In this document: positions 1-64,000 of the stretch, one piece after another
Numbering within the stretch: position 1 is the first letter of the stretch
Layout of the letters: every line of letters starts with the position of its first letter
DNA from: Fibrobacterota bacterium
GTDB lineage: Bacteria > Fibrobacterota > Fibrobacteria > UBA11236
Assembly: GCA_947482115.1 (NCBI GenBank)
Contig: CANKII010000001.1
Location: 310,001 to 374,000 of the forward strand
Direction of reading: 5' to 3'
Length of the DNA stretch: 64,000 nucleotides
Position numbers and translations under genes: made by a program
Notes under the pieces: generated by a model
Seen by the model: the letters and a program-made list of their open reading frames with translations, nothing else
What the model was told of the DNA's origin: nothing
The model's database searches: none

Positions 1-1154
1 TGGCTTCGCAAGGCGGACGTCAGGCTGTGGAATTGCAAGTGGAAAGTCTGGAAATTCTCGGTGAATCCGATCCGCTGAAATATCCCATCGCCAAACAAAA
101 GATGACTTACGAGCATTTGCGCGAGTTCACGCATTTGCGCGCGCGCACCAACACCTTCGGAGCGCTGGCGCGTTTGCGCGATGTGCTGGCGCAATCCATT
201 CACGAGTTTTTTCACCAGCGCGGTTTCATCTGGGTGCATACACCCATCATCACGGCGAATGATTGTGAAGGTGCTGGCAAGGCATTTCAAGTGACGACGA
301 TTGATTTGGCAAAACTCGCTGCATCCGGCAAAGCTCCGGATTTTACGCAGGACTTTTTCGGTGAACCCGTGAATCTCACCGTGTCCGGTCAGCTCGAAGG
401 TGAGGCTTATGCGTTGAGCCTCGGTGATGTGTACACCTTTGGCCCGACGTTTCGTGCGGAAAATTCCAACACGTCGCGGCATCTTGCCGAGTTTTGGATG
501 GTGGAACCTGAAATGGCCTTTGCGGATCTGGAAGACGATATGGACTTGGCCGAAGCCTTCCTTAAACATCTCTGCCGCGCGGCCTTGGAGCAATGTCCGC
601 GAGAAATGGAATTCTTCCGCGAGCGCGTGGATGCTGGCGTAATCGACCGCGTGAAGAATGTGGTCGAAAGCCCGTTCACTCGGTTAACCTATACCGAAGC
701 GGTGGAAAAATTAAAATCGAGCGGGGAAACGTTTCAGTATCCGGTGGAGTGGGGAAGTGATCTGCAATCAGAACACGAACGCTGGTTGACGGAAAAAGTT
801 TATCAAGGTCCCGTGATTCTGACGGATTATCCGAAGGAAATCAAAGCCTTTTACATGAAAGTCAGCGACGATGGCCGCACCGTGCGGGCCATGGACGTTC
901 TTGTCCCGCATATCGGTGAAATCATCGGCGGGGCGCAGCGCGAAGATCGCATCGATGTGCTAACCTCGCGGATTCAGGAGATGGGACTCAGCGTGGAAAG
1001 CCTGAGCTGGTATCTGGATCTGCGCCGCTTCGGCGGCGTTCCGCATGCAGGATTTGGTTTGGGATTTGAACGGTTGGTTCAGTTTGTTTCGGGGATGGGA
1101 AACATCAGGGATGTCATTCCGTTTCCCAGAACACCTGGGCACGCAGGGATTTAA
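1..1154 (+). CDS. asnS: Asparaginyl-tRNA synthetase, 5'-truncated by window start
   Basis: Class II aminoacyl-tRNA synthetase that charges tRNA-Asn in the cytoplasm. The frame is open to the left edge, so the N-terminal anticodon-binding OB fold is mostly outside the window and the GTG at 27 is not the true start. Visible are class II motif 2 (FRAENSNTSRHLAEFWMVEPE), the flipping-loop region and the C-terminal motif 3 (GFGLGFERLVQFVSGMGNIRD), followed by the ending FPRTPGHAGI, which is close to the usual AsnRS end. The glutamate-rich pattern after motif 2 and the pairing of GEIIGGAQRE with YLDLRRFGGVPHAGFG fit AsnRS better than AspRS. Known family, high confidence. Confidence 0.95.
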   Translation, partial: ASQGGRQAVELQVESLEILGESDPLKYPIAKQKMTYEHLREFTHLRARTNTFGALARLRDVLAQSIHEFFHQRGFIWVHTPIITANDCEGAGKAFQVTTIDLAKLAASGKAPDFTQDFFGEPVNLTVSGQLEGEAYALSLGDVYTFGPTFRAENSNTSRHLAEFWMVEPEMAFADLEDDMDLAEAFLKHLCRAALEQCPREMEFFRERVDAGVIDRVKNVVESPFTRLTYTEAVEKLKSSGETFQYPVEWGSDLQSEHERWLTEKVYQGPVILTDYPKEIKAFYMKVSDDGRTVRAMDVLVPHIGEIIGGAQREDRIDVLTSRIQEMGLSVESLSWYLDLRRFGGVPHAGFGLGFERLVQFVSGMGNIRDVIPFPRTPGHAGI

Positions 1155-1169
1155 TAGTATCAAATGATG

Positions 1170-1290
1170 CTACCAAAATTTGATATGAGTTTTTTTGAAA
1201 TTGGTTTCAAATGTTTCCGGTGGCATATAGCCAAGCGGACTGTGTGGCCGAACAGTATTGTAAAACTGACAATTTAAACTGGGCCCGTTT
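1170..1290 (-). pseudogene. IS3-family transposase (OrfB) C-terminal remnant
   Basis: Read on the minus strand, this short stretch encodes QFYNTVRPHSPLGYMPPE followed by TFETNFKKTHIKFW and a TAG stop. The YNxxRPHSxLGYxxP pattern is the conserved C-terminal end of IS3-family integrase-type transposases. Only about 35 to 40 codons remain in frame; an in-frame TGA interrupts the reading upstream, and a second frame nearby (QLRLTDWIGKTGPV) also looks transposase-like, which suggests frameshift decay. An 8-bp inverted repeat (1158-1165 and 1178-1185) lies at its end. No transposase catalytic core is left, so this is a dead remnant between asnS and the radical SAM gene. Confidence 0.75.
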
Positions 1291-1363
1291 TCCCAATCCA
1301 ATCAGTTAGGCGCAGTTGCAAGTCGTATTTTTCGCATCGCCTTGAACAGGAACGGGGGAAAAC

Positions 1364-2677
1364 ATGATTGCTGAAAAAATCGAAGAAAATGGTTCTTTAT
1401 CTGATTTATATAATCTTGCCGAAAAGGTCGTGCATAAAGGCAAAGAGACGGATTTGGGTGAGTTCATTGACTACAGTATTCCCGGGCCCGATAAGGAATT
1501 TCTCTACAGGTTTCCGTGGAGCATCAATGACAATCCGGTCGGTTGGGTCGAAATAACCGACAAGTGCAACATTTATTGCAAGGGTTGTTACCGTAACCGG
1601 ATGGATGGCCACAAAAGCCTGCAGGACATCAAAACCGAAATCGATTTCATGAAAAAATGGCGAAAGGTTGATGCCGTCTATATCGCGGGCGGCGAGCCGC
1701 TGATCCACCCCGACATCGTCGAAATAGTGAAATATATCGATTCCATTAAATTAAAGCCGACCATCATATCCAATGGACAGGCATTGACCGAAAACATGCT
1801 GCGGGATTTGAAAACGGCAGGCTTGACGGAAATCAGCTTTCATGTCGATTCCGGTCAGATAAGGAAGGGCTGGACGGGAAAAGACGAAGTCGAATTGATC
1901 CAATTGCGACAAAAGTTCGCCGACTTGCACCACAAAGTGGGAGGCGTCAAAAGCAACTTTAATATGACGATTTCAAAGAGAAATGTGGAGGACGTTCCAA
2001 AAACAGTTCAGTGGGTTCTCGACAACCGTGGAAAAGTCACCGGACTAACCATCATAACCCTCAGAGGCGGCATGCTCAGGGAGGGCGTTGATTTTTTTGC
2101 CAACGGGCAGAAAGTCGAACCTTCTCAGAAGGACTTGGGATACCTGTCAAACGAGGATATCAGCGCTTCCTACCTCAAATCTCATGACGTGTTCCGTTTA
2201 TTGAAAACACATTTCAAAGATTATGATGCGGGCGCTTATTTGGGCGGAACCCAAAGCCATACTTCCATTAAGTGGCTGGTGGGGCTGGCGTTGTGTTCCG
2301 GCAATAAAATCGTCGGGTCGGTTGGCCCTGCGGGCATGGAACTTTTCCAATCAGGGCATCATTGGTTTAAAGGCAATTATTCAGTCGGAAGCAAAGCCCC
2401 CGTCGGAAGGTCGGTTTTTTTACTGGCGTTGGTTGATAAAAATGTCAGAAAAGTGTTTTGGAAATTTCTGTTGCAGCCCTGGCTGTTCTTCAGAAAATTT
2501 TATGGTGTTTCCCTGGCAATCATCCAACCTCCCGATATCTTACCTAACGGCACCATTGAAATGTGCGACAGTTGCCCGGACCTCACTTTATATAAAGGCG
2601 AACTGGTCAATTCATGCCGCCTCGATGAAGTCAGATTATATGGCAGCTTAATCAGCAGAATAGTCGTCAAAAATTGA
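1364..2677 (+). CDS. Radical SAM protein with C-terminal cysteine cluster
   Basis: Predicted radical SAM enzyme of 437 residues. The cluster motif CNIYCKGC (CxxxCxxC, about residues 68-75) binds the SAM-cleaving [4Fe-4S] cluster, and GGEP (about residue 110) is the SAM-contacting motif. A C-terminal set of cysteines (MCDSCPD, then NSC about 15 residues on) resembles the auxiliary-cluster region of SPASM or twitch-type enzymes, but is shorter. A hydrophobic stretch near residues 355-385 could be membrane-associated. No precursor peptide or partner gene is next to it: upstream is an IS3 remnant, and downstream the next gene is convergent. The substrate cannot be named. A GGGGGAAAAC purine stretch precedes the ATG. 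Confidence 0.85.
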   Translation: MIAEKIEENGSLSDLYNLAEKVVHKGKETDLGEFIDYSIPGPDKEFLYRFPWSINDNPVGWVEITDKCNIYCKGCYRNRMDGHKSLQDIKTEIDFMKKWRKVDAVYIAGGEPLIHPDIVEIVKYIDSIKLKPTIISNGQALTENMLRDLKTAGLTEISFHVDSGQIRKGWTGKDEVELIQLRQKFADLHHKVGGVKSNFNMTISKRNVEDVPKTVQWVLDNRGKVTGLTIITLRGGMLREGVDFFANGQKVEPSQKDLGYLSNEDISASYLKSHDVFRLLKTHFKDYDAGAYLGGTQSHTSIKWLVGLALCSGNKIVGSVGPAGMELFQSGHHWFKGNYSVGSKAPVGRSVFLLALVDKNVRKVFWKFLLQPWLFFRKFYGVSLAIIQPPDILPNGTIEMCDSCPDLTLYKGELVNSCRLDEVRLYGSLISRIVVKN

Positions 2678-2747
2678 TCGAAAGGTAAAGCGACGGCCCG
2701 GGCCGGTATGATATCAATGGAAGCAAAGTTGATGAGTAGGGTTTGAC

Positions 2748-4298
2748 TTACTTCCGAACCGAATTCGGAAGCGGAATGGATTTGCCCCGCAGATCTCGCG
2801 TTTCATTTCCAAATGGAAAAAGAATCAATCCATTCGGATTTCCCTGATTCAGCAGAAGTCGGGAACCTGTTCCATTCATTCTCATGTAAATGAAAGTCGG
2901 TGTGGAGACATGCACCACGTAGGTGTTGATGGATTGCGCCATCGCAGTCACCGTTAATGTCTTCGTCGTAATGGCAATGTCCGTCAGCTTCACCAGATCT
3001 TCATTCGGTGATGTCCGATACGCCGAAGCGGTGGCGGGCAAAGTGTTGAACCGCGAAAGATCCACCACATAATTCCGGCTCGTTGTTTGTGAATTCAAAA
3101 TCACCACCACCAAATTTCCCGTGCTGGGAACCAGCGCAGCCAAGGTGCTGTCCTTGTCACTGTCAATGATTTGCGAACCGGGCCGAATGAAGCGGCTGAA
3201 GCCCGCATGCATGTAAAACCGTTTGTTGGGAACCGCCGTCTGGGCCGTGTAATTCGGTGTGATGGAACCCCACACACCGCCGTCCAGCACCTGCCAGTCC
3301 AGCCATGCATTCGATTTCATCTCCTTGATGTCGCGGATGATCACATCTGCCATCCACAGACTGACGGCCATCTGGTTGCCACCCGGCCACGTGAGCGGCC
3401 CGGACTCCGACTGCCACAGGCGCTTCGCTTTTTGTGTTCCTATCGCACCATAAGCCGCGCGACTGGTTTTGCCATTGTAGGAATGAACATTCATTTGGGA
3501 CACGAAGGACAATGCCGTGTCGTCATATTTTCCGATTCCAGTCACAGCGTCCGCGATGGAATTCTCATCCGCCGCCGCGATGGTGGTGGCGCTCAGCCCT
3601 TTGGTTTGCAGCGAACGGCCCAGAATCTTCACCATGCTGTTCTGCTCGTTCTTGAATCCACAACCTTCCTGATTGTTGTTGATCGTCCACCAACCCGCAG
3701 AAGGTTCGTTGAAGGGTTCCAAGGTGCGAAAGGAAACTCCCCAACTATCCCGAAAATGCTTCACCACTTCGGTGAGATAATCCGCGAAGGCATTGAAGTA
3801 AGTGGGTTTCAGATTGTCCGCACCACTGGTATTGCCGGCCGCGCAACCACTAATCGTCATCCACCACGGCGGTGAATTGGAAAACGCTTCCCAGATGACA
3901 GGTCTTCCTTTGGCCACAATGCTGGTGACGATGTTACGCTGATACAGATCTGCAGTCCAATCGTAGGCTCCGGCTTCCGTGGCTTTATAACCCGGCACGT
4001 CCCCGTATTGGCGCATGTGATTATGACCGGGTTGATCACCGCCGCCGATGTTGTACCGGAAAATATTATAGCCCAATCCTGTGGAAGTATCCACCAGCAG
4101 ATCCACCACATGACCGTAATTGGCGGCGCTCCAGCGGCCCACCCCGTGGGCCCACCAGCAAAGACTCATGCCCCAGCCTTCAAAATTCTGACGTGGTTTA
4201 TTCGGATCGACAATGACCGTGGTTTGAGCTTGTGCAGAAACCATGGCGAAAAGAACGGCAATGAATGCCCAGCGTTTCATAAGCGATAAACCTAGCAT
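2748..4298 (-). CDS. Secreted GH30-family glycoside hydrolase
   Basis: Secreted retaining glycosidase of the GH30 clan-A type, 516 residues. After a signal peptide (to about residue 24, SAQA) come the family signatures FEGWGMSLCWWA, FRYNIGGG, and SNSPPWWMT. The acid/base glutamate is in EPFNEP (about E198) and the nucleophile in WQSESG (about E298); a C-terminal beta-sandwich follows. This pattern resembles GH30 endo-beta-1,6-galactanases, but the exact substrate is an inference. It is the last gene of a minus-strand operon: its Shine-Dalgarno AAGGAG, 8 nt before the ATG, lies in the final codons of the lyase gene, which implies translational coupling. A second ATG six codons in would also give a signal peptide. 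Confidence 0.88.
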   Translation of the reverse strand: MLGLSLMKRWAFIAVLFAMVSAQAQTTVIVDPNKPRQNFEGWGMSLCWWAHGVGRWSAANYGHVVDLLVDTSTGLGYNIFRYNIGGGDQPGHNHMRQYGDVPGYKATEAGAYDWTADLYQRNIVTSIVAKGRPVIWEAFSNSPPWWMTISGCAAGNTSGADNLKPTYFNAFADYLTEVVKHFRDSWGVSFRTLEPFNEPSAGWWTINNNQEGCGFKNEQNSMVKILGRSLQTKGLSATTIAAADENSIADAVTGIGKYDDTALSFVSQMNVHSYNGKTSRAAYGAIGTQKAKRLWQSESGPLTWPGGNQMAVSLWMADVIIRDIKEMKSNAWLDWQVLDGGVWGSITPNYTAQTAVPNKRFYMHAGFSRFIRPGSQIIDSDKDSTLAALVPSTGNLVVVILNSQTTSRNYVVDLSRFNTLPATASAYRTSPNEDLVKLTDIAITTKTLTVTAMAQSINTYVVHVSTPTFIYMRMNGTGSRLLLNQGNPNGLILFPFGNETRDLRGKSIPLPNSVRK

Positions 4299-4302
4299 CC
4301 GC

Positions 4303-5640
4303 TCATCTCCTTAAGAGTAGAGGAACTTCGCCGGGAACCGTTAACACATAAATCTCCGAACCTTCCCATTGAAGATGCCCGATTTCCCCTAAAATGTTGG
4401 GAGCGAAAATTCTTGATGGATCGATAAACAGGCGTTTTTTGGGTTGGCGTGAAACTTGGAATATGGGTGTCGCTTCGGGAAGCGTGAAAGTCAAAGTTCC
4501 ATAGCCCAGTTGATCGTACCCTCCGCTGTTGTGTTCATAATCTCCGCCACCACCTTCTGGACGGGCTAAAGCCGCATAGGCTTGGCTGTTGGGCGCGGCC
4601 AAACCCTTGCGATTCACATAATGGTTGTAAACCAATTCCCATTCAGGACGCAACCCACCACGTCCTGAATCGGAGATCACTGTCTGATTCAGATTGTCGC
4701 AATTGTTGTACGCCGTATACGGCACCGATTTCCCGAGATTGAATTGGGCGACGTATTCTGCACCTTTCAAAAAGCGGTTGCTGTCATATCCGTATAAATC
4801 ATCGCCCTGATTCCACGCCATCTCACAGAAAGGGCCCATCAAAGCCGGGCCCAACAAGGCATGTCCTTGATCCCTTCCGCTTTCCTGCCATTGCCCCAAA
4901 CTTCCCGGATGGAGAACCCACACGGCGTTGGCAATGGCTCCCATGCCGCCACCGGTTTTGAAATAGTTGACGACCTCATTGTAAATCGATCGGTTGTCGG
5001 AAAGAATTCCAATGCTGATCATGGAGGCCATGTTGCTGAGATCCCAATTCGCCCAATAATGGCTGATGCAAGCGCCGTTGTGATTGGTGAGAAAGGCATG
5101 GTTCATGGGATAGAAGACTGTGATCATCATGTTTTGGAAACGGATGAAATCAGCTGCAGCCCATCCCGAATAACTGCGCATTAATTCGGCGGCATTGGCC
5201 ATTTGATATCCGTATATACCCGATGCAAGATATTTGTCCGAGGTACCGTTGATGACTTTTAAGGTTGAAGACCAGGCATTCAAAACTCGAATAGCAGCAT
5301 CTGCATAGGCAGCATTGCCCGAAATATGCCAGCGCAGCGCGAGAGCATAAGCCGCTGCGGCGTCATTGTACAACCGGGAATAATTCTCCGGGGTCCCGGT
5401 TCCACGATACACCGTGTCTACCGGTCTTGCGGTATAGGTACTGGCGGAGTGCGAATTGGCCGTCAATTTGTTCCAACCGGAAAGCCAGGGTTGGGCGCTC
5501 GCATTGACTTGTATGCGCATGCGATCGATATCCGATTGCTTGTGAAGCATGCCGGGATGAACGAAGGTTTGTGTTTGCGCAGAAAGAAAAAGCAGGAACA
5601 CAGGTATAAGTCCCCGTATTCCCGAATTAACCTTCCGCAT
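4303..5640 (-). CDS. Secreted alginate-lyase-family polysaccharide lyase
   Basis: 445-residue secreted protein of the alginate lyase (alpha/alpha-toroid) superfamily. A signal peptide covers about residues 1-24. The catalytic-site signature is recognisable as NHNGACISHYWANWD (about 186-200, Asn/His pair) and ESGRDQGH (about 253-260), with aromatic-rich helices between. The family eliminates uronic-acid polysaccharides such as alginate; the substrate here is inferred only. Its start overlaps the end of the RND exporter gene by 14 bp and the GH30 gene follows after 4 bp, so the three are almost certainly one transcript for degrading an external polysaccharide. Confidence 0.83.
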   Translation of the reverse strand: MRKVNSGIRGLIPVFLLFLSAQTQTFVHPGMLHKQSDIDRMRIQVNASAQPWLSGWNKLTANSHSASTYTARPVDTVYRGTGTPENYSRLYNDAAAAYALALRWHISGNAAYADAAIRVLNAWSSTLKVINGTSDKYLASGIYGYQMANAAELMRSYSGWAAADFIRFQNMMITVFYPMNHAFLTNHNGACISHYWANWDLSNMASMISIGILSDNRSIYNEVVNYFKTGGGMGAIANAVWVLHPGSLGQWQESGRDQGHALLGPALMGPFCEMAWNQGDDLYGYDSNRFLKGAEYVAQFNLGKSVPYTAYNNCDNLNQTVISDSGRGGLRPEWELVYNHYVNRKGLAAPNSQAYAALARPEGGGGDYEHNSGGYDQLGYGTLTFTLPEATPIFQVSRQPKKRLFIDPSRIFAPNILGEIGHLQWEGSEIYVLTVPGEVPLLLRR

Positions 5641-8029
5641 TTTCCTTCCTCAACCGTTTCGCCTCCCAAATTCCAAAGCCCCCACCAATCAACAAGACGG
5701 AAGAAAGCAGACTGAATGCAAGTCCCAAAATTGCAACAAGCCCCAAAGATGCCAGACCGCGGTGATCCGCGAACATCATGGGAATGAAGCCGGCTGCACC
5801 GACCATGGTGGTGACAATTGAGACCCGACCTGTGCGGCGGAATACGAAGGGCAGGGAACCACGGCCTTCTTCTTCATATCGATGATGCAGATGCAAGGTA
5901 TGGATGGTGGCATAAGCCATGGCCAATGGAAATGCGATCAGGTTATATGGATTGATCTTTAGATGCAACCACTTCATAGCACCCAACATCCAAATCAAAG
6001 TCATTAACACGGGCAAGAGCAGCATTACGGCGCCCCGCAGGGATCGAACCGTCAGGAGTAACATCAGGAAGATGGCCAGTACTCCAAGGAAGGCGGCCTT
6101 GCGCGCTTCCGGCACCATTCGCGCCACGAGGTCGCCATACACCACCGGCCAACCTCCGGCATGATAGACCCGATTCGGACCCAGATTCACCGAACGGACC
6201 TGATTTGCGAAACGAAGCGAGTTGACGCCTTCCTTTGGATCGCGAACCGGAAAGACATAGGTGAACACCCCGGGTGTTTCATCCCGGCCCAAAAACTTCT
6301 GCCGGTAGCCGGAAGGCAGGTCACGAATATCAAGGGGGCGTGTGGGCCAGTTCTGGGTGAGCTTGATCAAGTTGGATCGCAACGGTTCCCGTGCCTTTTT
6401 TAAAACGGCAGGAGTAATGGAACGCCTCAAACGATCGGTAATGCGTAATTTTTCATCCTGATCCGCAGGAAGCAAGTCGCGCAAAGTCGTCACTGCCTCG
6501 ATGGCATTATTCGAATCCTGTGCGGCATGGATGCGCAATCGTTCTGCAACCGCTTCGGCCTCCATGGAACTGGTGGTCAAAAACACCGCTGGGTTTCCAA
6601 GTTCTTCATCGGCCGCCAAAAGCAGGCTGTCCGCTTTGTGGCTTTGATCGTCCGGAAAACCCAGCGCCGTAAAATCATATTGAAAACGCCATTGCGGTCC
6701 GCGAAGCAGCAATACTGCGCTGATTAAGAATGCCGCCCATAAAAATTGACGGCGATATCGAAATGGCCGTGTGGCTGCGCTTTTGATATTGAAAAGACGA
6801 TGACCCATGGGATTCAGCAGACCGACGGGTTCCACCAGTCGCAACAAGCTGGGAAATACCGCCAGCACCGCAACCAAGGTGCATACCATGCCTATTCCTG
6901 CCATCAATCCAAAATCGCCAAGCGCGCGGAAATCTGTGGTGAGAAAGGTCAGGAAGGCGATGGACAGGGAGAGTAACCCTGCAGCGATGGCGGGTCCCGT
7001 TTCGAGTGTAATCGTCTCAAAGGCCACTGGTGCGCTCAACTGCTTGCGCCGTTCCTCAGCGTATCGCGCGAGCAAATGAATGGCACCGCTCAGCCCCAAG
7101 CCCACCAATAGCAGCCCTAATGGCGTGGTGATGATTCCCAACGGACCTAGCCAGCGCTGGGTCAATGCCAGCGTCCACACAACCGCCATACCCACGGGAA
7201 GGATTGCCAACAAAGCACCCACGGGAAAGCGCAGGAAATTGATCAAGAGTAACAGACCGGAAAGGATTAAAGCTGCGCGTGTCGTCCGCAATACGCTGGT
7301 AAACAGCCTGCCTTCATTTTGAATGTTGCGCACCACGTCGCCGCTGTAGAGAATTTCCACACTATCGGAACCGTGGGAAATAGAGGAGGAGAGAACCTGC
7401 ACTTTGCGGAGAAATTCACGGCATGCGTGGATGTCGGTTACGTCGAAGGCCGGATAAATACGCAGGACAAGAGTGGTCGAATCCACCGAGCCGTGCAAAT
7501 CCTTGAACCGGGAGAAATATTTCGCCTCCAAATCCTCGAAGCTGGTGGCGTCGAAAGCGCTGTCCTTTTCCGCACCGCTCAGCAAATCCAGAATCAGGGG
7601 ATTGTTTTTGGTACGGTTGATCCAGAAACCGGTTTCCACCCGTCTTTCCACCTCACGTAAATCGGAGAGGGAGATATACAGCAACTTGTGTTGACGATAA
7701 AAGTCCGCCTCGGTGCGATACTCCAGAAAATTGACATCGGGATTGGATTTGAGACGATGTGCAAGCGTCTCGACAGTCGCCAAATTTTTCCGGGAATTCG
7801 GGGAGTGAACCACCACCGCCAAATGCCCGGCACTGCCAAACTTGTGCCCAAAACTTTTCCAGGCTTTGACACTTTCCCATTCAGGAGGAAGGATGTCCAC
7901 GATGGAAGCGCGGACTTGGATGTGCTGAAGCGGGATGAACGCCAATAAGGTGGCAAGACAAGCCCCGGAAAAAAGCCAGCCGGGTTTCTGTTGCAACCAG
8001 TGAAAGAATTTGCAAAGGGACGTAAACAC
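5627..8029 (-). CDS. RND/MMPL-family membrane exporter
   Basis: 800-residue inner-membrane protein with the two-fold MMPL/HpnN-type RND layout: one N-terminal helix, a large periplasmic domain (about residues 40-240), a block of five helices (about 245-400), a further helix at about 425, a second periplasmic domain, and a second helix block (about 640-790). Such single-gene RND proteins export lipids, hopanoids or other hydrophobic cargo using the proton gradient. It heads a coupled operon with a secreted polysaccharide lyase and a GH30 enzyme. Whether it exports them (unlikely, as both have signal peptides), handles a lipid or builds an envelope component is unknown. It is divergent from the HAD gene with only 29 bp between. 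Confidence 0.85.
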   Translation of the reverse strand: MFTSLCKFFHWLQQKPGWLFSGACLATLLAFIPLQHIQVRASIVDILPPEWESVKAWKSFGHKFGSAGHLAVVVHSPNSRKNLATVETLAHRLKSNPDVNFLEYRTEADFYRQHKLLYISLSDLREVERRVETGFWINRTKNNPLILDLLSGAEKDSAFDATSFEDLEAKYFSRFKDLHGSVDSTTLVLRIYPAFDVTDIHACREFLRKVQVLSSSISHGSDSVEILYSGDVVRNIQNEGRLFTSVLRTTRAALILSGLLLLINFLRFPVGALLAILPVGMAVVWTLALTQRWLGPLGIITTPLGLLLVGLGLSGAIHLLARYAEERRKQLSAPVAFETITLETGPAIAAGLLSLSIAFLTFLTTDFRALGDFGLMAGIGMVCTLVAVLAVFPSLLRLVEPVGLLNPMGHRLFNIKSAATRPFRYRRQFLWAAFLISAVLLLRGPQWRFQYDFTALGFPDDQSHKADSLLLAADEELGNPAVFLTTSSMEAEAVAERLRIHAAQDSNNAIEAVTTLRDLLPADQDEKLRITDRLRRSITPAVLKKAREPLRSNLIKLTQNWPTRPLDIRDLPSGYRQKFLGRDETPGVFTYVFPVRDPKEGVNSLRFANQVRSVNLGPNRVYHAGGWPVVYGDLVARMVPEARKAAFLGVLAIFLMLLLTVRSLRGAVMLLLPVLMTLIWMLGAMKWLHLKINPYNLIAFPLAMAYATIHTLHLHHRYEEEGRGSLPFVFRRTGRVSIVTTMVGAAGFIPMMFADHRGLASLGLVAILGLAFSLLSSVLLIGGGFGIWEAKRLRKENAEG

Positions 8030-8058
8030 GATGAGGGTAATTTAAGTTCTAAGGCATC

Positions 8059-8889
8059 ATGCGCAGGAGTATTCACGTTTTTGACCTGGATGACACGCTA
8101 ATCCGCACGGAGGCCAAAGTCCGGGTACTGGATTCTGAGGGTCGAAAATTGAGGTCATTAACCCCGGCCGATTTTACCACTTACAAGCTGCAAACCGGGG
8201 AAAGCTTCGATTTCAGGGACTTTTCAGACGTAGGCATCCTCTCACGTGGTATTGTCCTCAAATACACCCGTGACATCATCGAAACCATCATGCATCACGG
8301 AACCGAAAGCGATTTTGGAATTCTGACTGCGCGGGGAGACAAGCGACTGCACGCCCCTTTTCTCATCCGGTTGTTTGCGGCCCTGTTCGGAATCCGACTG
8401 AAGAATGCCCTCATCTTTGCCCTGTCCGACGATCGTTTTTTGCGCCACAAGGAGAAATCGGATCTACCCGAACCTTTTCAGGGGAAGCGCTTCACCCAAC
8501 TCGGCATTCCCGAGCGCAAGGCTCTCGTGATCGCGCAAGATCTTGTCAGCCGGGGTTATAACGATATTTCCCTGTACGATGACAGCCGGGAAAACCTCAA
8601 CGCCTTCAAGATCATTTGCAAAGCGTTTCCTGAGATCGTTTACAAGTCTCATTTCATCGATCCGACCTGGAAAGTGCGACTGGAAGAATTCAAAGTGTCC
8701 GAACTTCGACAAAAAACCCTGACCAGCGGGAGAAAATCCGCCGAATTAATCCTTGAAAATCATTCCCGTTCCGGGAAGGATCCCGAAGCCGGTTTAAAGA
8801 TTTTGGATGAGGGTGGGGAAGTGTCTTTGGGACGGGGAGTGTTACTGCGGAAAGACGGTTCGAGGTTCCTCCTCGCCAAGGCAGATTGA
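8059..8889 (+). CDS. HAD-superfamily phosphatase-like protein
   Basis: 276-residue cytoplasmic protein of the haloacid dehalogenase superfamily. Motif I is FDLDDTLIRT (about residues 8-17, nucleophile Asp and acid/base Asp), motif II Thr is in GILTARGD (about 94), a Lys lies in ERKALVI (about 155), and motif IV is LYDDSREN (about 172). All catalytic residues are kept, so it is probably an active phosphohydrolase; the substrate is unknown. The C-terminal 60 residues (from about 215) are charged and carry no recognised domain. It precedes a glycosyltransferase gene by 25 bp and may share its transcript. Confidence 0.8.
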   Translation: MRRSIHVFDLDDTLIRTEAKVRVLDSEGRKLRSLTPADFTTYKLQTGESFDFRDFSDVGILSRGIVLKYTRDIIETIMHHGTESDFGILTARGDKRLHAPFLIRLFAALFGIRLKNALIFALSDDRFLRHKEKSDLPEPFQGKRFTQLGIPERKALVIAQDLVSRGYNDISLYDDSRENLNAFKIICKAFPEIVYKSHFIDPTWKVRLEEFKVSELRQKTLTSGRKSAELILENHSRSGKDPEAGLKILDEGGEVSLGRGVLLRKDGSRFLLAKAD

Positions 8890-8914
8890 ACGGCTACATT
8901 GTGTTTTATTCATC

Positions 8915-9604
8915 ATGAATCCTGAATTGAAATCCCGACGCATAGGTGTTGTGATCCCGGCTTATGAAGCCTCGGCTTCATTGCCAGCTCTATTAGATGG
9001 CTTGCTGAATCGCCTATCCTATCAGCAAATTTTAGTGGTGGATGACGGTTCCAGCGACGGAACGTCAACCCTTACAGCTTCCAAAGGCGTTTTATACCTG
9101 CGACATGAAATCAATCGCGGCAAAGGCGCAGCTTTGATGACAGGCTTGTTGCATGCCCGCCATTTGGGTTGGGAGTGGGCTGTGACTTTGGACGCCGACG
9201 GCCAGCACACCGTGGAAGATTTGGAAAAATTTCTAGTGGCACAACCCGGTCCCAATACGGGGATTTTGGTGGGAGCAAGGCAACGCAGCGGAACACCCAT
9301 GCCGTTGCACCGTCGTTTCAGCAATGCCTTTAGCACCTGGTTGGTGGAACGTTTGGCGGGGGGCCCCGTCTTCGATGCCCAATGTGGATTCCGAGCTTAT
9401 CGACTCGATCTCGTTAAAAACTATCCACTTGAAGGTCGCTTTGAATGGGAATCCCAAGCTTTGATCCTATGCCGCCGTCTTGGCTTTGATGTCGAAGCCA
9501 TTCCCATCCGCACCGTGTATTCGGAATATGGAAGTCACATGCGAATCGGCAGGGACACCTGGCGTTTTCTGCGCATGTACGGAAAGCTGGCATGGACGCA
9601 ATAA
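8915..9604 (+). CDS. Family 2 glycosyltransferase (polyprenyl-P-mannose synthase-like)
   Basis: 229-residue GT-A fold glycosyltransferase. IGVVIPAYE begins the nucleotide-binding domain, VVDDGSSDGT (about residues 40-49) binds the nucleotide sugar, and TLDADGQH (about 95) holds the metal-binding DxD. The size and the motif AQCGFRAYR match dolichyl/polyprenyl-phosphate sugar synthases without the C-terminal membrane domain. The ATG at 8915 is chosen because it places the domain at the usual distance from the N-terminus; longer starts would run through the HAD gene. It overlaps pcm by 13 bp, so both are probably translated from one mRNA. Confidence 0.88.
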   Translation: MNPELKSRRIGVVIPAYEASASLPALLDGLLNRLSYQQILVVDDGSSDGTSTLTASKGVLYLRHEINRGKGAALMTGLLHARHLGWEWAVTLDADGQHTVEDLEKFLVAQPGPNTGILVGARQRSGTPMPLHRRFSNAFSTWLVERLAGGPVFDAQCGFRAYRLDLVKNYPLEGRFEWESQALILCRRLGFDVEAIPIRTVYSEYGSHMRIGRDTWRFLRMYGKLAWTQ

Positions 9605-10233
9605 CTTCGACGCGCAGCAAAATGGTGGACGGCATCTTCGCCCGCCTCGGCTACCGCGATGCGGAAGTCGAATGCATCATGAAGGAAATTCCACGGCATC
9701 TTTTCGTGGACTCGGCGCAGGAACACGACGCCTACAAGGATACCGCGCTTCCCATCGGGTTTGGACAGACGATTTCGCAGCCCAGCATGGTCGCCATGAT
9801 GACACACGAACTCGCCCCGCGTTCAGGCGACAAGATTCTGGAAATCGGTACGGGCTCGGGTTATCAAACCGCCATCCTGTCCTATTACACGCCGCGGCTT
9901 TACACGGTGGAACGTCTGGCGGATCTTTCGCGCCGTGCGCAGGGCTTGTTGGAAAGCCTGAACCTGCGGAACATCATTTACAAGATCGGTGACGGCAGCG
10001 TGGGTTGGGAAAGCTGGGCACCTTATGATCGCATCATTGTCGCTGCAGGAGCTCCCGTTGTTTCCGATGTTTTAAAACGGCAATTGGCAGACGGCGGTCG
10101 TTTGGTAATCCCCATTGGGGACAGGGACGCACAACATTTACTGCGCGTTGAACGCCATGGGGATTCTTTCGTGGAAACCGATTTGGGCGAATGCCGCTTT
10201 GTCCCGCTGCTGGGGACGCAGGGATTTAAATAG
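9592..10233 (+). CDS. pcm: Protein-L-isoaspartate O-methyltransferase
   Basis: 213-residue SAM-dependent methyltransferase that repairs isoaspartyl residues in damaged proteins. The family signature PIGFGQTISQPSMVA (about residues 53-67) and SAM-binding motif I ILEIGTGSGYQTA (about 82-94) are intact, as is the region DRIIVAAGAP (motif II). Length is normal for the bacterial enzyme. The start codon lies inside the glycosyltransferase gene (overlap 13 bp, different frame), which suggests coupling. It is followed by a roughly 200-bp gap that carries a sigma-54-like promoter for the next gene. Confidence 0.95.
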   Translation: MDAITSTRSKMVDGIFARLGYRDAEVECIMKEIPRHLFVDSAQEHDAYKDTALPIGFGQTISQPSMVAMMTHELAPRSGDKILEIGTGSGYQTAILSYYTPRLYTVERLADLSRRAQGLLESLNLRNIIYKIGDGSVGWESWAPYDRIIVAAGAPVVSDVLKRQLADGGRLVIPIGDRDAQHLLRVERHGDSFVETDLGECRFVPLLGTQGFK

Positions 10234-10318
10234 TTCACACGCGTTCACCTTCCTTCACCAACCTTCATATCCATTCCATTCGCAACCGCGAAATCGCCGT
10301 AAAATCCCCGTTGTTCCA

Positions 10319-10336
10319 TTTGGCACGACCCTCGCA
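10319..10336 (+). promoter_or_regulatory. Candidate sigma-54 promoter of the spoVG-like gene
   Basis: TTTGGCACGACCCTCGCA matches the sigma-54 consensus TGGCAC-N5-TTGC with one mismatch in the -12 box and has the diagnostic GG-N10-GC spacing (GG at 10322-10323, GC at 10334-10335). It lies about 100 bp before the spoVG-like ATG. The leader then holds a small hairpin (10350-10357 with 10365-10372). No enhancer-binding-protein site was identified. Confidence 0.5.
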
Positions 10337-10436
10337 TTAACTCCCCTTGCCGTCGGAGGAAACATCCGGCGGTCCGGCGAGACACAACAAACAACCAACG
10401 CCGCCGGGAGAATCACGACAGAACAAAGGAGAAAAC

Positions 10437-10721
10437 ATGTCTGTCAATGGAATCGAAATCACCGAAATCAAAATCAACCCCCTGAATAAAAAGGAACCGG
10501 GAAGCCATCTCGAGGCGTTCGCAAGAATCGTCCTCAACGGACAGCTGTGCATCAACAGCATCCGCATCGTGCATGGCAAGTTCGGTCCCTTTATTTCCTT
10601 TCCGAGGGAATTCAACCAGAAGGAAGGCAAGGGTTACAACCTCTGCTACCCGATCACCAAGTCGCTTCAGGATTACCTCTCCGAGCGCATCCTCCGCCAG
10701 TGGCGGACGGCGACCGCTTGA
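10437..10721 (+). CDS. spoVG: SpoVG-family RNA/DNA-binding regulator
   Basis: 94-residue SpoVG-family protein. The core NSIRIVHGKFGPFISFPR is the family hallmark (usually NSIRIIxGxxGxFIxMPS), preceded by a short beta-strand region EITEIKINPL. SpoVG proteins bind nucleic acids and act as site-specific regulators in many non-sporulating bacteria; here the name does not imply sporulation. The ATG at 10437 is fixed by AAAGGAG seven nt upstream. A sigma-54-like promoter lies upstream and a rho-independent terminator directly downstream, so the gene is a single transcription unit. Confidence 0.85.
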   Translation: MSVNGIEITEIKINPLNKKEPGSHLEAFARIVLNGQLCINSIRIVHGKFGPFISFPREFNQKEGKGYNLCYPITKSLQDYLSERILRQWRTATA

Positions 10722-10757
10722 TCGCTGCGTGAAAGGCCCGGGGAAATTTTATTCCTC

Positions 10758-10790
10758 CCTTCAGATTCGCTTTGCGAGTCTGAAGGTTTT
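10758..10790 (+). terminator. Rho-independent terminator after spoVG
   Basis: Hairpin with arms CCTTCAGATTCGC (10758-10770) and GCGAGTCTGAAGG (10774-10786), loop TTT, one mismatched pair, followed by TTTT. It sits 37 bp after the spoVG stop and 20 bp before the comM start, so comM must have its own promoter or depend on read-through. Confidence 0.75.
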
Positions 10791-10810
10791 GCCTTCCGCA
10801 GGAAATTATC

Positions 10811-12346
10811 ATGCTCTCCGTTCTGCACAGTGGAACGGTGTTGGGAATCGAAGCCGTTCCCGTCATCGTTGAAGTCGACATCACTTACGGACTTCCCGGT
10901 TTTGGTTTGGTGGGACTTCCGGATTCTGCCGTCAAAGAATCACGTGAACGTGTTTTTTCGGCACTCAAGAATTCCGGCTTTTCCATTCCCAGCCGCCGCA
11001 TCACCATCAATCTTGCGCCAGCCGATTTGCGCAAGGAAGGAACAGCCTTCGATCTTCCCATGGCATTAGGAATTCTTGCGGCCTCGGAACAAATTGACGC
11101 CGAAGATTGGGATGATGTTCTGGTTCTCGGTGAACTCGCGTTGGACGGAGGCTTACGCTCCGTTCGCGGATTGTTGTCCATGGCCATGATGGCGCGTGAG
11201 CAGGGATGGAAACGGGTTTTGCTTCCCGCCGCGAATGTCCACGAAGCCGTATTGGTTCCCGGCATTCAATTGCTTCCGGTGAACACCTTGCAGGAAGCAC
11301 TGAAGGCTATGCGAACCGGCGTTTCCACTTTTGTCATTCCACAAGATTCAAATACTGCACCCATGATAGAGGAACTCGATTTTTCCGAGATCAAGGGACA
11401 GTCACAAGCCAAGCGCGCACTTGAAGTCGCCGCTGCGGGCGGGCACAACTTCATCATGGTCGGCAGTCCGGGTTGTGGAAAAACATTAATGGCCCGCAGA
11501 TTGCCATCCATTCTGCCACCGTTGTCGGATGAAGAAGGTTTGGAAACCACACGCATTTACAGTGTGGCAGGCTTGTTGAAACCCGGACACGGTCTCATGC
11601 GCCAACGGCCATTCCGTTCTCCGCATCATTCCATCAGTGATCAAGCTTTAGTCGGTGGCGGAAAAATGCCGCGACCCGGTGAAGTCAGCCTTGCTCACCT
11701 TGGAGTTTTGTTTCTCGACGAACTTCCTGAATTCCGAAAAACCACTTTGGAAACTTTGCGTCAACCTTTGGAGGATGGGTGTGTCACCATTTCCCGCACA
11801 GCGCATACCGTGACCTATCCATCACGCTGTATGCTCGGTGCTGCCATGAATCCATGTCCCTGTGGATATCTGCAGGACTTGTTGGGGCGATGCGTGTGCA
11901 AAGAGGAATCCATTCAACGTTATCGCAACCGTATTTCTGGCCCTTTGTTGGATCGCATCGATTTGCATCTGGAAGTCGCTTCGCTCGGCGTGGAGGAAAT
12001 GATCTCCGAACGATTGGAGGAAAGTTCAGCCGATATTCGATCACGGGTAATGGTGGCACGGGAGATTCAACGGGAACGGTTCAAGAATTCCACAGGAGTT
12101 CATTGCAATGCACACATGTCCTCTGGTGACCTGCGCCGTTATTGTACTCCACCGCCTTTGGCCAAGGCGTTGCTCCGCACCGCCGTGGAATCCCTCGGCC
12201 TTTCCGCCCGGGCCTATGATCGCATCTTGAAAGTGGGGAGGACCATCGCCGATCTCGAAGGCAGCGAGTCTATCAATGAACGACATCTGGCAGAAGCCAT
12301 TCACTATCGAAGTTTGGATCGACGATTTGCGGGGGCAAGCACGTGA
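10811..12346 (+). CDS. comM: YifB/ComM family magnesium-chelatase-like AAA+ ATPase
   Basis: 511-residue AAA+ protein of the ComM/YifB family, a hexameric helicase that promotes branch migration during natural transformation in species where it was studied. An N-terminal Lon-protease-like domain (about 1-190, [20 protein letters not shown]) is followed by the Mg-chelatase AAA domain: Walker A GSPGCGKT (about 217-224), Walker [10 protein letters not shown] (about 300), and NPCPCGY (about 351) with a downstream cysteine pair. The C-terminal Mg_chelatase_C domain ([19 protein letters not shown]) is complete. Length is typical. The gene stands between the spoVG terminator and tmRNA. Confidence 0.95.
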
Positions 12347-12418
12347 AATCGATGGGAAATAAGGTAGTGGGCTGACGGGCTCACAAAGGCTACCTTGTAC
12401 TTGGCTCAATAAATTCGG

Positions 12419-12788
12419 GGGGACGTAAAGGTCTCGACGGAATCGGATGAGTCGAAAGTCGCATGCCGAGGATCTCTGGTTGGCCTCGTAAATCATTCCA
12501 GGGAAAAAACAAATGCAGAAGAAGTCAATTCTTATGCAATGGCTGCTTAATTAAACACTAAGCGCCTCGATCTTCCCGGGGGGTGCCTCAGCATCGGGCG
12601 GATCGGCATACTTTGGGGCTGGGTTCCGCCATTTGTCTGGGAGGCGGAGCCGAGATAACCGGGCTGGTTTTCGGAGTAGCCGATTCCTTGGGCGACACCG
12701 GAAGCGAGATTCAAATCAGGAAGAACGCATGTAGGAGCGATCGGTAAGTTGATTTCGGACGCGGGTTCGATTCCCGCCGTCTCCACCA
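12419..12788 (+). ncRNA. ssrA: Transfer-messenger RNA (tmRNA)
   Basis: One-piece tmRNA of about 370 nt. The 5' end GGGGACGTAAAGGTCTCGAC pairs over seven positions with CGTCTCC before the encoded ACCA at 12785-12788, forming the tRNA-like acceptor stem. The T arm is CGGGTTCGATTCCCG. The tag frame begins at a GCA resume codon at 12514 and reads AEEVNSYAMAA followed by TAA, ending in the hydrophobic degradation signal expected of SsrA tags. It rescues stalled ribosomes together with SmpB, which is not in this window. It is transcribed in the same direction as comM and the ABC operon. Confidence 0.95.
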
Positions 12789-12927
12789 TTTTTCTGTCAT
12801 GGACCCAGAGGCCCTTGCTCTTTGACTTGCCTGGAAAAATCCACCTTTATATCTTAACCCCCGCTCTACTGAGCCCGTCCAAACATTTGAGAATTTGGCA
12901 TGAGGAACACCCTGAAAGGTGCGAAGC

Positions 12928-13860
12928 ATGATAGAAGTTGAAGGCCTTACTAAACGATACGACCGGACGCTAGCGGTCGATGATATTTCCTTTCACATCC
13001 GCAAGGGTGAGGTCGTAGGCCTGCTCGGGCCCAATGGCGCCGGCAAGACGACGACCATGAAGATCCTGACCTGTTATTTGTCGGCCACATCCGGCAGGGC
13101 CAGTATCAATGGTTTTGACACCTTCGACAACTCCCTGCAGGTCCGCGAGCAAATCGGATATCTTCCCGAAAGCTGTCCCCTGTATTTGGATAGTGACGTG
13201 GTCGCCTATCTGGAATTCTGTGCCGAGGTTCGCGGCATTGATGTTTCCAAACGCAAGGCCGCCGTGGATCGCGTGGTCTCGGACTGCGATTTGGGCAAGG
13301 TGACCCGCAAGGTCATCGGACATCTTTCCAAGGGATACCGGCAACGCGTAGGCATGGCGCAAGCATTGTTGCACAATCCTCCCGTGTTGATTCTCGATGA
13401 ACCCACCTCAGGGCTGGACCCGAATCAAATTCGCGATATCCTCAGCTTAATCCACAATCTGGGTCGCGAGAAAACGGTGATTCATTCCACGCATATTCTT
13501 TCTGAAGTTGAAGCCACCAGCGACCGGGTATTGATCATCAACAACGGCCGTATCGTTGCGCAGGGAACTCCCCGCGAATTGATGGACAAAGCCTCGGGAA
13601 CTACGGTGTATCTCACCGTCAAGGGCGATGGCTGTCAGGGCCATATCGCCAACGCTTCGTTTGTGTCCCGCGCAGAAAAAATCGGTGATGGCACCAATGG
13701 ATTTTTCCGCATGGCCGTTCATGGCATTGACGGCGGGGATATCTCCGTGGAACTGTACCGTCTGGCTGTTGAGAACGGCTGGCTGGTCTCGGAGCTCAGG
13801 GCGGAATCCGCCAGCCTTCAGGATGTTTTTGCCAACCTCACCAAGATCGGGAAGGCTTGA
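12928..13860 (+). CDS. ABC transporter ATP-binding protein (GldA-like)
   Basis: 310-residue ABC ATPase of the ABC-2/drug-export type. Walker A is GPNGAGKTT (about residues 37-45), the signature is LSKGYRQRVGMAQAL in place of the strict LSGGQ, Walker B is VLILDEPTSGLDP and the switch His is in HSTHILSEVE. A C-terminal domain of about 100 residues follows, as in GldA. The ATG at 12928, with GAAAGGTG before it, is preferred to the GTG nine bases upstream. It heads a four-gene operon with a permease, a GldG-like protein and a DUF4340 protein; this gene order occurs in many bacteria with no gliding, so gliding is not implied. Confidence 0.9.
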   Translation: MIEVEGLTKRYDRTLAVDDISFHIRKGEVVGLLGPNGAGKTTTMKILTCYLSATSGRASINGFDTFDNSLQVREQIGYLPESCPLYLDSDVVAYLEFCAEVRGIDVSKRKAAVDRVVSDCDLGKVTRKVIGHLSKGYRQRVGMAQALLHNPPVLILDEPTSGLDPNQIRDILSLIHNLGREKTVIHSTHILSEVEATSDRVLIINNGRIVAQGTPRELMDKASGTTVYLTVKGDGCQGHIANASFVSRAEKIGDGTNGFFRMAVHGIDGGDISVELYRLAVENGWLVSELRAESASLQDVFANLTKIGKA

Positions 13861-13862
13861 TC

Positions 13863-14591
13863 ATGCAAACACGCAACGTCTCCGCCATTTTCAAAAAAGA
13901 ATTGCGAAGCTATTTCGCATCGCCGGTCGGGTATGTGTTCATCATATTCTACCTGCTGGTGTCCAACGGATTCTTTTTCTTCATTGCCGATTTCTTCCGC
14001 GCCGGGCAGGCTTCGATGCGCGGATACTTCGGCACCCTGCCATGGATTTTTCTCTTCTTCGTTCCGGCCATATCCATGCGCCTGTGGGCTGAAGAGAAGA
14101 AAGTCGGCACACTGGAAATTTTGCTGACCATGCCTCTGCGTGAAACGGAAGTGGTGATTGGAAAATTCCTCGGCGCCTTTGCCTTCCTAGCCATCACGCT
14201 AGCGCTGACGATCACATTGCCCCTTTCCATTCATTATCTCGGAAGGCCGGACATGGGTGTGATACTAGGCTGCTATTGCGGAGCATTACTGCTCGGTGCC
14301 GCCTATCTCGCCATCGGATTGCTGATCAGTTCGTTGACGGAGAGTCAGGTCGTGGCCTTCATCGTGTCCGTCGCCGCAATATTCTTCCTGCTCGCACTCG
14401 GAGCTGCGCCTGTTTACCTCAACAGCCTCGGGCCTCTCGTGCATATTTGCGAATATCTCAGCCTCAAAAGTCACTTCGACAATATCACCCGCGGCGTCAT
14501 CGATTCCCGCGACGTGGTGTACTACCTCTCTGTCGTCACTTTATTTCTTTATCTGAACGTAAAGAACATTGAATCCCGGAAGTGGAGATAA
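13863..14591 (+). CDS. ABC-2 type permease (GldF-like)
   Basis: 242-residue inner-membrane permease with six predicted helices, the first at about residues 20-40 after FKKELRSYFASPVGYVF, a typical start of GldF/NosY-like permeases. The conserved segment MRLWAEEKKVGTLEILLTMPL sits in the first cytoplasmic loop and contacts the ATPase. ATG 13863 follows GGAAGG at good spacing; a TTG two codons earlier overlaps the ATPase stop. It forms the channel with the upstream ATPase. The substrate is unknown. Confidence 0.9.
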   Translation: MQTRNVSAIFKKELRSYFASPVGYVFIIFYLLVSNGFFFFIADFFRAGQASMRGYFGTLPWIFLFFVPAISMRLWAEEKKVGTLEILLTMPLRETEVVIGKFLGAFAFLAITLALTITLPLSIHYLGRPDMGVILGCYCGALLLGAAYLAIGLLISSLTESQVVAFIVSVAAIFFLLALGAAPVYLNSLGPLVHICEYLSLKSHFDNITRGVIDSRDVVYYLSVVTLFLYLNVKNIESRKWR

Positions 14592-14595
14592 TCCC

Positions 14596-16239
14596 ATGAC
14601 CTCCAAAGCCTCCAAAAAAATGGGCACCAGAGCCAATGCCTGGCTCAGCGCCATCACCTTGCTCGTGGTTCTTGCCGTCATCGGAGTGGTAAGCGAACAA
14701 TTCCTGCATCGCCGACTGGATTTGACCCGTGATGGTCAATTCACTTTGAGCAAAGCCGCCTTGAAAACCCTCAAGAATCTGCCCGATGTAGTCACTGTAA
14801 GAGCAGTGATTTCCAAGGACTTGCCGAGTCAATTCGTCCAGATTCGGACGCGGGTTACCGATTTGTTGGAGGAATTCCAAGCGAGATCCAATGGCAAGTT
14901 TCGCGTGGTTTACGAAGATCCGAGGGAGAGCGATGCCAAACGTCAAGCCGCCGGCTCACTGGGTGTTCAGGAAGTTCAGCTGCAGGAGCAAAGCAGCGAA
15001 GGCATGCAAATCAAGAAGGGCTTTTTTGGACTTGCCCTGATCTATGGCGACAAGAAGGAAGTCATTCCCGTGCTTCAAAATGTCGAAACCTTTGAATACG
15101 ACTTGATCGTAAAACTGAAAAAACTCACGGGTACCTCCAAAACCGTGGGCATTGTGAATGGAAGCCAGGGTAGTGAATTCACCTTTTCGATGCCGGGGCC
15201 GCAAGGGAAAACCACCGTCGGATTCGACGAGAACTTTCCCACCCTCAAGCAGGAGATGGAAAAACTTTACAAGGTGGAACCGCAGAATTTATCGGCCGGC
15301 CCCATCGCAGAAAACGTGGATCTGCTCCTCATCGCCGCTCCGGCACATCTCAATGAGATGGAAAAATTCCGTATTGACCAGTATTTAATGAAGGGAAAGT
15401 CGGCCATCTTCCTGACTCCTGGCATGAATGTGGATTTGACCGGGTTGAAGGGAACTCCCGCCAATAACGGCTATCAGGATTTACTTGCGGCTTATGGTCT
15501 TTCAGTAAGCCCCAATACCCTTCTCGAGCCGAAACACTGGCAGCTTGTGCGCTTCGGAAATTCGTTCTTCCCGACGCCGTATCCCTACTGGCTCAACATC
15601 GACTACAATACCATGAGTTCCACCAGCCCTGTCACCGCCAAACTGCAAGGCATCAGTCTGCCTTGGACTTCATCCATTCAACTGGATTCCATGGCCGGAA
15701 AAGGAAAGGATTCTTCGGACATCCAGATTCTCGCCAGCACGACGAATGAGTCATGGGAAGAAACCAGCGGCTTCTTTTTCGCCCCGCGCGATCCACAGCA
15801 ATACGTTCCCATCGATCCCAAATCCTATCCGGTTGCGGTGCTGAAAACGGCAAAGCTCACATCCCTGTATGCCCATCATCCGCTTGCCGGGGATTCTGCC
15901 AATCCACTCGATACGGCGCATATCCTCAAGGAGTCTGTGGACAAGGCCCGGATATTGGTTGTTTCCAACGCGCTCTTTGCCACGGATTTTTATGTGGGCT
16001 ACACCAATTCCACGGGCAACCTGCTTTTCATCCTGAACGCGCTCGATCAACTCGCACTGGATCCGGATTTGATCAATGTCCGCAGCCGGACGTTGGATGA
16101 AACGCCCATCGACGAAGTGAAGAAGGTCCAGGCAAAAGCCTTCATCACGTGGACCAATTTGCTGCTGGCCCCGGTGCTGTTGCTGATCATCGGGTTTATC
16201 GTCGGCATCCGCAGGAGAAACAGGGAGGCAACCGCATGA
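14596..16239 (+). CDS. GldG-family ABC-associated protein
   Basis: 547-residue protein with one N-terminal membrane helix (about 13-35), a large extracytoplasmic ABC_transp_aux domain beginning RRLDLTRDGQFTLSKAALKTL, which is the family hallmark, and a C-terminal helix (about 520-540) followed by basic residues RRRNREA. GldG-like proteins work with GldA/GldF-type transporters; outside gliding Bacteroidota their cargo is unknown. The ATG at 14596 is preferred over an in-frame ATG nine codons upstream that lies in the permease gene. It overlaps the next gene by 4 bp. Confidence 0.87.
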   Translation: MTSKASKKMGTRANAWLSAITLLVVLAVIGVVSEQFLHRRLDLTRDGQFTLSKAALKTLKNLPDVVTVRAVISKDLPSQFVQIRTRVTDLLEEFQARSNGKFRVVYEDPRESDAKRQAAGSLGVQEVQLQEQSSEGMQIKKGFFGLALIYGDKKEVIPVLQNVETFEYDLIVKLKKLTGTSKTVGIVNGSQGSEFTFSMPGPQGKTTVGFDENFPTLKQEMEKLYKVEPQNLSAGPIAENVDLLLIAAPAHLNEMEKFRIDQYLMKGKSAIFLTPGMNVDLTGLKGTPANNGYQDLLAAYGLSVSPNTLLEPKHWQLVRFGNSFFPTPYPYWLNIDYNTMSSTSPVTAKLQGISLPWTSSIQLDSMAGKGKDSSDIQILASTTNESWEETSGFFFAPRDPQQYVPIDPKSYPVAVLKTAKLTSLYAHHPLAGDSANPLDTAHILKESVDKARILVVSNALFATDFYVGYTNSTGNLLFILNALDQLALDPDLINVRSRTLDETPIDEVKKVQAKAFITWTNLLLAPVLLLIIGFIVGIRRRNREATA

Positions 16240-17234
16240 AAAAGACGCTCATTGTGCTCATGGGGGCGCTCGTTCTTCTGGCCATCGTGCTCATGATGGA
16301 TCGCCAGCGCGATTCCACAAGGCTGGGTGACAGGTTTCTTTTCGATACCACACAAAAAGACGGCATCGCTTCCATCCGGATTGTCATGCTGAAAGACACA
16401 GCCGTGCTGCAAAAAGTCGGTGCAAAATGGGTTTCGCTTCCCGACAGTTTCCCCCTCGACACCACCAAGATTCGCAAAGGGCTGTCTTATCTCATTGGCT
16501 TCCAGTCCAAGGAAATGCTTTCCACCAATCCGTCGCGCCTTGTCGAATACGGGTTGGATTCCAATCAGGCAAAACACATCGAGTGGATTGGATCGGGTGG
16601 TAAAAAGATTCAGGTCGTGGTGGGAAAAACCTCCGGTACGGATTACGGTTCGACCTATTGGAAATGGGAGGATAAACCCGAGGTGTATAGCACGCCCGGA
16701 AGTTTCACCTGGGAACTCAGCGCGCGCTCTTCCGATTGGAAGGACAGGAACCTCTTCACTCTGGACACCAAGGAGATCAAATCCCTTCAAGTGGACTGGC
16801 GTGACACGGCCGACAAACCCTTCCATTTCAAACTGGAAGCCGTGAAAGACAGCAACCTGAATATGACCGAACCGGAAGCCGCGTCCGTCAAGAAAGTCGA
16901 CGTCAACAACCTGATTTCACAGATCGCCCAGTTCACCATTGACGATTTCGTGACCCCGAACGATACGGACGCTGCCAAAGCCCGTCTGGATACCCCCATG
17001 GTGTCCATCAAGATTGGTTTGAAGAACGGAAAGTTCTATGAAATTCATGGGGGGAGAACCACCAACGGCATGACCTATTCGCAACATCCCTTCCGCAAGG
17101 ACATGATCAAGATCGCCGAATGGCGTTTCAAAACATTTGAAAAGCAGCCGTATGAGTTGATGTCCGATTCGGTGCAGGCCAAGGCTGCGATGCCGGTGCA
17201 ACCGAAAAAAACGGCGGTTAAAAAACACCGTTAA
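16236..17234 (+). CDS. DUF4340-domain membrane-anchored protein
   Basis: 332-residue protein anchored by one N-terminal helix (KKTLIVLMGALVLLAIVLMM) with its bulk outside the membrane. The repeated DUF4340 pattern can be seen: IRIVMLKDTAVLQKVGAKWV, then VVVGKTSGTDYGSTYWK and the RSSDWKDRNLFTLD segment that recurs in this family. Genes of this type regularly follow GldG-like genes, so it is probably an accessory part of the ABC system. It starts at an ATG overlapping the GldG-like stop (ATGA). Its stop overlaps the convergent lipoate-ligase gene. Molecular role unknown. Confidence 0.8.
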   Translation: MKKTLIVLMGALVLLAIVLMMDRQRDSTRLGDRFLFDTTQKDGIASIRIVMLKDTAVLQKVGAKWVSLPDSFPLDTTKIRKGLSYLIGFQSKEMLSTNPSRLVEYGLDSNQAKHIEWIGSGGKKIQVVVGKTSGTDYGSTYWKWEDKPEVYSTPGSFTWELSARSSDWKDRNLFTLDTKEIKSLQVDWRDTADKPFHFKLEAVKDSNLNMTEPEAASVKKVDVNNLISQIAQFTIDDFVTPNDTDAAKARLDTPMVSIKIGLKNGKFYEIHGGRTTNGMTYSQHPFRKDMIKIAEWRFKTFEKQPYELMSDSVQAKAAMPVQPKKTAVKKHR

Positions 17235-17866
17235 TAGATGATGTGTTCCGAAAACCGGGTTTCCAATATTTGTTTCACCCGTTCCGGTGTCAAATATTCC
17301 AACCCCGGAATGTCTGACAAATTCTGAATGAAATTCGCATGGGTGCGACCCAGACGATAATCCGGTTCCCTTGTTGGATGCAATAAATATTGATCCAACA
17401 AGGATAATGGGACATCGACCAGTATCGATGCTAGATACACCGCGCAATCGCGTGGCAAATACAATGACGAACCCAGAATTTTTCGATCGCCCAGTGCCAA
17501 ATCCGAAATTCCGCGCGGAATCAAATCAATGTTCAAGGCATTCTTGAAAGCCGATTGAATGAATCCATTGGCGGTGGAGAAATAATCCTGCAAACCAAAT
17601 CCCGGCCTGCGTTGCATTCGCAAAGCCACACAAACAATATTCGGCGATAAAAACACCGCGCCACCGCCGCCCTTGCGCTTGTACACGGGAATATTCGCTG
17701 ACTCCACGGCCGCAAGATTCAATTCCTGTTCCGGCTCCTGTGAATATCCCAACACCAAAACAGGTTGTTCCGGAATCCATACGCGGAACGGTGGTTCCAA
17801 CGGATCGAGAATGTCCTCGCCGGTGGGGTAGGGATGGATGTGGTGGGATTGAGGATAAAGAATCAA
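17231..17866 (-). CDS. Lipoate/octanoate-protein ligase homologue
   Basis: 211-residue protein of the biotin/lipoate ligase fold. The substrate-binding loop RKGGGGAVFL (about residues 64-73; usually RRxxGGGxVxH) and GDRKILGSS with the catalytic-type lysine (about 126-134) are present. It would attach lipoate or octanoate to proteins such as the E2 encoded 2 kb upstream. The only available start is a TTG at 17866, with an in-frame stop three codons earlier, and this start touches the edge of an inverted-repeat element, so the native start may have been lost to that insertion. Compared with LplA of about 330 residues it lacks the C-terminal accessory domain, as in LipM/LplJ-like short forms. 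Confidence 0.75.
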   Translation of the reverse strand: MILYPQSHHIHPYPTGEDILDPLEPPFRVWIPEQPVLVLGYSQEPEQELNLAAVESANIPVYKRKGGGGAVFLSPNIVCVALRMQRRPGFGLQDYFSTANGFIQSAFKNALNIDLIPRGISDLALGDRKILGSSLYLPRDCAVYLASILVDVPLSLLDQYLLHPTREPDYRLGRTHANFIQNLSDIPGLEYLTPERVKQILETRFSEHIIY

Positions 17867-18071
17867 ACGCCCTCACCCCCAAGATGTCTTTTGACTGGGT
17901 CGACCGTCCCCTCTCCCATCTTAAAGGACGGGAGAGGGGGGTAAAAAATTGATTCGCAATATTCGCTATTGCTTCCCAACAACCTTCGTTGTTGTTTGTT
18001 CCCCCTCTCCCGTCCTTTAAGATGGGAGAGGGGCGAATTCATAGACATTCGATAATGGGGTGAGGGCGTTT
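17865..18071. repeat. Nested inverted-repeat element (MITE/BIME-like), 207 bp
   Basis: Outer perfect 15-bp inverted repeats AAACGCCCTCACCCC (17865-17879) and its complement (18057-18071) enclose a second perfect 33-bp inverted repeat (17908-17940 and 18001-18033). Each 33-bp arm is itself a dyad, CCCCTCTCCC...GGGAGAGGGG. The 60-bp centre is AT-rich and has no gene. The element lies exactly between lpdA and the lipoate-ligase gene and contributes to the lpdA stop and the ligase start. There is no transposase, so it would be a non-autonomous element. Confidence 0.85.
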
Positions 18072-19467
18072 AAAGATGCGGTGACAAACCGTGGCTGTCC
18101 ATGGCGGCTTCCATCACAACCTCGGACAACGTGGGATGCGCATGCACCGTGTGCATCACTTCCTCAAAAGTCGCCTCCAGCTTCATGGCCAAACCGAGTT
18201 CGGCCAGCAATTCGGTCGCTTCGGAGCCAAGAATGTGCGCACCCAAAAGTTCGCCGTACTTCGCGCCGAAAATCAGTTTCACCTGCCCCTCGGTATGACC
18301 GATGGCGCGCGCTTTACCACTGGCGGAGAAGGGAAAGCGTCCAATCTTGACCGCAATGTTCTTTTCCTTGCAGGCCTTCTCCGTGAGGCCAATGGAAGCC
18401 ACCTGCGGCTGGCAATAGGTGCAGCCGGGAATTTGTCCGTAGTCCAAACCGTGCTGTGCCTTGCCGAGAATATGGGCCACAGCCACTTCCGCTTCGGCGG
18501 AAGCCTTGTGCGCCAGCAATTGTTTTCCGGAAACATCGCCGATAGCGTAAATGCCTTTGACGGAGGTTTCCAAAAATTCATTGACCTTGATGAAACCGCG
18601 CTCATCGGTTTTCACCCCGGCAGATTCCAATCCCAAGTCTTTGGAATTGGGAACCATGCCGACCGCAACGAGAACCTTGTCCACCGTCAAAGCCGTTTCC
18701 TGTTTTTGTGCATCCATTAATTTGACTTGGACGCCAGATTTCTGGGCTTTCGTCTCTACTGTGTAGCCGAGATAGCAGTTGATTCCCTGCTTCTTGAAGG
18801 AAGCCAGCAAGCCTTTGGAAATTTCCTCGTCCTCGATGGGGAGCAATTGGGGAAGCATTTCCACCAAATGCACTTCGGTACCAATGGAGTTGAAGAAGTA
18901 GGCGAACTCGACGCCAATGGCTCCAGCACCGACGATCAACATCTTCTTGGGTTGCTCGCGCAAGGCCAAAGTATGGCGGTAGGTGATGAAGGTTTCGCCG
19001 TCAATCGGGTATTGCGGAAACTGACGCGGTGCAGCACCGGTAGCGATGATAATCGATGTGGCTTTGACAGTCTGCTTTGCACCTTCGGCTGTGGTGATTT
19101 CCACCAAACCCTTGGCCAATAATTTTGCCTGACCTTTGAGCACTTCAACCTTGTGCTTCTTCATCAGGAATTGCACGCCGTTGCTGTTTTGTTTGGCCAC
19201 CTCGCGCGAGCGATCCATTACCTTGCCGAAATCCACGGTGGCATCGCCCGTTTTGATTCCGTATTGTGCGGCGTGCTTGAAGTCGTTGAACACTTCGGCG
19301 GACTTGAGCAGAGCCTTAGTGGGAATGCAACCCCAGTTGAGACAAATGCCACCCAATTCAGTCTTCTCGACCAACGCAACTTTTTTGCCGGCCTGTGCAC
19401 CTTTGATGGCGGCCACATAGCCGCCGGGACCACTACCGATGACCAGAATATCGTACGTGTTTTCCAA
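18070..19467 (-). CDS. lpdA: Dihydrolipoamide dehydrogenase (E3)
   Basis: 465-residue FAD-dependent disulfide oxidoreductase, the E3 of the pyruvate dehydrogenase complex, which reoxidises dihydrolipoamide with NAD. FAD-binding GSGPGGYVAA is at residues 12-21, the redox disulfide is in GGICLNWGCIPTKALL (about 40-55), the NAD motif is VGAGAIGVEFA, and the active-site His/Glu pair is in HAHPTLSEVVMEA near the C-terminus. It is the last of four genes transcribed leftward (E1 alpha, E1 beta, E2, E3) with 18 bp to the E2 gene. Its TAA lies at the border of the repeat element at 17865-18071. Confidence 0.96.
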   Translation of the reverse strand: MENTYDILVIGSGPGGYVAAIKGAQAGKKVALVEKTELGGICLNWGCIPTKALLKSAEVFNDFKHAAQYGIKTGDATVDFGKVMDRSREVAKQNSNGVQFLMKKHKVEVLKGQAKLLAKGLVEITTAEGAKQTVKATSIIIATGAAPRQFPQYPIDGETFITYRHTLALREQPKKMLIVGAGAIGVEFAYFFNSIGTEVHLVEMLPQLLPIEDEEISKGLLASFKKQGINCYLGYTVETKAQKSGVQVKLMDAQKQETALTVDKVLVAVGMVPNSKDLGLESAGVKTDERGFIKVNEFLETSVKGIYAIGDVSGKQLLAHKASAEAEVAVAHILGKAQHGLDYGQIPGCTYCQPQVASIGLTEKACKEKNIAVKIGRFPFSASGKARAIGHTEGQVKLIFGAKYGELLGAHILGSEATELLAELGLAMKLEATFEEVMHTVHAHPTLSEVVMEAAMDSHGLSPHL

Positions 19468-19485
19468 AAGATTCTCCTGAGAAAT

Positions 19486-20817
19486 TTAGAGCATCAACCA
19501 GACGGGATGCTCCATCGCTGATTTCAATGTCGAAAGGAATTGCGCGGCCTGCGCACCGTCGACCACGCGATGATCCGCACTGATAGTCACTTTCATGACA
19601 TCGCGCTGACGCGGCGTTCCGGTGGCATCGAGATACACTTCCGATTGGATTCCACCGACGGCCAAAATGGCAGCCTGAGGAGGATTGATAATGGCCGTGA
19701 ATTGATCCACACCATACATGCCCAAGTTGGAAACCGTGAAGGTGCCTCCCACATATTCTTCGGGAGCCAACTTGCCGGACTTGGCCTTGGCCACCAACGC
19801 CTTAATCTCCTGTGAAATGGCCATGAGGCTTTTCCGGTCGGCATCCTTGACAATGGGCGTGATAAGCCCCCCATCCAGCGATACGGCCACGCACACGTCG
19901 ATGTTGCCGTTCTGGCGGATGAAATCCCCATAGAAGGATGAGTTGACTGCGGGATGACGGCGCAGGGCGAAAGCGACAGCCTTCACGACGATGTCGTTCA
20001 CGGAAACCTTGTAACCGGGACCGCGATGCAAATCGCTGCGCAGCTTGGCCAATGCATCAACTTCGATCTTTTGGGTGACGAAAAAGACGGGTGTATTCTG
20101 TGAAGACTCGAGCAAACGCTTACCGATGGTTTTACGCATCATGGAAAGCGGAATGTCCTGCGTGGGCTGTGCCACGGCAGCAGCACCGAACAAAGCTTGT
20201 GTAGCTTCTGAACCCGCATTGGCAGCGCTGGGCTTGTAACCTTCCACATCTTTGCGGATGATGCGTCCCTGCGGACCGCTGCCTTGAACGGATCCAAGCG
20301 GCACGCCGCTATCGGCGGCAATTTTTCGGGCGAGGGGAGAGGTCTTGATGCGAGAGGATTCCGCTGGCTGAGCGGAGCCGAAGGCAGCAACCGGTTGCGG
20401 CACGGCGGCGGCCACAGGCGATGGTATCGGTGCAGGGGCCGCCGTAGGGGCGACAACACCGGTCCCTGAGCCTGCTTGCGGTGAGCCTGTCGAATCCGTC
20501 GAAGGGCCCGGTGTTGCGGATACCACGGCCGCACTTTTTTCCAACGCCTTCTTCAAATACTCGGTAATGTCTTCATCTTTTTCATCAGACAATACGGCGA
20601 TCAATTGATTCACCTTGGCTTGTGAACCATCCGGCACCACGATCTTGCGGAGGTAGCCCTCGTCCATACTCTCATAGTCCACCGTGGTCTTGTCGGTTTC
20701 CACGCTGCACAGCATGATTCCCTGCTTAATCAGATCGCCCTCTTTCACCAGCCATTTGGTGAGAACGCCTTCTTCCATGGTGGGACTCAAGCTTGGCATC
20801 AGGATGCTGGTTGGCAT
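19486..20817 (-). CDS. pdhC: Dihydrolipoamide acetyltransferase (E2) of pyruvate dehydrogenase
   Basis: 443-residue E2 core enzyme that transfers acetyl groups to CoA. One lipoyl domain (about 1-80) carries the modified lysine in ETDKTTVDYE. An Ala/Pro-rich linker (about 95-160) leads to the peripheral-subunit-binding domain (SPLARKIAADSGVPLGSVQG, about 160-195), followed by the catalytic domain with the active-site motif DHRVVDGAQAAQFL near the end. The ATG at 20817 starts the lipoyl domain MPTSILMPSLSPTMEEG and has AGAAAGG upstream; a start 12 codons earlier is less likely. Close to E1 beta (57 bp). Confidence 0.95.
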   Translation of the reverse strand: MPTSILMPSLSPTMEEGVLTKWLVKEGDLIKQGIMLCSVETDKTTVDYESMDEGYLRKIVVPDGSQAKVNQLIAVLSDEKDEDITEYLKKALEKSAAVVSATPGPSTDSTGSPQAGSGTGVVAPTAAPAPIPSPVAAAVPQPVAAFGSAQPAESSRIKTSPLARKIAADSGVPLGSVQGSGPQGRIIRKDVEGYKPSAANAGSEATQALFGAAAVAQPTQDIPLSMMRKTIGKRLLESSQNTPVFFVTQKIEVDALAKLRSDLHRGPGYKVSVNDIVVKAVAFALRRHPAVNSSFYGDFIRQNGNIDVCVAVSLDGGLITPIVKDADRKSLMAISQEIKALVAKAKSGKLAPEEYVGGTFTVSNLGMYGVDQFTAIINPPQAAILAVGGIQSEVYLDATGTPRQRDVMKVTISADHRVVDGAQAAQFLSTLKSAMEHPVWLML

Positions 20818-20874
20818 TGTTGGCCTTTCTTCGAGACCGTCGGGGCGTAGCATGCTACACCCCGACGGATGACA

Positions 20875-21855
20875 TTAATTACGATAAGTGACTTGATTGA
20901 CCGCTTGGATAATTTTCGAGACGGATGGCAACGTGGCGGCTTCGAGATTGGCCGCATACGGCATGGGATTTTCGCTTTGAGCCACACGCGCAATCGGCGC
21001 ATCCAGATAATCGAAGAGATTGGAGTAAATGCTTTCGGACACTTGAGCGCCGAGGCTGGAGAAAAAGTGTCCTTCCTCAACCACCACCACACGACCGGTC
21101 TTCTTCACCGATTCGGCAATGAGCGGCATATCCAAAGGCTTTAAGGTGCGTGGATCGAGCAACTCGACATCCACACCGTCTTTCGACAATTCCTCAGCGG
21201 CTTGTTTGGCGAAACCCATGGCACGCGACCAGGCAATGATGGTCACGTCCTTGCCTTCACGTTTGATGTCGCCTTTGCCGATCGGTATAATGTAATCGCC
21301 GTCCGGAACATCTTCCTTAAGTCCGTAGTTCAATTCATTTTCGAGAAACACCACGGGATCATTACAACGGATGGCGGCTTTCAACATGCCTTTCGCATCG
21401 GCGGGGCAGGAGGGGCTCATCACATAAATGCCCGGGAAGTGGGCGTAAATCGATTCCATGTTATGTGAGTGCTGCGAACTCACGCGAGGACCGGCGCCGT
21501 TGGGACCGCGAAACACAATGGGGATGTTGAACAATCCGCCGGACATGTACAGCATCTTGCTGGCGTTGGAAATGATTTGGTCCATGGCCACCAGCGAAAA
21601 ATTGAAGCTCATGTATTCCACCACGGGGCGCAGGCCCATCATGGCGGCACCCACTGCCAATCCGGTGAAACCGGATTCGGAAATCGGAGTGTCGATGACC
21701 CGCTTGGGCCCGAAATGATCGAGCAATCCTTTGGTCACCTTGTAAGCACCGTTGTATTCCGCCACTTCCTCACCCAGAATGAAAACCTTTTCATCGCGGG
21801 TCATTTCTTCCTTCAAGGCCTGATTCAGGGCCTCACGCATTTCAGTAACGGCCAT
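20875..21855 (-). CDS. pdhB: Pyruvate dehydrogenase E1 component, beta subunit
   Basis: 326-residue transketolase-like beta subunit of the heterotetrameric E1. Conserved features are MREALNQALKEEM at the N-terminus, the TPP-binding glutamate in GEEVAEYNGAYKVTKGL, PISESGFTGLAVGAAM, and the C-terminal transketolase_C domain (DVELLDPRTLKPLD, then VVEEGHFFSSLG). With the alpha subunit it decarboxylates pyruvate and acetylates the E2 lipoyl group. Its ATG is adjacent to the alpha-subunit stop with a one-base overlap, so translation is coupled. Confidence 0.95.
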   Translation of the reverse strand: MAVTEMREALNQALKEEMTRDEKVFILGEEVAEYNGAYKVTKGLLDHFGPKRVIDTPISESGFTGLAVGAAMMGLRPVVEYMSFNFSLVAMDQIISNASKMLYMSGGLFNIPIVFRGPNGAGPRVSSQHSHNMESIYAHFPGIYVMSPSCPADAKGMLKAAIRCNDPVVFLENELNYGLKEDVPDGDYIIPIGKGDIKREGKDVTIIAWSRAMGFAKQAAEELSKDGVDVELLDPRTLKPLDMPLIAESVKKTGRVVVVEEGHFFSSLGAQVSESIYSNLFDYLDAPIARVAQSENPMPYAANLEAATLPSVSKIIQAVNQVTYRN

Positions 21856-22853
21856 CAGACCACCTCATCCCGGAATACGTGCTGGGTCAGTTCCTCAACG
21901 GGAGGTTCGGGGCTTTCATCCGCGAAATCCACAGCATCCTGAACCACGGCACGAACTTTTTTCTGCAGCGCCTTCAAGTCATCTTCGCTCATCCATTTGT
22001 TTTCCATCAAGGTCTGACCGGCCATGAGAATGGGATCCTGCAACTTGTAGGTGTCCACTTCCTCCTTGGAACGATAGAGTCCCGCATCGGAAACCGAATG
22101 CCCAAAATAGCGGTAGGTTTTCATGTGCACCAAAGCGGGACGCCGTGTCGTGCGAGTTTCATGCACGACTTTCTTCATTGTTTCATGGACTTCCTGCAAG
22201 TCCATGCCGTTGATGGTATACCCCTTGATGCCATAGCCTTCCGCCTTGGAAGCGATGTCGGTATTGGCAATTGCACGACTATTGGCAGTGCCCATTCCAT
22301 ATTGATTGTCTTCACAAATGAAAATCGCGGGAAGATCCCAAAGGGCGGCGAGGTTCATGCATTCATGAAAAGTTCCCTGAGCCAAAGCGCCGTCGCCAAA
22401 GAAAATAAAGCTGACGGCATTGTCCTCGTCGTAATTCGACTTGAAGGCGGCTCCGATGCCGATGCCAAATTGTCCGCCCACAATGCCGTGTCCGCCAAGG
22501 AAATTGTGCTCCTTGGAAAAGAAATGCATGGAACCGCCTTTGCCGCGGGCGCAACCCGTGACCTTGCCGAACAGTTCCGCCATGCCTTCGCGGGGGCTTC
22601 CGCCCAAAGTGAGATACAGTCCGTGGCAGCGGTACGTGGTAACCACCGCATCCTGAGGCAACTTATGGGCCAAGGTTCCAACACCAACGGCCTCCTGCCC
22701 GATGTAAGTGTGGAGGAATCCAGCGATTTTCTTCTGCTGGTAGGCTTTGATGCTTGCCTCTTCAAAATGTCGGATCAGCAGCATTTTTTCCAGCATTTCT
22801 ACGAGTTTCTCGCGGGCAATACTTTCAGTTTTCGCTTTTTTTACGCTTGCCAT
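21855..22853 (-). CDS. pdhA: Pyruvate dehydrogenase E1 component, alpha subunit
   Basis: 332-residue alpha subunit. The TPP/Mg motif runs from FFGDGALAQGTFHE to CEDNQYGMGT (GDG-X25-30-N, about residues 150-188). HTYIGQEAVGVG and the phosphorylation-loop-like segment TYRYFGHSVSDAG are typical. It is first in the pdhABC-lpd operon. The leader contains a perfect 11-bp-stem palindrome 29 bp before the start, a candidate operator. The complex makes acetyl-CoA from pyruvate, which fits an aerobic or facultative metabolism; Fibrobacter-type anaerobes often rely on pyruvate-ferredoxin oxidoreductase instead. Confidence 0.95.
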   Translation of the reverse strand: MASVKKAKTESIAREKLVEMLEKMLLIRHFEEASIKAYQQKKIAGFLHTYIGQEAVGVGTLAHKLPQDAVVTTYRCHGLYLTLGGSPREGMAELFGKVTGCARGKGGSMHFFSKEHNFLGGHGIVGGQFGIGIGAAFKSNYDEDNAVSFIFFGDGALAQGTFHECMNLAALWDLPAIFICEDNQYGMGTANSRAIANTDIASKAEGYGIKGYTINGMDLQEVHETMKKVVHETRTTRRPALVHMKTYRYFGHSVSDAGLYRSKEEVDTYKLQDPILMAGQTLMENKWMSEDDLKALQKKVRAVVQDAVDFADESPEPPVEELTQHVFRDEVV

Positions 22854-22881
22854 GGTCCTCCGGTAAACATCGAAATGTCCT

Positions 22882-22910
22882 TCTCACCTCAAAATTATGT
22901 TGAGGTGAGA
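22882..22910 (-). promoter_or_regulatory. Palindrome in the pdh operon leader, candidate operator
   Basis: TCTCACCTCAA (22882-22892) and TTGAGGTGAGA (22900-22910) form a perfect 11-bp dyad around a 7-nt AT-rich spacer. It lies 29 bp upstream of the pdhA ATG and about 137 bp from the divergent flavin-reductase-like gene. There is no T-run, so it is not a terminator. A symmetrical repressor site or a leader hairpin is possible; the regulator is not known. Confidence 0.5.
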
Positions 22911-23046
22911 GTGGGCTATTTTCCAAATTTGACAGAAAATTAGCAAAAAACCTTGTTTCCCGATCCTTCAAAAGGGCATTTTGTAGTTGCAAACGGTAGT
23001 TTTTGGAAGTTAATTCCCAAATGAGAACTCGAAAATTGGAGAAACA

Positions 23047-23514
23047 ATGGCTGATTCCATCCCTTTAGGAAAAATACCTTCCGGTTTGTTTATCGTCACA
23101 GTGGCCGACGGGGAGTCCAAAGAGGGTTTTCTGGCCTCCTGGATTCAGCAGGCCTCATTCGAGCCCCTGATGCTTTCCATCGCCATTGAACCCGAACGTC
23201 CGGTCTTGGAACGCATTCGTGAGATCGGTTGCTTTTGTGTGAATATCGTGGGTCATCAAAACAACGGGTTGCTCAAGCCTTTTTGGGGAGGAGCCAAGGA
23301 AGGCGTTAATCCGCTCGACGCGGTGGAAACAAGCATTACTCCCAGAGGTAATGTGGTTCTAAACGACTCCATGGCTGTATTGGAATGCGAGTTGCGCGAA
23401 ACATTCCAGGCTGGAGATCATGTGATTGTTCTCGGTGAAGTCGTGGAAACCCGCCTCCTCAAGCCGGAAGACAAGCCAATGACTCATGTACGTAAAAGCG
23501 GAGCTTCGTACTAA
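23047..23514 (+). CDS. Flavin-reductase-like (FMN-binding split barrel) protein
   Basis: 155-residue protein of the flavin reductase-like domain family, which binds FMN and includes NAD(P)H:flavin reductases and flavoredoxins. Visible are the N-terminal strand KIPSGLFIVTVADGES, the FMN-contact region GFLASWIQQASFEPLMLSIAI and CFCVNIVGHQNNGLLKPF. It sits alone, divergent from the pdh operon. It could reduce flavin for an oxygenase or take part in redox transfer; the sequence does not decide. Its stop overlaps that of the convergent subtilase gene inside a hairpin at 23502-23521. Confidence 0.82.
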   Translation: MADSIPLGKIPSGLFIVTVADGESKEGFLASWIQQASFEPLMLSIAIEPERPVLERIREIGCFCVNIVGHQNNGLLKPFWGGAKEGVNPLDAVETSITPRGNVVLNDSMAVLECELRETFQAGDHVIVLGEVVETRLLKPEDKPMTHVRKSGASY

Positions 23515-26500
23515 CGAAGCTTCATCGTTTGATGGAAGCTTCCCGCGTGGAAGTCAAGAAGGTAACGGCCTCCACTCCATTCCCGGGGAAGAGGCAGGGT
23601 GTAATAACCCGCATCGCGGGTTTCATCGCATAACGTTGCTGCCATCCTGCCCTGGGAGTTGAACACACGGATCGTCACACGGCTCCTTTGGGGCAAACCG
23701 AAACGCAATAATCCCGCATCCCCGATATTCAGCCGCTTCAATGCAAATTCCCTTGGCAATACGGAGGTGAGGATTGCAACGGTGGCAAACTGCCCGGTCA
23801 AAGACCAGGGGCTTGTTCCAGAACCGTTTCTCGCATAAACACGCCAGTAGTAGTTCGTCCCATTGGACAAAGGACCTACGGATCGGGTTGTAGGAGGACC
23901 GCTGAAATCCAGAATGACTGAAGAACCAAAGTCGGCACGGGTGGCCAGTTGAAGCCGGTAATCCGCCGCATCAAGAACGGCTTCCCAAGTGAGGTCAGGA
24001 GAAGTTGAAACAGCAACGGCATTTTGCACGGGAGAAACGAGCTTGGGAGCTTCAGGAACCACGGACAAAGTCGTGAACTTCCATGCGGAAGAAAATGCAC
24101 TGGTCCCACCCGCATTCGCGGCATTCACGCGCCAATAATATGAGGTATTGCTGGCAAGTGGGCCTACAGTATTGGATAAGCCTGTAAGCACAGAATCCAT
24201 CATCAGCGATGCAAAACCTGAATCCCGGGAAAGTTGTACGTGATAGGAAGTTGCCAACAGGGAGGCGTTCCAGCTTAAGGTGGGTGAAAACGACTGATTT
24301 ACCGCATTCGAGACTGGTAAAGCCAAAACGGGAGGTGGAGGAACAGGGGGTAGCGTATTGAAGTTCCACGTTTCCGACCATGCACCGGTGCCAGCCGCAT
24401 TCTTCGCATTGACACGCCAATAGTAAACCGTATTTTGCGCCAACGACCCAATCATTTTTGATGTGACGGTCAGATTGGAATCATCCCATGGAATAGCGGA
24501 AAAAGTTGAATCGGTGGAAACCTGAAGACGATAAGATGCCGCATCAACAGTGGGATTCCAAGTCACAAGGATCGAATCCGGAATATTTCCGGAGTTCGAG
24601 GTGGGAAATGCCAAAATCGGGGCGACAGGAACCGCGGGAATGGTGGTAAAACCCCATCGGACCGACCATGCACTGGTACCGCCTGCATTCCGCGCATTGA
24701 CTCGCCAGTAATATTTCACGTTATGAGCAAGCGGGCCAATGGCTTTGACCGTTGTGGTAAGACTGGAATCATTCGTTTGAAACACAGACGAAAAAGTGGA
24801 ATCCGTGGAAACCTGAACGTGATAAAAATCGACGCCTGTCGAAGCGCTCCATACCGCGCTGAAGGATACGGGAAGATTGATTGCATTTGAAGTGGGAAAA
24901 GTGAGAACGGGAGCTGCCGGCGGTGCAATGACTGAAATTGCGATTTGCGTATTGCCTGTGCCAGCGGGACCGGTTGCGACAATGTTGTAATTCGTCAAGG
25001 GTAACGCCACAGTTGGAGTCCCTGAAACGATTCCCTTCGTGGTATCCAGAACAAGCCCTGCCGGAAGCGCAACGGATGCAGAGTAGCGGGTGATGATTCC
25101 ACCAGTGGAAACAATGGAATCAGGAGTCATGGCTTTGTTTCTAGCCAATGTCAGCGCAACGGATTTATAAGTGATTTGTGGAGCCACCAGCCAATCAAGG
25201 GACTTTTTGACATTGAGCCGGCCTGCGAAAACCATTTTACCATTTAGGGATGCTATGGGATCCGCACCTTGCAAGAGATAGGATTTCATCTGCGTTGCGT
25301 TTAGACTCGCGCTGTAACTCTTTAACAGAGCGGCAGCCCCTGCAACATGGGGGGCGGCGATCGAAGTTCCGGAATTCGTCGCGTAAGTATTTCCTGGATA
25401 GGTTCCGTAAATATCCACTCCTGGAGCAGCCAAATCGACGCCCGTCAATCCATAATTCGAAAACGATGCCAGTGTGTCAAAACGATCCGTGGCTGCAACG
25501 GAAATAATATTTGCACTGGCATAACTCGCCGGATAAAATGGCGTCACATCGTTATTGTCACTGTTGTTACCAGCGGCAGCCACAAAAAGAAACCCCTTGG
25601 CGCCTGCGGCATCAATAACATCTTTCATGGACTGGGAATAACCGCCACCGCCCCAGCTATTGTTGGTGATGGATATTCCCATGGCATTGGCATAAGCCAT
25701 CGCGTTGATAGCCGAGGAGACAGGCCCGGATCCGGTGGAATCGAGAAATTTCAAAGCCACAAGTTTTGCATTCCATGCAACTCCAGTGACTCCGATTCCG
25801 TTATTTCCCGCACCGGCAATCACGCCCGAAACCCATGTCCCGTGAAAATAATCGTCCATGGGATCCCCGTTGTTCCCGGAGAAGTTGTAACCGTGAACAT
25901 CGTCCACGTATCCGTTGGCGTCATCATCGATTCCGTTGCCAGGAATCTCACCGGGATTGGTCCAGATGTTGGCCGCCAAATCGGGATGTAAATAATCAAT
26001 GCCGGTATCAATGACGCCTATCAACAGCGCAGGATTGCCGTGAGTACGACTCCATGCTTCGGTGGCATCTATATCGGCGTGGGGTGTGCCGCCCAATTGC
26101 CCTGTGTTTTGCAAACTCCATTGCGATGAAAAGGAGGGATCATTGGGAACATCCACGGCGTGAAGCACATAGTTGGGTTCCACGTAGGAGACATTCGGAT
26201 CGGCACGAAGCTTTTCCAGATTCGCAAGCAGCCCGTTCCGCGTTTTATTTTCGGAACTCATCAATACCATTTTATGTTCCAGAACCAGAGCCTGGACTTG
26301 AGCGCCGGGCTTTCGCGCCGGAACCAACTCGCGGCGGCTTCGGATTTTTACGGTGGTAGAGAGATTTGAATCGGCGAAATCACCGAGTCCGGACTTGAAG
26401 GCAACAATGAATTCGCCAGGAACGAACTCATGTTGGTAGTTTCCGGCACTATAAATTTGTGTGGAATCGATGGAAGCTCCCTGCACAAAGCACATTGCAG

Positions 26501-26534
26501 AGAGAAAAGACACGATCGTTATGTTGGTTTTCAT
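23511..26534 (-). CDS. Secreted subtilisin-like protease with Fn3 repeats and T9SS-like sorting domain
   Basis: Serine protease of family S8, about 1007 residues. Signal peptide to about residue 20, an inhibitor-like propeptide (EFIVAFKSGLGDFAD to about 130), then the catalytic domain with Asp in GVIDTGIDYLHPDL (about 176), His in YFHGTWVSGV (about 231) and Ser in SGTSIAAPHVAGAAAL (about 391). The usual GHGTHVAG is altered to FHGTWVSG but keeps the catalytic His. After one putative Ig domain come four fibronectin III-like repeats with YYWRVNAxNxxGTSxWS. The last 80 residues (FALKRLNIGDAGLLRFGLP ...GRYLLDFHAG) look like a T9SS/FlgD-like sorting domain. ATG 26534 is used; a GTG two codons upstream is possible. 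Paralogous to the protease at 30143. Confidence 0.88.
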   Translation of the reverse strand: MKTNITIVSFLSAMCFVQGASIDSTQIYSAGNYQHEFVPGEFIVAFKSGLGDFADSNLSTTVKIRSRRELVPARKPGAQVQALVLEHKMVLMSSENKTRNGLLANLEKLRADPNVSYVEPNYVLHAVDVPNDPSFSSQWSLQNTGQLGGTPHADIDATEAWSRTHGNPALLIGVIDTGIDYLHPDLAANIWTNPGEIPGNGIDDDANGYVDDVHGYNFSGNNGDPMDDYFHGTWVSGVIAGAGNNGIGVTGVAWNAKLVALKFLDSTGSGPVSSAINAMAYANAMGISITNNSWGGGGYSQSMKDVIDAAGAKGFLFVAAAGNNSDNNDVTPFYPASYASANIISVAATDRFDTLASFSNYGLTGVDLAAPGVDIYGTYPGNTYATNSGTSIAAPHVAGAAALLKSYSASLNATQMKSYLLQGADPIASLNGKMVFAGRLNVKKSLDWLVAPQITYKSVALTLARNKAMTPDSIVSTGGIITRYSASVALPAGLVLDTTKGIVSGTPTVALPLTNYNIVATGPAGTGNTQIAISVIAPPAAPVLTFPTSNAINLPVSFSAVWSASTGVDFYHVQVSTDSTFSSVFQTNDSSLTTTVKAIGPLAHNVKYYWRVNARNAGGTSAWSVRWGFTTIPAVPVAPILAFPTSNSGNIPDSILVTWNPTVDAASYRLQVSTDSTFSAIPWDDSNLTVTSKMIGSLAQNTVYYWRVNAKNAAGTGAWSETWNFNTLPPVPPPPVLALPVSNAVNQSFSPTLSWNASLLATSYHVQLSRDSGFASLMMDSVLTGLSNTVGPLASNTSYYWRVNAANAGGTSAFSSAWKFTTLSVVPEAPKLVSPVQNAVAVSTSPDLTWEAVLDAADYRLQLATRADFGSSVILDFSGPPTTRSVGPLSNGTNYYWRVYARNGSGTSPWSLTGQFATVAILTSVLPREFALKRLNIGDAGLLRFGLPQRSRVTIRVFNSQGRMAATLCDETRDAGYYTLPLPREWSGGRYLLDFHAGSFHQTMKLR

Positions 26535-26593
26535 CTGCACAGATTCTCCATCCGATTAGACTGGTCCAATACATAACAAAAACTATCAAATTT

Positions 26594-29500
26594 TTACTTT
26601 TTGGCCTCCACCAAATCAACTCCAAGTGTCCCGACCAGATTATCCACATAATCAGACTTTGAAGTCTCTCTCAGGCGCTTTTGGGCAAATTTCAAACGAT
26701 CCCGCAACTTCAACTGATTGGAAACCGTTCGGTTGTTGGACTCGGATGTGAAGCCTTTCAGGTAATCCACATGCTTGCGCCACTTGGCGGTATCGCGTTG
26801 TTGCTGGCATAAAAGACGCTCGCGATACCATGCGGACCGCAACAGTTCCCTGCGGCCAAACATTTTGCGAAATTCGGGCGAGTCCAAAGTGAGGCCTTCA
26901 TATTCCCCGTAGACCATGATGTGCAGCAAGGCCTTGAGCGGGGGACATGCAGCTTCGACACTGCCATCTTCGAAATAAAACAACGCTGCCTGACGATGGC
27001 CTTCCACAATGTTTTCCACGCCGTCAGCAAAATCACGCAGATTTTGCTTTTCCGGTTGCAGCATGTCTTCATGGAACACGGCGGTGGGATCGTTGAACAG
27101 CCGCCCAAAGTAAGCGTGTAGAAAGCGCTCATTGATGCGATAGCCAAGGCGCCGCGCTTCAATGGTTTTCTTGTTGAATTGAAAATTGCCAATCTTGCTG
27201 AGATAACCCTTTTCTATCAATTGTTCGGCATCGCGTTCTTCAGGTGACATGCGCGCCCAAACTTCGGGAATAAGCAGACTCAAATCGTGGTCCACACGAT
27301 ATTTGGAACCCACATGACCGGCGGGAGTGCTGAACACCTGCAAGCCCGTAAGGACATAGGACACGAGGGCGTTGTTGAGATCATGCACGGCCCACAGGGC
27401 ATTGAAGGGGCTCTTCGTTAACGCGCCCTCCGAACCCGCACCGGTTGTGGACGGGGATTTTCCCGTCAGGCTGGCGATGAAGTCCATGAAGGCTTCGGGT
27501 AATTCCTGGAAGTGAATGGGATTGTAAACAGCCAAAGGCTTGATGCCGGCCTTGCGATCGGGCGGATTATTTCTGCGGCCGATGAGCACGGCCTGAACCG
27601 GCTGCCACACGGGTTCATTCGGTCCAAGTCCCCTGCGCAAACGCATACCGGTTTTCGCCACATAGTAATCGATCGGTTCCACCAGATCGGGGCGATCCTG
27701 CAAATAGCGCACATTGCCCGTGGGTTTTCCATCCACGATGCGGGGAGAATCGGAAGAGACGAAATAGCCGCTGTTTTTTTCAGCCACCTGCCGGATGCGC
27801 TCTTGCATCGGTTCGGTGAACTTTTCAAATTCGATGGTGCGTTCGAGAATACGCCTTGCTTCGGTTGCCGGAAGCGGTTCGAAGTTTGAAATGAACAGCG
27901 CATTTCCTGCCAGTTCTTTTTCCGCCTGCCGATCCTTGCCCTTGATGATGGCATCATCCGGACGCTGGAAAAGACGGTATTCGCAATTCTCGACGAACTT
28001 GAAGCTGGTTTGTCCGCCTTCAAAAGGCGAAGGAAGTACTGTGGACACGGTGATGTCGTCTTCCACCTGGAGTTTTTGCGCCGGAACATAGTCCGTACGA
28101 AGACGAAATACCATCCAGCTTCCATCGGGATCGGAACCCGCCTTGAGATAACTGCTCACCAACCGCTGATGATGGAACATCAATTCATTGCCGGGCCGTC
28201 CATCAAGCACGTCCACCGAGAAATGCGATCGATAGTCCGTTCCCCATTCGGAACGATAGCTGCGCTTGACCAGAAAGGCGAGCGTGCGCACATGCGGCGG
28301 AATGCGCCGCAGCCACCGGTTATATTCGTCGGTATAAAATTCCCACGGAGTCAGGAGCCGCACCACCGATCCCAAGGAACGCAAGGGCGACAAAAAAGGC
28401 CGGGAAGGCGTTTTGCGTTTTGCATGCGTTTTAAAACGATCGGAATAATCCTTGCGCAGGATTTTATCGACCTGATCGAAATCCTTTTTCAAATCCTGGA
28501 TGTAAACGTTTTTGTACAGAATGCCGTCGGACACCGACTTGGAGATTTCACTTTTGCCTCCCCCGGAAACCGTGCTGGGTTTGTGGCACAAGGTACCCTC
28601 GGCCACCGTACCGATCAGACGCCAAGTGCTGGCTCCGGGATGTTTTTGCATCCGCACTTTGTATCCGCTGGGGTAGAGGTAAATGTTTTCCGGAAGCAGA
28701 CGCAGTGTTATGTCGCGTCCTTCGCGTTTCCAGGAAATTTTCTGATCGAGCAAATCAATCTGTGCGTCTTCGGGCAAATAAATGATGTTGGGAAACCTTT
28801 TATCGATGGCGTAACCGTCGGCGCGAACATCCACGGATTCTTTGAGCTGGCGAACCAGGTGTTTGAAGGTGAACCCGTTGATGCGAATGAAAGCCGAGGA
28901 ATCCTGAACCGAATCGCCAAGGTTGTAACTGGGGAACACCAGCGCCCCGCCGGAATGTTCCTCTTCGCAGCGACCAATGAGATTGGCCGCAAAACCGATT
29001 TGGGTCTTGACTTCCTTCTTGCAATAGCCGAAATAATTGTCAGCCAGCAAAGTGATAACGACCCCTTCCGCAGTCCGGAAAGTGATTTTGAAGGCGTTGC
29101 CTTCGTTGTATTTCTCATCCTCACGGCTCCAGCACATGCCGTCGCGTTTCTGTCGCGCAGTCGCTTCCGAGGCATGAGGAAGGCCCAATTCCTTTTTGGT
29201 AAGGCGTATCAGGTGCGGGGCGAGCAAAACCATTCCGGAGATTCCGCAGAAATGTTCCGCGTCCAGTCCGGGATCGTTCTCCGGCAAATAGGGATCTCCG
29301 CCGTTGCCGAAAATGGATTCCACGAAATCAAGGTTGCTTACAAGACTGCCGGGCGCAAAAAAACGGATTTCCATGTCCTGATAAGGCGAAAGCCCCGGCA
29401 CTTCGGGTGAAACACGGGGCCGCAAGAACAGCGATGTAAATGCCTTCACCTGTTTTTTCAAAGTCGACGTGAAGGGTAGCTGCAATAAATCATCGGGCGG

Positions 29501-30034
29501 ACGCGTGGCATGCCAAAACAATCGCGCAAACACTTCCTTTGGCACGGCTTTCTTATCGGCGGAAATCGGGAGACCGCCTTCGGCAACATGGAAAGTGCCC
29601 TGTGTGGTTCTCCGATCCGAAGCTGGATTATGAAGCACTCCCTGTGCGATGCGGTAACTGGAAACCAGTGGGGATTTGAATTCATCCTGATCCGGCGGCA
29701 GGGAAAGCTCGCGGGCCAGGCCATGGAAGTCCATGTGTAAAGTGTGATGGGGAAGCTTGACTCCGCCGGACAACTTGATGTCACCGAAATGCTGGTCCAG
29801 ACAGGCCTGCAGCCTTTGGTCCGTAGGACAAAGGGGCGCGGCGTAATTGCGAAACTTGGAATAAATTTTCCGGATGAGATCGGCGGAGAGCGACGTGAAC
29901 AACGAAGGCTCGTCCTCTGGATAGGGTTTGAACCCCGTCGCCACCAGCTTGAGCTGAATGATCGGCAGAATGTCTTTGTACTCGGGCAACACGGAAGTAT
30001 TGTCCTCGAAACCGAGCTGCGCTTTGAGATCCAT
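26594..30034 (-). CDS. PPi-type phosphoenolpyruvate carboxykinase
   Basis: 1146-residue cytoplasmic protein that I recognise as the pyrophosphate-dependent PEP carboxykinase family (first assigned in Entamoeba and Propionibacterium freudenreichii), which interconverts PEP + CO2 + Pi with oxaloacetate + PPi and is about twice the size of ATP/GTP forms. Landmarks are HNPASDRRTTQGTFHVAEGG (about 135-154), DFVESIFGNGGDPYLPEND (236-254), NYFGYCKKEVKTQI (333-346), SGGGKSEISKS (490-500), GRRNNPP (819-825), GKSPSTTGAGSEGALTK (858-874) and RVDHDLSLLIPE (913-924). Length and motif order match the known enzyme, with no truncation. The gene stands alone between two paralogous subtilases. The identification rests on recalled family sequences; activity is untested. 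Confidence 0.87.
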   Translation of the reverse strand: MDLKAQLGFEDNTSVLPEYKDILPIIQLKLVATGFKPYPEDEPSLFTSLSADLIRKIYSKFRNYAAPLCPTDQRLQACLDQHFGDIKLSGGVKLPHHTLHMDFHGLARELSLPPDQDEFKSPLVSSYRIAQGVLHNPASDRRTTQGTFHVAEGGLPISADKKAVPKEVFARLFWHATRPPDDLLQLPFTSTLKKQVKAFTSLFLRPRVSPEVPGLSPYQDMEIRFFAPGSLVSNLDFVESIFGNGGDPYLPENDPGLDAEHFCGISGMVLLAPHLIRLTKKELGLPHASEATARQKRDGMCWSREDEKYNEGNAFKITFRTAEGVVITLLADNYFGYCKKEVKTQIGFAANLIGRCEEEHSGGALVFPSYNLGDSVQDSSAFIRINGFTFKHLVRQLKESVDVRADGYAIDKRFPNIIYLPEDAQIDLLDQKISWKREGRDITLRLLPENIYLYPSGYKVRMQKHPGASTWRLIGTVAEGTLCHKPSTVSGGGKSEISKSVSDGILYKNVYIQDLKKDFDQVDKILRKDYSDRFKTHAKRKTPSRPFLSPLRSLGSVVRLLTPWEFYTDEYNRWLRRIPPHVRTLAFLVKRSYRSEWGTDYRSHFSVDVLDGRPGNELMFHHQRLVSSYLKAGSDPDGSWMVFRLRTDYVPAQKLQVEDDITVSTVLPSPFEGGQTSFKFVENCEYRLFQRPDDAIIKGKDRQAEKELAGNALFISNFEPLPATEARRILERTIEFEKFTEPMQERIRQVAEKNSGYFVSSDSPRIVDGKPTGNVRYLQDRPDLVEPIDYYVAKTGMRLRRGLGPNEPVWQPVQAVLIGRRNNPPDRKAGIKPLAVYNPIHFQELPEAFMDFIASLTGKSPSTTGAGSEGALTKSPFNALWAVHDLNNALVSYVLTGLQVFSTPAGHVGSKYRVDHDLSLLIPEVWARMSPEERDAEQLIEKGYLSKIGNFQFNKKTIEARRLGYRINERFLHAYFGRLFNDPTAVFHEDMLQPEKQNLRDFADGVENIVEGHRQAALFYFEDGSVEAACPPLKALLHIMVYGEYEGLTLDSPEFRKMFGRRELLRSAWYRERLLCQQQRDTAKWRKHVDYLKGFTSESNNRTVSNQLKLRDRLKFAQKRLRETSKSDYVDNLVGTLGVDLVEAKK

Positions 30035-30142
30035 TAAGAAACCCCCTCTCCCCGGAAATAAAAATGCTTACAAACTCCGCAAGTGCGTATGTCTTTTTCC
30101 GACCTTATGGTCAGACCCATGAGAGTGAGTTGCGGGAAAATA

Positions 30143-33100
30143 TCAGGGAGTGTTAATAACTGACAAGCTGACTGTGGTTTGAACGCTTCCACCCGGGTTT
30201 TGCCCTGTGATGGTGTAAGCCTTTGCGGATGAAACCGTTAACGGAGTTCCTTGAATGTAACCCGTGGTCAAGTCGAAAATAATTCCCGACGGGAGTGGGG
30301 GACTGATGGAATACAAAACAACAATACCCCGTATGGTCGGAGTGTTGGGAGGAATTATCGGAATGCCAAGACCATAAGTCGGCACGTTATCAACATAAGA
30401 CAGGTTGGTGGGTACGCCAACAATCGTGATATTGATCGTTCCCGTGGTGGTGCCAGACGCGTTGTTTGCCGTCACCGTATAATCCGCTGCAAAACTCTGG
30501 GTGCCTGTCGGCGTGCCTGAAATCACGCCGCTGGAAGTATCCAGTGAAAGGCCAGAGGGCAGGGCCGGACTAACGGAGTAATGGGTAATGATCCCGGTCA
30601 CCGAAGGGGTGTTGGGTGTAATGGGAACATTGAGAACATAAGTCACGGGATCATCCACATAAGAAAGGTTGGCGGGAACGGCATTCACGGCAATGCTCAC
30701 CACCGTGCTTGCATTACCACCAGGTCCTGTTGCAAGGATGGTGTAGTTCGCTGCAAGGGATTGTACCGTGGGCGTACCGGAGATGATGCCGCTTGTCGCA
30801 TTCAGAAAAAGCCCTGTCGGAAGAGGAGTGGAAGGACTCATCGCAAAGCTGGTAATTGCCCCCCCGGTGGACAGGACTGAATCGGGTGTCATCGGTTGAT
30901 TCCTGGTCGCCGAGATTACAGTCTGGCGATACGAAAATTTGGGAGTGGTATCTATAACAGTGATGGTCACGATCGTTTTGCCCACACCGCCGGGACCTGT
31001 TGCAAGGATGGTGTCATTCACCAAAACGGTTACTACAGTCGGGATACCCGAGATCAAACCCGTAATGGGATTTAAAGAAAGGCCCGAGGGAAGTGCTGGA
31101 GATACCGTATACCCGGTGATCGTTCCAGAACCTGTCACCACAGTATCCGGAAGAATTGCAACATTCTTTATTCCAACGATGGAGCTACGCTTGTAAGAAA
31201 TCCCAGGAGCCGTATCGGTCACGGCAATATTCACAACCGTTTTACCAATACCCCCCGGACCTATGACAATCACCGTATCATTAACCGCTAGGCTTACGGC
31301 CGTTGGAATCCCTGAAATAATTCCAGTGGTACCACTGATCATCAAACCCGCTGGAAGAGGAGTCGACACGGCCATGGCATAGCTTGTGATGGCACCTGTG
31401 CCAGTTACAACCACCGTATCCGGAATAATGGCGATATTCTTAATCGCCGAAATTGTGGTGTGTTTGTATGAAATGGCTGGAGCGGTATCTTGAATCGTAA
31501 TACTGACAACGGTCTTATCAACGCCACCCGGACCCGTTGCCGTAACAGTATCGTTTACCAAAGCCGTCACCGATGTCGGTGTTCCCGAGATAAGACCCGT
31601 AATGGGATTCAAAGACAGTCCTGATGGAAGAGCAGGACTGACGGAGTAACCCGTAATGATTCCTGAGCCTGTGACCTCAACTGTGTCTGGAAGAATCGAA
31701 ACGTTTTTCACTCCGACTATGGTACTACGCTTATAGGAAATACCCGGGGCCGTATCTGTAACGGCAATATTCACAACCGTTTTACCAGCACCACCAGGAC
31801 CTATTGCAATCACCGTGTCATTTGAAGCTGGCGTTACTGCTATTGGAATCCCTGAAATAATTCCACTGGTACCACTTATCGTCAAACCCGCTGGAAGAGG
31901 AGTGGACGCAGCCATGGCATAACCCGTAATCGCACCGGTTCCCGTTACCACCACCGTGTCCGGAGTAATAGGGACATTTTTAGTCGCGGAAATTGTCGTA
32001 CGCTTGTAAGAAATGGCAGGTGCTGTATCTTGAACCGTAATACTGACAATGGTCTTGTCGAAACCACCCGGACCGGTTGCCGTAACGGTATCGTTCACCA
32101 AGACCGTCACCGACGTCGGCGTGCCTGAGATGAGACCAGTCAACGCATTCAGAGACAAGCCAGCCGGAAGCGGAGGGTTCACCGAGTAGCCTGTAATTGC
32201 TCCCGAACCTGTCACTACGATTGTGTCCGGAAGAATCGAAACGTGTTTCACCCCGGTTATGGCGCTACGCTTGTAGGAAATGTTGGGTGCTGTATCCGCA
32301 ACTGCGACATTGACTACCGTCCTGCCGGTGCCTCCCGGACCCGTCGCAAGGACCGTGTCATTTACAGCCGAGGTAACCGTTGTAGGGATTCCTGAAATAA
32401 TTCCACTGGTACCGCTTATCGTCAAACCCGCTGGAAGAGGAGTGGATACCGCCATGGCATAACCCGTAATCGCACCGGTTCCCGTTATCACCACCGTGTC
32501 CGGAGTAATTCCCACATTCTTAACCGCAGAAATGCTCGTGTGCTTGTACGAGATAGCTGGAGAAGTGTCCACAACCGCAATGTTCACGACTGTTTTTCCA
32601 TTACCTCCCGGACCCGTTGCAATGACCGTGTCATTTACAGCCGAGGTAACCGTTGAAGGGATTCCTGAAATAATTCCGGTGGTTCCGCTCAACGTCAAGC
32701 CGGATGGAAGGAGAGTGGATGCAGCCATCGCATAACTTGTAATTGCACCGCCTGTAGATAAAACCGTATCGGGAGTGATGGTCACATGTTTCGTTGCGGA
32801 AATTGTTGTCCGTTTATAAGAAATCTTTGGGGCTGTATCTGCCACAGCAATATTAACGACCGTTCGTCCTTTGCCGTTGGGTCCCGTTGCAATAATGGTG
32901 TCATTGGCGGATGCAAGGACTACGGTCGGTGTGCCGGATATAAGACCTGACCCCATGTTCAAGGTCAGTCCAGTAGGCAAAGGCGTGGATGGAGCCATGG
33001 CATAACTTGTAATCGTACCACCGGACGATACCACCGTATCCGGTGTGATGGTCACACCTTTTATTGCTGATAAAATTGGACTCGTGTAAGTGATAATAGG

Positions 33101-34477
33101 AGGCAATGCCAAATCCAAAGCCTTTTTCACATTCAACCGACCCCGGGAAACAACACGTCCGCTCAGCGTAGCCAGGGAGTCTACGCCCTGCAACAGATAA
33201 GTCTTCACCTGCGTTCGGGTCAGGCTCTGATTGTAACCCCAAATCAAGGCAACAGCACCCGTCACTTGTGGTGTTGCCATGGATGTGCCTGAAAGGTATT
33301 GATATGCATTTCCGGGTTTGGTGCTGTAAATACTGACTCCGGGAGCGGCCAAATCCACACTCGTTAATCCATAATTCGAGAACGATGCATTGGCATCATT
33401 CACATCCGTGGCAGCCACAGCGATGATATTGCTGCTGGTATAGCTGGCCGGATATTGCGGAGTGGCGTCGTTGTTGTTGGCAACACCGTTGTTATTGATC
33501 CCGTTTCCTGCAGCGGCGATGAACAGATAACCCTTGGTGCCTGCGGCATCGATGGCATTTTTCAAAGCTTGTGAGAAGCCGCCACCCGACCAACTGTTGT
33601 TGGTGATGGATATTCCCATGGCATTGGCATAGGTGATGGCGTTGATGGCCGCAGCCGTGGTGCCATTCCCGGTGGAATCCAAAAACTTCAGTCCCACCAA
33701 CTTGGCGCTCCAAACCACTCCGGCCACACCTTTTCCGTTATTTCCCACGCCGGCGATGGTTCCTGCACAATGAGTTCCGTGGCCCTGATCATCCATGGGA
33801 TTTCCGGTGTTGTTCACGAAGTTGTAGCCGTGAATATCGTCCACATATCCATTGCCGTCATCGTCGATTCCATTGCCGGGAATCTCACCGGGATTGGTCC
33901 AGATATTAGCCAGCAAATCGGGATGTAAATAATCAATACCCGTGTCGATGATGCCTATCAACAAGTTGGGATTGCCCTGCGTTCGAACCCAGGCATCTGT
34001 TGCATCGATGTCCGCTTGAGGGGTTCCGCCCAATTGACCCGTGTTCTGCAATCCCCAGAGCAGCGAAAAGGAGGAGTCGTTGGGAATCACATTGTTGGCA
34101 TGGACAACATAGTTGGGCTCGACATATTCGACGTTCGCATCCCCACGAAGTCTGTTCAGTTTCGCCAAAGTGCTGTCGCGATTATTGTCTCTGGAGGACA
34201 TCAGAACCAGTTTGCGATCTGAAAAAGTTTGGGTTCCAAACCCGGGCCTTCTGGCAGTAGCAAGGTTGCGACGACTGCGAACACCCGTTCGTGCCGGAAA
34301 ACTTGTATCTGCAAAATCCTGCTTGCCGGATTTAAAGCCTACAATGAATTCGCCGGGCACAAATTCATGTTTGTAGTTCTCGGAACTGTAAATGCGGGCT
34401 GTATCAATGGAATTTTGCTGCGCTAGGACTGTTGCAGAAAAGAGGAGGAGGGCTGTAAAACCGGATTTTTTCCACAT
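30143..34477 (-). CDS. Secreted subtilisin-like protease with 11 tandem Ig-like repeats
   Basis: 1444-residue secreted S8 protease. The ATG at 34477 has AGGAG upstream and begins a signal peptide (MWKKSGFTALLLFSATVLAQ); a start 20 codons earlier is not supported. Propeptide and catalytic domain parallel the protease at 23511: Asp in GIIDTGIDYLHPDL, His in GHGTHCAGTIAG, Ser in SGTSMATPQVTGAVAL. The remaining roughly 980 residues are 11 putative Ig (He_PIG-like) repeats of 88-91 residues with the core PLPAGLxxxxxxGxISGxP. Unlike its paralogue it ends inside the last repeat (SLSVINTP) with no sorting domain visible. Extracellular or surface location is inferred. It is divergent from a lipoprotein gene. 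Confidence 0.88.
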   Translation of the reverse strand: MWKKSGFTALLLFSATVLAQQNSIDTARIYSSENYKHEFVPGEFIVGFKSGKQDFADTSFPARTGVRSRRNLATARRPGFGTQTFSDRKLVLMSSRDNNRDSTLAKLNRLRGDANVEYVEPNYVVHANNVIPNDSSFSLLWGLQNTGQLGGTPQADIDATDAWVRTQGNPNLLIGIIDTGIDYLHPDLLANIWTNPGEIPGNGIDDDGNGYVDDIHGYNFVNNTGNPMDDQGHGTHCAGTIAGVGNNGKGVAGVVWSAKLVGLKFLDSTGNGTTAAAINAITYANAMGISITNNSWSGGGFSQALKNAIDAAGTKGYLFIAAAGNGINNNGVANNNDATPQYPASYTSSNIIAVAATDVNDANASFSNYGLTSVDLAAPGVSIYSTKPGNAYQYLSGTSMATPQVTGAVALIWGYNQSLTRTQVKTYLLQGVDSLATLSGRVVSRGRLNVKKALDLALPPIITYTSPILSAIKGVTITPDTVVSSGGTITSYAMAPSTPLPTGLTLNMGSGLISGTPTVVLASANDTIIATGPNGKGRTVVNIAVADTAPKISYKRTTISATKHVTITPDTVLSTGGAITSYAMAASTLLPSGLTLSGTTGIISGIPSTVTSAVNDTVIATGPGGNGKTVVNIAVVDTSPAISYKHTSISAVKNVGITPDTVVITGTGAITGYAMAVSTPLPAGLTISGTSGIISGIPTTVTSAVNDTVLATGPGGTGRTVVNVAVADTAPNISYKRSAITGVKHVSILPDTIVVTGSGAITGYSVNPPLPAGLSLNALTGLISGTPTSVTVLVNDTVTATGPGGFDKTIVSITVQDTAPAISYKRTTISATKNVPITPDTVVVTGTGAITGYAMAASTPLPAGLTISGTSGIISGIPIAVTPASNDTVIAIGPGGAGKTVVNIAVTDTAPGISYKRSTIVGVKNVSILPDTVEVTGSGIITGYSVSPALPSGLSLNPITGLISGTPTSVTALVNDTVTATGPGGVDKTVVSITIQDTAPAISYKHTTISAIKNIAIIPDTVVVTGTGAITSYAMAVSTPLPAGLMISGTTGIISGIPTAVSLAVNDTVIVIGPGGIGKTVVNIAVTDTAPGISYKRSSIVGIKNVAILPDTVVTGSGTITGYTVSPALPSGLSLNPITGLISGIPTVVTVLVNDTILATGPGGVGKTIVTITVIDTTPKFSYRQTVISATRNQPMTPDSVLSTGGAITSFAMSPSTPLPTGLFLNATSGIISGTPTVQSLAANYTILATGPGGNASTVVSIAVNAVPANLSYVDDPVTYVLNVPITPNTPSVTGIITHYSVSPALPSGLSLDTSSGVISGTPTGTQSFAADYTVTANNASGTTTGTINITIVGVPTNLSYVDNVPTYGLGIPIIPPNTPTIRGIVVLYSISPPLPSGIIFDLTTGYIQGTPLTVSSAKAYTITGQNPGGSVQTTVSLSVINTP
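30146..33103 (-). repeat. Eleven tandem 264-273 bp repeats within the protease gene
   Basis: Repeat units begin near 33103, 32816, 32546, 32274, 32004, 31734, 31461 and 31191 in reading order, then continue to the stop with three more diverged units. Units 3, 5 and 7 share one variant (STPLPAGL ... ISGTSGIISGIP) and units 4, 6 and 8 another (PPLPAGLSLN ... TGLISGTP), so the central part is a dimeric higher-order repeat of about 540 bp present three times. Units 10 and 11 form a third variant (NLSYVDxxxTYxLxxPI). The array encodes Ig-like domains. Confidence 0.85.
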
Positions 34478-34524
34478 TGTGCAGCTCTCCTGATACGATA
34501 AAGGTGCTTTTTTTTGCGGACTTG

Positions 34525-34553
34525 TTGCCAATCCCACCCTCGAGGCCTAGATT
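34525..34553 (+). promoter_or_regulatory. Candidate sigma-70 promoter of the lipoprotein gene
   Basis: TTGCCA (34525-34530) and TAGATT (34548-34553) are separated by exactly 17 bp and lie 36 bp before the start codon at 34590. AGGAG at 34579-34583 is the ribosome binding site. Both boxes are imperfect, so the call is moderate. Confidence 0.45.
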
Positions 34554-34589
34554 CCTGCCGGTATTTGCAACCCTAACCAGGAGAAAGAA

Positions 34590-35153
34590 ATGGCTATTAC
34601 AAGACTTAAAATGACGATCCTTGCAGTATTTCTTGCGGTTGCAATCGGATGTGGCCCCGCTCCTACAACAGGACCGGCCCCAGGAACGCCAGGAGGCGGT
34701 GCAGCTACAGGCACAGTAGATTTTTCGGCGAATGGAACGGCCTATACAGCTCCTGCAGGTATTACCACCGCGTATGCCACGTACGTCGTTACCACTTACA
34801 ACGGTACCACGTATAAGAATTTTGTGCTCAAAGGCATCATTCTATCGCCCTCGAGGTCCGTCAGCCTTTCAATCTCAGGACTTGGGGGTCCCGGTACCGC
34901 CCCACTTGGACCCTATATCACTGGAGGGATAAGCGGGACCCTGACTTACTCGGACAGCTTGGCCGCCAATCAGATGCGGGCGTTCTGCACCACCAACGGC
35001 ACCTTCGTCGGCACGGCAACGCTCACCAAACTGGACACCGTTGCAAAACTTACGAGCGGAACTTTCAGTGGAAAAGTGAAGCAGTATTATCTGAATGACA
35101 ATGACTCGGTGACGGTCACAGCGGGTTCGTTTACTGACGTACCCATCAAATAA
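34590..35153 (+). CDS. Putative lipoprotein of unknown function
   Basis: 187-residue exported protein. The N-terminal helix (KMTILAVFLAVAIGC) ends in a lipobox AIGC at about residue 22, followed by a Pro/Gly/Thr-rich linker to about residue 40. The rest is Ser/Thr/Gly-rich and predicted beta-structured. No known domain was recognised. It is expressed alone from a promoter at 34525 and converges with parC (8 bp between stops). Probable location is the outer membrane or periplasm. Confidence 0.7.
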   Translation: MAITRLKMTILAVFLAVAIGCGPAPTTGPAPGTPGGGAATGTVDFSANGTAYTAPAGITTAYATYVVTTYNGTTYKNFVLKGIILSPSRSVSLSISGLGGPGTAPLGPYITGGISGTLTYSDSLAANQMRAFCTTNGTFVGTATLTKLDTVAKLTSGTFSGKVKQYYLNDNDSVTVTAGSFTDVPIK

Positions 35154-35161
35154 CGGATTAC

Positions 35162-37147
35162 TTATACCAGTCGGGGTTGATTGTCTGTGGTTTTTCCCAG
35201 ACGTTCAACCCTTTTGACAGCGTGTTTCGTGACCAGCACACCTTGCGTTCCGCGTGGTCGCACAGGATAATCCTCAAAGTTTAACGGAATCTCCGTTTTA
35301 ATCCGCGGCTGTGGAACCAGATGAACCGTCACCTTGTCCGCGCCTCCGGCTGGTTGCACCGCGAGATAATGCAGCTTACTTTGCGCCGATCCCTTGGTGA
35401 GATCATATTGCTTGTCGCGCGTGATGCCACCGATTTGGAAACGTTTCACAAGGGTAGCACCACCACGACCGTCGCGATAGAGCAGATTGTAAATGGTTTG
35501 GTCGTCTGTGCGATCGAATTTGGCCGCATAAACGATTTTATTGCCCGCGAAGTTTTTCTCACCCACCTTGGTCACGCAAAAAGTTCCGTCTTCCTTAAAC
35601 GCGATGATTTCATCCAGTGAGGAGAATTCTCCGACTAACTCGCCATTCTTCACACCGGTCCCGATGAATCCGTTTTCCGAATCCATGTACACCTTGAGAT
35701 TGGAAAGAATCACGTCTGAGGCATCGATGGCAGTGAACCGCTTGAGCTTGGTTTTGCGCTCCCGGCCTTTGCCGTACTTCGTCAAAAGGTTTTCGTAATA
35801 GGCAATGGCGTATTTGGTCAAGCCCTTCAGGTTCTTTTCGGTTTCCGCAATGCCTTTTTCGAGAGCGATCAGATCTTCCTGGGCCTTGTTGGCATCATAA
35901 CGTGAAATGCGGCGAATGGGGATTTCCACGAGCCGTTTGATGTCCTCAGGGGTGACGTCGCGGATGAATTGCTTACGGAAAGGCCTCAGGCCTTTATCCA
36001 CAATGTCAATAATGGCTTCCCAGTTTTCCGCAACTTCGATTTTGCGGTAGATACGTTCCTCGATGAAGATGCGCTCGAGGGATTTAAAATGCCATTTCTC
36101 CTGTAAATCCTTTTTCTGAATCTCGAGTTCCATGCGCAGAAGCTTGACTGTGTGCTGCACGGAAAGTTCAAGCAATTCCGAAACACCGAGAAAGACCGGT
36201 TTGTTCTCAAGGATGACACAGCAGTTGGTGGCGATGGAAACTTCACAGTCCGTAAAGGCGTACATCGCATCCACGGCTTTTTCCGAATCGGAACTGGCTG
36301 GCAGGTGGATGGTGATTTCCACATCTTTCGCGGTCTTGTCTTCGATCTTTTTGACCTTGATCTTGCCCTTTTCGTTGGCAGTGACGATGGACTCGATCAG
36401 TTGGCCTGTGGTGACACCGTAGGGAACTTCAGTTATGGAAAGAGTTCGGTCATCGACTTGAATAATCTTGGCGCGAACTTTGAGTCGTCCGCCACTTTGA
36501 CCATCGTTATATCCGGAAACATCGACCAAACCACCGGTGGGGAAGTCGGGCTGCAAGGTGAATTTTTCCTTCTTCAAAACCTTAATGCAGCATTCGATAA
36601 TCTCGCGAAAATTATGCGGCATGATCTTGGTGGAAAGCCCGACGGCGATGCCTTCGGCTCCCTGCGCCAACACCAGAGGAAACTTCATCGGCAGAAGGAC
36701 GGGTTCCAGATTGCGCCCGTCGTAGCTACGCTGCCACATCGTAGTTGCAGCGTTAAAGGCGACTTCGAGTGCAAACTTGGACAGCTTGGTTTCAATATAT
36801 CGTGCCGCCGCAGCCGAATCTCCCGTGACCGGGTCGCCCCAGTTGCCTTGCGTATCGATGAGCAGGTTCTTCTGACCGAGATTCACCAAGGCATCGCCGA
36901 TGGCTGCATCGCCATGCGGGTGATACTTCATGGTTTGGCCTATGGCATTGGCCACCTTATGGAAACGTCCATCTTCCATCTCACGGAGACTGTGAAGGAT
37001 GCGGCGTTGCACCGGCTTGAGGCCATCGAGCAAGTAGGGAACCGCACGGTCGGTGATGACGTAGGAGGCGTACTCGAGGAAGTACTCCTTGTACATGTCC
37101 TGGACGTGGGGGAGATGATCGGGAATGAGTTTGTTAATTGGTGCCAT
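35162..37147 (-). CDS. parC: DNA topoisomerase IV subunit A
   Basis: 661-residue type IIA topoisomerase A subunit. The winged-helix region ITDRAVPYLLDGLKPVQRRI and the catalytic tyrosine in AAARYIETKLS (about residue 118) are intact, as is YHPHGDAAIGDALV. The tower and coiled-coil gate follow, and the C-terminal beta-propeller is short compared with GyrA, which favours ParC of the Bacteroidota type. It decatenates chromosomes with ParE, encoded about 0.9 kb upstream on the same strand; two unrelated small genes lie between them. Confidence 0.9.
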   Translation of the reverse strand: MAPINKLIPDHLPHVQDMYKEYFLEYASYVITDRAVPYLLDGLKPVQRRILHSLREMEDGRFHKVANAIGQTMKYHPHGDAAIGDALVNLGQKNLLIDTQGNWGDPVTGDSAAAARYIETKLSKFALEVAFNAATTMWQRSYDGRNLEPVLLPMKFPLVLAQGAEGIAVGLSTKIMPHNFREIIECCIKVLKKEKFTLQPDFPTGGLVDVSGYNDGQSGGRLKVRAKIIQVDDRTLSITEVPYGVTTGQLIESIVTANEKGKIKVKKIEDKTAKDVEITIHLPASSDSEKAVDAMYAFTDCEVSIATNCCVILENKPVFLGVSELLELSVQHTVKLLRMELEIQKKDLQEKWHFKSLERIFIEERIYRKIEVAENWEAIIDIVDKGLRPFRKQFIRDVTPEDIKRLVEIPIRRISRYDANKAQEDLIALEKGIAETEKNLKGLTKYAIAYYENLLTKYGKGRERKTKLKRFTAIDASDVILSNLKVYMDSENGFIGTGVKNGELVGEFSSLDEIIAFKEDGTFCVTKVGEKNFAGNKIVYAAKFDRTDDQTIYNLLYRDGRGGATLVKRFQIGGITRDKQYDLTKGSAQSKLHYLAVQPAGGADKVTVHLVPQPRIKTEIPLNFEDYPVRPRGTQGVLVTKHAVKRVERLGKTTDNQPRLV

Positions 37148-37170
37148 TTCATTCTCGCTTCATAAAACAA

Positions 37171-37614
37171 TTATATCGGGCCGAGAGTTTTCTCGCATGA
37201 AGGACATCCAACGAAATCAGTCTTCCTTTTCCTGAAGATAATTATAAGCATTAATACGGTATACGCCGCTGTAACTAGAAAGATGCGAATTATATATTCA
37301 AACAATACCGCAAAACCAACTAATACAAACCATCTTTCATACCATTCTTTTTTTAATTTTCGTACTACTACCATATCTCCATAATACCCACAATCCAAAC
37401 ACCTCACTTCACGATACTCAACTTCATCCTTGGTTGTAGAATGACGCTTACTCATGCGAAGGAGGTTCTCTTGTATACGCTCTTCTTTGGACAGGAATTC
37501 GTTATCCGAGGCGTCTTGAAGCTCACCGCAGTGTTTGCACTTCTTGGCCTCCGCTTTAATCTCTTCGGCGCATGCTGGACAGATTTTTGTTTTTTCTTCC
37601 ACCCGCACCTCCAT
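37171..37614 (-). CDS. Zinc-ribbon membrane protein, hypothetical
   Basis: 147-residue protein. An N-terminal zinc ribbon CPACAEEIKAEAKKCKHCGE (CxxC...CxxC, residues about 12-31) matches the common UPF0547/zinc-ribbon pattern. A second potential metal site is made by CLDCG (about 74-78) and CPSC (about 137-140). Two hydrophobic segments lie between (about 95-128). The gene is AT-rich relative to parC and parE, which suggests later acquisition. No functional assignment is possible. Confidence 0.7.
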   Translation of the reverse strand: MEVRVEEKTKICPACAEEIKAEAKKCKHCGELQDASDNEFLSKEERIQENLLRMSKRHSTTKDEVEYREVRCLDCGYYGDMVVVRKLKKEWYERWFVLVGFAVLFEYIIRIFLVTAAYTVLMLIIIFRKRKTDFVGCPSCEKTLGPI

Positions 37615-37653
37615 AAATCTTCCTTATCGACCTCACACTGTTTCAATAAACAT

Positions 37654-37998
37654 TTAATCTGTATCGCCTAACCTCAATCCGAAGTCCTCCATGGCAATTG
37701 AGAGCGCTTGTGACTGGACTCCAACGTCACCAATTTTTTCTTTTTTAGCAAGCATTTGCAAAGTGGCAATGTGGAGTGAATCAGGTAGAATGAACCAAGT
37801 GGCATGTCCCGATGACTGAGGATTGCCTAAAGATTTTCCAGGATCGTCGCTTCCATTCCAACGTATAGCGATCACAGGAGACTCGCTCCATAATCCTCTT
37901 GCGATAGCTATCTCTCCAGGGCCATCATCATAGAGTAGCGCTACCAAGCTCCAATGCTCTTGAGGCGATGACACGTTAGCTGGCAGTACCCATGGCAT
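37654..37998 (-). CDS. Hypothetical protein
   Basis: 114-residue protein without a recognised domain. It contains PGKSLGNPQSSGHATWFILPD, predicted alpha/beta, with no signal peptide or membrane segment. The ATG at 37998 is used; a TTG two codons upstream is also possible. AT-rich like the neighbouring zinc-ribbon gene, and both lie between parE and parC, in the same direction. The upstream 76 bp to parE hold nothing recognisable. Confidence 0.55.
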   Translation of the reverse strand: MPWVLPANVSSPQEHWSLVALLYDDGPGEIAIARGLWSESPVIAIRWNGSDDPGKSLGNPQSSGHATWFILPDSLHIATLQMLAKKEKIGDVGVQSQALSIAMEDFGLRLGDTD

Positions 37999-38074
37999 AT
38001 TCAACTCATTTCAATTAAAGATCTCTTAGGTTTATTTGAAGAATAATAAACTCCGTTTGGATACCTATTGAATG

Positions 38075-39997
38075 TTACTCAGCCTCCGCCATTACACTCG
38101 CGGCCTTTTCCGCCGCAAAGTCCGCAGGGACTTCCTCAACCACATCCTCTTCCACCCGGAGATTGTCCATGATGAAATCGCGGCGTTGCGGGCTATTCTT
38201 GCCCATATAATATTCCAACACCCCCGCAATTTTCATTTCGGGTTGGAGCAGCACCGGTTCCAGCCGGATGTCCTTGCCGATAAAGGCTGCGAATTCGTCC
38301 GGTGAGATTTCGCCCAGACCTTTGAAGCGGGTGATCTCGGCATTCTTGCCCAGCTTGTTTAACGCTGCGGTTTTCTCGGTTTCATCGTAGCAGTAAATCG
38401 TTTCCTTCTTGTTCCGAACACGGAACAAAGGTGTTTGCAGCACATGGATGTGTCCATGAACCACCAACTCCGGAAAAAATTGAAGGAAAAAAGTCAGCAA
38501 CAACAGGCGGATATGCGCGCCATCCACATCAGCATCGGTCGCAACAATGATTTTGTTGTAGCGCAATTCATCAATGCCTTCTTCGATATTCAGTGCATGC
38601 TGAAGAAGGTTGAATTCCTCGTTCTCATACACGACTTTCTTCGTCATCCCATAACAATTCAGCGGCTTGCCTTTTAGGGAAAACACCGCCTGATGATTGA
38701 CACTGCGTGCTTTGGTGATGGACCCCGATGCCGAATCTCCCTCGGTGATGAAAATCTGGGACTGATCGCGCAGGCGATGACTGGTGTTGTAATGAACATT
38801 GCAATCGCGCAACTTGCGATTGTGCAGATTGGCTTTCTTCGCGCGTTCATTCGCCAGCTTGCGAATGCCCGCCATGTCCTTGCGTTCACGTTCGTTGGCC
38901 TGAATCTTTTCCAGCAACGCCTTCGCCGTTTCCGGGTTCTTGTGAAGATGCTGTTCCAGCTTCTGGCGCACAAAATCGACGATCCAGGTCCGCAGGGAAT
39001 CGCCTTTTTCATTGTAGTTCGTTGAACCGAGCTTGGTTTTGGTTTGCGACTCAAACACCGGCTCATGCATGCGAATGGAAATCGCGCCGACGATGGAACC
39101 GCGCACGTCCGAAGATTCCACTTCCTTGCGGAAAAAATCCTTGCAACCGCGAACAATGCCTTCTTTAAAAGCGGCGAGATGCGTGCCGCCTTCAGTCGTA
39201 AACTGTCCGTTCACAAAAGAGAAATATCGCTCGCCGTAATTCCCGTCATGGGTCAACGACACTTCGATATCGTTGTCCTTGAAATGAATGATGGGATAAC
39301 GAATGGTGTCGTCAGTGTGGTGTGTTAATAGATCCAACAAACCGTTCTTGGACGTGTACTTTTGCCCGTTAAAATTGAGCGTTAATCCGGCATTCAAATA
39401 GGTGTAATAGCGGATGCGCTCTTCCAGAAACTCCGATTCCCATCGGAACTTGGGAAACAGGGAGGCATCCGGAATAAAACTCATGAGCGTTCCATTGCGC
39501 TCGGTGGTGGACTTTTGCTTTTCGTCCTGAGTCAGTTTTCCCTTGGCGAAGATCGCCGTCTTGGTGCTGCCTTCACGGAAGCTTTGAACCTTGAATTGGG
39601 AAGATAGGGCATTCACAGCCTTTGCGCCTACGCCGTTCAAACCCACGGATTTTTTGAAGGCTTCGCCTTCGTATTTACCGCCGGTATTGATTTTGGAAAC
39701 GCATTCCACGACTTTTCCGAGCGGAATTCCGCGGCCATAATCGCGCACAGTGAAAGAGCCATCTTCCCCTAATGTGAGGTCGATTTCCTTGCCCGCACCC
39801 ATGATAAACTCGTCCACGGAGTTGTCCACAACCTCCTTGAACAGCACGTAAATGCCGTCATCCGGCGAGGTTCCGTTGCCGAGTTTTCCGATGTACATAC
39901 CCGGTCGTAGCCGGATATGTTCGACCCAATCGAGGGATTTAATGCTGTCTTCGTCGTATACCGACTTGTCTTTTCGTTCGCTTTTGCTCTCTGCCAT
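38075..39997 (-). CDS. parE: DNA topoisomerase IV subunit B
   Basis: 640-residue ATPase subunit of type IIA topoisomerase. GHKL ATP-site residues are seen in [22 protein letters not shown] and [14 protein letters not shown]; the Toprim domain has [10 protein letters not shown] and the metal-binding [17 protein letters not shown]. The N-terminal segment [27 protein letters not shown] is of the Bacteroidota ParE type. The C-terminal tail is Glu/Ala-rich. It provides ATP-driven strand passage with ParC. Confidence 0.93.
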
Positions 39998-40031
39998 TTG
40001 CGGAACAAGTTATCCTATCAAATAGACTGTG

Positions 40032-40739
40032 TCAATGAGCAGGAACACGGAACACCTGATAATGAAAGGATGGTGTGCGTCCGCCGCCGCCGCCATCGTG
40101 CAATAAACCGGGAATATCTTCAACAGCAATTGGTTCCAATGAAACAGTGTCATATACCACGGCCAAAAAACGGGGAACAGCAGTATTAGAGGTTTTGGAT
40201 ATGAACACCGGCTTGATTTCCGCACTTCCGTATTTGAGTCCAACCGGATTTTTCCAGATCTCTTCGGCCACCGCTTCGGGGATGCCGGGATAAATGCCAA
40301 ACACCCGCACAGAATATTTCTTGGCATCGCGAATGGAAAAAGTCAGGGAATCTCCATATCGAAATCCTGCATCGATATAACGCCAGCCTTCCGATGAGTT
40401 GTAGAGCAATTCCACGGCGGTTCCATTCCCACCCACATGAATGAAGGTGGAATTTTCTCCAGGTTTACTGAACCAATGCGAGGCCAGGACCACGATCAAA
40501 AGAAGGATCAACAAGCCGGGAAGAATGGTCGTGTAGCGCACCCGGCTTCCGCGTTTGGCCTTCCGCCCGATATGCGAACGCTCCCACATATGACGCGTGG
40601 AGGTTTCACTTCGCTCTTCCAAATCCTCCAGCCGCTTTTTTAACTCGGGATTTTTCTCCAGCAAAAGCTCCAGCTCTTTTTCGTCTTCAGGCGAAAGCCG
40701 GCCTTCGAGATATTTCTGGAGATACAGATCGGTGAGCAC
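40032..40739 (-). CDS. Single-pass membrane protein, anti-sigma-factor-like layout
   Basis: 235-residue protein. The cytoplasmic N-terminus (LQKYLEGRLSPEDEKELELLL, residues about 7-27) resembles the start of anti-sigma factor or zf-HC2-like domains, but without the Cys/His zinc ligands. One membrane helix spans about residues 72-90 and the C-terminal 140 residues are outside. No sigma factor gene is adjacent. Upstream is parE's far side and hemB is next on the same strand (32 bp), so it may be transcribed after hemB. Function unknown. Confidence 0.6.
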   Translation of the reverse strand: MLTDLYLQKYLEGRLSPEDEKELELLLEKNPELKKRLEDLEERSETSTRHMWERSHIGRKAKRGSRVRYTTILPGLLILLLIVVLASHWFSKPGENSTFIHVGGNGTAVELLYNSSEGWRYIDAGFRYGDSLTFSIRDAKKYSVRVFGIYPGIPEAVAEEIWKNPVGLKYGSAEIKPVFISKTSNTAVPRFLAVVYDTVSLEPIAVEDIPGLLHDGGGGGRTPSFHYQVFRVPAH

Positions 40740-40771
40740 AGGGGAAAGATAAACACCCGGGGGTGAGGGTC

Positions 40772-41743
40772 TTAAAGGGCTTGCGCCAACTCCATCGCGG
40801 CATAGGTCAAAATCATGTCGGCACCCGCGCGTTTGATGGACAATACAGATTCCATCATCGCCCTGTCCGCATCCAGCCAGCCGAGTTTTCCAGCCGCTTT
40901 GACCATGGCGTATTCTCCGCTGACTTGATAGGCGGCCACGGGAACATCCACAATCTTTTTGATGTCGGAAATGATGTCGAGATAGGGAAGAGCCGGTTTC
41001 ACCATCACGATGTCCGCGCCTTCTTCCACATCCAGTTTGACTTCGCGCAAAGCTTCGCGGCGGTTGGCCGGATCCATTTGATAAGTCTTTTTGTCGCCAT
41101 GTTTCGGAGCCGAGGCCAACGCTTCACGGAAAGGGCCATAAAAAGCCGATGCATACTTGGCGGAATAGGCCAGTATTCCGGTTTCAGTAAATCCATTTTC
41201 ATCGAGCGCATTGCGCAAATAACCGACGCGACCATCCATCATGTCCGATGGAGCCACCATATCCGCTCCGGCACGCGCTTGAACCAACGCCATCTCCGCG
41301 AGAATAGGCAAGGTTTCGTCGTTGAGAATTTTCCCCTGTTTCACCAAGCCGTCATGGCCATCGCTGGAATACGGATCCATCGCCACATCGGTAATGACAA
41401 CGATTCCCGGCACGGCAGACTTCAGATCCTGAACCGTTTTCTGCAACAGGCCATTTGGATCTTTCGAAGCCGTCGCCAATCGATTCTTTTGCTTTTCCGG
41501 AATCACCGGAAACAATGCCACCGCAGGAATGCCCAGCTTGTAAGCGCGCCTGGCTTCCGCCACAATCAAATCGCGGCTCAACCGAAAAACACCAGGCATG
41601 GAACGAATGGGTTCTTTTTGCTTTTTCCCTTCCATCACAAACAAGGGAAGGATGAAGTTGGATGGAGACAAAAAGGTTTCGCGAACCAAGGCCCGCATCA
41701 TGGCGCTATTGCGATTGCGTCTGGGTCGGATGGATAGATTCAT
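40772..41743 (-). CDS. hemB: Porphobilinogen synthase (delta-aminolevulinate dehydratase)
   Basis: 323-residue haem-pathway enzyme that condenses two 5-aminolevulinates to porphobilinogen. The Schiff-base lysines are in KYASAFYGPFR and MVKPALPYLDI, and the metal-site segment reads DVAMDPYSSDGHDG, with Asp/Ser where zinc-dependent enzymes have cysteines, so this is the magnesium-type form. The C-terminal EYAMVKAAGKLGWLD and TYAAMELAQ are conserved. ATG 41743 starts the usual RPRRNRNSAMMRALVRET; a start 15 codons upstream would run through a repeat element. Confidence 0.95.
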   Translation of the reverse strand: MNLSIRPRRNRNSAMMRALVRETFLSPSNFILPLFVMEGKKQKEPIRSMPGVFRLSRDLIVAEARRAYKLGIPAVALFPVIPEKQKNRLATASKDPNGLLQKTVQDLKSAVPGIVVITDVAMDPYSSDGHDGLVKQGKILNDETLPILAEMALVQARAGADMVAPSDMMDGRVGYLRNALDENGFTETGILAYSAKYASAFYGPFREALASAPKHGDKKTYQMDPANRREALREVKLDVEEGADIVMVKPALPYLDIISDIKKIVDVPVAAYQVSGEYAMVKAAGKLGWLDADRAMMESVLSIKRAGADMILTYAAMELAQAL

Positions 41744-41760
41744 AATACCGCCTTTATTGC

Positions 41761-41803
41761 GGCGGTTGTAGGGGCGCGATTCAATCACGCCCCTACAACC
41801 GCC
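41761..41803. repeat. REP-like palindrome, 16-bp perfect stem
   Basis: GGCGGTTGTAGGGGCG (41761-41776) and its exact complement CGCCCCTACAACCGCC (41788-41803) flank an 11-nt loop. It lies 17 bp upstream of the hemB start and reaches into the 3' end of the HIT gene, encoding its last six residues (RAVVGA) and its stop. The core TAGGGGCG...CGCCCCTA is shared with the palindrome at 48202-48253. Confidence 0.85.
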
Positions 41804-42180
41804 CGGATTTTTTGACCCAGTTCAATCAACTCTTCGCGGCTTGCAGGTTTGGCCTTGCTGAAGCTCAAATCACCCTCCTGCTGAATGGGAACGAGGTGCA
41901 AATGGGCATGAGGAACTTCAAAGCCCGCCACCATCAAGCCGATTCGCTGACAGGGAACAACTTGAATCAAAGCTTTGGAAATGCGTTGAGCGAAGGGCAA
42001 CATGCCTTCAAGATAAGAGCTTTCCAAATCGAAGAGATTATCCACTTCGACTTTGGGGACGACTAAAGTATGGCCGGGGGAAATGGGACGAATATCCAGA
42101 AAAGCGAAGAAGCGATCGTTTTCAAGGATTTTTTCGCAGGGAATTTCTCCCTGAATGATGCGGGTAAAAATCGAGGCCAT
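41785..42180 (-). CDS. HIT-family nucleotide-binding protein
   Basis: 131-residue histidine-triad hydrolase. The triad HAHLHLVP (about residues 90-97) and the N-terminal signature SIFTRIIQGEIPCEKILEND place it in the Hint/HinT branch, which cleaves phosphoramidates and adenylated nucleotides. The region GHTLVVPKVEVDNLFDL is typical. Its final six residues and stop codon are supplied by a palindromic repeat, so the C-terminus probably differs from relatives. It follows rpmG closely (31 bp) on the same strand. Confidence 0.92.
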   Translation of the reverse strand: MASIFTRIIQGEIPCEKILENDRFFAFLDIRPISPGHTLVVPKVEVDNLFDLESSYLEGMLPFAQRISKALIQVVPCQRIGLMVAGFEVPHAHLHLVPIQQEGDLSFSKAKPASREELIELGQKIRAVVGA

Positions 42181-42211
42181 GGTGCAAACGCCTCATCGCC
42201 GAAGACGAGGC

Positions 42212-42394
42212 TTACTTCACCTCGCGGTGCAGCGTATGCTTCCTCATGAAGGGATTGTATTTCTTCTTCTCGAGACGGCCCGTTTGCTTGGACTTGTTCT
42301 TCGTGGTCATATACCGCGACGGAGGCATTCCAGCCGCACGGGCTTCCGTGCACTCGAGGGTGATGACAACGCGTTTTCCCTTAATCTGTGGCAT
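42212..42394 (-). CDS. rpmG: 50S ribosomal protein L33
   Basis: 60-residue L33. The family pattern runs from KRVVITLECTEARAAG through TTKNKSKQTGRLEKKKYNPF to a C-terminal HTLHREVK. The zinc-binding cysteine pairs of the C+ form are absent (one Cys only), so this is the zinc-free paralogue type. An AGGAGCG sequence precedes the ATG. It is placed between mqnE and the HIT gene, not in the usual secE-nusG context. Confidence 0.95.
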   Translation of the reverse strand: MPQIKGKRVVITLECTEARAAGMPPSRYMTTKNKSKQTGRLEKKKYNPFMRKHTLHREVK

Positions 42395-42453
42395 GACTCG
42401 CTCCTGAAAAATTCTCTACGGAGGGCAAAACTTAGGTTTTTACCCCGCCAAAT

Positions 42454-43551
42454 TCAAGAAAAATTGAGTTTGCGATACTGGGAATCCCGTTCCAAGGGAA
42501 TTCGACCCTTGGAACGGATGGCATTTTGAAGAAATTCCACCGAAGCGGTGGGATGCGCCGGGCCTCCCGCCATTGAATAAATCCGGGTAGTATCATCCAC
42601 CGTGCCGTCAAGATCGTCCACGCCATAGTCCAACGCCTCCGTGGCCAAGGCCAATCCTAACATGGCCCAATAAGCTTTGAGATGGGGAATGTTGTCGAGG
42701 AAAAGACGGGCCACGGCATAATTGCGCAAGTCTTCCTCAGGCCCAACTTCGGGTAATCGACTCAAGGCATTGGACTCGTTGCGATAGCGGAGTGGAATAA
42801 ACGATTTGAATCCCCCGGTTCGATCCTGAACATCGCGCAAACGCAGCATGTGATCGATACGCTGTCCATAATTTTCGACATGACCGTACAGCATGGTGGC
42901 ATTGGAGAAAAGCCCGAGTTCATGTGCGCGCTCATGCACTTCCAGCCACGTATGCGCCGGAGCTTTGCCTCCTGCGATGACTTTACGGATTTCCGGATCA
43001 AAGATTTCCGCTCCACCACCGGGAATGGAATCCAGTCCGGCTTGCTTTAAGCGTTGCAAAGCTTCTTTCAAATCCACATGACTCTTTTTGGCGAAATAAG
43101 AAATCTCCACGGCCGTAAAAGCTTTGAGATGCAATTCGGGCCGGATGGATTTGATGAATCTGCACAGGGCTTCTCCATATTCCACACCGCGATCGGGATG
43201 CACGCCACCGGTCACATGAATTTCAGTCAGCGAACCCACAGGATAGGACTCGAGCTTCTTTTGCAAATCTTCGAAGGAATAATCCCACGCACCATCCGCT
43301 TCCGAAGATTTTGGGGGACGGTAGAACGCGCAGAATTTGCAGGCATAAACACAAAGGTTGGTAGGCTCGAAATGAATGTTGCGATTGTAATAGGCTTCGT
43401 TGGCATGCCGTTTTTCCCGAACCTCCACGGCTTTGTTTTTCAGCCAAGGTAGGGGAGCATCGGTGTAGAGAAACAGCCCTTCTTCCGGAGTAAGCCGCTG
43501 TTTTTCAAGGATTTTTTCACCGAGGCGGGCAAGTTCTTGTTCTAAAATCAT
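42454..43551 (-). CDS. mqnE: Aminodeoxyfutalosine synthase (radical SAM)
   Basis: 365-residue radical SAM enzyme of the futalosine menaquinone pathway, which joins SAM to the enolpyruvyl-benzoate made by MqnA. The cluster motif is CVYACKFC (C67, C71, C74) in HFEPTNLCVYACKFCAF. ITEIHVTGGVHPD, GGGAEIFDPEIR and the C-terminal GRIPLERDSQYRKL are MqnE-like; MqnC differs in that last segment. It fits the ubiE, ubiX and ubiA genes 11-13 kb away, which act late in quinone synthesis. Confidence 0.87.
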   Translation of the reverse strand: MILEQELARLGEKILEKQRLTPEEGLFLYTDAPLPWLKNKAVEVREKRHANEAYYNRNIHFEPTNLCVYACKFCAFYRPPKSSEADGAWDYSFEDLQKKLESYPVGSLTEIHVTGGVHPDRGVEYGEALCRFIKSIRPELHLKAFTAVEISYFAKKSHVDLKEALQRLKQAGLDSIPGGGAEIFDPEIRKVIAGGKAPAHTWLEVHERAHELGLFSNATMLYGHVENYGQRIDHMLRLRDVQDRTGGFKSFIPLRYRNESNALSRLPEVGPEEDLRNYAVARLFLDNIPHLKAYWAMLGLALATEALDYGVDDLDGTVDDTTRIYSMAGGPAHPTASVEFLQNAIRSKGRIPLERDSQYRKLNFS

Positions 43552-43618
43552 GGAAAGGGAATTTTACCAAAATGCAGCTTGCTATTAAGTTAAGGCCCCA
43601 ACAAAGGAAGAAAAAGTC

Positions 43619-43948
43619 ATGGCCAACGCTACAGTGGATGAATTGACAATCAATTTTCTGGATGAAAACGGACTCCTGCTTTGCCGGGAAATGGACAAGG
43701 AAGTCCTGACCAAGGGAACTTGGGCCACGCTCATGTTCAAGTATCAGGATTTGGACAAGGCTTCCGGCGATTATAAAGCGCCCAAATATGCTGTGCGACG
43801 CTACCAGAAACGCGATGGCGAATACCGTGTGAAAAGCAAGTTCACCATCTCTTCACCCATACAGGCCAAGAAGATCTGTGAAATCCTCACACGCTGGACC
43901 GAGAATGAAGCGCCCGTAGAAGCCATCGGATCGGACAGCGAGGATTAA
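43619..43948 (+). CDS. Conserved hypothetical protein
   Basis: 109-residue soluble protein without a recognised domain. It begins TVDELTINFLDENGLLLCREMDKEVL in a predicted beta-rich core, has an Arg/Lys-rich middle (YAVRRYQKRDGEYRVKSKF), and ends with an acidic tail. AAAGGAAG lies about 8 nt before the ATG. It is directly followed by ybeY (2 bp), so the two probably form one operon. A role with RNA or translation would be a guess from context alone. Confidence 0.7.
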   Translation: MANATVDELTINFLDENGLLLCREMDKEVLTKGTWATLMFKYQDLDKASGDYKAPKYAVRRYQKRDGEYRVKSKFTISSPIQAKKICEILTRWTENEAPVEAIGSDSED

Positions 43949-43950
43949 CC

Positions 43951-44358
43951 TTGGCTTCAGGTGTATCCCTGCATTGCGAAGAGGGGGAAAAAATCCCCCG
44001 TCGCGATGAGTTGTTGAAACTCGCCAAACGGGTGATCAAGGGCGAAAAACTCAAAGGCAAAGTCAATGTGATTTTCTGCCCAGACAACAAAGTTCGAACT
44101 TTGAACCGGGAATACCGTGGCCTCGACAAGGTGACCGATGTGCTTTCTTTTGATTGGGATGAACCCGATTTCGCCGGGGAAGTTTTTATCGCCAATCCTC
44201 AGGCGAAGCGTCAATGCAAACGCTTTAACAACAATTATTTCAATGAGTTGCGAAGATTAATTGTCCATGGGTTGTTGCATATTTGCGGTTATGACCATAT
44301 GAAAATCAAGGACCGGCTGATTATGCGAAAAAAAGAAGAACTCTACCTGATTTCTTAG
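43951..44358 (+). CDS. ybeY: Endoribonuclease YbeY (rRNA maturation)
   Basis: 135-residue metal-dependent RNase for 16S rRNA 3'-end processing and 70S quality control. The zinc motif HGLLHICGYDH (HxxxHxxGxDH, about residues 108-118) is intact, with NREYRGLDKVTDVLSF before it, also a family hallmark. The first codon is TTG, two bases after the upstream stop; no better ATG exists before the conserved core. The C-terminus is a little short. Confidence 0.9.
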   Translation: MASGVSLHCEEGEKIPRRDELLKLAKRVIKGEKLKGKVNVIFCPDNKVRTLNREYRGLDKVTDVLSFDWDEPDFAGEVFIANPQAKRQCKRFNNNYFNELRRLIVHGLLHICGYDHMKIKDRLIMRKKEELYLIS

Positions 44359-44494
44359 AAATTTTAAGGATTTCGAAGAAATTTCATCCTCTTTATTCCT
44401 GTTGAACCCAAAGTATATTTGCAGCCAGTACCCCATATGGACCCCGACCCTAAAAATAGCACGGTGAGATTGGCCAGGAATCCCTAGGGATCTC

Positions 44495-45802
44495 ATGGAC
44501 TTTCATACTGTGGCTACCCACCTTATTCTTTTCATTCTGACGCTGACCCTTAGTGGTGTTCTCAGCGGGATCAAAACTGTTTTGGGTTTTTATCAAAAGC
44601 AGGATTTGGATTTGGCTTTATCCGGCAGTTCTTCGCGCTTTCAGGATTGGATTGAGAACGCCAACAAGCTTTGGAAAAAACCCGGATTTTTCGAATCCCT
44701 GAGTACCGGACGGTTTTTATTCGACTCCCTGACCCTGTTCCTAGGGGCAACGACTTTGACAGGGATCTTTTCAATGAATTGGGGTTGGGGATTTGCCCTT
44801 TCCGCTTTGGGGGTTTATTTGACGTCCCATTGGTGCATCCCCATGCTGGCTCAGGCCTATGCACCATCACTCGGTGGATTGGCCCTCCGCATTTACCGCA
44901 TTTATGACTTCGCCTTCATGGGAGCCATCGGGGAAGCGATTTACGGTTTGAATGAAACATTTCTCCGCAAATTGGGTCACGAACCGCGATTGAGTTTTCT
45001 CGGCGAAACCGGCATCAGCCATTTGCAATCCGAGCAGGAGGATGAAAATCCGGATCGCAGCGGACTCGAAGAAGAGGAGAAGGAAATGATCCGTTCAATC
45101 TTCGACCTTCGGGAAACGCAGGCCAAGGAAATCATGACTCCGCGCGTTGATGTCGTGGCGCTTGACATTCAAACTGGATATCGCGAAGCCATGGATCTGA
45201 TCAAGCATGAGAAATACAGCCGCATTCCGGTGTACGAAGAGGACATCGACCATGTGAAAGGCATTCTCCACATCATGGATTTGATGGGATTATCCGAAGA
45301 TGCGGTCAAGGAAGGTTTTGCGCTGAAGAATCTTATTCGTGAAACCTATTTTGTGCCGCGCACCAAGAAAATCGGCGATCTCATGCACGAGTTCCGGCAG
45401 AAGCACATACACATGGCCATTGTGGTGGATGAATATGGCGGCACATCAGGCATTGTCACGCTGGAGGATATCCTCGAAGAAATTGTCGGTGAGATACACG
45501 ACGAGGATGAAGTCGAAACCCACAAGGTTAAACGGCTTGAAGATGGTATTTACATCATCGATCCGATTATTTCCCTGTCTGACCTCAAGGAAGAACTCGA
45601 TATCGATTTACGCCCCGAGGATGAGGAAATCCATATCGATACATTGGGCGGTTTCATTCTTTATGTCCATGGCCGCATCCCGCACAAGGGTGACGTGATT
45701 CGGCACAAGGGGCTGGCATTTGAAGTGGTGGAAATGGACGGGAATAAAATTGAGAAAATTCGTTTGGTAACGGGAGCTGTGGCACAAACAGGAAAAAACT
45801 AA
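44495..45802 (+). CDS. HlyC/CorC family membrane protein with CBS pair
   Basis: 435-residue protein with an N-terminal CNNM-like membrane domain (helices about 5-25, 75-95, 100-125), then [22 protein letters not shown] leading to two CBS domains ([10 protein letters not shown]... and [14 protein letters not shown]... [20 protein letters not shown]) and a C-terminal CorC/HlyC domain (about 350-430). Such proteins are linked to magnesium or cobalt efflux and resistance. The N-terminal domain is rather divergent. Its stop faces the def stop with one base between. Confidence 0.87.
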
Positions 45803-45803
45803 G

Positions 45804-46331
45804 TCACCCCACCCTAATCCCCGTCTCCGCAAAAAACTCCTCGAGGTTGAGAAGTTTGTCTTCCGGTTCCATGCGCATGGGGTAAAGAATCCCCTCCAGA
45901 TGATCGTATTCATGCTGGAAAATGCGGGCCACAAAACCTTCCAGTGACATTTCGTGTTCCGCCCCGGTTCGATCTTGAAAGCCGACGCGCACGCCGTGAT
46001 AGCGGGGAACTTTCCCGCGAAAACCAGGAACGCTCAAACAGCCTTCCCAATCCTTCTCCACCGGCCCAAACTTTTCGAGGATAACCGGGTTAATGATCGG
46101 TGTCGGTTCCATGGTGGGGGAATTGGGGTAACGCGCCGAAGGTTTTGGGGCAAGGATGAATGCCCGAACACTTTGTCCAACTTGGGGAGCCGCGATGCCT
46201 ACTCCCATATATTCTTCACCACTTGAGATCAGGTCATCCAAGAATTTCTGGAATTCTGGATTGAGAATATCTTCCACCGTTTCGGAACGATGAGTCAGAT
46301 TGGGATTTTCTCTTTCAAGCAATGGAAGCAT
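45804..46331 (-). CDS. def: Peptide deformylase
   Basis: 175-residue metalloenzyme that removes the formyl group from nascent proteins. All three motifs are present: GIAAPQVGQSV (motif 1), EGCLSVPG with the metal-binding Cys (motif 2), and HEYDHLEG (motif 3, HExxH). ATG 46331 begins MLPLLERENPNLTHRSE, the normal distance from motif 1; the longer open frame upstream lies inside the epimerase gene. It follows the epimerase gene by 19 bp on the same strand. Confidence 0.95.
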   Translation of the reverse strand: MLPLLERENPNLTHRSETVEDILNPEFQKFLDDLISSGEEYMGVGIAAPQVGQSVRAFILAPKPSARYPNSPTMEPTPIINPVILEKFGPVEKDWEGCLSVPGFRGKVPRYHGVRVGFQDRTGAEHEMSLEGFVARIFQHEYDHLEGILYPMRMEPEDKLLNLEEFFAETGIRVG

Positions 46332-46350
46332 GTTCAATAAGATATCTGAT

Positions 46351-47403
46351 TTATAAGGAGATTTCACCCGGACTGTGTGCCAGTAATTCCACACCCAATC
46401 CCGGTTTTTGCGAAGGATAAAGAATGCCATCTGCAAAAGACAAGCCCGTAAAAGGATCTTCAGCCAATAACCAACTGCCATCCAAATCCGCCCAGTCGGC
46501 TTTTTGAGCCAGTGCCAAACCAGCAGAGATGAGCACGGAAGATTCCAACATACAACCCACCATGACCTTGAGATCATTTCGCCGGGCGAATTCCAGCATC
46601 TTCAATCCGGGACTCAATCCACCGCACTTTACCAGTTTGATGTTGATACCGGAAAACAGCCCGGTCATTTTTTCAACTTCCTCCGGCACCGCACAGCTTT
46701 CATCCGCAAGCAAGGGCAGGGGAGAGTCGCGAAGGATGGATTTCATTTCGTGATTCAAATGTGGCGGCAGCGGTTGTTCCACCGCTTCCACGCCAAGATC
46801 CCGAAATTGTGGTAAAAGCTTCCGGCATTGCTCCACGGTCCACGAAGCATTTGCATCCACAAGCAACCGTCGAACTCCGGAGTCCCGTAATTTGCGAAGC
46901 ACGGATAGATCCGCCTTGACATCCATTTTCACCTTGACCATGGGGAAGGCGGACAGTTCAAGAATTCGGAATTCCACATCTTCAGGAAGCGGGACGCTCA
47001 TGGTTACCGCCGTCATCAATGGCCGGGCGGGTTCATTCCACAATAGGTGGGCAACGGATTCATGCCTGAGTTTACCCCAAAGATCCCAAAGCGCAAGATC
47101 CACTGCGCAAAGGGCAGCGCGGGAAGGAGACAATATTTTCTCCGCTTCAACCCTGATGTGGTGGATGTCGGAGACGGATTCCAAAGTCTGACGTTTCAGG
47201 AAGTCCGCCAGTCCCAGCAACTGCATATGCACATCTGCGGCGTTCTCACCGAAATACCGGATGGGACTGGCTTCGCCGAATCCAAGCATTCCATCCTGTT
47301 CCACAGCCAGAAACACGTTCTCCGCACCCAAGGTGGCGCCCCGACTGGTGCGAAACGCTTGTTTGGCAGGGAGATACTTGCGAACGGCATGGGAGCGCAG
47401 CAT
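46351..47403 (-). CDS. Enolase-superfamily dipeptide epimerase (L-Ala-D/L-Glu type)
   Basis: 350-residue enolase-superfamily enzyme of the muconate-lactonizing subgroup. The KxK base is in MVKVKMDV (about 156), metal ligands are in LLVDANASW, AVEQPLP and LLADESC, the second base lysine in NIKLVKCGGL, followed by GCMLESSVLISAG and a DLDGSWLL ending. That set fits L-Ala-D/L-Glu epimerases, which recycle murein peptides, better than o-succinylbenzoate synthase, and the futalosine route here makes MenC unnecessary. Substrate remains an inference. It is divergent from a glycosyltransferase gene (50 bp). Confidence 0.85.
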   Translation of the reverse strand: MLRSHAVRKYLPAKQAFRTSRGATLGAENVFLAVEQDGMLGFGEASPIRYFGENAADVHMQLLGLADFLKRQTLESVSDIHHIRVEAEKILSPSRAALCAVDLALWDLWGKLRHESVAHLLWNEPARPLMTAVTMSVPLPEDVEFRILELSAFPMVKVKMDVKADLSVLRKLRDSGVRRLLVDANASWTVEQCRKLLPQFRDLGVEAVEQPLPPHLNHEMKSILRDSPLPLLADESCAVPEEVEKMTGLFSGINIKLVKCGGLSPGLKMLEFARRNDLKVMVGCMLESSVLISAGLALAQKADWADLDGSWLLAEDPFTGLSFADGILYPSQKPGLGVELLAHSPGEISL

Positions 47404-47453
47404 GCATGGAACATAATTTTTACCATGTACGTTTGCAGGATTGCTCCAGACTT

Positions 47454-48611
47454 ATGCGAATTCTCATCAGCCCCCTGGATTGGGGATTGGGTCATGCGAC
47501 CCGGGACATTCCGATTATCCGGGCCTTGCGCCGCGCGGGTCATGAAGTCATTATCTTCGCCAGCGGTGCGGGGCGCCGTTTATTGCAGGGGGAGTTTCCG
47601 GATTTGGAGATAGGCGAACTGCCTTCCTATTCGATGAGTTACTCCAAATCGAAAGCCTTGCTGCCCTTTTGGTTACTGGCTCAACTCCCTGTTTTCATCT
47701 TCTCCGTCTTTCGTGAACGCCGCTTGGTCAATGACCTTGTCCGTGACCACCGTATTGATTTGATCATTTCAGATGGCCGGTATGGATTAAAAACTGCGCT
47801 CGTACCCTGTATCTTCATCACCCACCAACTTTGCATTCTGCCACCCGGCCCAAACTGGCTTCGCTCGCTTTTATCCGCTCCCATCCAGTCCTTAAACCGT
47901 TTTGCGTTGCGGGATTTCAAGAAAATTTGGGTTCCGGATTTTCCGGGAGCCGTGAATCTTTCCGGCAGACTGGGTCATCCAAATCCTGCATGGCCCCCTG
48001 TTCAGTACATCTTTCCACTATGCCGTTTTCGGGAAAACTCGTTGCCTTGGAATCGTCCAGCCGAAATCGATGCCAAGGATTTGAAAATTGATTTGTTGGC
48101 CTTGGTTAGCGGACCAGAACCCCAGCGCACCGTGTTTGAGAAAATGTTAACCGAAGCATTAAAAAAGATGTCCGGGACACGTGCGTTAGTGCGTGGATTG
48201 CCGGGGCAACCCGTAGGGGCGCATCGCGATGCGCCCCTACGGGAATTGCCCCGACAAATGGTTCGTGAAAATGAATTGAACGTATTCGATCACCTGTCTG
48301 GAAATGATTTGACCCAATTCCTGGCCGCAGCGGATAAAGTCGTATGTCGTTCAGGTTATACCTCGGTCATGGAACTTGCCGGGTTAGGAAAACGCAACAT
48401 TCTGCTTATTCCCACACCCGGTCAACCCGAACAGGAATATCTGGGAAAGCATTTGCAAAAAATGGGATTGGCCGAATGTCAGGAACAGGAAGCCTTTAGT
48501 ATTGAGATAGGATTGCACACCGCTGCCGAACTTCCGGGTTTTGCCCTGTTGTTTCAAAATTCCGAAACCCAAACCAACACTTCGGATTTGGTGAAGTCTT
48601 TCGTTTTATAA
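47454..48611 (+). CDS. MurG-like (GT-B) glycosyltransferase family protein
   Basis: 385-residue GT-B-type protein. It begins RILISPLDWGLGHATRDIPI with the glycine-rich nucleotide-sugar loop and ends with KVVCRSGYTSVMELAGLGK and PTPGQPEQEYLGKHL, the C-terminal GT28-type donor site. Many FCB genomes encode such proteins; substrate unknown. ATG 47454 is chosen because it starts the first strand. An in-frame palindromic repeat at 48202-48253 encodes PGQPVGAHRDAPLRELPR, probably an insertion in a surface loop between the two domains' core elements. Confidence 0.78.
   Translation: MRILISPLDWGLGHATRDIPIIRALRRAGHEVIIFASGAGRRLLQGEFPDLEIGELPSYSMSYSKSKALLPFWLLAQLPVFIFSVFRERRLVNDLVRDHRIDLIISDGRYGLKTALVPCIFITHQLCILPPGPNWLRSLLSAPIQSLNRFALRDFKKIWVPDFPGAVNLSGRLGHPNPAWPPVQYIFPLCRFRENSLPWNRPAEIDAKDLKIDLLALVSGPEPQRTVFEKMLTEALKKMSGTRALVRGLPGQPVGAHRDAPLRELPRQMVRENELNVFDHLSGNDLTQFLAAADKVVCRSGYTSVMELAGLGKRNILLIPTPGQPEQEYLGKHLQKMGLAECQEQEAFSIEIGLHTAAELPGFALLFQNSETQTNTSDLVKSFVL
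48202..48253. repeat. Palindromic repeat inside a coding sequence
   Basis: A perfect 34-bp palindrome (48210-48243; half-site CCCGTAGGGGCGCATCG) is extended by matching arms CGGGGCAA (48202-48209) and TTGCCCCG (48246-48253). The core GTAGGGGCG...CGCCCCTAC is shared with the intergenic element at 41761-41803. The reading frame of the glycosyltransferase is kept through it. Confidence 0.85.
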
Positions 48612-48623
48612 TTTCCACCCCAC

Positions 48624-50345
48624 ATGCCCGTGAACTTTTCCTCCCGTAATCTCGTTCTTTGTGTTTTATCCGGATTGGGCCTGCAGGTTTTTGCAGCAAC
48701 CGAACCGGTTGATCGAATGCTGTCCTATCTCGAAGGACAGCTTCAAAACAATTTCAAGGAATTGAAGGAACTGAAAAAACAGGATTCGCTTCCTCCGTAT
48801 TTCATCGCGTACCGGGTGCATGATTCCGACAATGTCTCCTTCAGCGCCAACAAGGGCGGAGTCATCCGGGATCGCCATGAAAATTCGCGCACTTTAAGCG
48901 TCGAAACCCGTGTCGGCAGTTCGAAGTTCGACAACACGCATCCCATCCGCGAAAATCTCGACTTCGTGCAATGGAGCGGTTATCAAAACGTGCCGTGGCC
49001 TGTGGACGACAACCCGGTATATTGGCGCAAATCCCTGCGGGTGGCGACAGATTATGCCTATCGCGCCGCGCAGGATCAATACGCGAAGATTTATGCCAAC
49101 GTCGGCGTTCGCCCTCAAACAGGGGATTCGGGGCTCGATTTTGCCAGCGCCATTCCAGTGCGCTCTTCGCTGATCGAAAAAGGACGGTCGCGATCCCGCA
49201 AGGCTTATGATTCCCTGTATGCCCGCATCGTACGGGCCTCGTCCCTGTTTTCCGAGGACCCCAAACTTTATGCCAGCCAAATCGATTTTCATTTCGGAAC
49301 CGTTGTGAAGCGCATGGTTTCCACTGAAGGAACTTCTCTGGCAGATCGCGAAATGCTCGGCAGTCTTTCGATTTACGTGGAAACCAAGGCCGATGACGGA
49401 ATGGTCCTCTGGTTGGTGCGTGATTTCAGTTTCCGGGAACCGCCGGTGAATTTTTCACAGGATACACTGGATGCGGCGGTGAAGTTGCTGATGGCTCGAC
49501 TGGATACCTTGCGCCATGCTCCGGTGATGGAAACGTACGCAGGTCCAGTGATTCTCGAAAATGTGGCCGCAGGGGTTTTTGTCCATGAAGTATTCGGGCA
49601 TCGTGTGGAAGGACACCGGCAAAAGGCGGTGGATGAAGGACAAACTTTCGTCTCCAAGGTGGGGCAGACCCTGACGAATCCCATGATCAGCATTGAAGAT
49701 AATCCCACCGTTCAAACGTTTGAAGGACGTGCACTGAATGGCTCCTACCGCTTTGATGACGAGGGCGTTCCCAGTCAGCGAACACTTTTGATTGAGAATG
49801 GAGTGTTCAAGGGATTTCTCTTTGGACGTTCGGTGTTGTCTCCCAAAGGCCTGTCCAACGGTCATGGTCGCGCCAACCCCGGTTTGCCGGTGGTGGCACG
49901 CATGGGGAATACCATCCTGACATCGACACAAACCATGCCGTTTACCGCGCTGAGGGACAGCTTGAAATCCCTTTTGCGCCAGCAGGGAAAACCTTTCGGG
50001 CTCATCCTTCACGACATTTCGGGCGGATTCACTTACACCACCCGGGATCTTCCACAAACATTCCGGGTTGAACCGTTGTATCTCACACAGGTGTTTGCCG
50101 ATGGCCGCCCGGATCAAGTGGTCCGCGGTGTGGACGCGGTGGGAACACCGCTTGCCAGTCTGGGACAAATCCTTGCCGCAGGAAATGACCCGGCTATTTT
50201 CAACGGTCAATGCGGTGCGGAATCCGGCTGGGTCCCCGTTGCCGCCGTGTCGCCGTCCCTGTTGTTGCGCTCTTTGGAATTTGAAACTCGCGCCAGGGAT
50301 CAGAACCTTCCGCCGTTGCTGGCTCCACCGCGGAGGGAGCCATGA
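48624..50345 (+). CDS. Exported TldD/PmbA-family metallopeptidase
   Basis: 573-residue protein of the TldD/PmbA (U62) family with a signal peptide (NLVLCVLSGLGLQVFA, to about residue 23), unlike cytoplasmic E. coli TldD. The zinc motif HEVFGHRVEGHR (HExxxH, about residue 320) is intact and a C-terminal cysteine in NGQCGAESG could be the third ligand. It would act in the periplasm or outside. The start of the next gene, a homologue without the zinc motif, overlaps its stop (ATGA), as in heterodimeric TldD/TldE where only one subunit has the metal site. Confidence 0.87.
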   Translation: MPVNFSSRNLVLCVLSGLGLQVFAATEPVDRMLSYLEGQLQNNFKELKELKKQDSLPPYFIAYRVHDSDNVSFSANKGGVIRDRHENSRTLSVETRVGSSKFDNTHPIRENLDFVQWSGYQNVPWPVDDNPVYWRKSLRVATDYAYRAAQDQYAKIYANVGVRPQTGDSGLDFASAIPVRSSLIEKGRSRSRKAYDSLYARIVRASSLFSEDPKLYASQIDFHFGTVVKRMVSTEGTSLADREMLGSLSIYVETKADDGMVLWLVRDFSFREPPVNFSQDTLDAAVKLLMARLDTLRHAPVMETYAGPVILENVAAGVFVHEVFGHRVEGHRQKAVDEGQTFVSKVGQTLTNPMISIEDNPTVQTFEGRALNGSYRFDDEGVPSQRTLLIENGVFKGFLFGRSVLSPKGLSNGHGRANPGLPVVARMGNTILTSTQTMPFTALRDSLKSLLRQQGKPFGLILHDISGGFTYTTRDLPQTFRVEPLYLTQVFADGRPDQVVRGVDAVGTPLASLGQILAAGNDPAIFNGQCGAESGWVPVAAVSPSLLLRSLEFETRARDQNLPPLLAPPRREP

Positions 50346-52048
50346 GATTTCTTCCCGCGATTTTGCTTGCTGCTGTTTCTGCATTTTCATTACCACCCAC
50401 AAAGGTGTTCAAAATCAATGAACCGGATGCATCCATCATTCCGGCCATGCGCAGCGAGCTGAACCGTTCCATGGACAGCTTGAGGTTGCGCGGACAAAGC
50501 GGTCCGTACTTCCTGAGCTATTTGTACTGGGACATACAGGGATATCGCGTGGAGGCTTCACAAGGTTCCATTGAAAAAGCCGCGTCCGATCGGTTGCATG
50601 CGACCGACGTGGATTTGCGGGTGGGTTCTTACGAGCACGATCAATCACTGTATGAAGGAGGGATTGTCTTCGGTCCACGCCTGCGGGCTCCACTACCGGA
50701 TGACAATGACACCTTGCTTTTGCGACAGACCTTGTGGGCGCAAACCGATGCCCGTTACAAGGTGGCCGTGGAACAGCTGGCCCAGAAAAAATCCTTTCTG
50801 TCCAGTCATCATGGCATGGACGCGCTACCGGACTGGTCGCGGCAAAAAGTTTTGCAACAACAGGACGTGGATTCCATTGTTCCGCCGGACACGGCCGCAT
50901 GGATTTCGCTTTGCCGGAACCTGAGCGATGTATTGAGGGACAATCCGTGGCTTGCAGAATCACGCGTGGCCTACCAATACTATTACGTCACCTTGTACTA
51001 CGTGGATTCGGAAGGCTCCAGCCACATCCAGACCCTTCAGGAAAACGCCCTGCTGGCCGCCGTTTTGTGTCAGGCAAAAGACGGGACTCCGCTGTGGGAT
51101 TATCTGCGTCTTGCGGCACGCGATACCTTGCCCGGGGGAGGGAAAACCGGCGCAACCTCTTTCAAGTCCCTTAAAGATTCACTGGAAGGTTTAATGGAGC
51201 GTCTGGATCGATTGAGAATTTCACCACCCGTGAAATTTTATCGCGGTCCGGTATTGTTCGCCGGTACGGCTGCCGGAGAAGTGATGCAACACGCGCTGAT
51301 TCATCCTCAAATGCGGTTGCGACAGCCCTTGAGTGAAAACAGCGAGCAGCCCTTTTTGCTCAGTCTTCAGGGCCGAAAATATTTTCCGGATAATTTCACC
51401 GTGCGGGATACTCCCGGTCTTCGACGCTTGGGGGACAAATTGCTTTTCGGAGGTTATCGATTTGATCACCAAGGGCAACCCGCCGAAGATGTGACGTTGA
51501 TAGACAAAGGCCGTATTGCGGATTTTTATCGCGGTAAACTTCCCGTGGAATCCGGTGTGACGCGGGACAATGGCCATTGGCGGTTTGGCGGAGGCTTTCC
51601 CGGAGTGGTGCAGGTTCAGACAACCGGGGGCGTTCCAGAACAAACATTGATGGATTCCCTGCAGGCCCGTGCGAAGGATGAAGGTTCTCCGTTTGGATTG
51701 CGAGTCTCCAAATTCTTTGATGACGATGCCTACAAGCTTTTGCGTCATCCTCTGGCGCAAAGCATTCCCTTCGGTGGTTATGCTTCCGCCCGTGGCTCTT
51801 TCAGTTTGCCGGCACCCGTGACTTTGGACGCGGTGGATGCAAAAACCGGAGAGCAAACTCCCATGCGGGGTTTGTCTTTCAATTCGTTGGATTCCAAGTC
51901 CTTGCGGGATATTGTGGCCACAGGGGATTCCGCCCGTCTCTTTGAACCCGAAGCTTCGTTTTCTTTAATCTGCCCTTCATTGCTTTTCAGCCTGCTGGAT
52001 TTGGGTGGCAGCCCTCAGGCCCAACCCAGGCTTCCTCTGCTTCCCTGA
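50342..52048 (+). CDS. Exported TldD/TldE-like protein lacking the zinc motif
   Basis: 568-residue homologue of the preceding protein. It has a signal peptide (RFLPAILLAAVSAFSLP) and the same N-terminal pattern (MRSELNRSMDSLRLRGQSGPYFLSY). Where the partner has HEVFGHRVEGHR it reads QHALIHPQMRLRQ, so the HExxxH motif is lost, and the C-terminal cysteine region is also changed. Translationally coupled to the active subunit (4-bp overlap), it is probably the structural TldE-like half of a heterodimer rather than a dead gene. Confidence 0.8.
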   Translation: MRFLPAILLAAVSAFSLPPTKVFKINEPDASIIPAMRSELNRSMDSLRLRGQSGPYFLSYLYWDIQGYRVEASQGSIEKAASDRLHATDVDLRVGSYEHDQSLYEGGIVFGPRLRAPLPDDNDTLLLRQTLWAQTDARYKVAVEQLAQKKSFLSSHHGMDALPDWSRQKVLQQQDVDSIVPPDTAAWISLCRNLSDVLRDNPWLAESRVAYQYYYVTLYYVDSEGSSHIQTLQENALLAAVLCQAKDGTPLWDYLRLAARDTLPGGGKTGATSFKSLKDSLEGLMERLDRLRISPPVKFYRGPVLFAGTAAGEVMQHALIHPQMRLRQPLSENSEQPFLLSLQGRKYFPDNFTVRDTPGLRRLGDKLLFGGYRFDHQGQPAEDVTLIDKGRIADFYRGKLPVESGVTRDNGHWRFGGGFPGVVQVQTTGGVPEQTLMDSLQARAKDEGSPFGLRVSKFFDDDAYKLLRHPLAQSIPFGGYASARGSFSLPAPVTLDAVDAKTGEQTPMRGLSFNSLDSKSLRDIVATGDSARLFEPEASFSLICPSLLFSLLDLGGSPQAQPRLPLLP

Positions 52049-52090
52049 GCGGACTTGTAAGGCGGAAAGACAAAAAATCCTCCCCAACCC

Positions 52091-52372
52091 ATGCCGTTGG
52101 AACTAAATTTTGGCACATCTTTTACCACTGGAGTGTGCGATTTGGATACGGAAAAAGCGCAAAAAATTCGCGCTATCATCGCTGAGGTGGTGGGTTTCGA
52201 CCCCAAGGAAATTCAGGACGAAGATCGCTTCATCATGGACTACAGCATTGCCTATGCCGAACGCAAAGCGTTACTGGAACGTTTGAACGCGGATTTTTCC
52301 AAGGATTTGGAATTCAGCGCCTTCTGCCAGCTCGAAACGGTTGGATCGGTTCTCGGCACCTATTTGGGATAA
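52091..52372 (+). CDS. Acyl-carrier-protein-like protein lacking the usual serine
   Basis: 93-residue acidic protein with the ACP four-helix pattern: KAQKIRAIIAEVVGFDPKEI, then DRFIMDYSIAYAERKALLERL, and a final ETVGSVLGTYL. In a straight alignment with ACP (F-x-x-D-x-x-x-D-S-L) the phosphopantetheine serine falls on a tyrosine and the preceding Asp on Ala; a serine three residues earlier could only serve with a shifted loop. It may thus be a non-acylated ACP fold. ATG 52091 is used; a later GTG is possible. It is followed after 15 bp by an unknown gene. Confidence 0.6.
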   Translation: MPLELNFGTSFTTGVCDLDTEKAQKIRAIIAEVVGFDPKEIQDEDRFIMDYSIAYAERKALLERLNADFSKDLEFSAFCQLETVGSVLGTYLG

Positions 52373-52387
52373 CACTGGCTTGGGCCT

Positions 52388-52933
52388 TTGAAAAACGAGC
52401 CTCTTCTCCCCAGCGCACAGGGCCAGGACCGGCATCAAACCATCAAACGCTGGGAACGGATCGTCCAACGCAGCGCTTGGAGGCGCAGGCGGGAAGAAAA
52501 TGAAGCGCCTCCACTGCCTTGTCTCTGGCGCTCCGACATCCACTCCAAACCTGAAACCCGACAAGCCCGTCTCATAGCATTGTTTGAAGGTGAATTGGCT
52601 TTGGTTCGTTTTCTGGAACCCACTGATCTTCGTTTGTTGAGATGCGGAATCCCCTGGAATGTGTGGCATCCGTGGATTCTGAAAGCATGGCTCCGGGGCG
52701 CAATCGTACCTCAACCTTTCATCTTGCTTAAACGAATATCCTCCAAGCTGATCGAAGAAGCTTTGCATTGGCCTGCTTCATTACAGATGGAGTTTTTTAT
52801 CAAACTACGGAAAACCGGATTGTTGTCATCATTGCCAAAACTGGATGCTTCCAATATTTCCCAATGGATGCATTGGGATGAAGTCCGGCCAAGCTTTATG
52901 GATTTTAAAGAAAGCGGAATCGCGGAACTTTAA
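52388..52933 (+). CDS. Hypothetical protein
   Basis: 181-residue protein beginning at a TTG (KNEPLLPSAQGQDRHQTIKRW). It has an Arg-rich N-terminus (RSAWRRRREENE) and a Trp-rich helical remainder (GIPWNVWHPWILKAWLRG). No signal peptide, membrane helix or known domain was recognised. It follows the ACP-like gene on the same strand and its stop overlaps that of the convergent greB by 4 bp. Start codon uncertain. Confidence 0.5.
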   Translation: MKNEPLLPSAQGQDRHQTIKRWERIVQRSAWRRRREENEAPPLPCLWRSDIHSKPETRQARLIALFEGELALVRFLEPTDLRLLRCGIPWNVWHPWILKAWLRGAIVPQPFILLKRISSKLIEEALHWPASLQMEFFIKLRKTGLLSSLPKLDASNISQWMHWDEVRPSFMDFKESGIAEL

Positions 52934-53403
52934 TCGGGATAATCCACGGACTCGATGGAATATTCCTGAATACCCTTCGGTGTCTCCACCTGAATAGTTC
53001 CCGATGGCAAATGGCCCATCAATACTTTTCCAAAAGGAGATTCCTGTGAAATCTTCCCGGCGATCGGGTCGATTTCATCCGAGCCCACAATTTGCACGGT
53101 CATCTCTTCGCCGGATTTCTTTTTCAAAACCACGCGAGCTCCGAAATAAATCTTGTCGTTTCTCCGCGTGCCTTCGACCACCTTGCTCCGACTGATCTTT
53201 CCGTCCAGTTCGCGCAAACGCCGGTCGATTTCCCGAAGCTTCTTGCGTCCATAGATGTATTCGGCATTTTCGGAACGATCCCCCTGCGCAGCCGCATAGG
53301 CAATTTCTTCAAGCAGCTTGGGGCGAACTTCCCGAAACAGGTTTCCCCACTCCTCACGGAGCTTTAACATGCCTTCGGCGCTGATGGGGGAAGAATCAGT
53401 CAT
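52930..53403 (-). CDS. greB: Transcript cleavage factor GreA/GreB family
   Basis: 157-residue Gre factor. The N-terminal coiled coil carries the acidic tip (AAAQGDRSENAEYIYGRKKL, the conserved D-x-x-E-N-A-E-Y) that inserts into the RNA polymerase secondary channel to stimulate cleavage of backtracked RNA; the C-terminal FKBP-like domain ends SPFGKVLMGH...YSIESV. YGRKKLREIDRRLRELDGKI is closer to GreB than GreA. ATG 53403 (MTDSSPIS) is preferred to the upstream codon, which is inside tRNA-Phe. It lies 18 bp after tRNA-Phe and may be cotranscribed. Confidence 0.9.
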   Translation of the reverse strand: MTDSSPISAEGMLKLREEWGNLFREVRPKLLEEIAYAAAQGDRSENAEYIYGRKKLREIDRRLRELDGKISRSKVVEGTRRNDKIYFGARVVLKKKSGEEMTVQIVGSDEIDPIAGKISQESPFGKVLMGHLPSGTIQVETPKGIQEYSIESVDYPD

Positions 53404-53421
53404 AATGAAGAAAGGGGAAAA

Positions 53422-53497
<76 letters not shown>

Positions 53498-53591
53498 AAC
53501 GGGGGCTAAATGTATTTGCCCATGCCCAAAATTTCAAGGAATTAGGCCCTAAAGCAGGTTCTATGTTTTACAGAGGCAAGAAAAAACCGGC

Positions 53592-54746
53592 ATGCAACAT
53601 CAAAAAAAAATATTCCTGTCGGTTATGATGCTATTCGGAGCATTTACCGTGGCATCAGGGCAATCCATTTGGACAAAACAGACGTCAGGAACAACACAAC
53701 AACTGAATGCAGGAATATGGGCAGGAAGTCAACTTGTCATCGTAGGTGGTAGTTGCTGTATCACTCATTCAGCTGCCATACTCACTTCTTCGGATGGTAT
53801 TGCCTGGACTACAAGGAATCCAGGAACGACAAATGTGCTCTTCTCAGTTACCACGACAGGTACTCAATTAGTGGCTACCGGTAATTCAGGCACCATCTTA
53901 ACCTCACCAGATGGTGTGAATTGGACCATGCGGAATTCTGGAACAACGAAAAATTTAGACCAGGTGATTTGGACAGGCAGTCAATTGGTGGCAATAGCGG
54001 ATAGCGGAAATTTCTTGACCTCGCCTGATGCCATTACGTGGACAAGTCGGTCCACGGGATCTAAACAAGTATTGACTTCAGTGACATGGACAGGGACTCA
54101 ACTCGTGGCCGTGGGCCTTGCCGGTACCATCTGGACTTCACCAAACGGTATTACCTGGACGAATCAAAATAGTCCAACGATATATGATCTGAATTCAGTG
54201 ATATGGACAGGTACGCAATTGGTAGCTGTGGGAGGGAATGATAATAATGGTAATATTTTAACCTCTTCTGATGGCATAACATGGGTAAAGAGATCTCCCG
54301 GAGGAGGGATCTATCTGACTTCTGTGGTATGGACGGGTACGCAATTGGTAGCCGTAGGGCTCGGCGGACCTACTTCTCCAATTTCTACCTCGCCGGATGG
54401 CGTGAACTGGACAGCAAGGATTTCAGGGACGGCTTCATCTGAAGGACTCCTCTCGGTAACATGGACAGGTAACCAACTTGTGTCTGTTGGTTATAACGGG
54501 ATCATTCTGACATCACCCCAAAATTCCACGGCCATCGGATCTCAATCAGGTGTCCGAAATACTTTACTCGTTCAAAATAGGCGGGCAGTCGTTTACACAA
54601 TCTCCGGAAACAAAGTGTTTGAAATCACTTCGTTGAACACCAACCATGTTAAGATACCCACGAACGAGCTATCGCCCGGAGTGTATTTGCTTGAAATAAA
54701 TGACATTAATACGTCCCTTGTTCAGCCTTTCAGCGTGTCGAGGTAG
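53592..54746 (+). CDS. Secreted seven-repeat (beta-propeller-like) protein with T9SS-like tail
   Basis: 384-residue exported protein. The signal peptide covers about residues 1-23 (to ASGQ). Seven repeats of about 40-45 residues follow, with the consensus WTGTQLVAVGxxGTIxTSPDGITWTxRxSGT, consistent with a seven-bladed propeller. The C-terminus (QNRRAVVYTISGNKVFEI to PFSVSR) looks like the short sorting domain of type IX secretion substrates (GxxVF...LSPGVYLLEI). It has no catalytic motif that I recognise. It stands alone after tRNA-Phe, with menG 30 bp downstream. Confidence 0.75.
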   Translation: MQHQKKIFLSVMMLFGAFTVASGQSIWTKQTSGTTQQLNAGIWAGSQLVIVGGSCCITHSAAILTSSDGIAWTTRNPGTTNVLFSVTTTGTQLVATGNSGTILTSPDGVNWTMRNSGTTKNLDQVIWTGSQLVAIADSGNFLTSPDAITWTSRSTGSKQVLTSVTWTGTQLVAVGLAGTIWTSPNGITWTNQNSPTIYDLNSVIWTGTQLVAVGGNDNNGNILTSSDGITWVKRSPGGGIYLTSVVWTGTQLVAVGLGGPTSPISTSPDGVNWTARISGTASSEGLLSVTWTGNQLVSVGYNGIILTSPQNSTAIGSQSGVRNTLLVQNRRAVVYTISGNKVFEITSLNTNHVKIPTNELSPGVYLLEINDINTSLVQPFSVSR

Positions 54747-54776
54747 GAATCCGAGCAAATCGGATTATCATCACCA

Positions 54777-55460
54777 ATGTCCGAAGCCGTTCTTTCCATG
54801 TTCGATGCCATTGCAGGACGCTACGACACCCTGAATCATGTTTTGAGCCTCGGTCGTGATGTAGTCTGGCGTCGAAAGGCTGTCGCTTTGTTGCCTGCTC
54901 TAAACACCCATGCAACAGTTCTCGATCTGTGCGGTGGAACGGGAGACTTTTGTCTCGCCCTGCGAAACAGGGGAATCGAGTCTGCCTGCGTCATCGGGGA
55001 CTTCTCCCAACCGATGCTCAAGTTGGGAAAGGGTAAGGGACTTTCTGCTGAATTCATCGTTCTGGATGCTTTGAATCCACCGTTTCCCAAGCAAACTTTT
55101 GATGCCGTGCTCTGCGGTTTCGGAATGCGTAATTTGGATGACTTGGGAAACGGTATAAGACTCGTGAAAGATTTATTGAAACCCGGTGGTGTTTTCTTGA
55201 CACTGGAATTTTTCCGTCCGCAATCGGTTTTCACCCGGTTCTTTTACCGCGTACTGGCCCCGATTTTCATACCGTTTTTAGGCCGTACCATGGGTTCAAA
55301 ACGCGAAGCGTATGAATACCTTGTAAAATCAGTGCAACGATTTCGCAGCGTGGAGGAGTATGCCGCCTTGTGTCGAGCGTCCGGATTCGGCAAGGTGCAA
55401 ACACTGTCCTGCGATTTCGGAATTGCGCATGCGGTTCTGGCGGTGAAGGAAAAGGAATAG
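54777..55460 (+). CDS. ubiE: Demethylmenaquinone methyltransferase
   Basis: 227-residue SAM-dependent C-methyltransferase that makes menaquinone from demethylmenaquinone (MenG/UbiE). SAM motif I is LDLCGGTGDFCLAL (about residues 52-65), preceded by the family's FDAIAGRYDTLNHVLSLGRD (UbiE signature 1), and the second signature is the region GGVFLTLEFFRPQ. It leads a run of three quinone genes with ubiX 4 bp behind. Confidence 0.93.
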   Translation: MSEAVLSMFDAIAGRYDTLNHVLSLGRDVVWRRKAVALLPALNTHATVLDLCGGTGDFCLALRNRGIESACVIGDFSQPMLKLGKGKGLSAEFIVLDALNPPFPKQTFDAVLCGFGMRNLDDLGNGIRLVKDLLKPGGVFLTLEFFRPQSVFTRFFYRVLAPIFIPFLGRTMGSKREAYEYLVKSVQRFRSVEEYAALCRASGFGKVQTLSCDFGIAHAVLAVKEKE

Positions 55461-55464
55461 AGGA

Positions 55465-56028
55465 ATGCAAGAGCCATTCATTTTGGGAATCACCGGTGCC
55501 TCGGGAGCCATTTACGCCCATCGTTTGTTGCGTCATTTGAAAGATCTCAACGTCGAAGTTCATTTGGTGATTACAGAGCATGGAAAGCAAGTTGTGGCCT
55601 ACGAAGGACAGCAAGATTTGTTCAGCCTCGCCACCAAGGTTCACCGCAACGACGATATGTTTGCACCCATCGCCAGCGGTTCCTTTCGTCATCGCGGCAT
55701 GATCATTGCTCCCTGCACCATGGCCACACTCGGAAAGATTGCCAATGGCATCGGCGATACCTTGCTGGCCCGCGCTGCGGATGTGTGCTTGAAAGAACGC
55801 CGAAAGCTCATCGTAGTGCCGCGCGAAACACCCATGCATGCCATCCATTTTCAAAACCAAAAAACCTTGTCGGATCTTGGAGCCATCGTGTTGCCCGCCA
55901 ATCCTTCGTTCTATCTGAAACCGCAAAGCATTGACGATTTGGTGGACACGGTGCTGGCCCGTGTTCTCGATCATCTCGGTTTAGATCATCCGGTTAGCCA
56001 CCGTTGGCGCGATATGGGTCACCCCTAA
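55465..56028 (+). CDS. ubiX: UbiX-family flavin prenyltransferase
   Basis: 187-residue flavoprotein that makes prenylated FMN, the cofactor of UbiD-type decarboxylases. GITGASGAIYAHRLL is at residues 9-23, the phosphate-binding APCTMATLGKIANGIGD and VVPRETPMHAIHF motifs are intact. In the futalosine route a UbiD-like decarboxylase needs this cofactor; none is in this window. Its stop codon (CACCCCTAA) lies in the border of a palindromic element at 56019-56155. Confidence 0.92.
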   Translation: MQEPFILGITGASGAIYAHRLLRHLKDLNVEVHLVITEHGKQVVAYEGQQDLFSLATKVHRNDDMFAPIASGSFRHRGMIIAPCTMATLGKIANGIGDTLLARAADVCLKERRKLIVVPRETPMHAIHFQNQKTLSDLGAIVLPANPSFYLKPQSIDDLVDTVLARVLDHLGLDHPVSHRWRDMGHP

Positions 56029-56155
56029 CCCCAGCCCCTTTCCCCTCTTGAGGGGAAAGGGGACGTAGTTAAAGAAAATGAACAACAACGAAATTTCAAA
56101 AGACCCACGTGAAACTTCCTCCCCTCAAGAGGGGAGGAAGCAAAAAGGTGGGGTG
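56019..56155. repeat. Nested inverted-repeat element reaching into ubiA
   Basis: Outer TCACCCC (56019-56025) and GGGGTGA (56149-56155) enclose two strong dyads: a 13-bp stem CCCCTTTCCCCTC/GAGGGGAAAGGGG with a TT loop (56035-56062) and a 12-bp stem CTTCCTCCCCTC/GAGGGGAGGAAG with an AA loop (56115-56140). Architecture resembles the element at 17865-18071. It supplies the ubiX stop and about the first 26 codons of ubiA. Confidence 0.75.
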
Positions 56156-57013
56156 ATTCATAAACTCCGCCACTTCCTGGGACTAGTCCGTTTTTCACAC
56201 ACGTTATTTGCCATGCCGTTCGCGTTGGCTTCGATGTTGTGGGCCGCGAAGGGATGGCCGGGTTGGCGCATCTTCGGATTGGTGATTTTGTGCATGGTAT
56301 TCTGCCGCAATGCCGCCATGGCTTTCAACCGCCTTGCCGATGCGGGCATCGATGCACAAAATCCCCGTACGATTCGACGGCATCTTCCCTCGGGAATTTT
56401 AAACCGCAAGGAAGTGCTTTTGTTTTTCGCCGCCAACAGCATTTTGTTTGTGGTGACCACGGTATTCATCAACCGGTTGGCTTTTGCGTTATCCATTCCC
56501 GCATTAATTGCCGTGTGTTTTTATTCGTTGACCAAACGCTTCACCGCCTTGTCCCATTTGTTCCTCGGACTGGCCATAGGCATTTCTCCTGTGGGCGCTT
56601 GGATCGCAGTGCGCGGCAGTTTCGGTATGGAAGCCATTCTACTTTGCCTGTCCCTGCTTTTCTGGATCGCAGGATTCGACATCATCTATGCCACCCAGGA
56701 TCAGGCTTTTGATTCCAAGGCGGGATTGCATTCGCTGGTAGTGCGCTTCGGAGTTGCACGTGCCTTGCGCATCAGCATGTTGCTGCATATCGCCATGCTG
56801 GGATGTCTCATTACAATCGAGGCTTTATTTCATTTGGGAATGCCGTTCCGCATCGCACTCGGCATCACAACGGGTTTGCTGGCTTATCTGCATCTGTTCC
56901 GGCGCAGCAATTCACTGGACGGGTTGAATCAGGATTTCTTCCAGGCGAATATCGCTGTTAGTTGCGTGGTGTTTCTCGGAATCGCAGGAGCAGTTTTCCT
57001 GCCGAAACTCTAA
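56078..57013 (+). CDS. ubiA: UbiA-family prenyltransferase (MqnP-like)
   Basis: 311-residue membrane prenyltransferase that attaches the polyprenyl tail to the quinone ring precursor. The first Asp-rich motif is NRLADAGIDAQNPRT (about residues 88-102) and the second DIIYATQDQAFDSKAG (about 207-222); about eight membrane helices are predicted. The conserved protein starts near HKLRHFLGLVRFSHTLFA; the preceding 26 residues (including SSPQEGRKQKGG) derive from a palindromic element and are probably a species-specific extension. Context with ubiE, ubiX and mqnE points to menaquinone. Confidence 0.87.
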   Translation: MNNNEISKDPRETSSPQEGRKQKGGVIHKLRHFLGLVRFSHTLFAMPFALASMLWAAKGWPGWRIFGLVILCMVFCRNAAMAFNRLADAGIDAQNPRTIRRHLPSGILNRKEVLLFFAANSILFVVTTVFINRLAFALSIPALIAVCFYSLTKRFTALSHLFLGLAIGISPVGAWIAVRGSFGMEAILLCLSLLFWIAGFDIIYATQDQAFDSKAGLHSLVVRFGVARALRISMLLHIAMLGCLITIEALFHLGMPFRIALGITTGLLAYLHLFRRSNSLDGLNQDFFQANIAVSCVVFLGIAGAVFLPKL

Positions 57014-57024
57014 CGGAGGTACCC

Positions 57025-57633
57025 ATGAACCAAGAGCCGATGTACCACGATGGGATGCGCCAGCTTCAGGACATCCGCGAAACAAGGCCCCTCGCGGATC
57101 GTCTGGAGCAAGTAACGGTCCACACCGAGTTCACCGCCCAGGACCGTGCGTTCATCGAGACCCGTTCCATGTTCTTCGTCGCCACCACCGATGCTCAAGG
57201 CCAACCCGAGTGCTCCTACAAGGGTGGTTTGCCCGGATTCGTGCGTGTTCTTGACGAGAAAACACTTGCGTTTCCCGATTATGATGGCAATGGAATGTAC
57301 CGATCCTGGGGCAATGTGCTTGTAAACCCAAAGATCGCCATGCTTTTTTTGGATTTCGAATCCCCCAAGCGTCTTCGCGTCAATGGCAAGGCGCGAATCA
57401 GCAGCGATGATCCACTATTAGGTGAGTTTCCGGGCGCGGTCTTCATGGTTCGAGTTGAAGTGGAACGAATCTTTCCAAACTGTCCACGGTACGTTCACAA
57501 GATGCACATTGTCGAATATTCAACGTACGCCCCGCGGCCCGAACATACGCCGCCAGTACCCGGTTGGAAGACCTCCGATGCGTTTCGCGATTTTCTACCG
57601 CAGCGCGATCGCTCCGGTGACAGGAAAGAGTAA
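57025..57633 (+). CDS. Pyridoxamine-phosphate-oxidase-like FMN-binding protein
   Basis: 202-residue protein of the split-barrel FMN-binding (PNPOx-like) superfamily. The strand pattern MFFVATTDAQGQPECSYKGG, then LAFPDYDGNGMYRSWGNVLVNPKIAMLFL and KRLRVNGKARI, is characteristic. These proteins bind FMN or related flavins and often have oxidoreductase activity on unknown substrates. ATG 57025 has ACGGAGGT upstream. It follows ubiA by 11 bp and could be in the same transcript; a quinone role is possible but unproven. Confidence 0.82.
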   Translation: MNQEPMYHDGMRQLQDIRETRPLADRLEQVTVHTEFTAQDRAFIETRSMFFVATTDAQGQPECSYKGGLPGFVRVLDEKTLAFPDYDGNGMYRSWGNVLVNPKIAMLFLDFESPKRLRVNGKARISSDDPLLGEFPGAVFMVRVEVERIFPNCPRYVHKMHIVEYSTYAPRPEHTPPVPGWKTSDAFRDFLPQRDRSGDRKE

Positions 57634-57661
57634 CCCTCGCTGGGCCCAGGTTTAGTCTGGC

Positions 57662-58156
57662 TTAGGAGGCGGTAACAGCCTCCATCAACCTCGCGTGCCA
57701 GCTCTTGGCGGCAGGCAGGGAAAAACGGCCTTCCAGAATTGTGTTCGTCTCCCTTACCGTCGTATCGAAAACCACCGTATCGGGACGGATGAGTCCCTCC
57801 CTTGCCCGGCGTTTGAATTCGAGCCGATCCACATCGACCACAGGGCCCTTGTCATCGCGATAAAAAATTCGCGCAGCGCCCATCCATTCCAAACCAAGGG
57901 TTTTTCCCAAATCCTGCATGGTGAACAACAAGTCATCCCGGCTACAACCGGAAATTTCCATGGGGCGGTGAGCAACCACCACAAAACGATCTTCCAACAC
58001 GGTAAAGCCTCCCTGAACGGGAGAACCATGGCTGTTCCAACCCGGCAGAAAGGATTCGAGTTTTTTTTGAATCTCTACGGCATCTTTCCCCAATGCCCGC
58101 GAAGCCGGGAATATCAAACAGGGAAAGCCTGCAAAACTTTGAAGTTCCTGAGTCAT
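57662..58156 (-). CDS. Conserved FCB-type protein of unknown function
   Basis: 164-residue soluble protein related to a family widespread in Bacteroidota that databases often label, without evidence, ABC transporter ATPase; no Walker motif is present. Shared features are FLPGWNSHGSPVQGGFTVL, DRFVVVAHRPMEISGCSRDD, DTVVFDTTVRETNTILEGRF and SWHARLM at the end. The ATG at 58156 overlaps the lipoprotein stop by 4 bp (ATGA), so translation is probably coupled. Function unknown. Its presence supports the FCB assignment. Confidence 0.75.
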   Translation of the reverse strand: MTQELQSFAGFPCLIFPASRALGKDAVEIQKKLESFLPGWNSHGSPVQGGFTVLEDRFVVVAHRPMEISGCSRDDLLFTMQDLGKTLGLEWMGAARIFYRDDKGPVVDVDRLEFKRRAREGLIRPDTVVFDTTVRETNTILEGRFSLPAAKSWHARLMEAVTAS

Positions 58157-58839
58157 TGCGCTGTAATCTCCCGCCATAAAACCACCGCACCGGTGTCCCC
58201 GGTGCTGGAATAAAATCCCGGCCTTTTTTCGTACAAATGCACTAGTCCGTTGTAACCCATCGAATATCTCGCCGTGGCCACTGCGACTCCGCCGTAGTAA
58301 GTGGTTTCGGCAAAGGCCCAACACTCGACATTGGTTTTCACGGTCCCTATTTTTTGGAGGACGGTGTCCATGCCGATCAACTGGCGCACAAAGCGCAAAT
58401 CTCCAGTGATCGTATCCAGACGCCAGCCGATTTGCGGAGTGGCTGGGAAACCCAATGCCGCGCCGGGGTCGGGAATGGAAACCGCCGTACTGTCCAGCTG
58501 AATTTTGGCGGGATTGAATCCCATCTGGGTGATTATGGATGCCGACAGGGCTTTTCCATCACCCGTGTTAAAATGGACACGCACCGGGGAGACACCTCCC
58601 GTTTTCGTGACAGTGAAAGTCCTTGAAGCCGTGGAAGTGTCGCGGGATCCGATTTTCCACCCTTCCTTCCAGGTGTATGACCGGGCAGACAAGCTTGAAA
58701 ACGCATCCACCTCAGGGTTCAATTGCGCAGGATGCGGAATGAACGGGATGGGTGTCGGGGAAGTCGACGAACCAAAAAAATCACATCCACACAGGAAAAA
58801 GCAGCCCATGGCCGCTGTAGAAATCGTTCTCCAATTCAT
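58153..58839 (-). CDS. Putative lipoprotein
   Basis: 228-residue exported protein. The signal sequence ends in a lipobox FLCGC (Cys at about residue 19). A Pro-rich linker (SPTPIPFIPHPAQ) leads to a predicted beta-rich domain. No known domain recognised. ATG 58839 (MNWRTIST) is used because it gives a standard lipoprotein signal length. It is coupled to the downstream FCB-type gene. Confidence 0.65.
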   Translation of the reverse strand: MNWRTISTAAMGCFFLCGCDFFGSSTSPTPIPFIPHPAQLNPEVDAFSSLSARSYTWKEGWKIGSRDTSTASRTFTVTKTGGVSPVRVHFNTGDGKALSASIITQMGFNPAKIQLDSTAVSIPDPGAALGFPATPQIGWRLDTITGDLRFVRQLIGMDTVLQKIGTVKTNVECWAFAETTYYGGVAVATARYSMGYNGLVHLYEKRPGFYSSTGDTGAVVLWREITAQ

Positions 58840-58904
58840 GGGGATCAATATACTACCCGCCATATTGCATGCTATCTGACTGGATACCGTTTATTTTTGA
58901 ACGC

Positions 58905-59369
58905 ATGAAACCACTCGATAAATTGAAATCCCTCGGACTCGAACTGCCTTCCGCGCCCAAACCGCAAGGCTGGTATGTCCCTGTTGCTCGCACCGGAAAT
59001 CTCGTATTCGTTTCCGGTCAATTGCCTCTTCGCAATGGCGAAGTTGCGATGCGCGGAAAAGTGGGGGAGACGCTGACGATTGAAGACGGACGTGAAGCAG
59101 CCCGTTTGTGCCTTCTCAACGTGCTGGCGGCATTGGAAGGAAACGACTGTCCATTGGCTTCGGTTAGCCGTGTGGTGAAGCTGACGGGCTTCGTGCAATC
59201 TTCCGCAGATTTTCACGAGCAACCCAAGGTTCTGAACGCCGCTTCGGAATTGCTGACGGAAATATTTGGTGAATCCGGGCGTCATGCACGTGCGGTAATC
59301 GGGGCAGTTGCACTGCCCCTCAACGCAGCCGTGGAGATTGAAGCGATTTTTGAATTGAAACCGGAATAG
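58905..59369 (+). CDS. RidA-family enamine/imine deaminase
   Basis: 154-residue RidA/YjgF-family protein. The strand GNLVFVSGQLPLRNGEV and the region RVVKLTGFVQSSADFHEQPKVLN are typical of the longer YjgF branch (about 150 residues). The Arg that binds the carboxylate in RidA (usually C-terminal R-A-x-V-x-V) is in GRHARAVIGAVALPL. It detoxifies reactive enamine/imine intermediates or has a related role. The gene is alone and convergent with brxA. Confidence 0.9.
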   Translation: MKPLDKLKSLGLELPSAPKPQGWYVPVARTGNLVFVSGQLPLRNGEVAMRGKVGETLTIEDGREAARLCLLNVLAALEGNDCPLASVSRVVKLTGFVQSSADFHEQPKVLNAASELLTEIFGESGRHARAVIGAVALPLNAAVEIEAIFELKPE

Positions 59370-59381
59370 TCCGCAACAGAC

Positions 59382-59819
59382 TCAGCAATATTCGTTAATC
59401 GCCGCGGCGATTTGACTGCCAAGTTCGTTGGCATCGCGTCCGGCTATTTGATGGCGCTCCAGCATGAACACCACTTCTCCGTCCTTCATCAAGGTGATGG
59501 TGGGGGAGGATGGCGGATAGCCCACGAAATAAGAACGCGCTTTGGCCGTTGCCTCGCGATCATTGCCGGCAAAGACAGTAATGGCGGTATCGGGTTTCTT
59601 TGCAGAATGGGCCAGAGCCACAGCCACTCCGGGGCGTGCATTGGCCGCCGCACAGCCGCACACCGAGTTCACCACGACAAGAGCGGTTCCCTTGCCCGGA
59701 GCGAGATACTGATCCACAGCTTCGGGGGTTTTGGTTTCAACAATTCCCAAGTCCGCCAATTCCTGGCGCATGGGGGCAATGAGTTCTTCGTCGTACATCA
59801 TGATTTTTTCTTTCTTCAT
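59382..59819 (-). CDS. brxA: BrxA/BrxB-family bacilliredoxin
   Basis: 145-residue thioredoxin-like protein of the YphP/YqiW family, which removes bacillithiol from protein thiols. The active site is in NSVCGCAAANARPGVA (CGC, about residues 53-55), and YFVGYPPSSPTITLMKDGEVV is also conserved, as is the C-terminal Cys. The ATG could be 59819 or 59801 (MMYDEELIAPMRQEL, closer to relatives). Its presence suggests a bacillithiol-type low-molecular-weight thiol, as in Firmicutes and Bacteroidota. Confidence 0.9.
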   Translation of the reverse strand: MKKEKIMMYDEELIAPMRQELADLGIVETKTPEAVDQYLAPGKGTALVVVNSVCGCAAANARPGVAVALAHSAKKPDTAITVFAGNDREATAKARSYFVGYPPSSPTITLMKDGEVVFMLERHQIAGRDANELGSQIAAAINEYC

Positions 59820-59874
59820 TGCGGCTTACAAAAACCGCATAAGTCTAATCTATTTAACGTCTTACAAAAGTATA

Positions 59875-61197
59875 CTAAATCGATAATGATTTTTCCACCA
59901 CAGAGTTTTCCATGGGCTGGAATCCCTGCCAACTTTGCTGACAAGCCTCAATCTGAAGCATTTTCCGCTCTTTTTTCTTCCAGGTCAGATTTACCGGGAG
60001 CAGGCCAAAATTGAAGTTCATGGGTTGAAAGTCGGGATTGGGACTGGTGAGATGGGAAACCAAGGCAGCTATGCAGGATGGCTCCGGCCATTTGAAATCG
60101 TTGTTTCCGGACAAGGCTGCGTGAATACATGAAGCCGCATAAAGCCCAGTTGAAAGAGCTTCCGTGTAACCCTCGGCACCCGTAAGCTGTCCCGCGCAAA
60201 AAATATTCGTGCCTTTAATTCGCAGCGTACCGTCCAATATTTTCGGGGAATCCACGAAGGTGTTGCGATGCATGGCTCCAAAACGGGCAAATGTCGCCGT
60301 ACGCAATCCGGGAAGACTCGTGAGAATTTCCTTTTGCGTGCCCCATTTGAGCCGCGTCTGGAATCCCACGAGGTTGTACAACGTCTTTTGCCGGTTCTCC
60401 GTCCGCAATTGAATGACCGCGAAGGGGATTTTCCCTGTGCGTGGATCGTGCAAACCAATCGGACGCATGGGGCCGTATCGCAAGGTATCCGGACCGCGCC
60501 GCGCCATTTCCTCGATGGGCAGACAACCTTCGAAGAGCTGCTTCTTCTCAAACGGCTTGGGTTCCACCGTGTCCGCCTGCACCAAGGCTTCGACAAAGGC
60601 GTAATACTGTTCCTTGTCCAGGGGAACATTGATGAAGTCCGGTTCTTCGCCCTTGTCCCAGCGATTCTTGGTGAACAAAAATTCCTGTTCCAGACTGTCT
60701 GCCATAACAACCGGTGCGATGGAGTCGAAGAAAAAGAGCCGTGAGCTTCCGATCAACGCGAACAGTTTTTGAGCCAATGTTTCCGAGGTCAAAGGCCCCG
60801 TAGCGATCAAAGTCCATGCTTGTGGATCAAGCTCGCTGACTTCTTCGTTTATCACCCGGATATTGGATCGACTTTCAATCGCTTGTTTCACCCGGGATGA
60901 AAAATCCTCACGGTTAATGGCCAGACTTTCACCCGCAGGCACGCGAGATTCAAATGCCAACGGCAGAAGCTTGGAACCCATGCGCGCTAATTCCTCTTTG
61001 AGTAATCCATGCGCAGAAGTAAGAGCAAGGCCTTTGAAAGAATTGGAACAGACCAGCTCCGCGAAGTCACCGGTTTTATGTGCGGGCGTTTGCACCACAG
61101 GACGCATTTCATATAGATCGACCTCATGCCCCGCATCTGCAAGTTGCAATGCAGCTTCACTGCCGGACAGGCCGCCACCGATGACTTTAATGCGCAT
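59875..61197 (-). CDS. trmFO: FADH2-dependent tRNA m5U54 methyltransferase
   Basis: 440-residue flavoprotein that methylates U54 in tRNA with methylenetetrahydrofolate as carbon donor. FAD motif GGGLSGSEAALQLADAG is at residues 7-23, conserved ELVCSNSFKG (Cys at about 50) and the C-terminal FCAGQLTGAEGYTEALSTG, with the second conserved Cys, are intact. Length is standard. It precedes, on its strand, brxA by 55 bp. Confidence 0.96.
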   Translation of the reverse strand: MRIKVIGGGLSGSEAALQLADAGHEVDLYEMRPVVQTPAHKTGDFAELVCSNSFKGLALTSAHGLLKEELARMGSKLLPLAFESRVPAGESLAINREDFSSRVKQAIESRSNIRVINEEVSELDPQAWTLIATGPLTSETLAQKLFALIGSSRLFFFDSIAPVVMADSLEQEFLFTKNRWDKGEEPDFINVPLDKEQYYAFVEALVQADTVEPKPFEKKQLFEGCLPIEEMARRGPDTLRYGPMRPIGLHDPRTGKIPFAVIQLRTENRQKTLYNLVGFQTRLKWGTQKEILTSLPGLRTATFARFGAMHRNTFVDSPKILDGTLRIKGTNIFCAGQLTGAEGYTEALSTGLYAASCIHAALSGNNDFKWPEPSCIAALVSHLTSPNPDFQPMNFNFGLLPVNLTWKKKERKMLQIEACQQSWQGFQPMENSVVEKSLSI

Positions 61198-61204
61198 GAA
61201 TGCT

Positions 61205-61771
61205 TTAGGGTGTGTCGGAAAAATATTCTATGGATCCGGAAACAAAGACGGAACTATCCGCGCTTGTAACCGAGGAAAAGAGGTTTGTTTTGATATAAAA
61301 GACCCCGCGTGTATTTCCATTATAGTTGCCGTGATCTGTCACACTGAGTACATAGCTATTATCAGGCCCCGCCAATGTCGGAGCACCCAGGCGCTCTGTG
61401 TGAATTTGCCAGTACTCCGCAAAGTTCACATTATCGTAGTCCACATGAAAGATTGAATGAGTGCTAAGGCCATTAAGCGGTAAACTCAGGGCGTTAGCGG
61501 AATTTGCGGCTGCAAAACCTGTATCATTCCAACGGTAAGTCAGGGAAAAAGTTACCGGACATGCCTCGCTTAGGATCGCTAAATCGGCGGCGGCGGTTGT
61601 TGTGGATAGCAGGAAGTATCGGTCCGTCGGTGTCAGCACTTTTGACAAAGTGACTGACTGACTGTGTCCACTGCAAGTAACATCCGTACTAAGAAAACCG
61701 CAACCGGAGAAAAGTGAGGCTAGTGCAAAAAACAGACTGAATTTGATCGGGTTGGGAATGGAAAAAGTCAT
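61205..61771 (-). CDS. Putative lipoprotein, paralogue of the next gene
   Basis: 188-residue exported protein with lipobox LFSGC (about residue 24). It shares with the protein at 61807 the patterns LSEACPVTFSLTY, SIFHVDYDNVNFAEYWQIH, DHGNYNGNTRGVFYIKTNL and GSIEYFS, so it arose by tandem duplication. The start at 61771 is set by homology with the paralogue; the paralogue's AAGGAG ribosome site here reads AAGCAG, so translation may be weaker. A start 13 codons upstream is possible. No domain recognised. Confidence 0.65.
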   Translation of the reverse strand: MTFSIPNPIKFSLFFALASLFSGCGFLSTDVTCSGHSQSVTLSKVLTPTDRYFLLSTTTAAADLAILSEACPVTFSLTYRWNDTGFAAANSANALSLPLNGLSTHSIFHVDYDNVNFAEYWQIHTERLGAPTLAGPDNSYVLSVTDHGNYNGNTRGVFYIKTNLFSSVTSADSSVFVSGSIEYFSDTP

Positions 61772-61806
61772 GGCTGTCTGCTTAAAAAAATCTGATCCGT
61801 TTTTAT

Positions 61807-62355
61807 TCATTTTTTGGCGGAGTAATATTCAATGGAACCGTAAATCTTGACCGCGCTGTCAATACTTTTAACTGTCGAAAGCAGGCTGGTTTTGATGTAA
61901 AAAATACCGCGTGTGGATTGACTGTAATTCCCATGATCACTCGCGGTGACACGGTAATCCAAAATACCTGTGGAACGGGTGCTGGAACCCACATTCAAAT
62001 CCACGTGCCAATTCTCTTGAAAGGTGACATAATCATAATCCACGTGAAACAGGGTCTTGGATTTGAGATTGGTAAGGGGCATGTCCAGTGCATTGGCTTG
62101 TTTTGCCTTTGCCTGTATGCTGTCCGTGTAATATCCGTATTCAAATTGAAAAGTGACGGGACAAGCCTTGCTGAGTATCGCGGAATCGTTGGCCGGCGTT
62201 GCCAGATAAAAATCCCGGGCTGAGGGGGAAACCACTGTTGTGACAAACACATCTTTCGCCGTTCCGGTGCAATCTTCGTTCTTATCGCATCCGATAAAGA
62301 GAAGGAGTGCGAATAATGAACCGTATTTGATGAAGTTTGGAAGGGAAGAATTCAT
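61807..62355 (-). CDS. Putative lipoprotein, paralogue of the previous gene
   Basis: 182-residue exported protein. Signal sequence with lipobox LLFIGC (about residue 23). Conserved with the neighbouring paralogue are SKACPVTFQFEYGYY, TLFHVDYDYVTFQENWHV and DHGNYSQSTRGIFYIKTSL. ATG 62355 has AAGGAG at good spacing. Predicted beta-rich; function unknown. Both genes lie upstream of trmFO on the same strand. Confidence 0.65.
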   Translation of the reverse strand: MNSSLPNFIKYGSLFALLLFIGCDKNEDCTGTAKDVFVTTVVSPSARDFYLATPANDSAILSKACPVTFQFEYGYYTDSIQAKAKQANALDMPLTNLKSKTLFHVDYDYVTFQENWHVDLNVGSSTRSTGILDYRVTASDHGNYSQSTRGIFYIKTSLLSTVKSIDSAVKIYGSIEYYSAKK

Positions 62356-62492
62356 GGCTGGCTCCTTGAAAAAGTTCTCCAATCAGTTGTTTAGCAGTCT
62401 CACCGCTTTTATGAAAACCATCGGCCTTAAAATCCAGAATATAATTCCCTCACCACTGAGTTTACCTTGGATGCAATGAAAAACCAGACGTA

Positions 62493-63041
62493 CTACCTCA
62501 AAGAAGGCTTCCTTCGGCCATTGATCCAATAACCTTTAATAATCCCCAAATGATCCATGGGCGAAATTCGAGGCGGAAGGCCCGATTGTTGGGGCAGCAA
62601 GGAAGAGCCTTCCATCGCTTGCAGCGTATCCACCAGTTTTGGTTGGACAGCCACAAGACATCGTGGATTGGTGTATTCACATGCCAAATGCTGCACCGCA
62701 TATACCGGATACTTTCCAACCTTCAATGTCCGAACATCATACGACGGTCCATAAGGTCGGATATCGGCCACGCACACCCGCTCCGGATGGCTCTCCACCA
62801 CAAAGGACAAATAGAGAGAATGAGAACCCGTGTCCAAAGAGGTGTGTGTGAAACTTGTCTGACAGTTACCGTAAGCATAGCTGAGTAACTGTAGGGTAAA
62901 GGGTTTGTTCGCGGGAGTCTGTTTGGGCTGGATAAACCAACCGCTGTCTTTTACAGGAGGCGCAGTGGTTTGCGCAAGAAGAAATTGTCCACCGAGGAAA
63001 AAACACACCGCCAGAACCGGAAGTTTCAACATCGGACTCAC
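62493..63041 (-). CDS. Secreted hypothetical protein
   Basis: 182-residue exported protein. Signal peptide KLPVLAVCFFLGGQFLLAQ (to about residue 24), no lipobox. Four cysteines in the mature part (CQTSF, VCVADI, ACEYTN, CLVAV) could form two disulfides. No domain recognised. The 192 bp to the purH stop contain only a pair of overlapping inverted repeats (63071-63079/63136-63144 and 63076-63083/63117-63124). Confidence 0.6.
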   Translation of the reverse strand: MSPMLKLPVLAVCFFLGGQFLLAQTTAPPVKDSGWFIQPKQTPANKPFTLQLLSYAYGNCQTSFTHTSLDTGSHSLYLSFVVESHPERVCVADIRPYGPSYDVRTLKVGKYPVYAVQHLACEYTNPRCLVAVQPKLVDTLQAMEGSSLLPQQSGLPPRISPMDHLGIIKGYWINGRRKPSLR

Positions 63042-63234
63042 CTCATTTCATACATGTTTCCCTTTTTTGGCTGTGGAAACCCTTTTATGAAAGGAGAGTA
63101 AACTGAACATCTTGTGGGTTTCCCTCCTTCGGGCTTCCACAGCGTTTATCAATAATATATCGCATTTAAGTTTCGGGACAAAGTCATTTAAAGGTCAAAA
63201 ATGCCCCGAAATAACATGCATTTGAAACCGCTAT

Positions 63235-64000
63235 TTAATGCCTGAAATGCCGTGTTCCGGTGAACACCATGGCAATGCCCAGTTCGTTCGCAGTCGCAAC
63301 TACCTCTGCATCGCGAAGGCTGCCTCCCGGCTGAACTATGTACCGGATTCCACCCTCATGAGCCGCACGAACATTGTCGTCAAACGGAAAGAAGGCGTCC
63401 GATGCCATCACACATCGACCCATGGCTTCGCGGACAAAGGCTTCGACATCCGCAAAACCTTTGGACTCCGCAATACGGGCAAGATTTTCCCGCGCCCGCG
63501 GCTGGCACAATTTCAAATTGGAATCGATGCGGTTCGGCTGACCCGGACCCATTCCCACCAAGGTGTAACATCCCGCCTCGTATTCATAACCCATCACAAT
63601 GGCATTCGACTTCACATGCTTGCAGGCTCTCCATGTGAAGCCAGCTAGCGGACGCACTTCATTGGGGAAACTCAATGTGGTCGCGGTTTCCCATTTGCGC
63701 CAAAGCTCCACATCGCGATCCTGTTCCAGCATTCCACCGAGAATGTGCTTGTAAACTTTCCGCGGTTGCGGAGCGATCAAGGTTCCCAAATCCAACAGAC
63801 GGATGTCCTTGCTTTTCTTTTGCAGAAAATCCAAAGCGTCCGGTTCGAATCCTGGAGCCACAACCGCTTCGACGAAGCGGCCTTTGAGCAACTCCGCCGT
63901 AGCCATGTCCAGCTTGCGTGAAACGGCAATGACCGAACCAAATGCGGAAACCGGATCGGCTTGCCACGCGGACTCAAAAGCCTGCGCGAGAGTTTTTCCG
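63235..64000 (-). CDS. purH: AICAR transformylase/IMP cyclohydrolase, 5'-truncated
   Basis: Bifunctional enzyme for the last two steps of IMP synthesis. Only the C-terminal 255 residues, in the AICAR transformylase domain, lie inside; the frame is open to the right edge. Conserved parts are SAFGSVIAVSRKLD, FVEAVVAPGFEPDAL, VKSNAIVMG, GMGPGQPNRIDS, MASDAFFPFDD and YIVQPGGSLRDAEV with the ending VFTGTRHFRH. The ATG at 63906 is internal. Confidence 0.96.
   Translation of the reverse strand, partial: GKTLAQAFESAWQADPVSAFGSVIAVSRKLDMATAELLKGRFVEAVVAPGFEPDALDFLQKKSKDIRLLDLGTLIAPQPRKVYKHILGGMLEQDRDVELWRKWETATTLSFPNEVRPLAGFTWRACKHVKSNAIVMGYEYEAGCYTLVGMGPGQPNRIDSNLKLCQPRARENLARIAESKGFADVEAFVREAMGRCVMASDAFFPFDDNVRAAHEGGIRYIVQPGGSLRDAEVVATANELGIAMVFTGTRHFRH

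Follow-up and report, generated by a model that had tools for sequence, protein, structure and literature searches.

A double-foot GTAG REP within a glycosyltransferase gene of a Fibrobacterota bacterium belongs to a dispersed family with host-derived inverted arms

REP sequences with a foot at each end have been described by Quentin et al. (2018; PMC6006769) for TnpAREP transposases of subclass 2.4. In that article, a double-foot REP consists of a GT[AG]G 5′ foot and its reverse complement as 3′ foot, and REPs also occur in frame inside tnpAREP. These embedded copies are additional to flanking ones, and flanking copies do not belong to the double-foot definition given there. TnpAREP cleaves REPs in vitro, and the insertion reaction is poorly understood (PMC8266576). 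The GTAG-tagged REPs of Di Nocera et al. (2013; PMC3733652) share with the repeats reported here a GTAG foot, a small hairpin and a position near gene 3′ ends; they often donate a TAG stop codon, and some copies are intragenic and in frame. In contrast to our repeats, in which GTAG is paired with CTAC, their GTAG is unpaired and present at one end only. Moreover, some of these families lie in consensus palindromes, whereas in our repeats every copy has arms of its own, as described below. Rickettsia palindromic elements (RPE) resemble our case as palindromic repeats in frame in coding sequences, but RPE-4 and RPE-6 are classed as CGTC repeats, for which no RAYT link is described, and RPE-1 is longer (PMC3733652). 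Perfect inverted repeats in protein-coding genes are also reported for Nematomorpha mitochondria; as far as described, they are much longer (up to 284 bp), have no shared core and come with no transposase (PMC6649704).

The window analyzed here is a stretch of 64,000 nucleotides from a Fibrobacterota bacterium. Inspection of its sequence showed that nucleotides 48210–48243 form a 34-bp palindrome without mismatch (CCCGTAGGGGCGCATCGCGATGCGCCCCTACGGG). The palindrome is composed of a 28-bp double-foot REP core at 48213–48240 (GTAGGGGC GCATCG CGATGC GCCCCTAC, two feet around a 6+6 inner stem), which has approx. 60 related copies in the genome, and an outer arm of 3 bp per side. Further outside, the forward-strand octamer at 48202–48209 (CGGGGCAA) is the exact reverse complement of that at 48246–48253 (TTGCCCCG). 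Two unpaired A residues (48244–48245, forward strand) separate the palindrome from the right outer arm. In length, flanking arms and frame the palindrome is exactly as the initial annotation had described it. Perfect palindromes of 34 bp are expected by chance approx. 4e-6 times per 64 kb. An Rfam scan of the window detected a tmRNA and a tRNA only, with no match at the palindrome.

The palindrome lies in frame in an open reading frame on the forward strand (47406–48611) encoding an MJ1255/MurG-like GT-B glycosyltransferase, in which the element accounts for residues 270–278 (VGAHRDAPL). Glycosyltransferase homology starts at the in-frame ATG at 47454. The first 16 residues (47406–47453) lack homology and have low pLDDT, and translation probably starts at this ATG (MRILISPLDWGLGHA). 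In an AlphaFold2 model (mean pLDDT 88), residues 272–279 were the sole internal segment with a pLDDT below 50; it connects two strands, and the insert is located there. Comparison with 29 homologues revealed that the segment between the strand ending in VRGLP and the strand LNVFDHL is unconserved and variable in length, with 16 to 33 residues within the family of the host protein and 9 to 11 in more distant families. The left outer arm provides the codons of the conserved P-G in VRGLPG and is therefore native host sequence. The right outer arm encodes non-conserved residues and, judged from the sequence, appears to be the left arm copied in inverted orientation.

A gap of about 17 residues had been predicted for an alignment of homologues at this position. 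The gap was not clean, as the loop varies in length and the orthologue of the sister genome G002 has an element of its own: in the same loop it contains GTAGGGGCGAACAGCCGTTCG followed by unrelated bases, which is a decayed element of another subtype typical of G002. None of the homologues had the same residues as our protein, which would have indicated native sequence. The family may thus have struck the locus in both lineages, or an ancestral element may have been replaced. In another genus (G006), the corresponding glycosyltransferase loop contains a tandem GSAGGAP repeat, which points to a general indel hot spot.

A second family copy (GTAGGGGCGCGATTCAATCACGCCCCTAC) is found at 41768–41796 of the window between a HIT-family and a hemB-like gene. 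Its left outer arm GGCGGTT (41761–41767) is complementary to AACCGCC at 41797–41803. The two elements belong to the same dispersed family, confirming the common core already noted for them. The 41.8-kb element supplies the last residues (VVGA) and the TGA stop codon of the HIT-family gene (41785–42180, reverse strand). Moreover, a degenerate palindrome (CCGTCGGGGCGTAGCA/TGCTACACCCCGACGG) at 20837–20868 resembles a decayed family member, and TAGGGGCG is also present at 20445.

In the 2.72-Mb genome, the pattern TAGGGGCG-N0-25-CGCCCCTA matched 41 copies and the pattern TAGGGGC-N2-32-GCCCCTA 62, compared with 0 for the reversed pattern as control; degenerate copies are under-counted, because only stretches around pattern-matched copies were taken from the genome. 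The 54 copies collected are built from GTAGGGGC, a variable inner stem and GCCCCTAC and measure 27 to 29 bp. Their inner stems comprise 34 distinct cores, which are nearly always paired: each inner position of the 28-mers was paired in 79–100% of the copies, compared with 32–60% when partners were shuffled among copies. The most abundant subtype is GCGATT-N-AATCGC. Fifty-five copies were placed relative to genes, using heuristic gene calling with codon usage trained on the window. About 20 of them are inside ORFs, 20 lie across a gene end and 15 are intergenic. The claim that a repeat of this family occurs inside coding sequences is thereby borne out well beyond the glycosyltransferase. Host genes, named by inspection of the sequences, encode FadB-, Smc-, AroA-, QueG-, HrpB-, GlgE-, KdsB-, DprA-, UvrD- and GlyS-like proteins. 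Outside genes, most copies are located no more than tens of bp from the 3′ end of a gene. At no fewer than 16 loci (≥16) the TAG of the repeat is the stop codon of the neighboring gene, and at three loci it serves both convergent genes. The base 5′ of GTAG was T in 21, G in 19, C in 14 and A in only 1 of the 55 copies, possibly reflecting an insertion or cleavage preference. Partial second copies starting with TAGGGGCG were observed beside intact ones at two loci (L067, 1484–1525; L082, 1501–1543), as if repeats had inserted next to repeats. Residues PVGAGFNPAPTGG at the N-terminus of the AroA-like protein (L015) resemble a second, mutated element in that gene.

Four of the intragenic copies reside in RAYT-like ORFs of 180 to 193 codons with the motifs MPNHxH and WQRNY. 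These ORFs matched the NCBIfam model REP_Tyr_transpos (NF047646) with E-values of 1e-14 to 1e-18 but did not reach its curated cut-off of 80 bits, and they matched Pfam Y1_Tnp weakly (18.5–25.1 bits, cut-off 23). A genome-level search with PF01797 had given no match, missing all four and at first suggesting a genome without RAYT; this was disproved by the four divergent genes among the intragenic copies. Each RAYT gene carries a perfect GTAG..CTAC palindrome between HuH (residue 79–80) and the WQRNY region (136–152). The palindromes are in frame, but two alternative frames are used among the genes (VGA.. and GRG..); it is therefore the DNA that is shared and not the peptide. In one RAYT, WQRNY is replaced by WQRDF, which puts F at the position of the presumed catalytic Y; this protein may be inactive. 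None of the four RAYT genes in the genome belongs to the GCGATT-N-AATCGC subtype.

A genome scan with the four RAYTs identified relatives in Chloroflexi, Cyanobacteria, Acidobacteria, Desulfobacterota, Bacteroidota, Planctomycetota and others. A strong palindrome was present in the 230 nt after HuH in 38 of 73 relatives, compared with 2 of 73 for the 230-nt stretch upstream of it as control. GTAG..CTAC palindromes as in our genome were found at three cyanobacterial RAYT loci (L167, L179, L195). Cyanobacteria are also the source of the small dispersed repeats of Elhai et al. (2008), which are reportedly tiny and mobile-looking. Palindromes near a RAYT matched its embedded subtype, with a mean minimum distance of 0.11 compared with 4.25 in 5000 re-pairings. 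Among 126 genomes of the class Fibrobacteria, a RAYT was detected in 20, the repeat in 19 and both in 17. This co-occurrence was significant per genome when phylogeny is ignored (p = 4e-16) and per genus (p = 0.019).

All these features place the repeat close to the double-foot REPs of TnpAREP subclass 2.4, which have the same feet and are scattered over many phyla (PMC6006769). The Fibrobacterota hairpin has GT[AG]G/C[TC]AC feet and multiple dispersed copies, the genome contains four RAYT/TnpAREP genes, and an in-frame REP between the HuH and Y motifs is present in all four and in RAYTs of many phyla. REPs flanking tnpAREP were not found in the approx. 1.2–1.5 kb up- and downstream of each of the four genes when up to one mismatch per foot was allowed. 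The likeness concerns hairpin and gene architecture. Two differences stand out against PMC6006769: the RAYT loci here have the internal copy alone, and the dispersed copies carry host-derived inverted arms of 3 to 11 bp. A term search of the available text of that article returned no mention of Fibrobacter. We assign the element, a perfect hairpin of 28 bp with GTAG/CTAC feet, to the non-autonomous double-foot GTAG REPs. The initial annotation was thus right in outline that a repeat has entered a gene, but the likeness to RPE that it had drawn does not hold. The family starts with GTAG, is tied to RAYT transposases, and with its GTAGGGGC..GCCCCTAC core lacks the CGTC tag of RPE-4 and RPE-6 (PMC3733652) and any sequence relation to them. 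A literature search for GTAGGGGC returned primers and unrelated papers only.

The outer arms, among them the 8-bp arms that the initial annotation had listed with the glycosyltransferase palindrome, do not belong to the repeat itself, since they differ at every copy. In 50 dispersed copies of our genome (G000), the bases outside GTAG and CTAC were complementary over 6.48 bp on average, and 44 of the 50 reached 4 bp or more. When the left flank of one copy was matched with the right flank of another, the mean was 0.54 bp, with a maximum of 1.1 in 2000 shuffles. At positions 1 to 8 the arms were paired in 100, 100, 96, 88, 78, 74, 54 and 32% of the copies, and at background level beyond. According to this profile, pairing within an arm is uninterrupted up to a break point, where the arm ends. 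They have no consensus and are unique to each copy even among copies with identical cores, and almost all copies are free of residual loop bases between arm and core. The native arm is the left one in the glycosyltransferase and the right one in HrpB, where the WP of WPTPP is conserved, so that copying would be possible in either direction.

The arms are restricted to certain lineages. In the sister genome G002 their mean length was 8.0 bp (16 copies, most with 8–10 bp), whereas it was 0.58 bp in the congener G003 (24 copies). G001 and most other genomes have no arms, and a few long ones occur in genus g11. Among dispersed copies from other phyla, 0 of 28 had arms of 4 bp or more. Furthermore, RAYT-embedded copies are arm-less in every genome, with 0–2 bp of pairing beyond the core (p = 7e-4 for our genome). 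In open-access text, we found no description of lineage-specific host-derived inverted arms.

Insertion sites were compared with those of the congeners, which are approx. 55–70% identical in protein. The FadB-like, GlgE-like and L051 genes contain elements at corresponding sites in G002, HrpB of G002 has kept a GCCCCTAC remnant, and the QueG site is shared with G003. By inspection, our genome and G002 share about 5 of the 11 intragenic sites that could be compared. This is far above the expectation for random insertion, and the subtype found at these sites is specific to each genome. From the sequences, either recurrent insertion or in-place replacement could account for the shared sites. At intragenic sites, the net change in protein length is between about −4 and +12 residues. 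SbcD (TIGR00619) was not detected in the four congeners of genus g1 (G000–G003), while 13 of 14 control genomes were positive. Loss of SbcD was discarded as the cause of the arms, because the protein is absent genus-wide, including the arm-less G003.

Taken as a whole, we consider it probable that a double-foot GTAG REP was inserted by a RAYT as a single-stranded hairpin and that its host arms arose, most simply, by fold-back copying. Insertion as single-stranded hairpin DNA was most likely carried out by a RAYT/TnpAREP-type HuH transposase of the subclass 2.4 type. Several points weigh against this: all four RAYT loci lack the nearby flanking copies of usual REPtrons, one RAYT has F at the presumed catalytic Y, PF01797 alone missed the genes at genome level, and the most abundant subtype has no RAYT of its own in the genome. 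HuH cleavage would join a host 3′ end to the 5′ end of the hairpin, whose 3′ end would then be recessed beside single-stranded host DNA and could be extended by a few nucleotides on the host strand, yielding an inverted copy before joining downstream. In this species and its sister, approx. 3–11 bp of adjoining host DNA would in this way have been copied to the other side, either during insertion or when the hairpin was replicated afterwards. The glycosyltransferase copy probably survives because its insertion kept the reading frame and fell into a surface loop that is disordered and variable in length.

Two tentative readings concern the step at which the arms arise. Insertion in the G000/G002 lineage may create an inverted target duplication, in which the hairpin 3′ end primes approx. 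6–9 nt of synthesis on the host strand. HuH cleavage is known to leave a 3′-OH able to prime synthesis (PMC8266576). Fold-back copying by itself does not explain why arms are present in only two of four congeners. It is equally conceivable, though short of an even chance, that the arms grew after insertion, when quasi-palindrome template switching during replication overwrote one flank and nothing was copied at insertion itself. Template switching is known to homogenize the arms of inverted repeats (PMC7202029, PMC8604942). Consistent with such a process, the elements of one and the same GlgE loop have different outer arms in G000 (GCGGCGG/CCGCCGC) and G002 (CCCCGGTT/AACCGGGG), and the small length changes in host proteins indicate that flanking sequence is frequently substituted and not simply lengthened. 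On the other hand, copies with identical cores, which are presumably young, are already armed, and the RAYT-embedded copies of the same genomes are not. The missing SbcD hairpin nuclease would also favor template switching, but G003 lacks it as well and has no arms, and its absence therefore does not separate this process from fold-back copying at insertion.

Targeting of pre-existing host palindromes, both arms being older than the insertion, is unlikely. GTAG-23 and some other REPs do sit inside small consensus palindromes (PMC3733652), and host palindromes with arms of at least 6 bp exist, with approx. 720 expected in the genome. However, perfect loopless host palindromes with arms of ≥4, ≥5, ≥6, ≥7, ≥8 and ≥9 bp numbered 810, 216, 60, 20, 5 and 2, a roughly fourfold drop per bp. 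Choosing among them cannot give the peak at 6–9 bp seen for insertion arms, which show no such decay, nor does it fit the arms of 9–10 bp in most G002 copies. The near lack of residual loop bases and of any arm consensus also argues against older palindromes.

Slightly less credible still are immobile host regulatory hairpins, such as bidirectional terminators or mRNA 3′-end structures, maintained by selection and compensatory mutation. Such a role would agree with the location of most non-intragenic copies near gene 3′ ends, the TAG stop codons supplied at single and convergent genes, and inner stems that vary yet stay paired. REPs are, however, also described near gene ends (PMC3733652), where insertions may survive. 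Moreover, about 20 of the 55 copies are inside genes such as those for FadB-, Smc-, QueG-, KdsB-, HrpB- and GlyS-like proteins, where a terminator would be harmful, and identical cores have unrelated flanks in a family that tracks RAYT presence. A native glycosyltransferase sequence that is palindromic by accident would be in line with the length-variable loop and similar-sized loops in relatives, but the chance expectation for such a palindrome and the roughly 60-fold recurrence of the core against a control of 0 rule it out for practical purposes.

The kind of element, the repeat family and the transposase architecture are already known (PMC6006769); the lineage-specific host-derived inverted arms in G000 and G002 are a variant of which the open-access text searched gave no description. 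If the arms were made at insertion, dozens of natural insertions would each preserve a direct molecular footprint of this reaction. Their cause could then be traced by comparing RAYTs and repair genes among the four congeners, since one congener has the repeat but lacks the arms. For its hosts, the repeat is a recurrent donor of stop codons and loop peptides to proteins.
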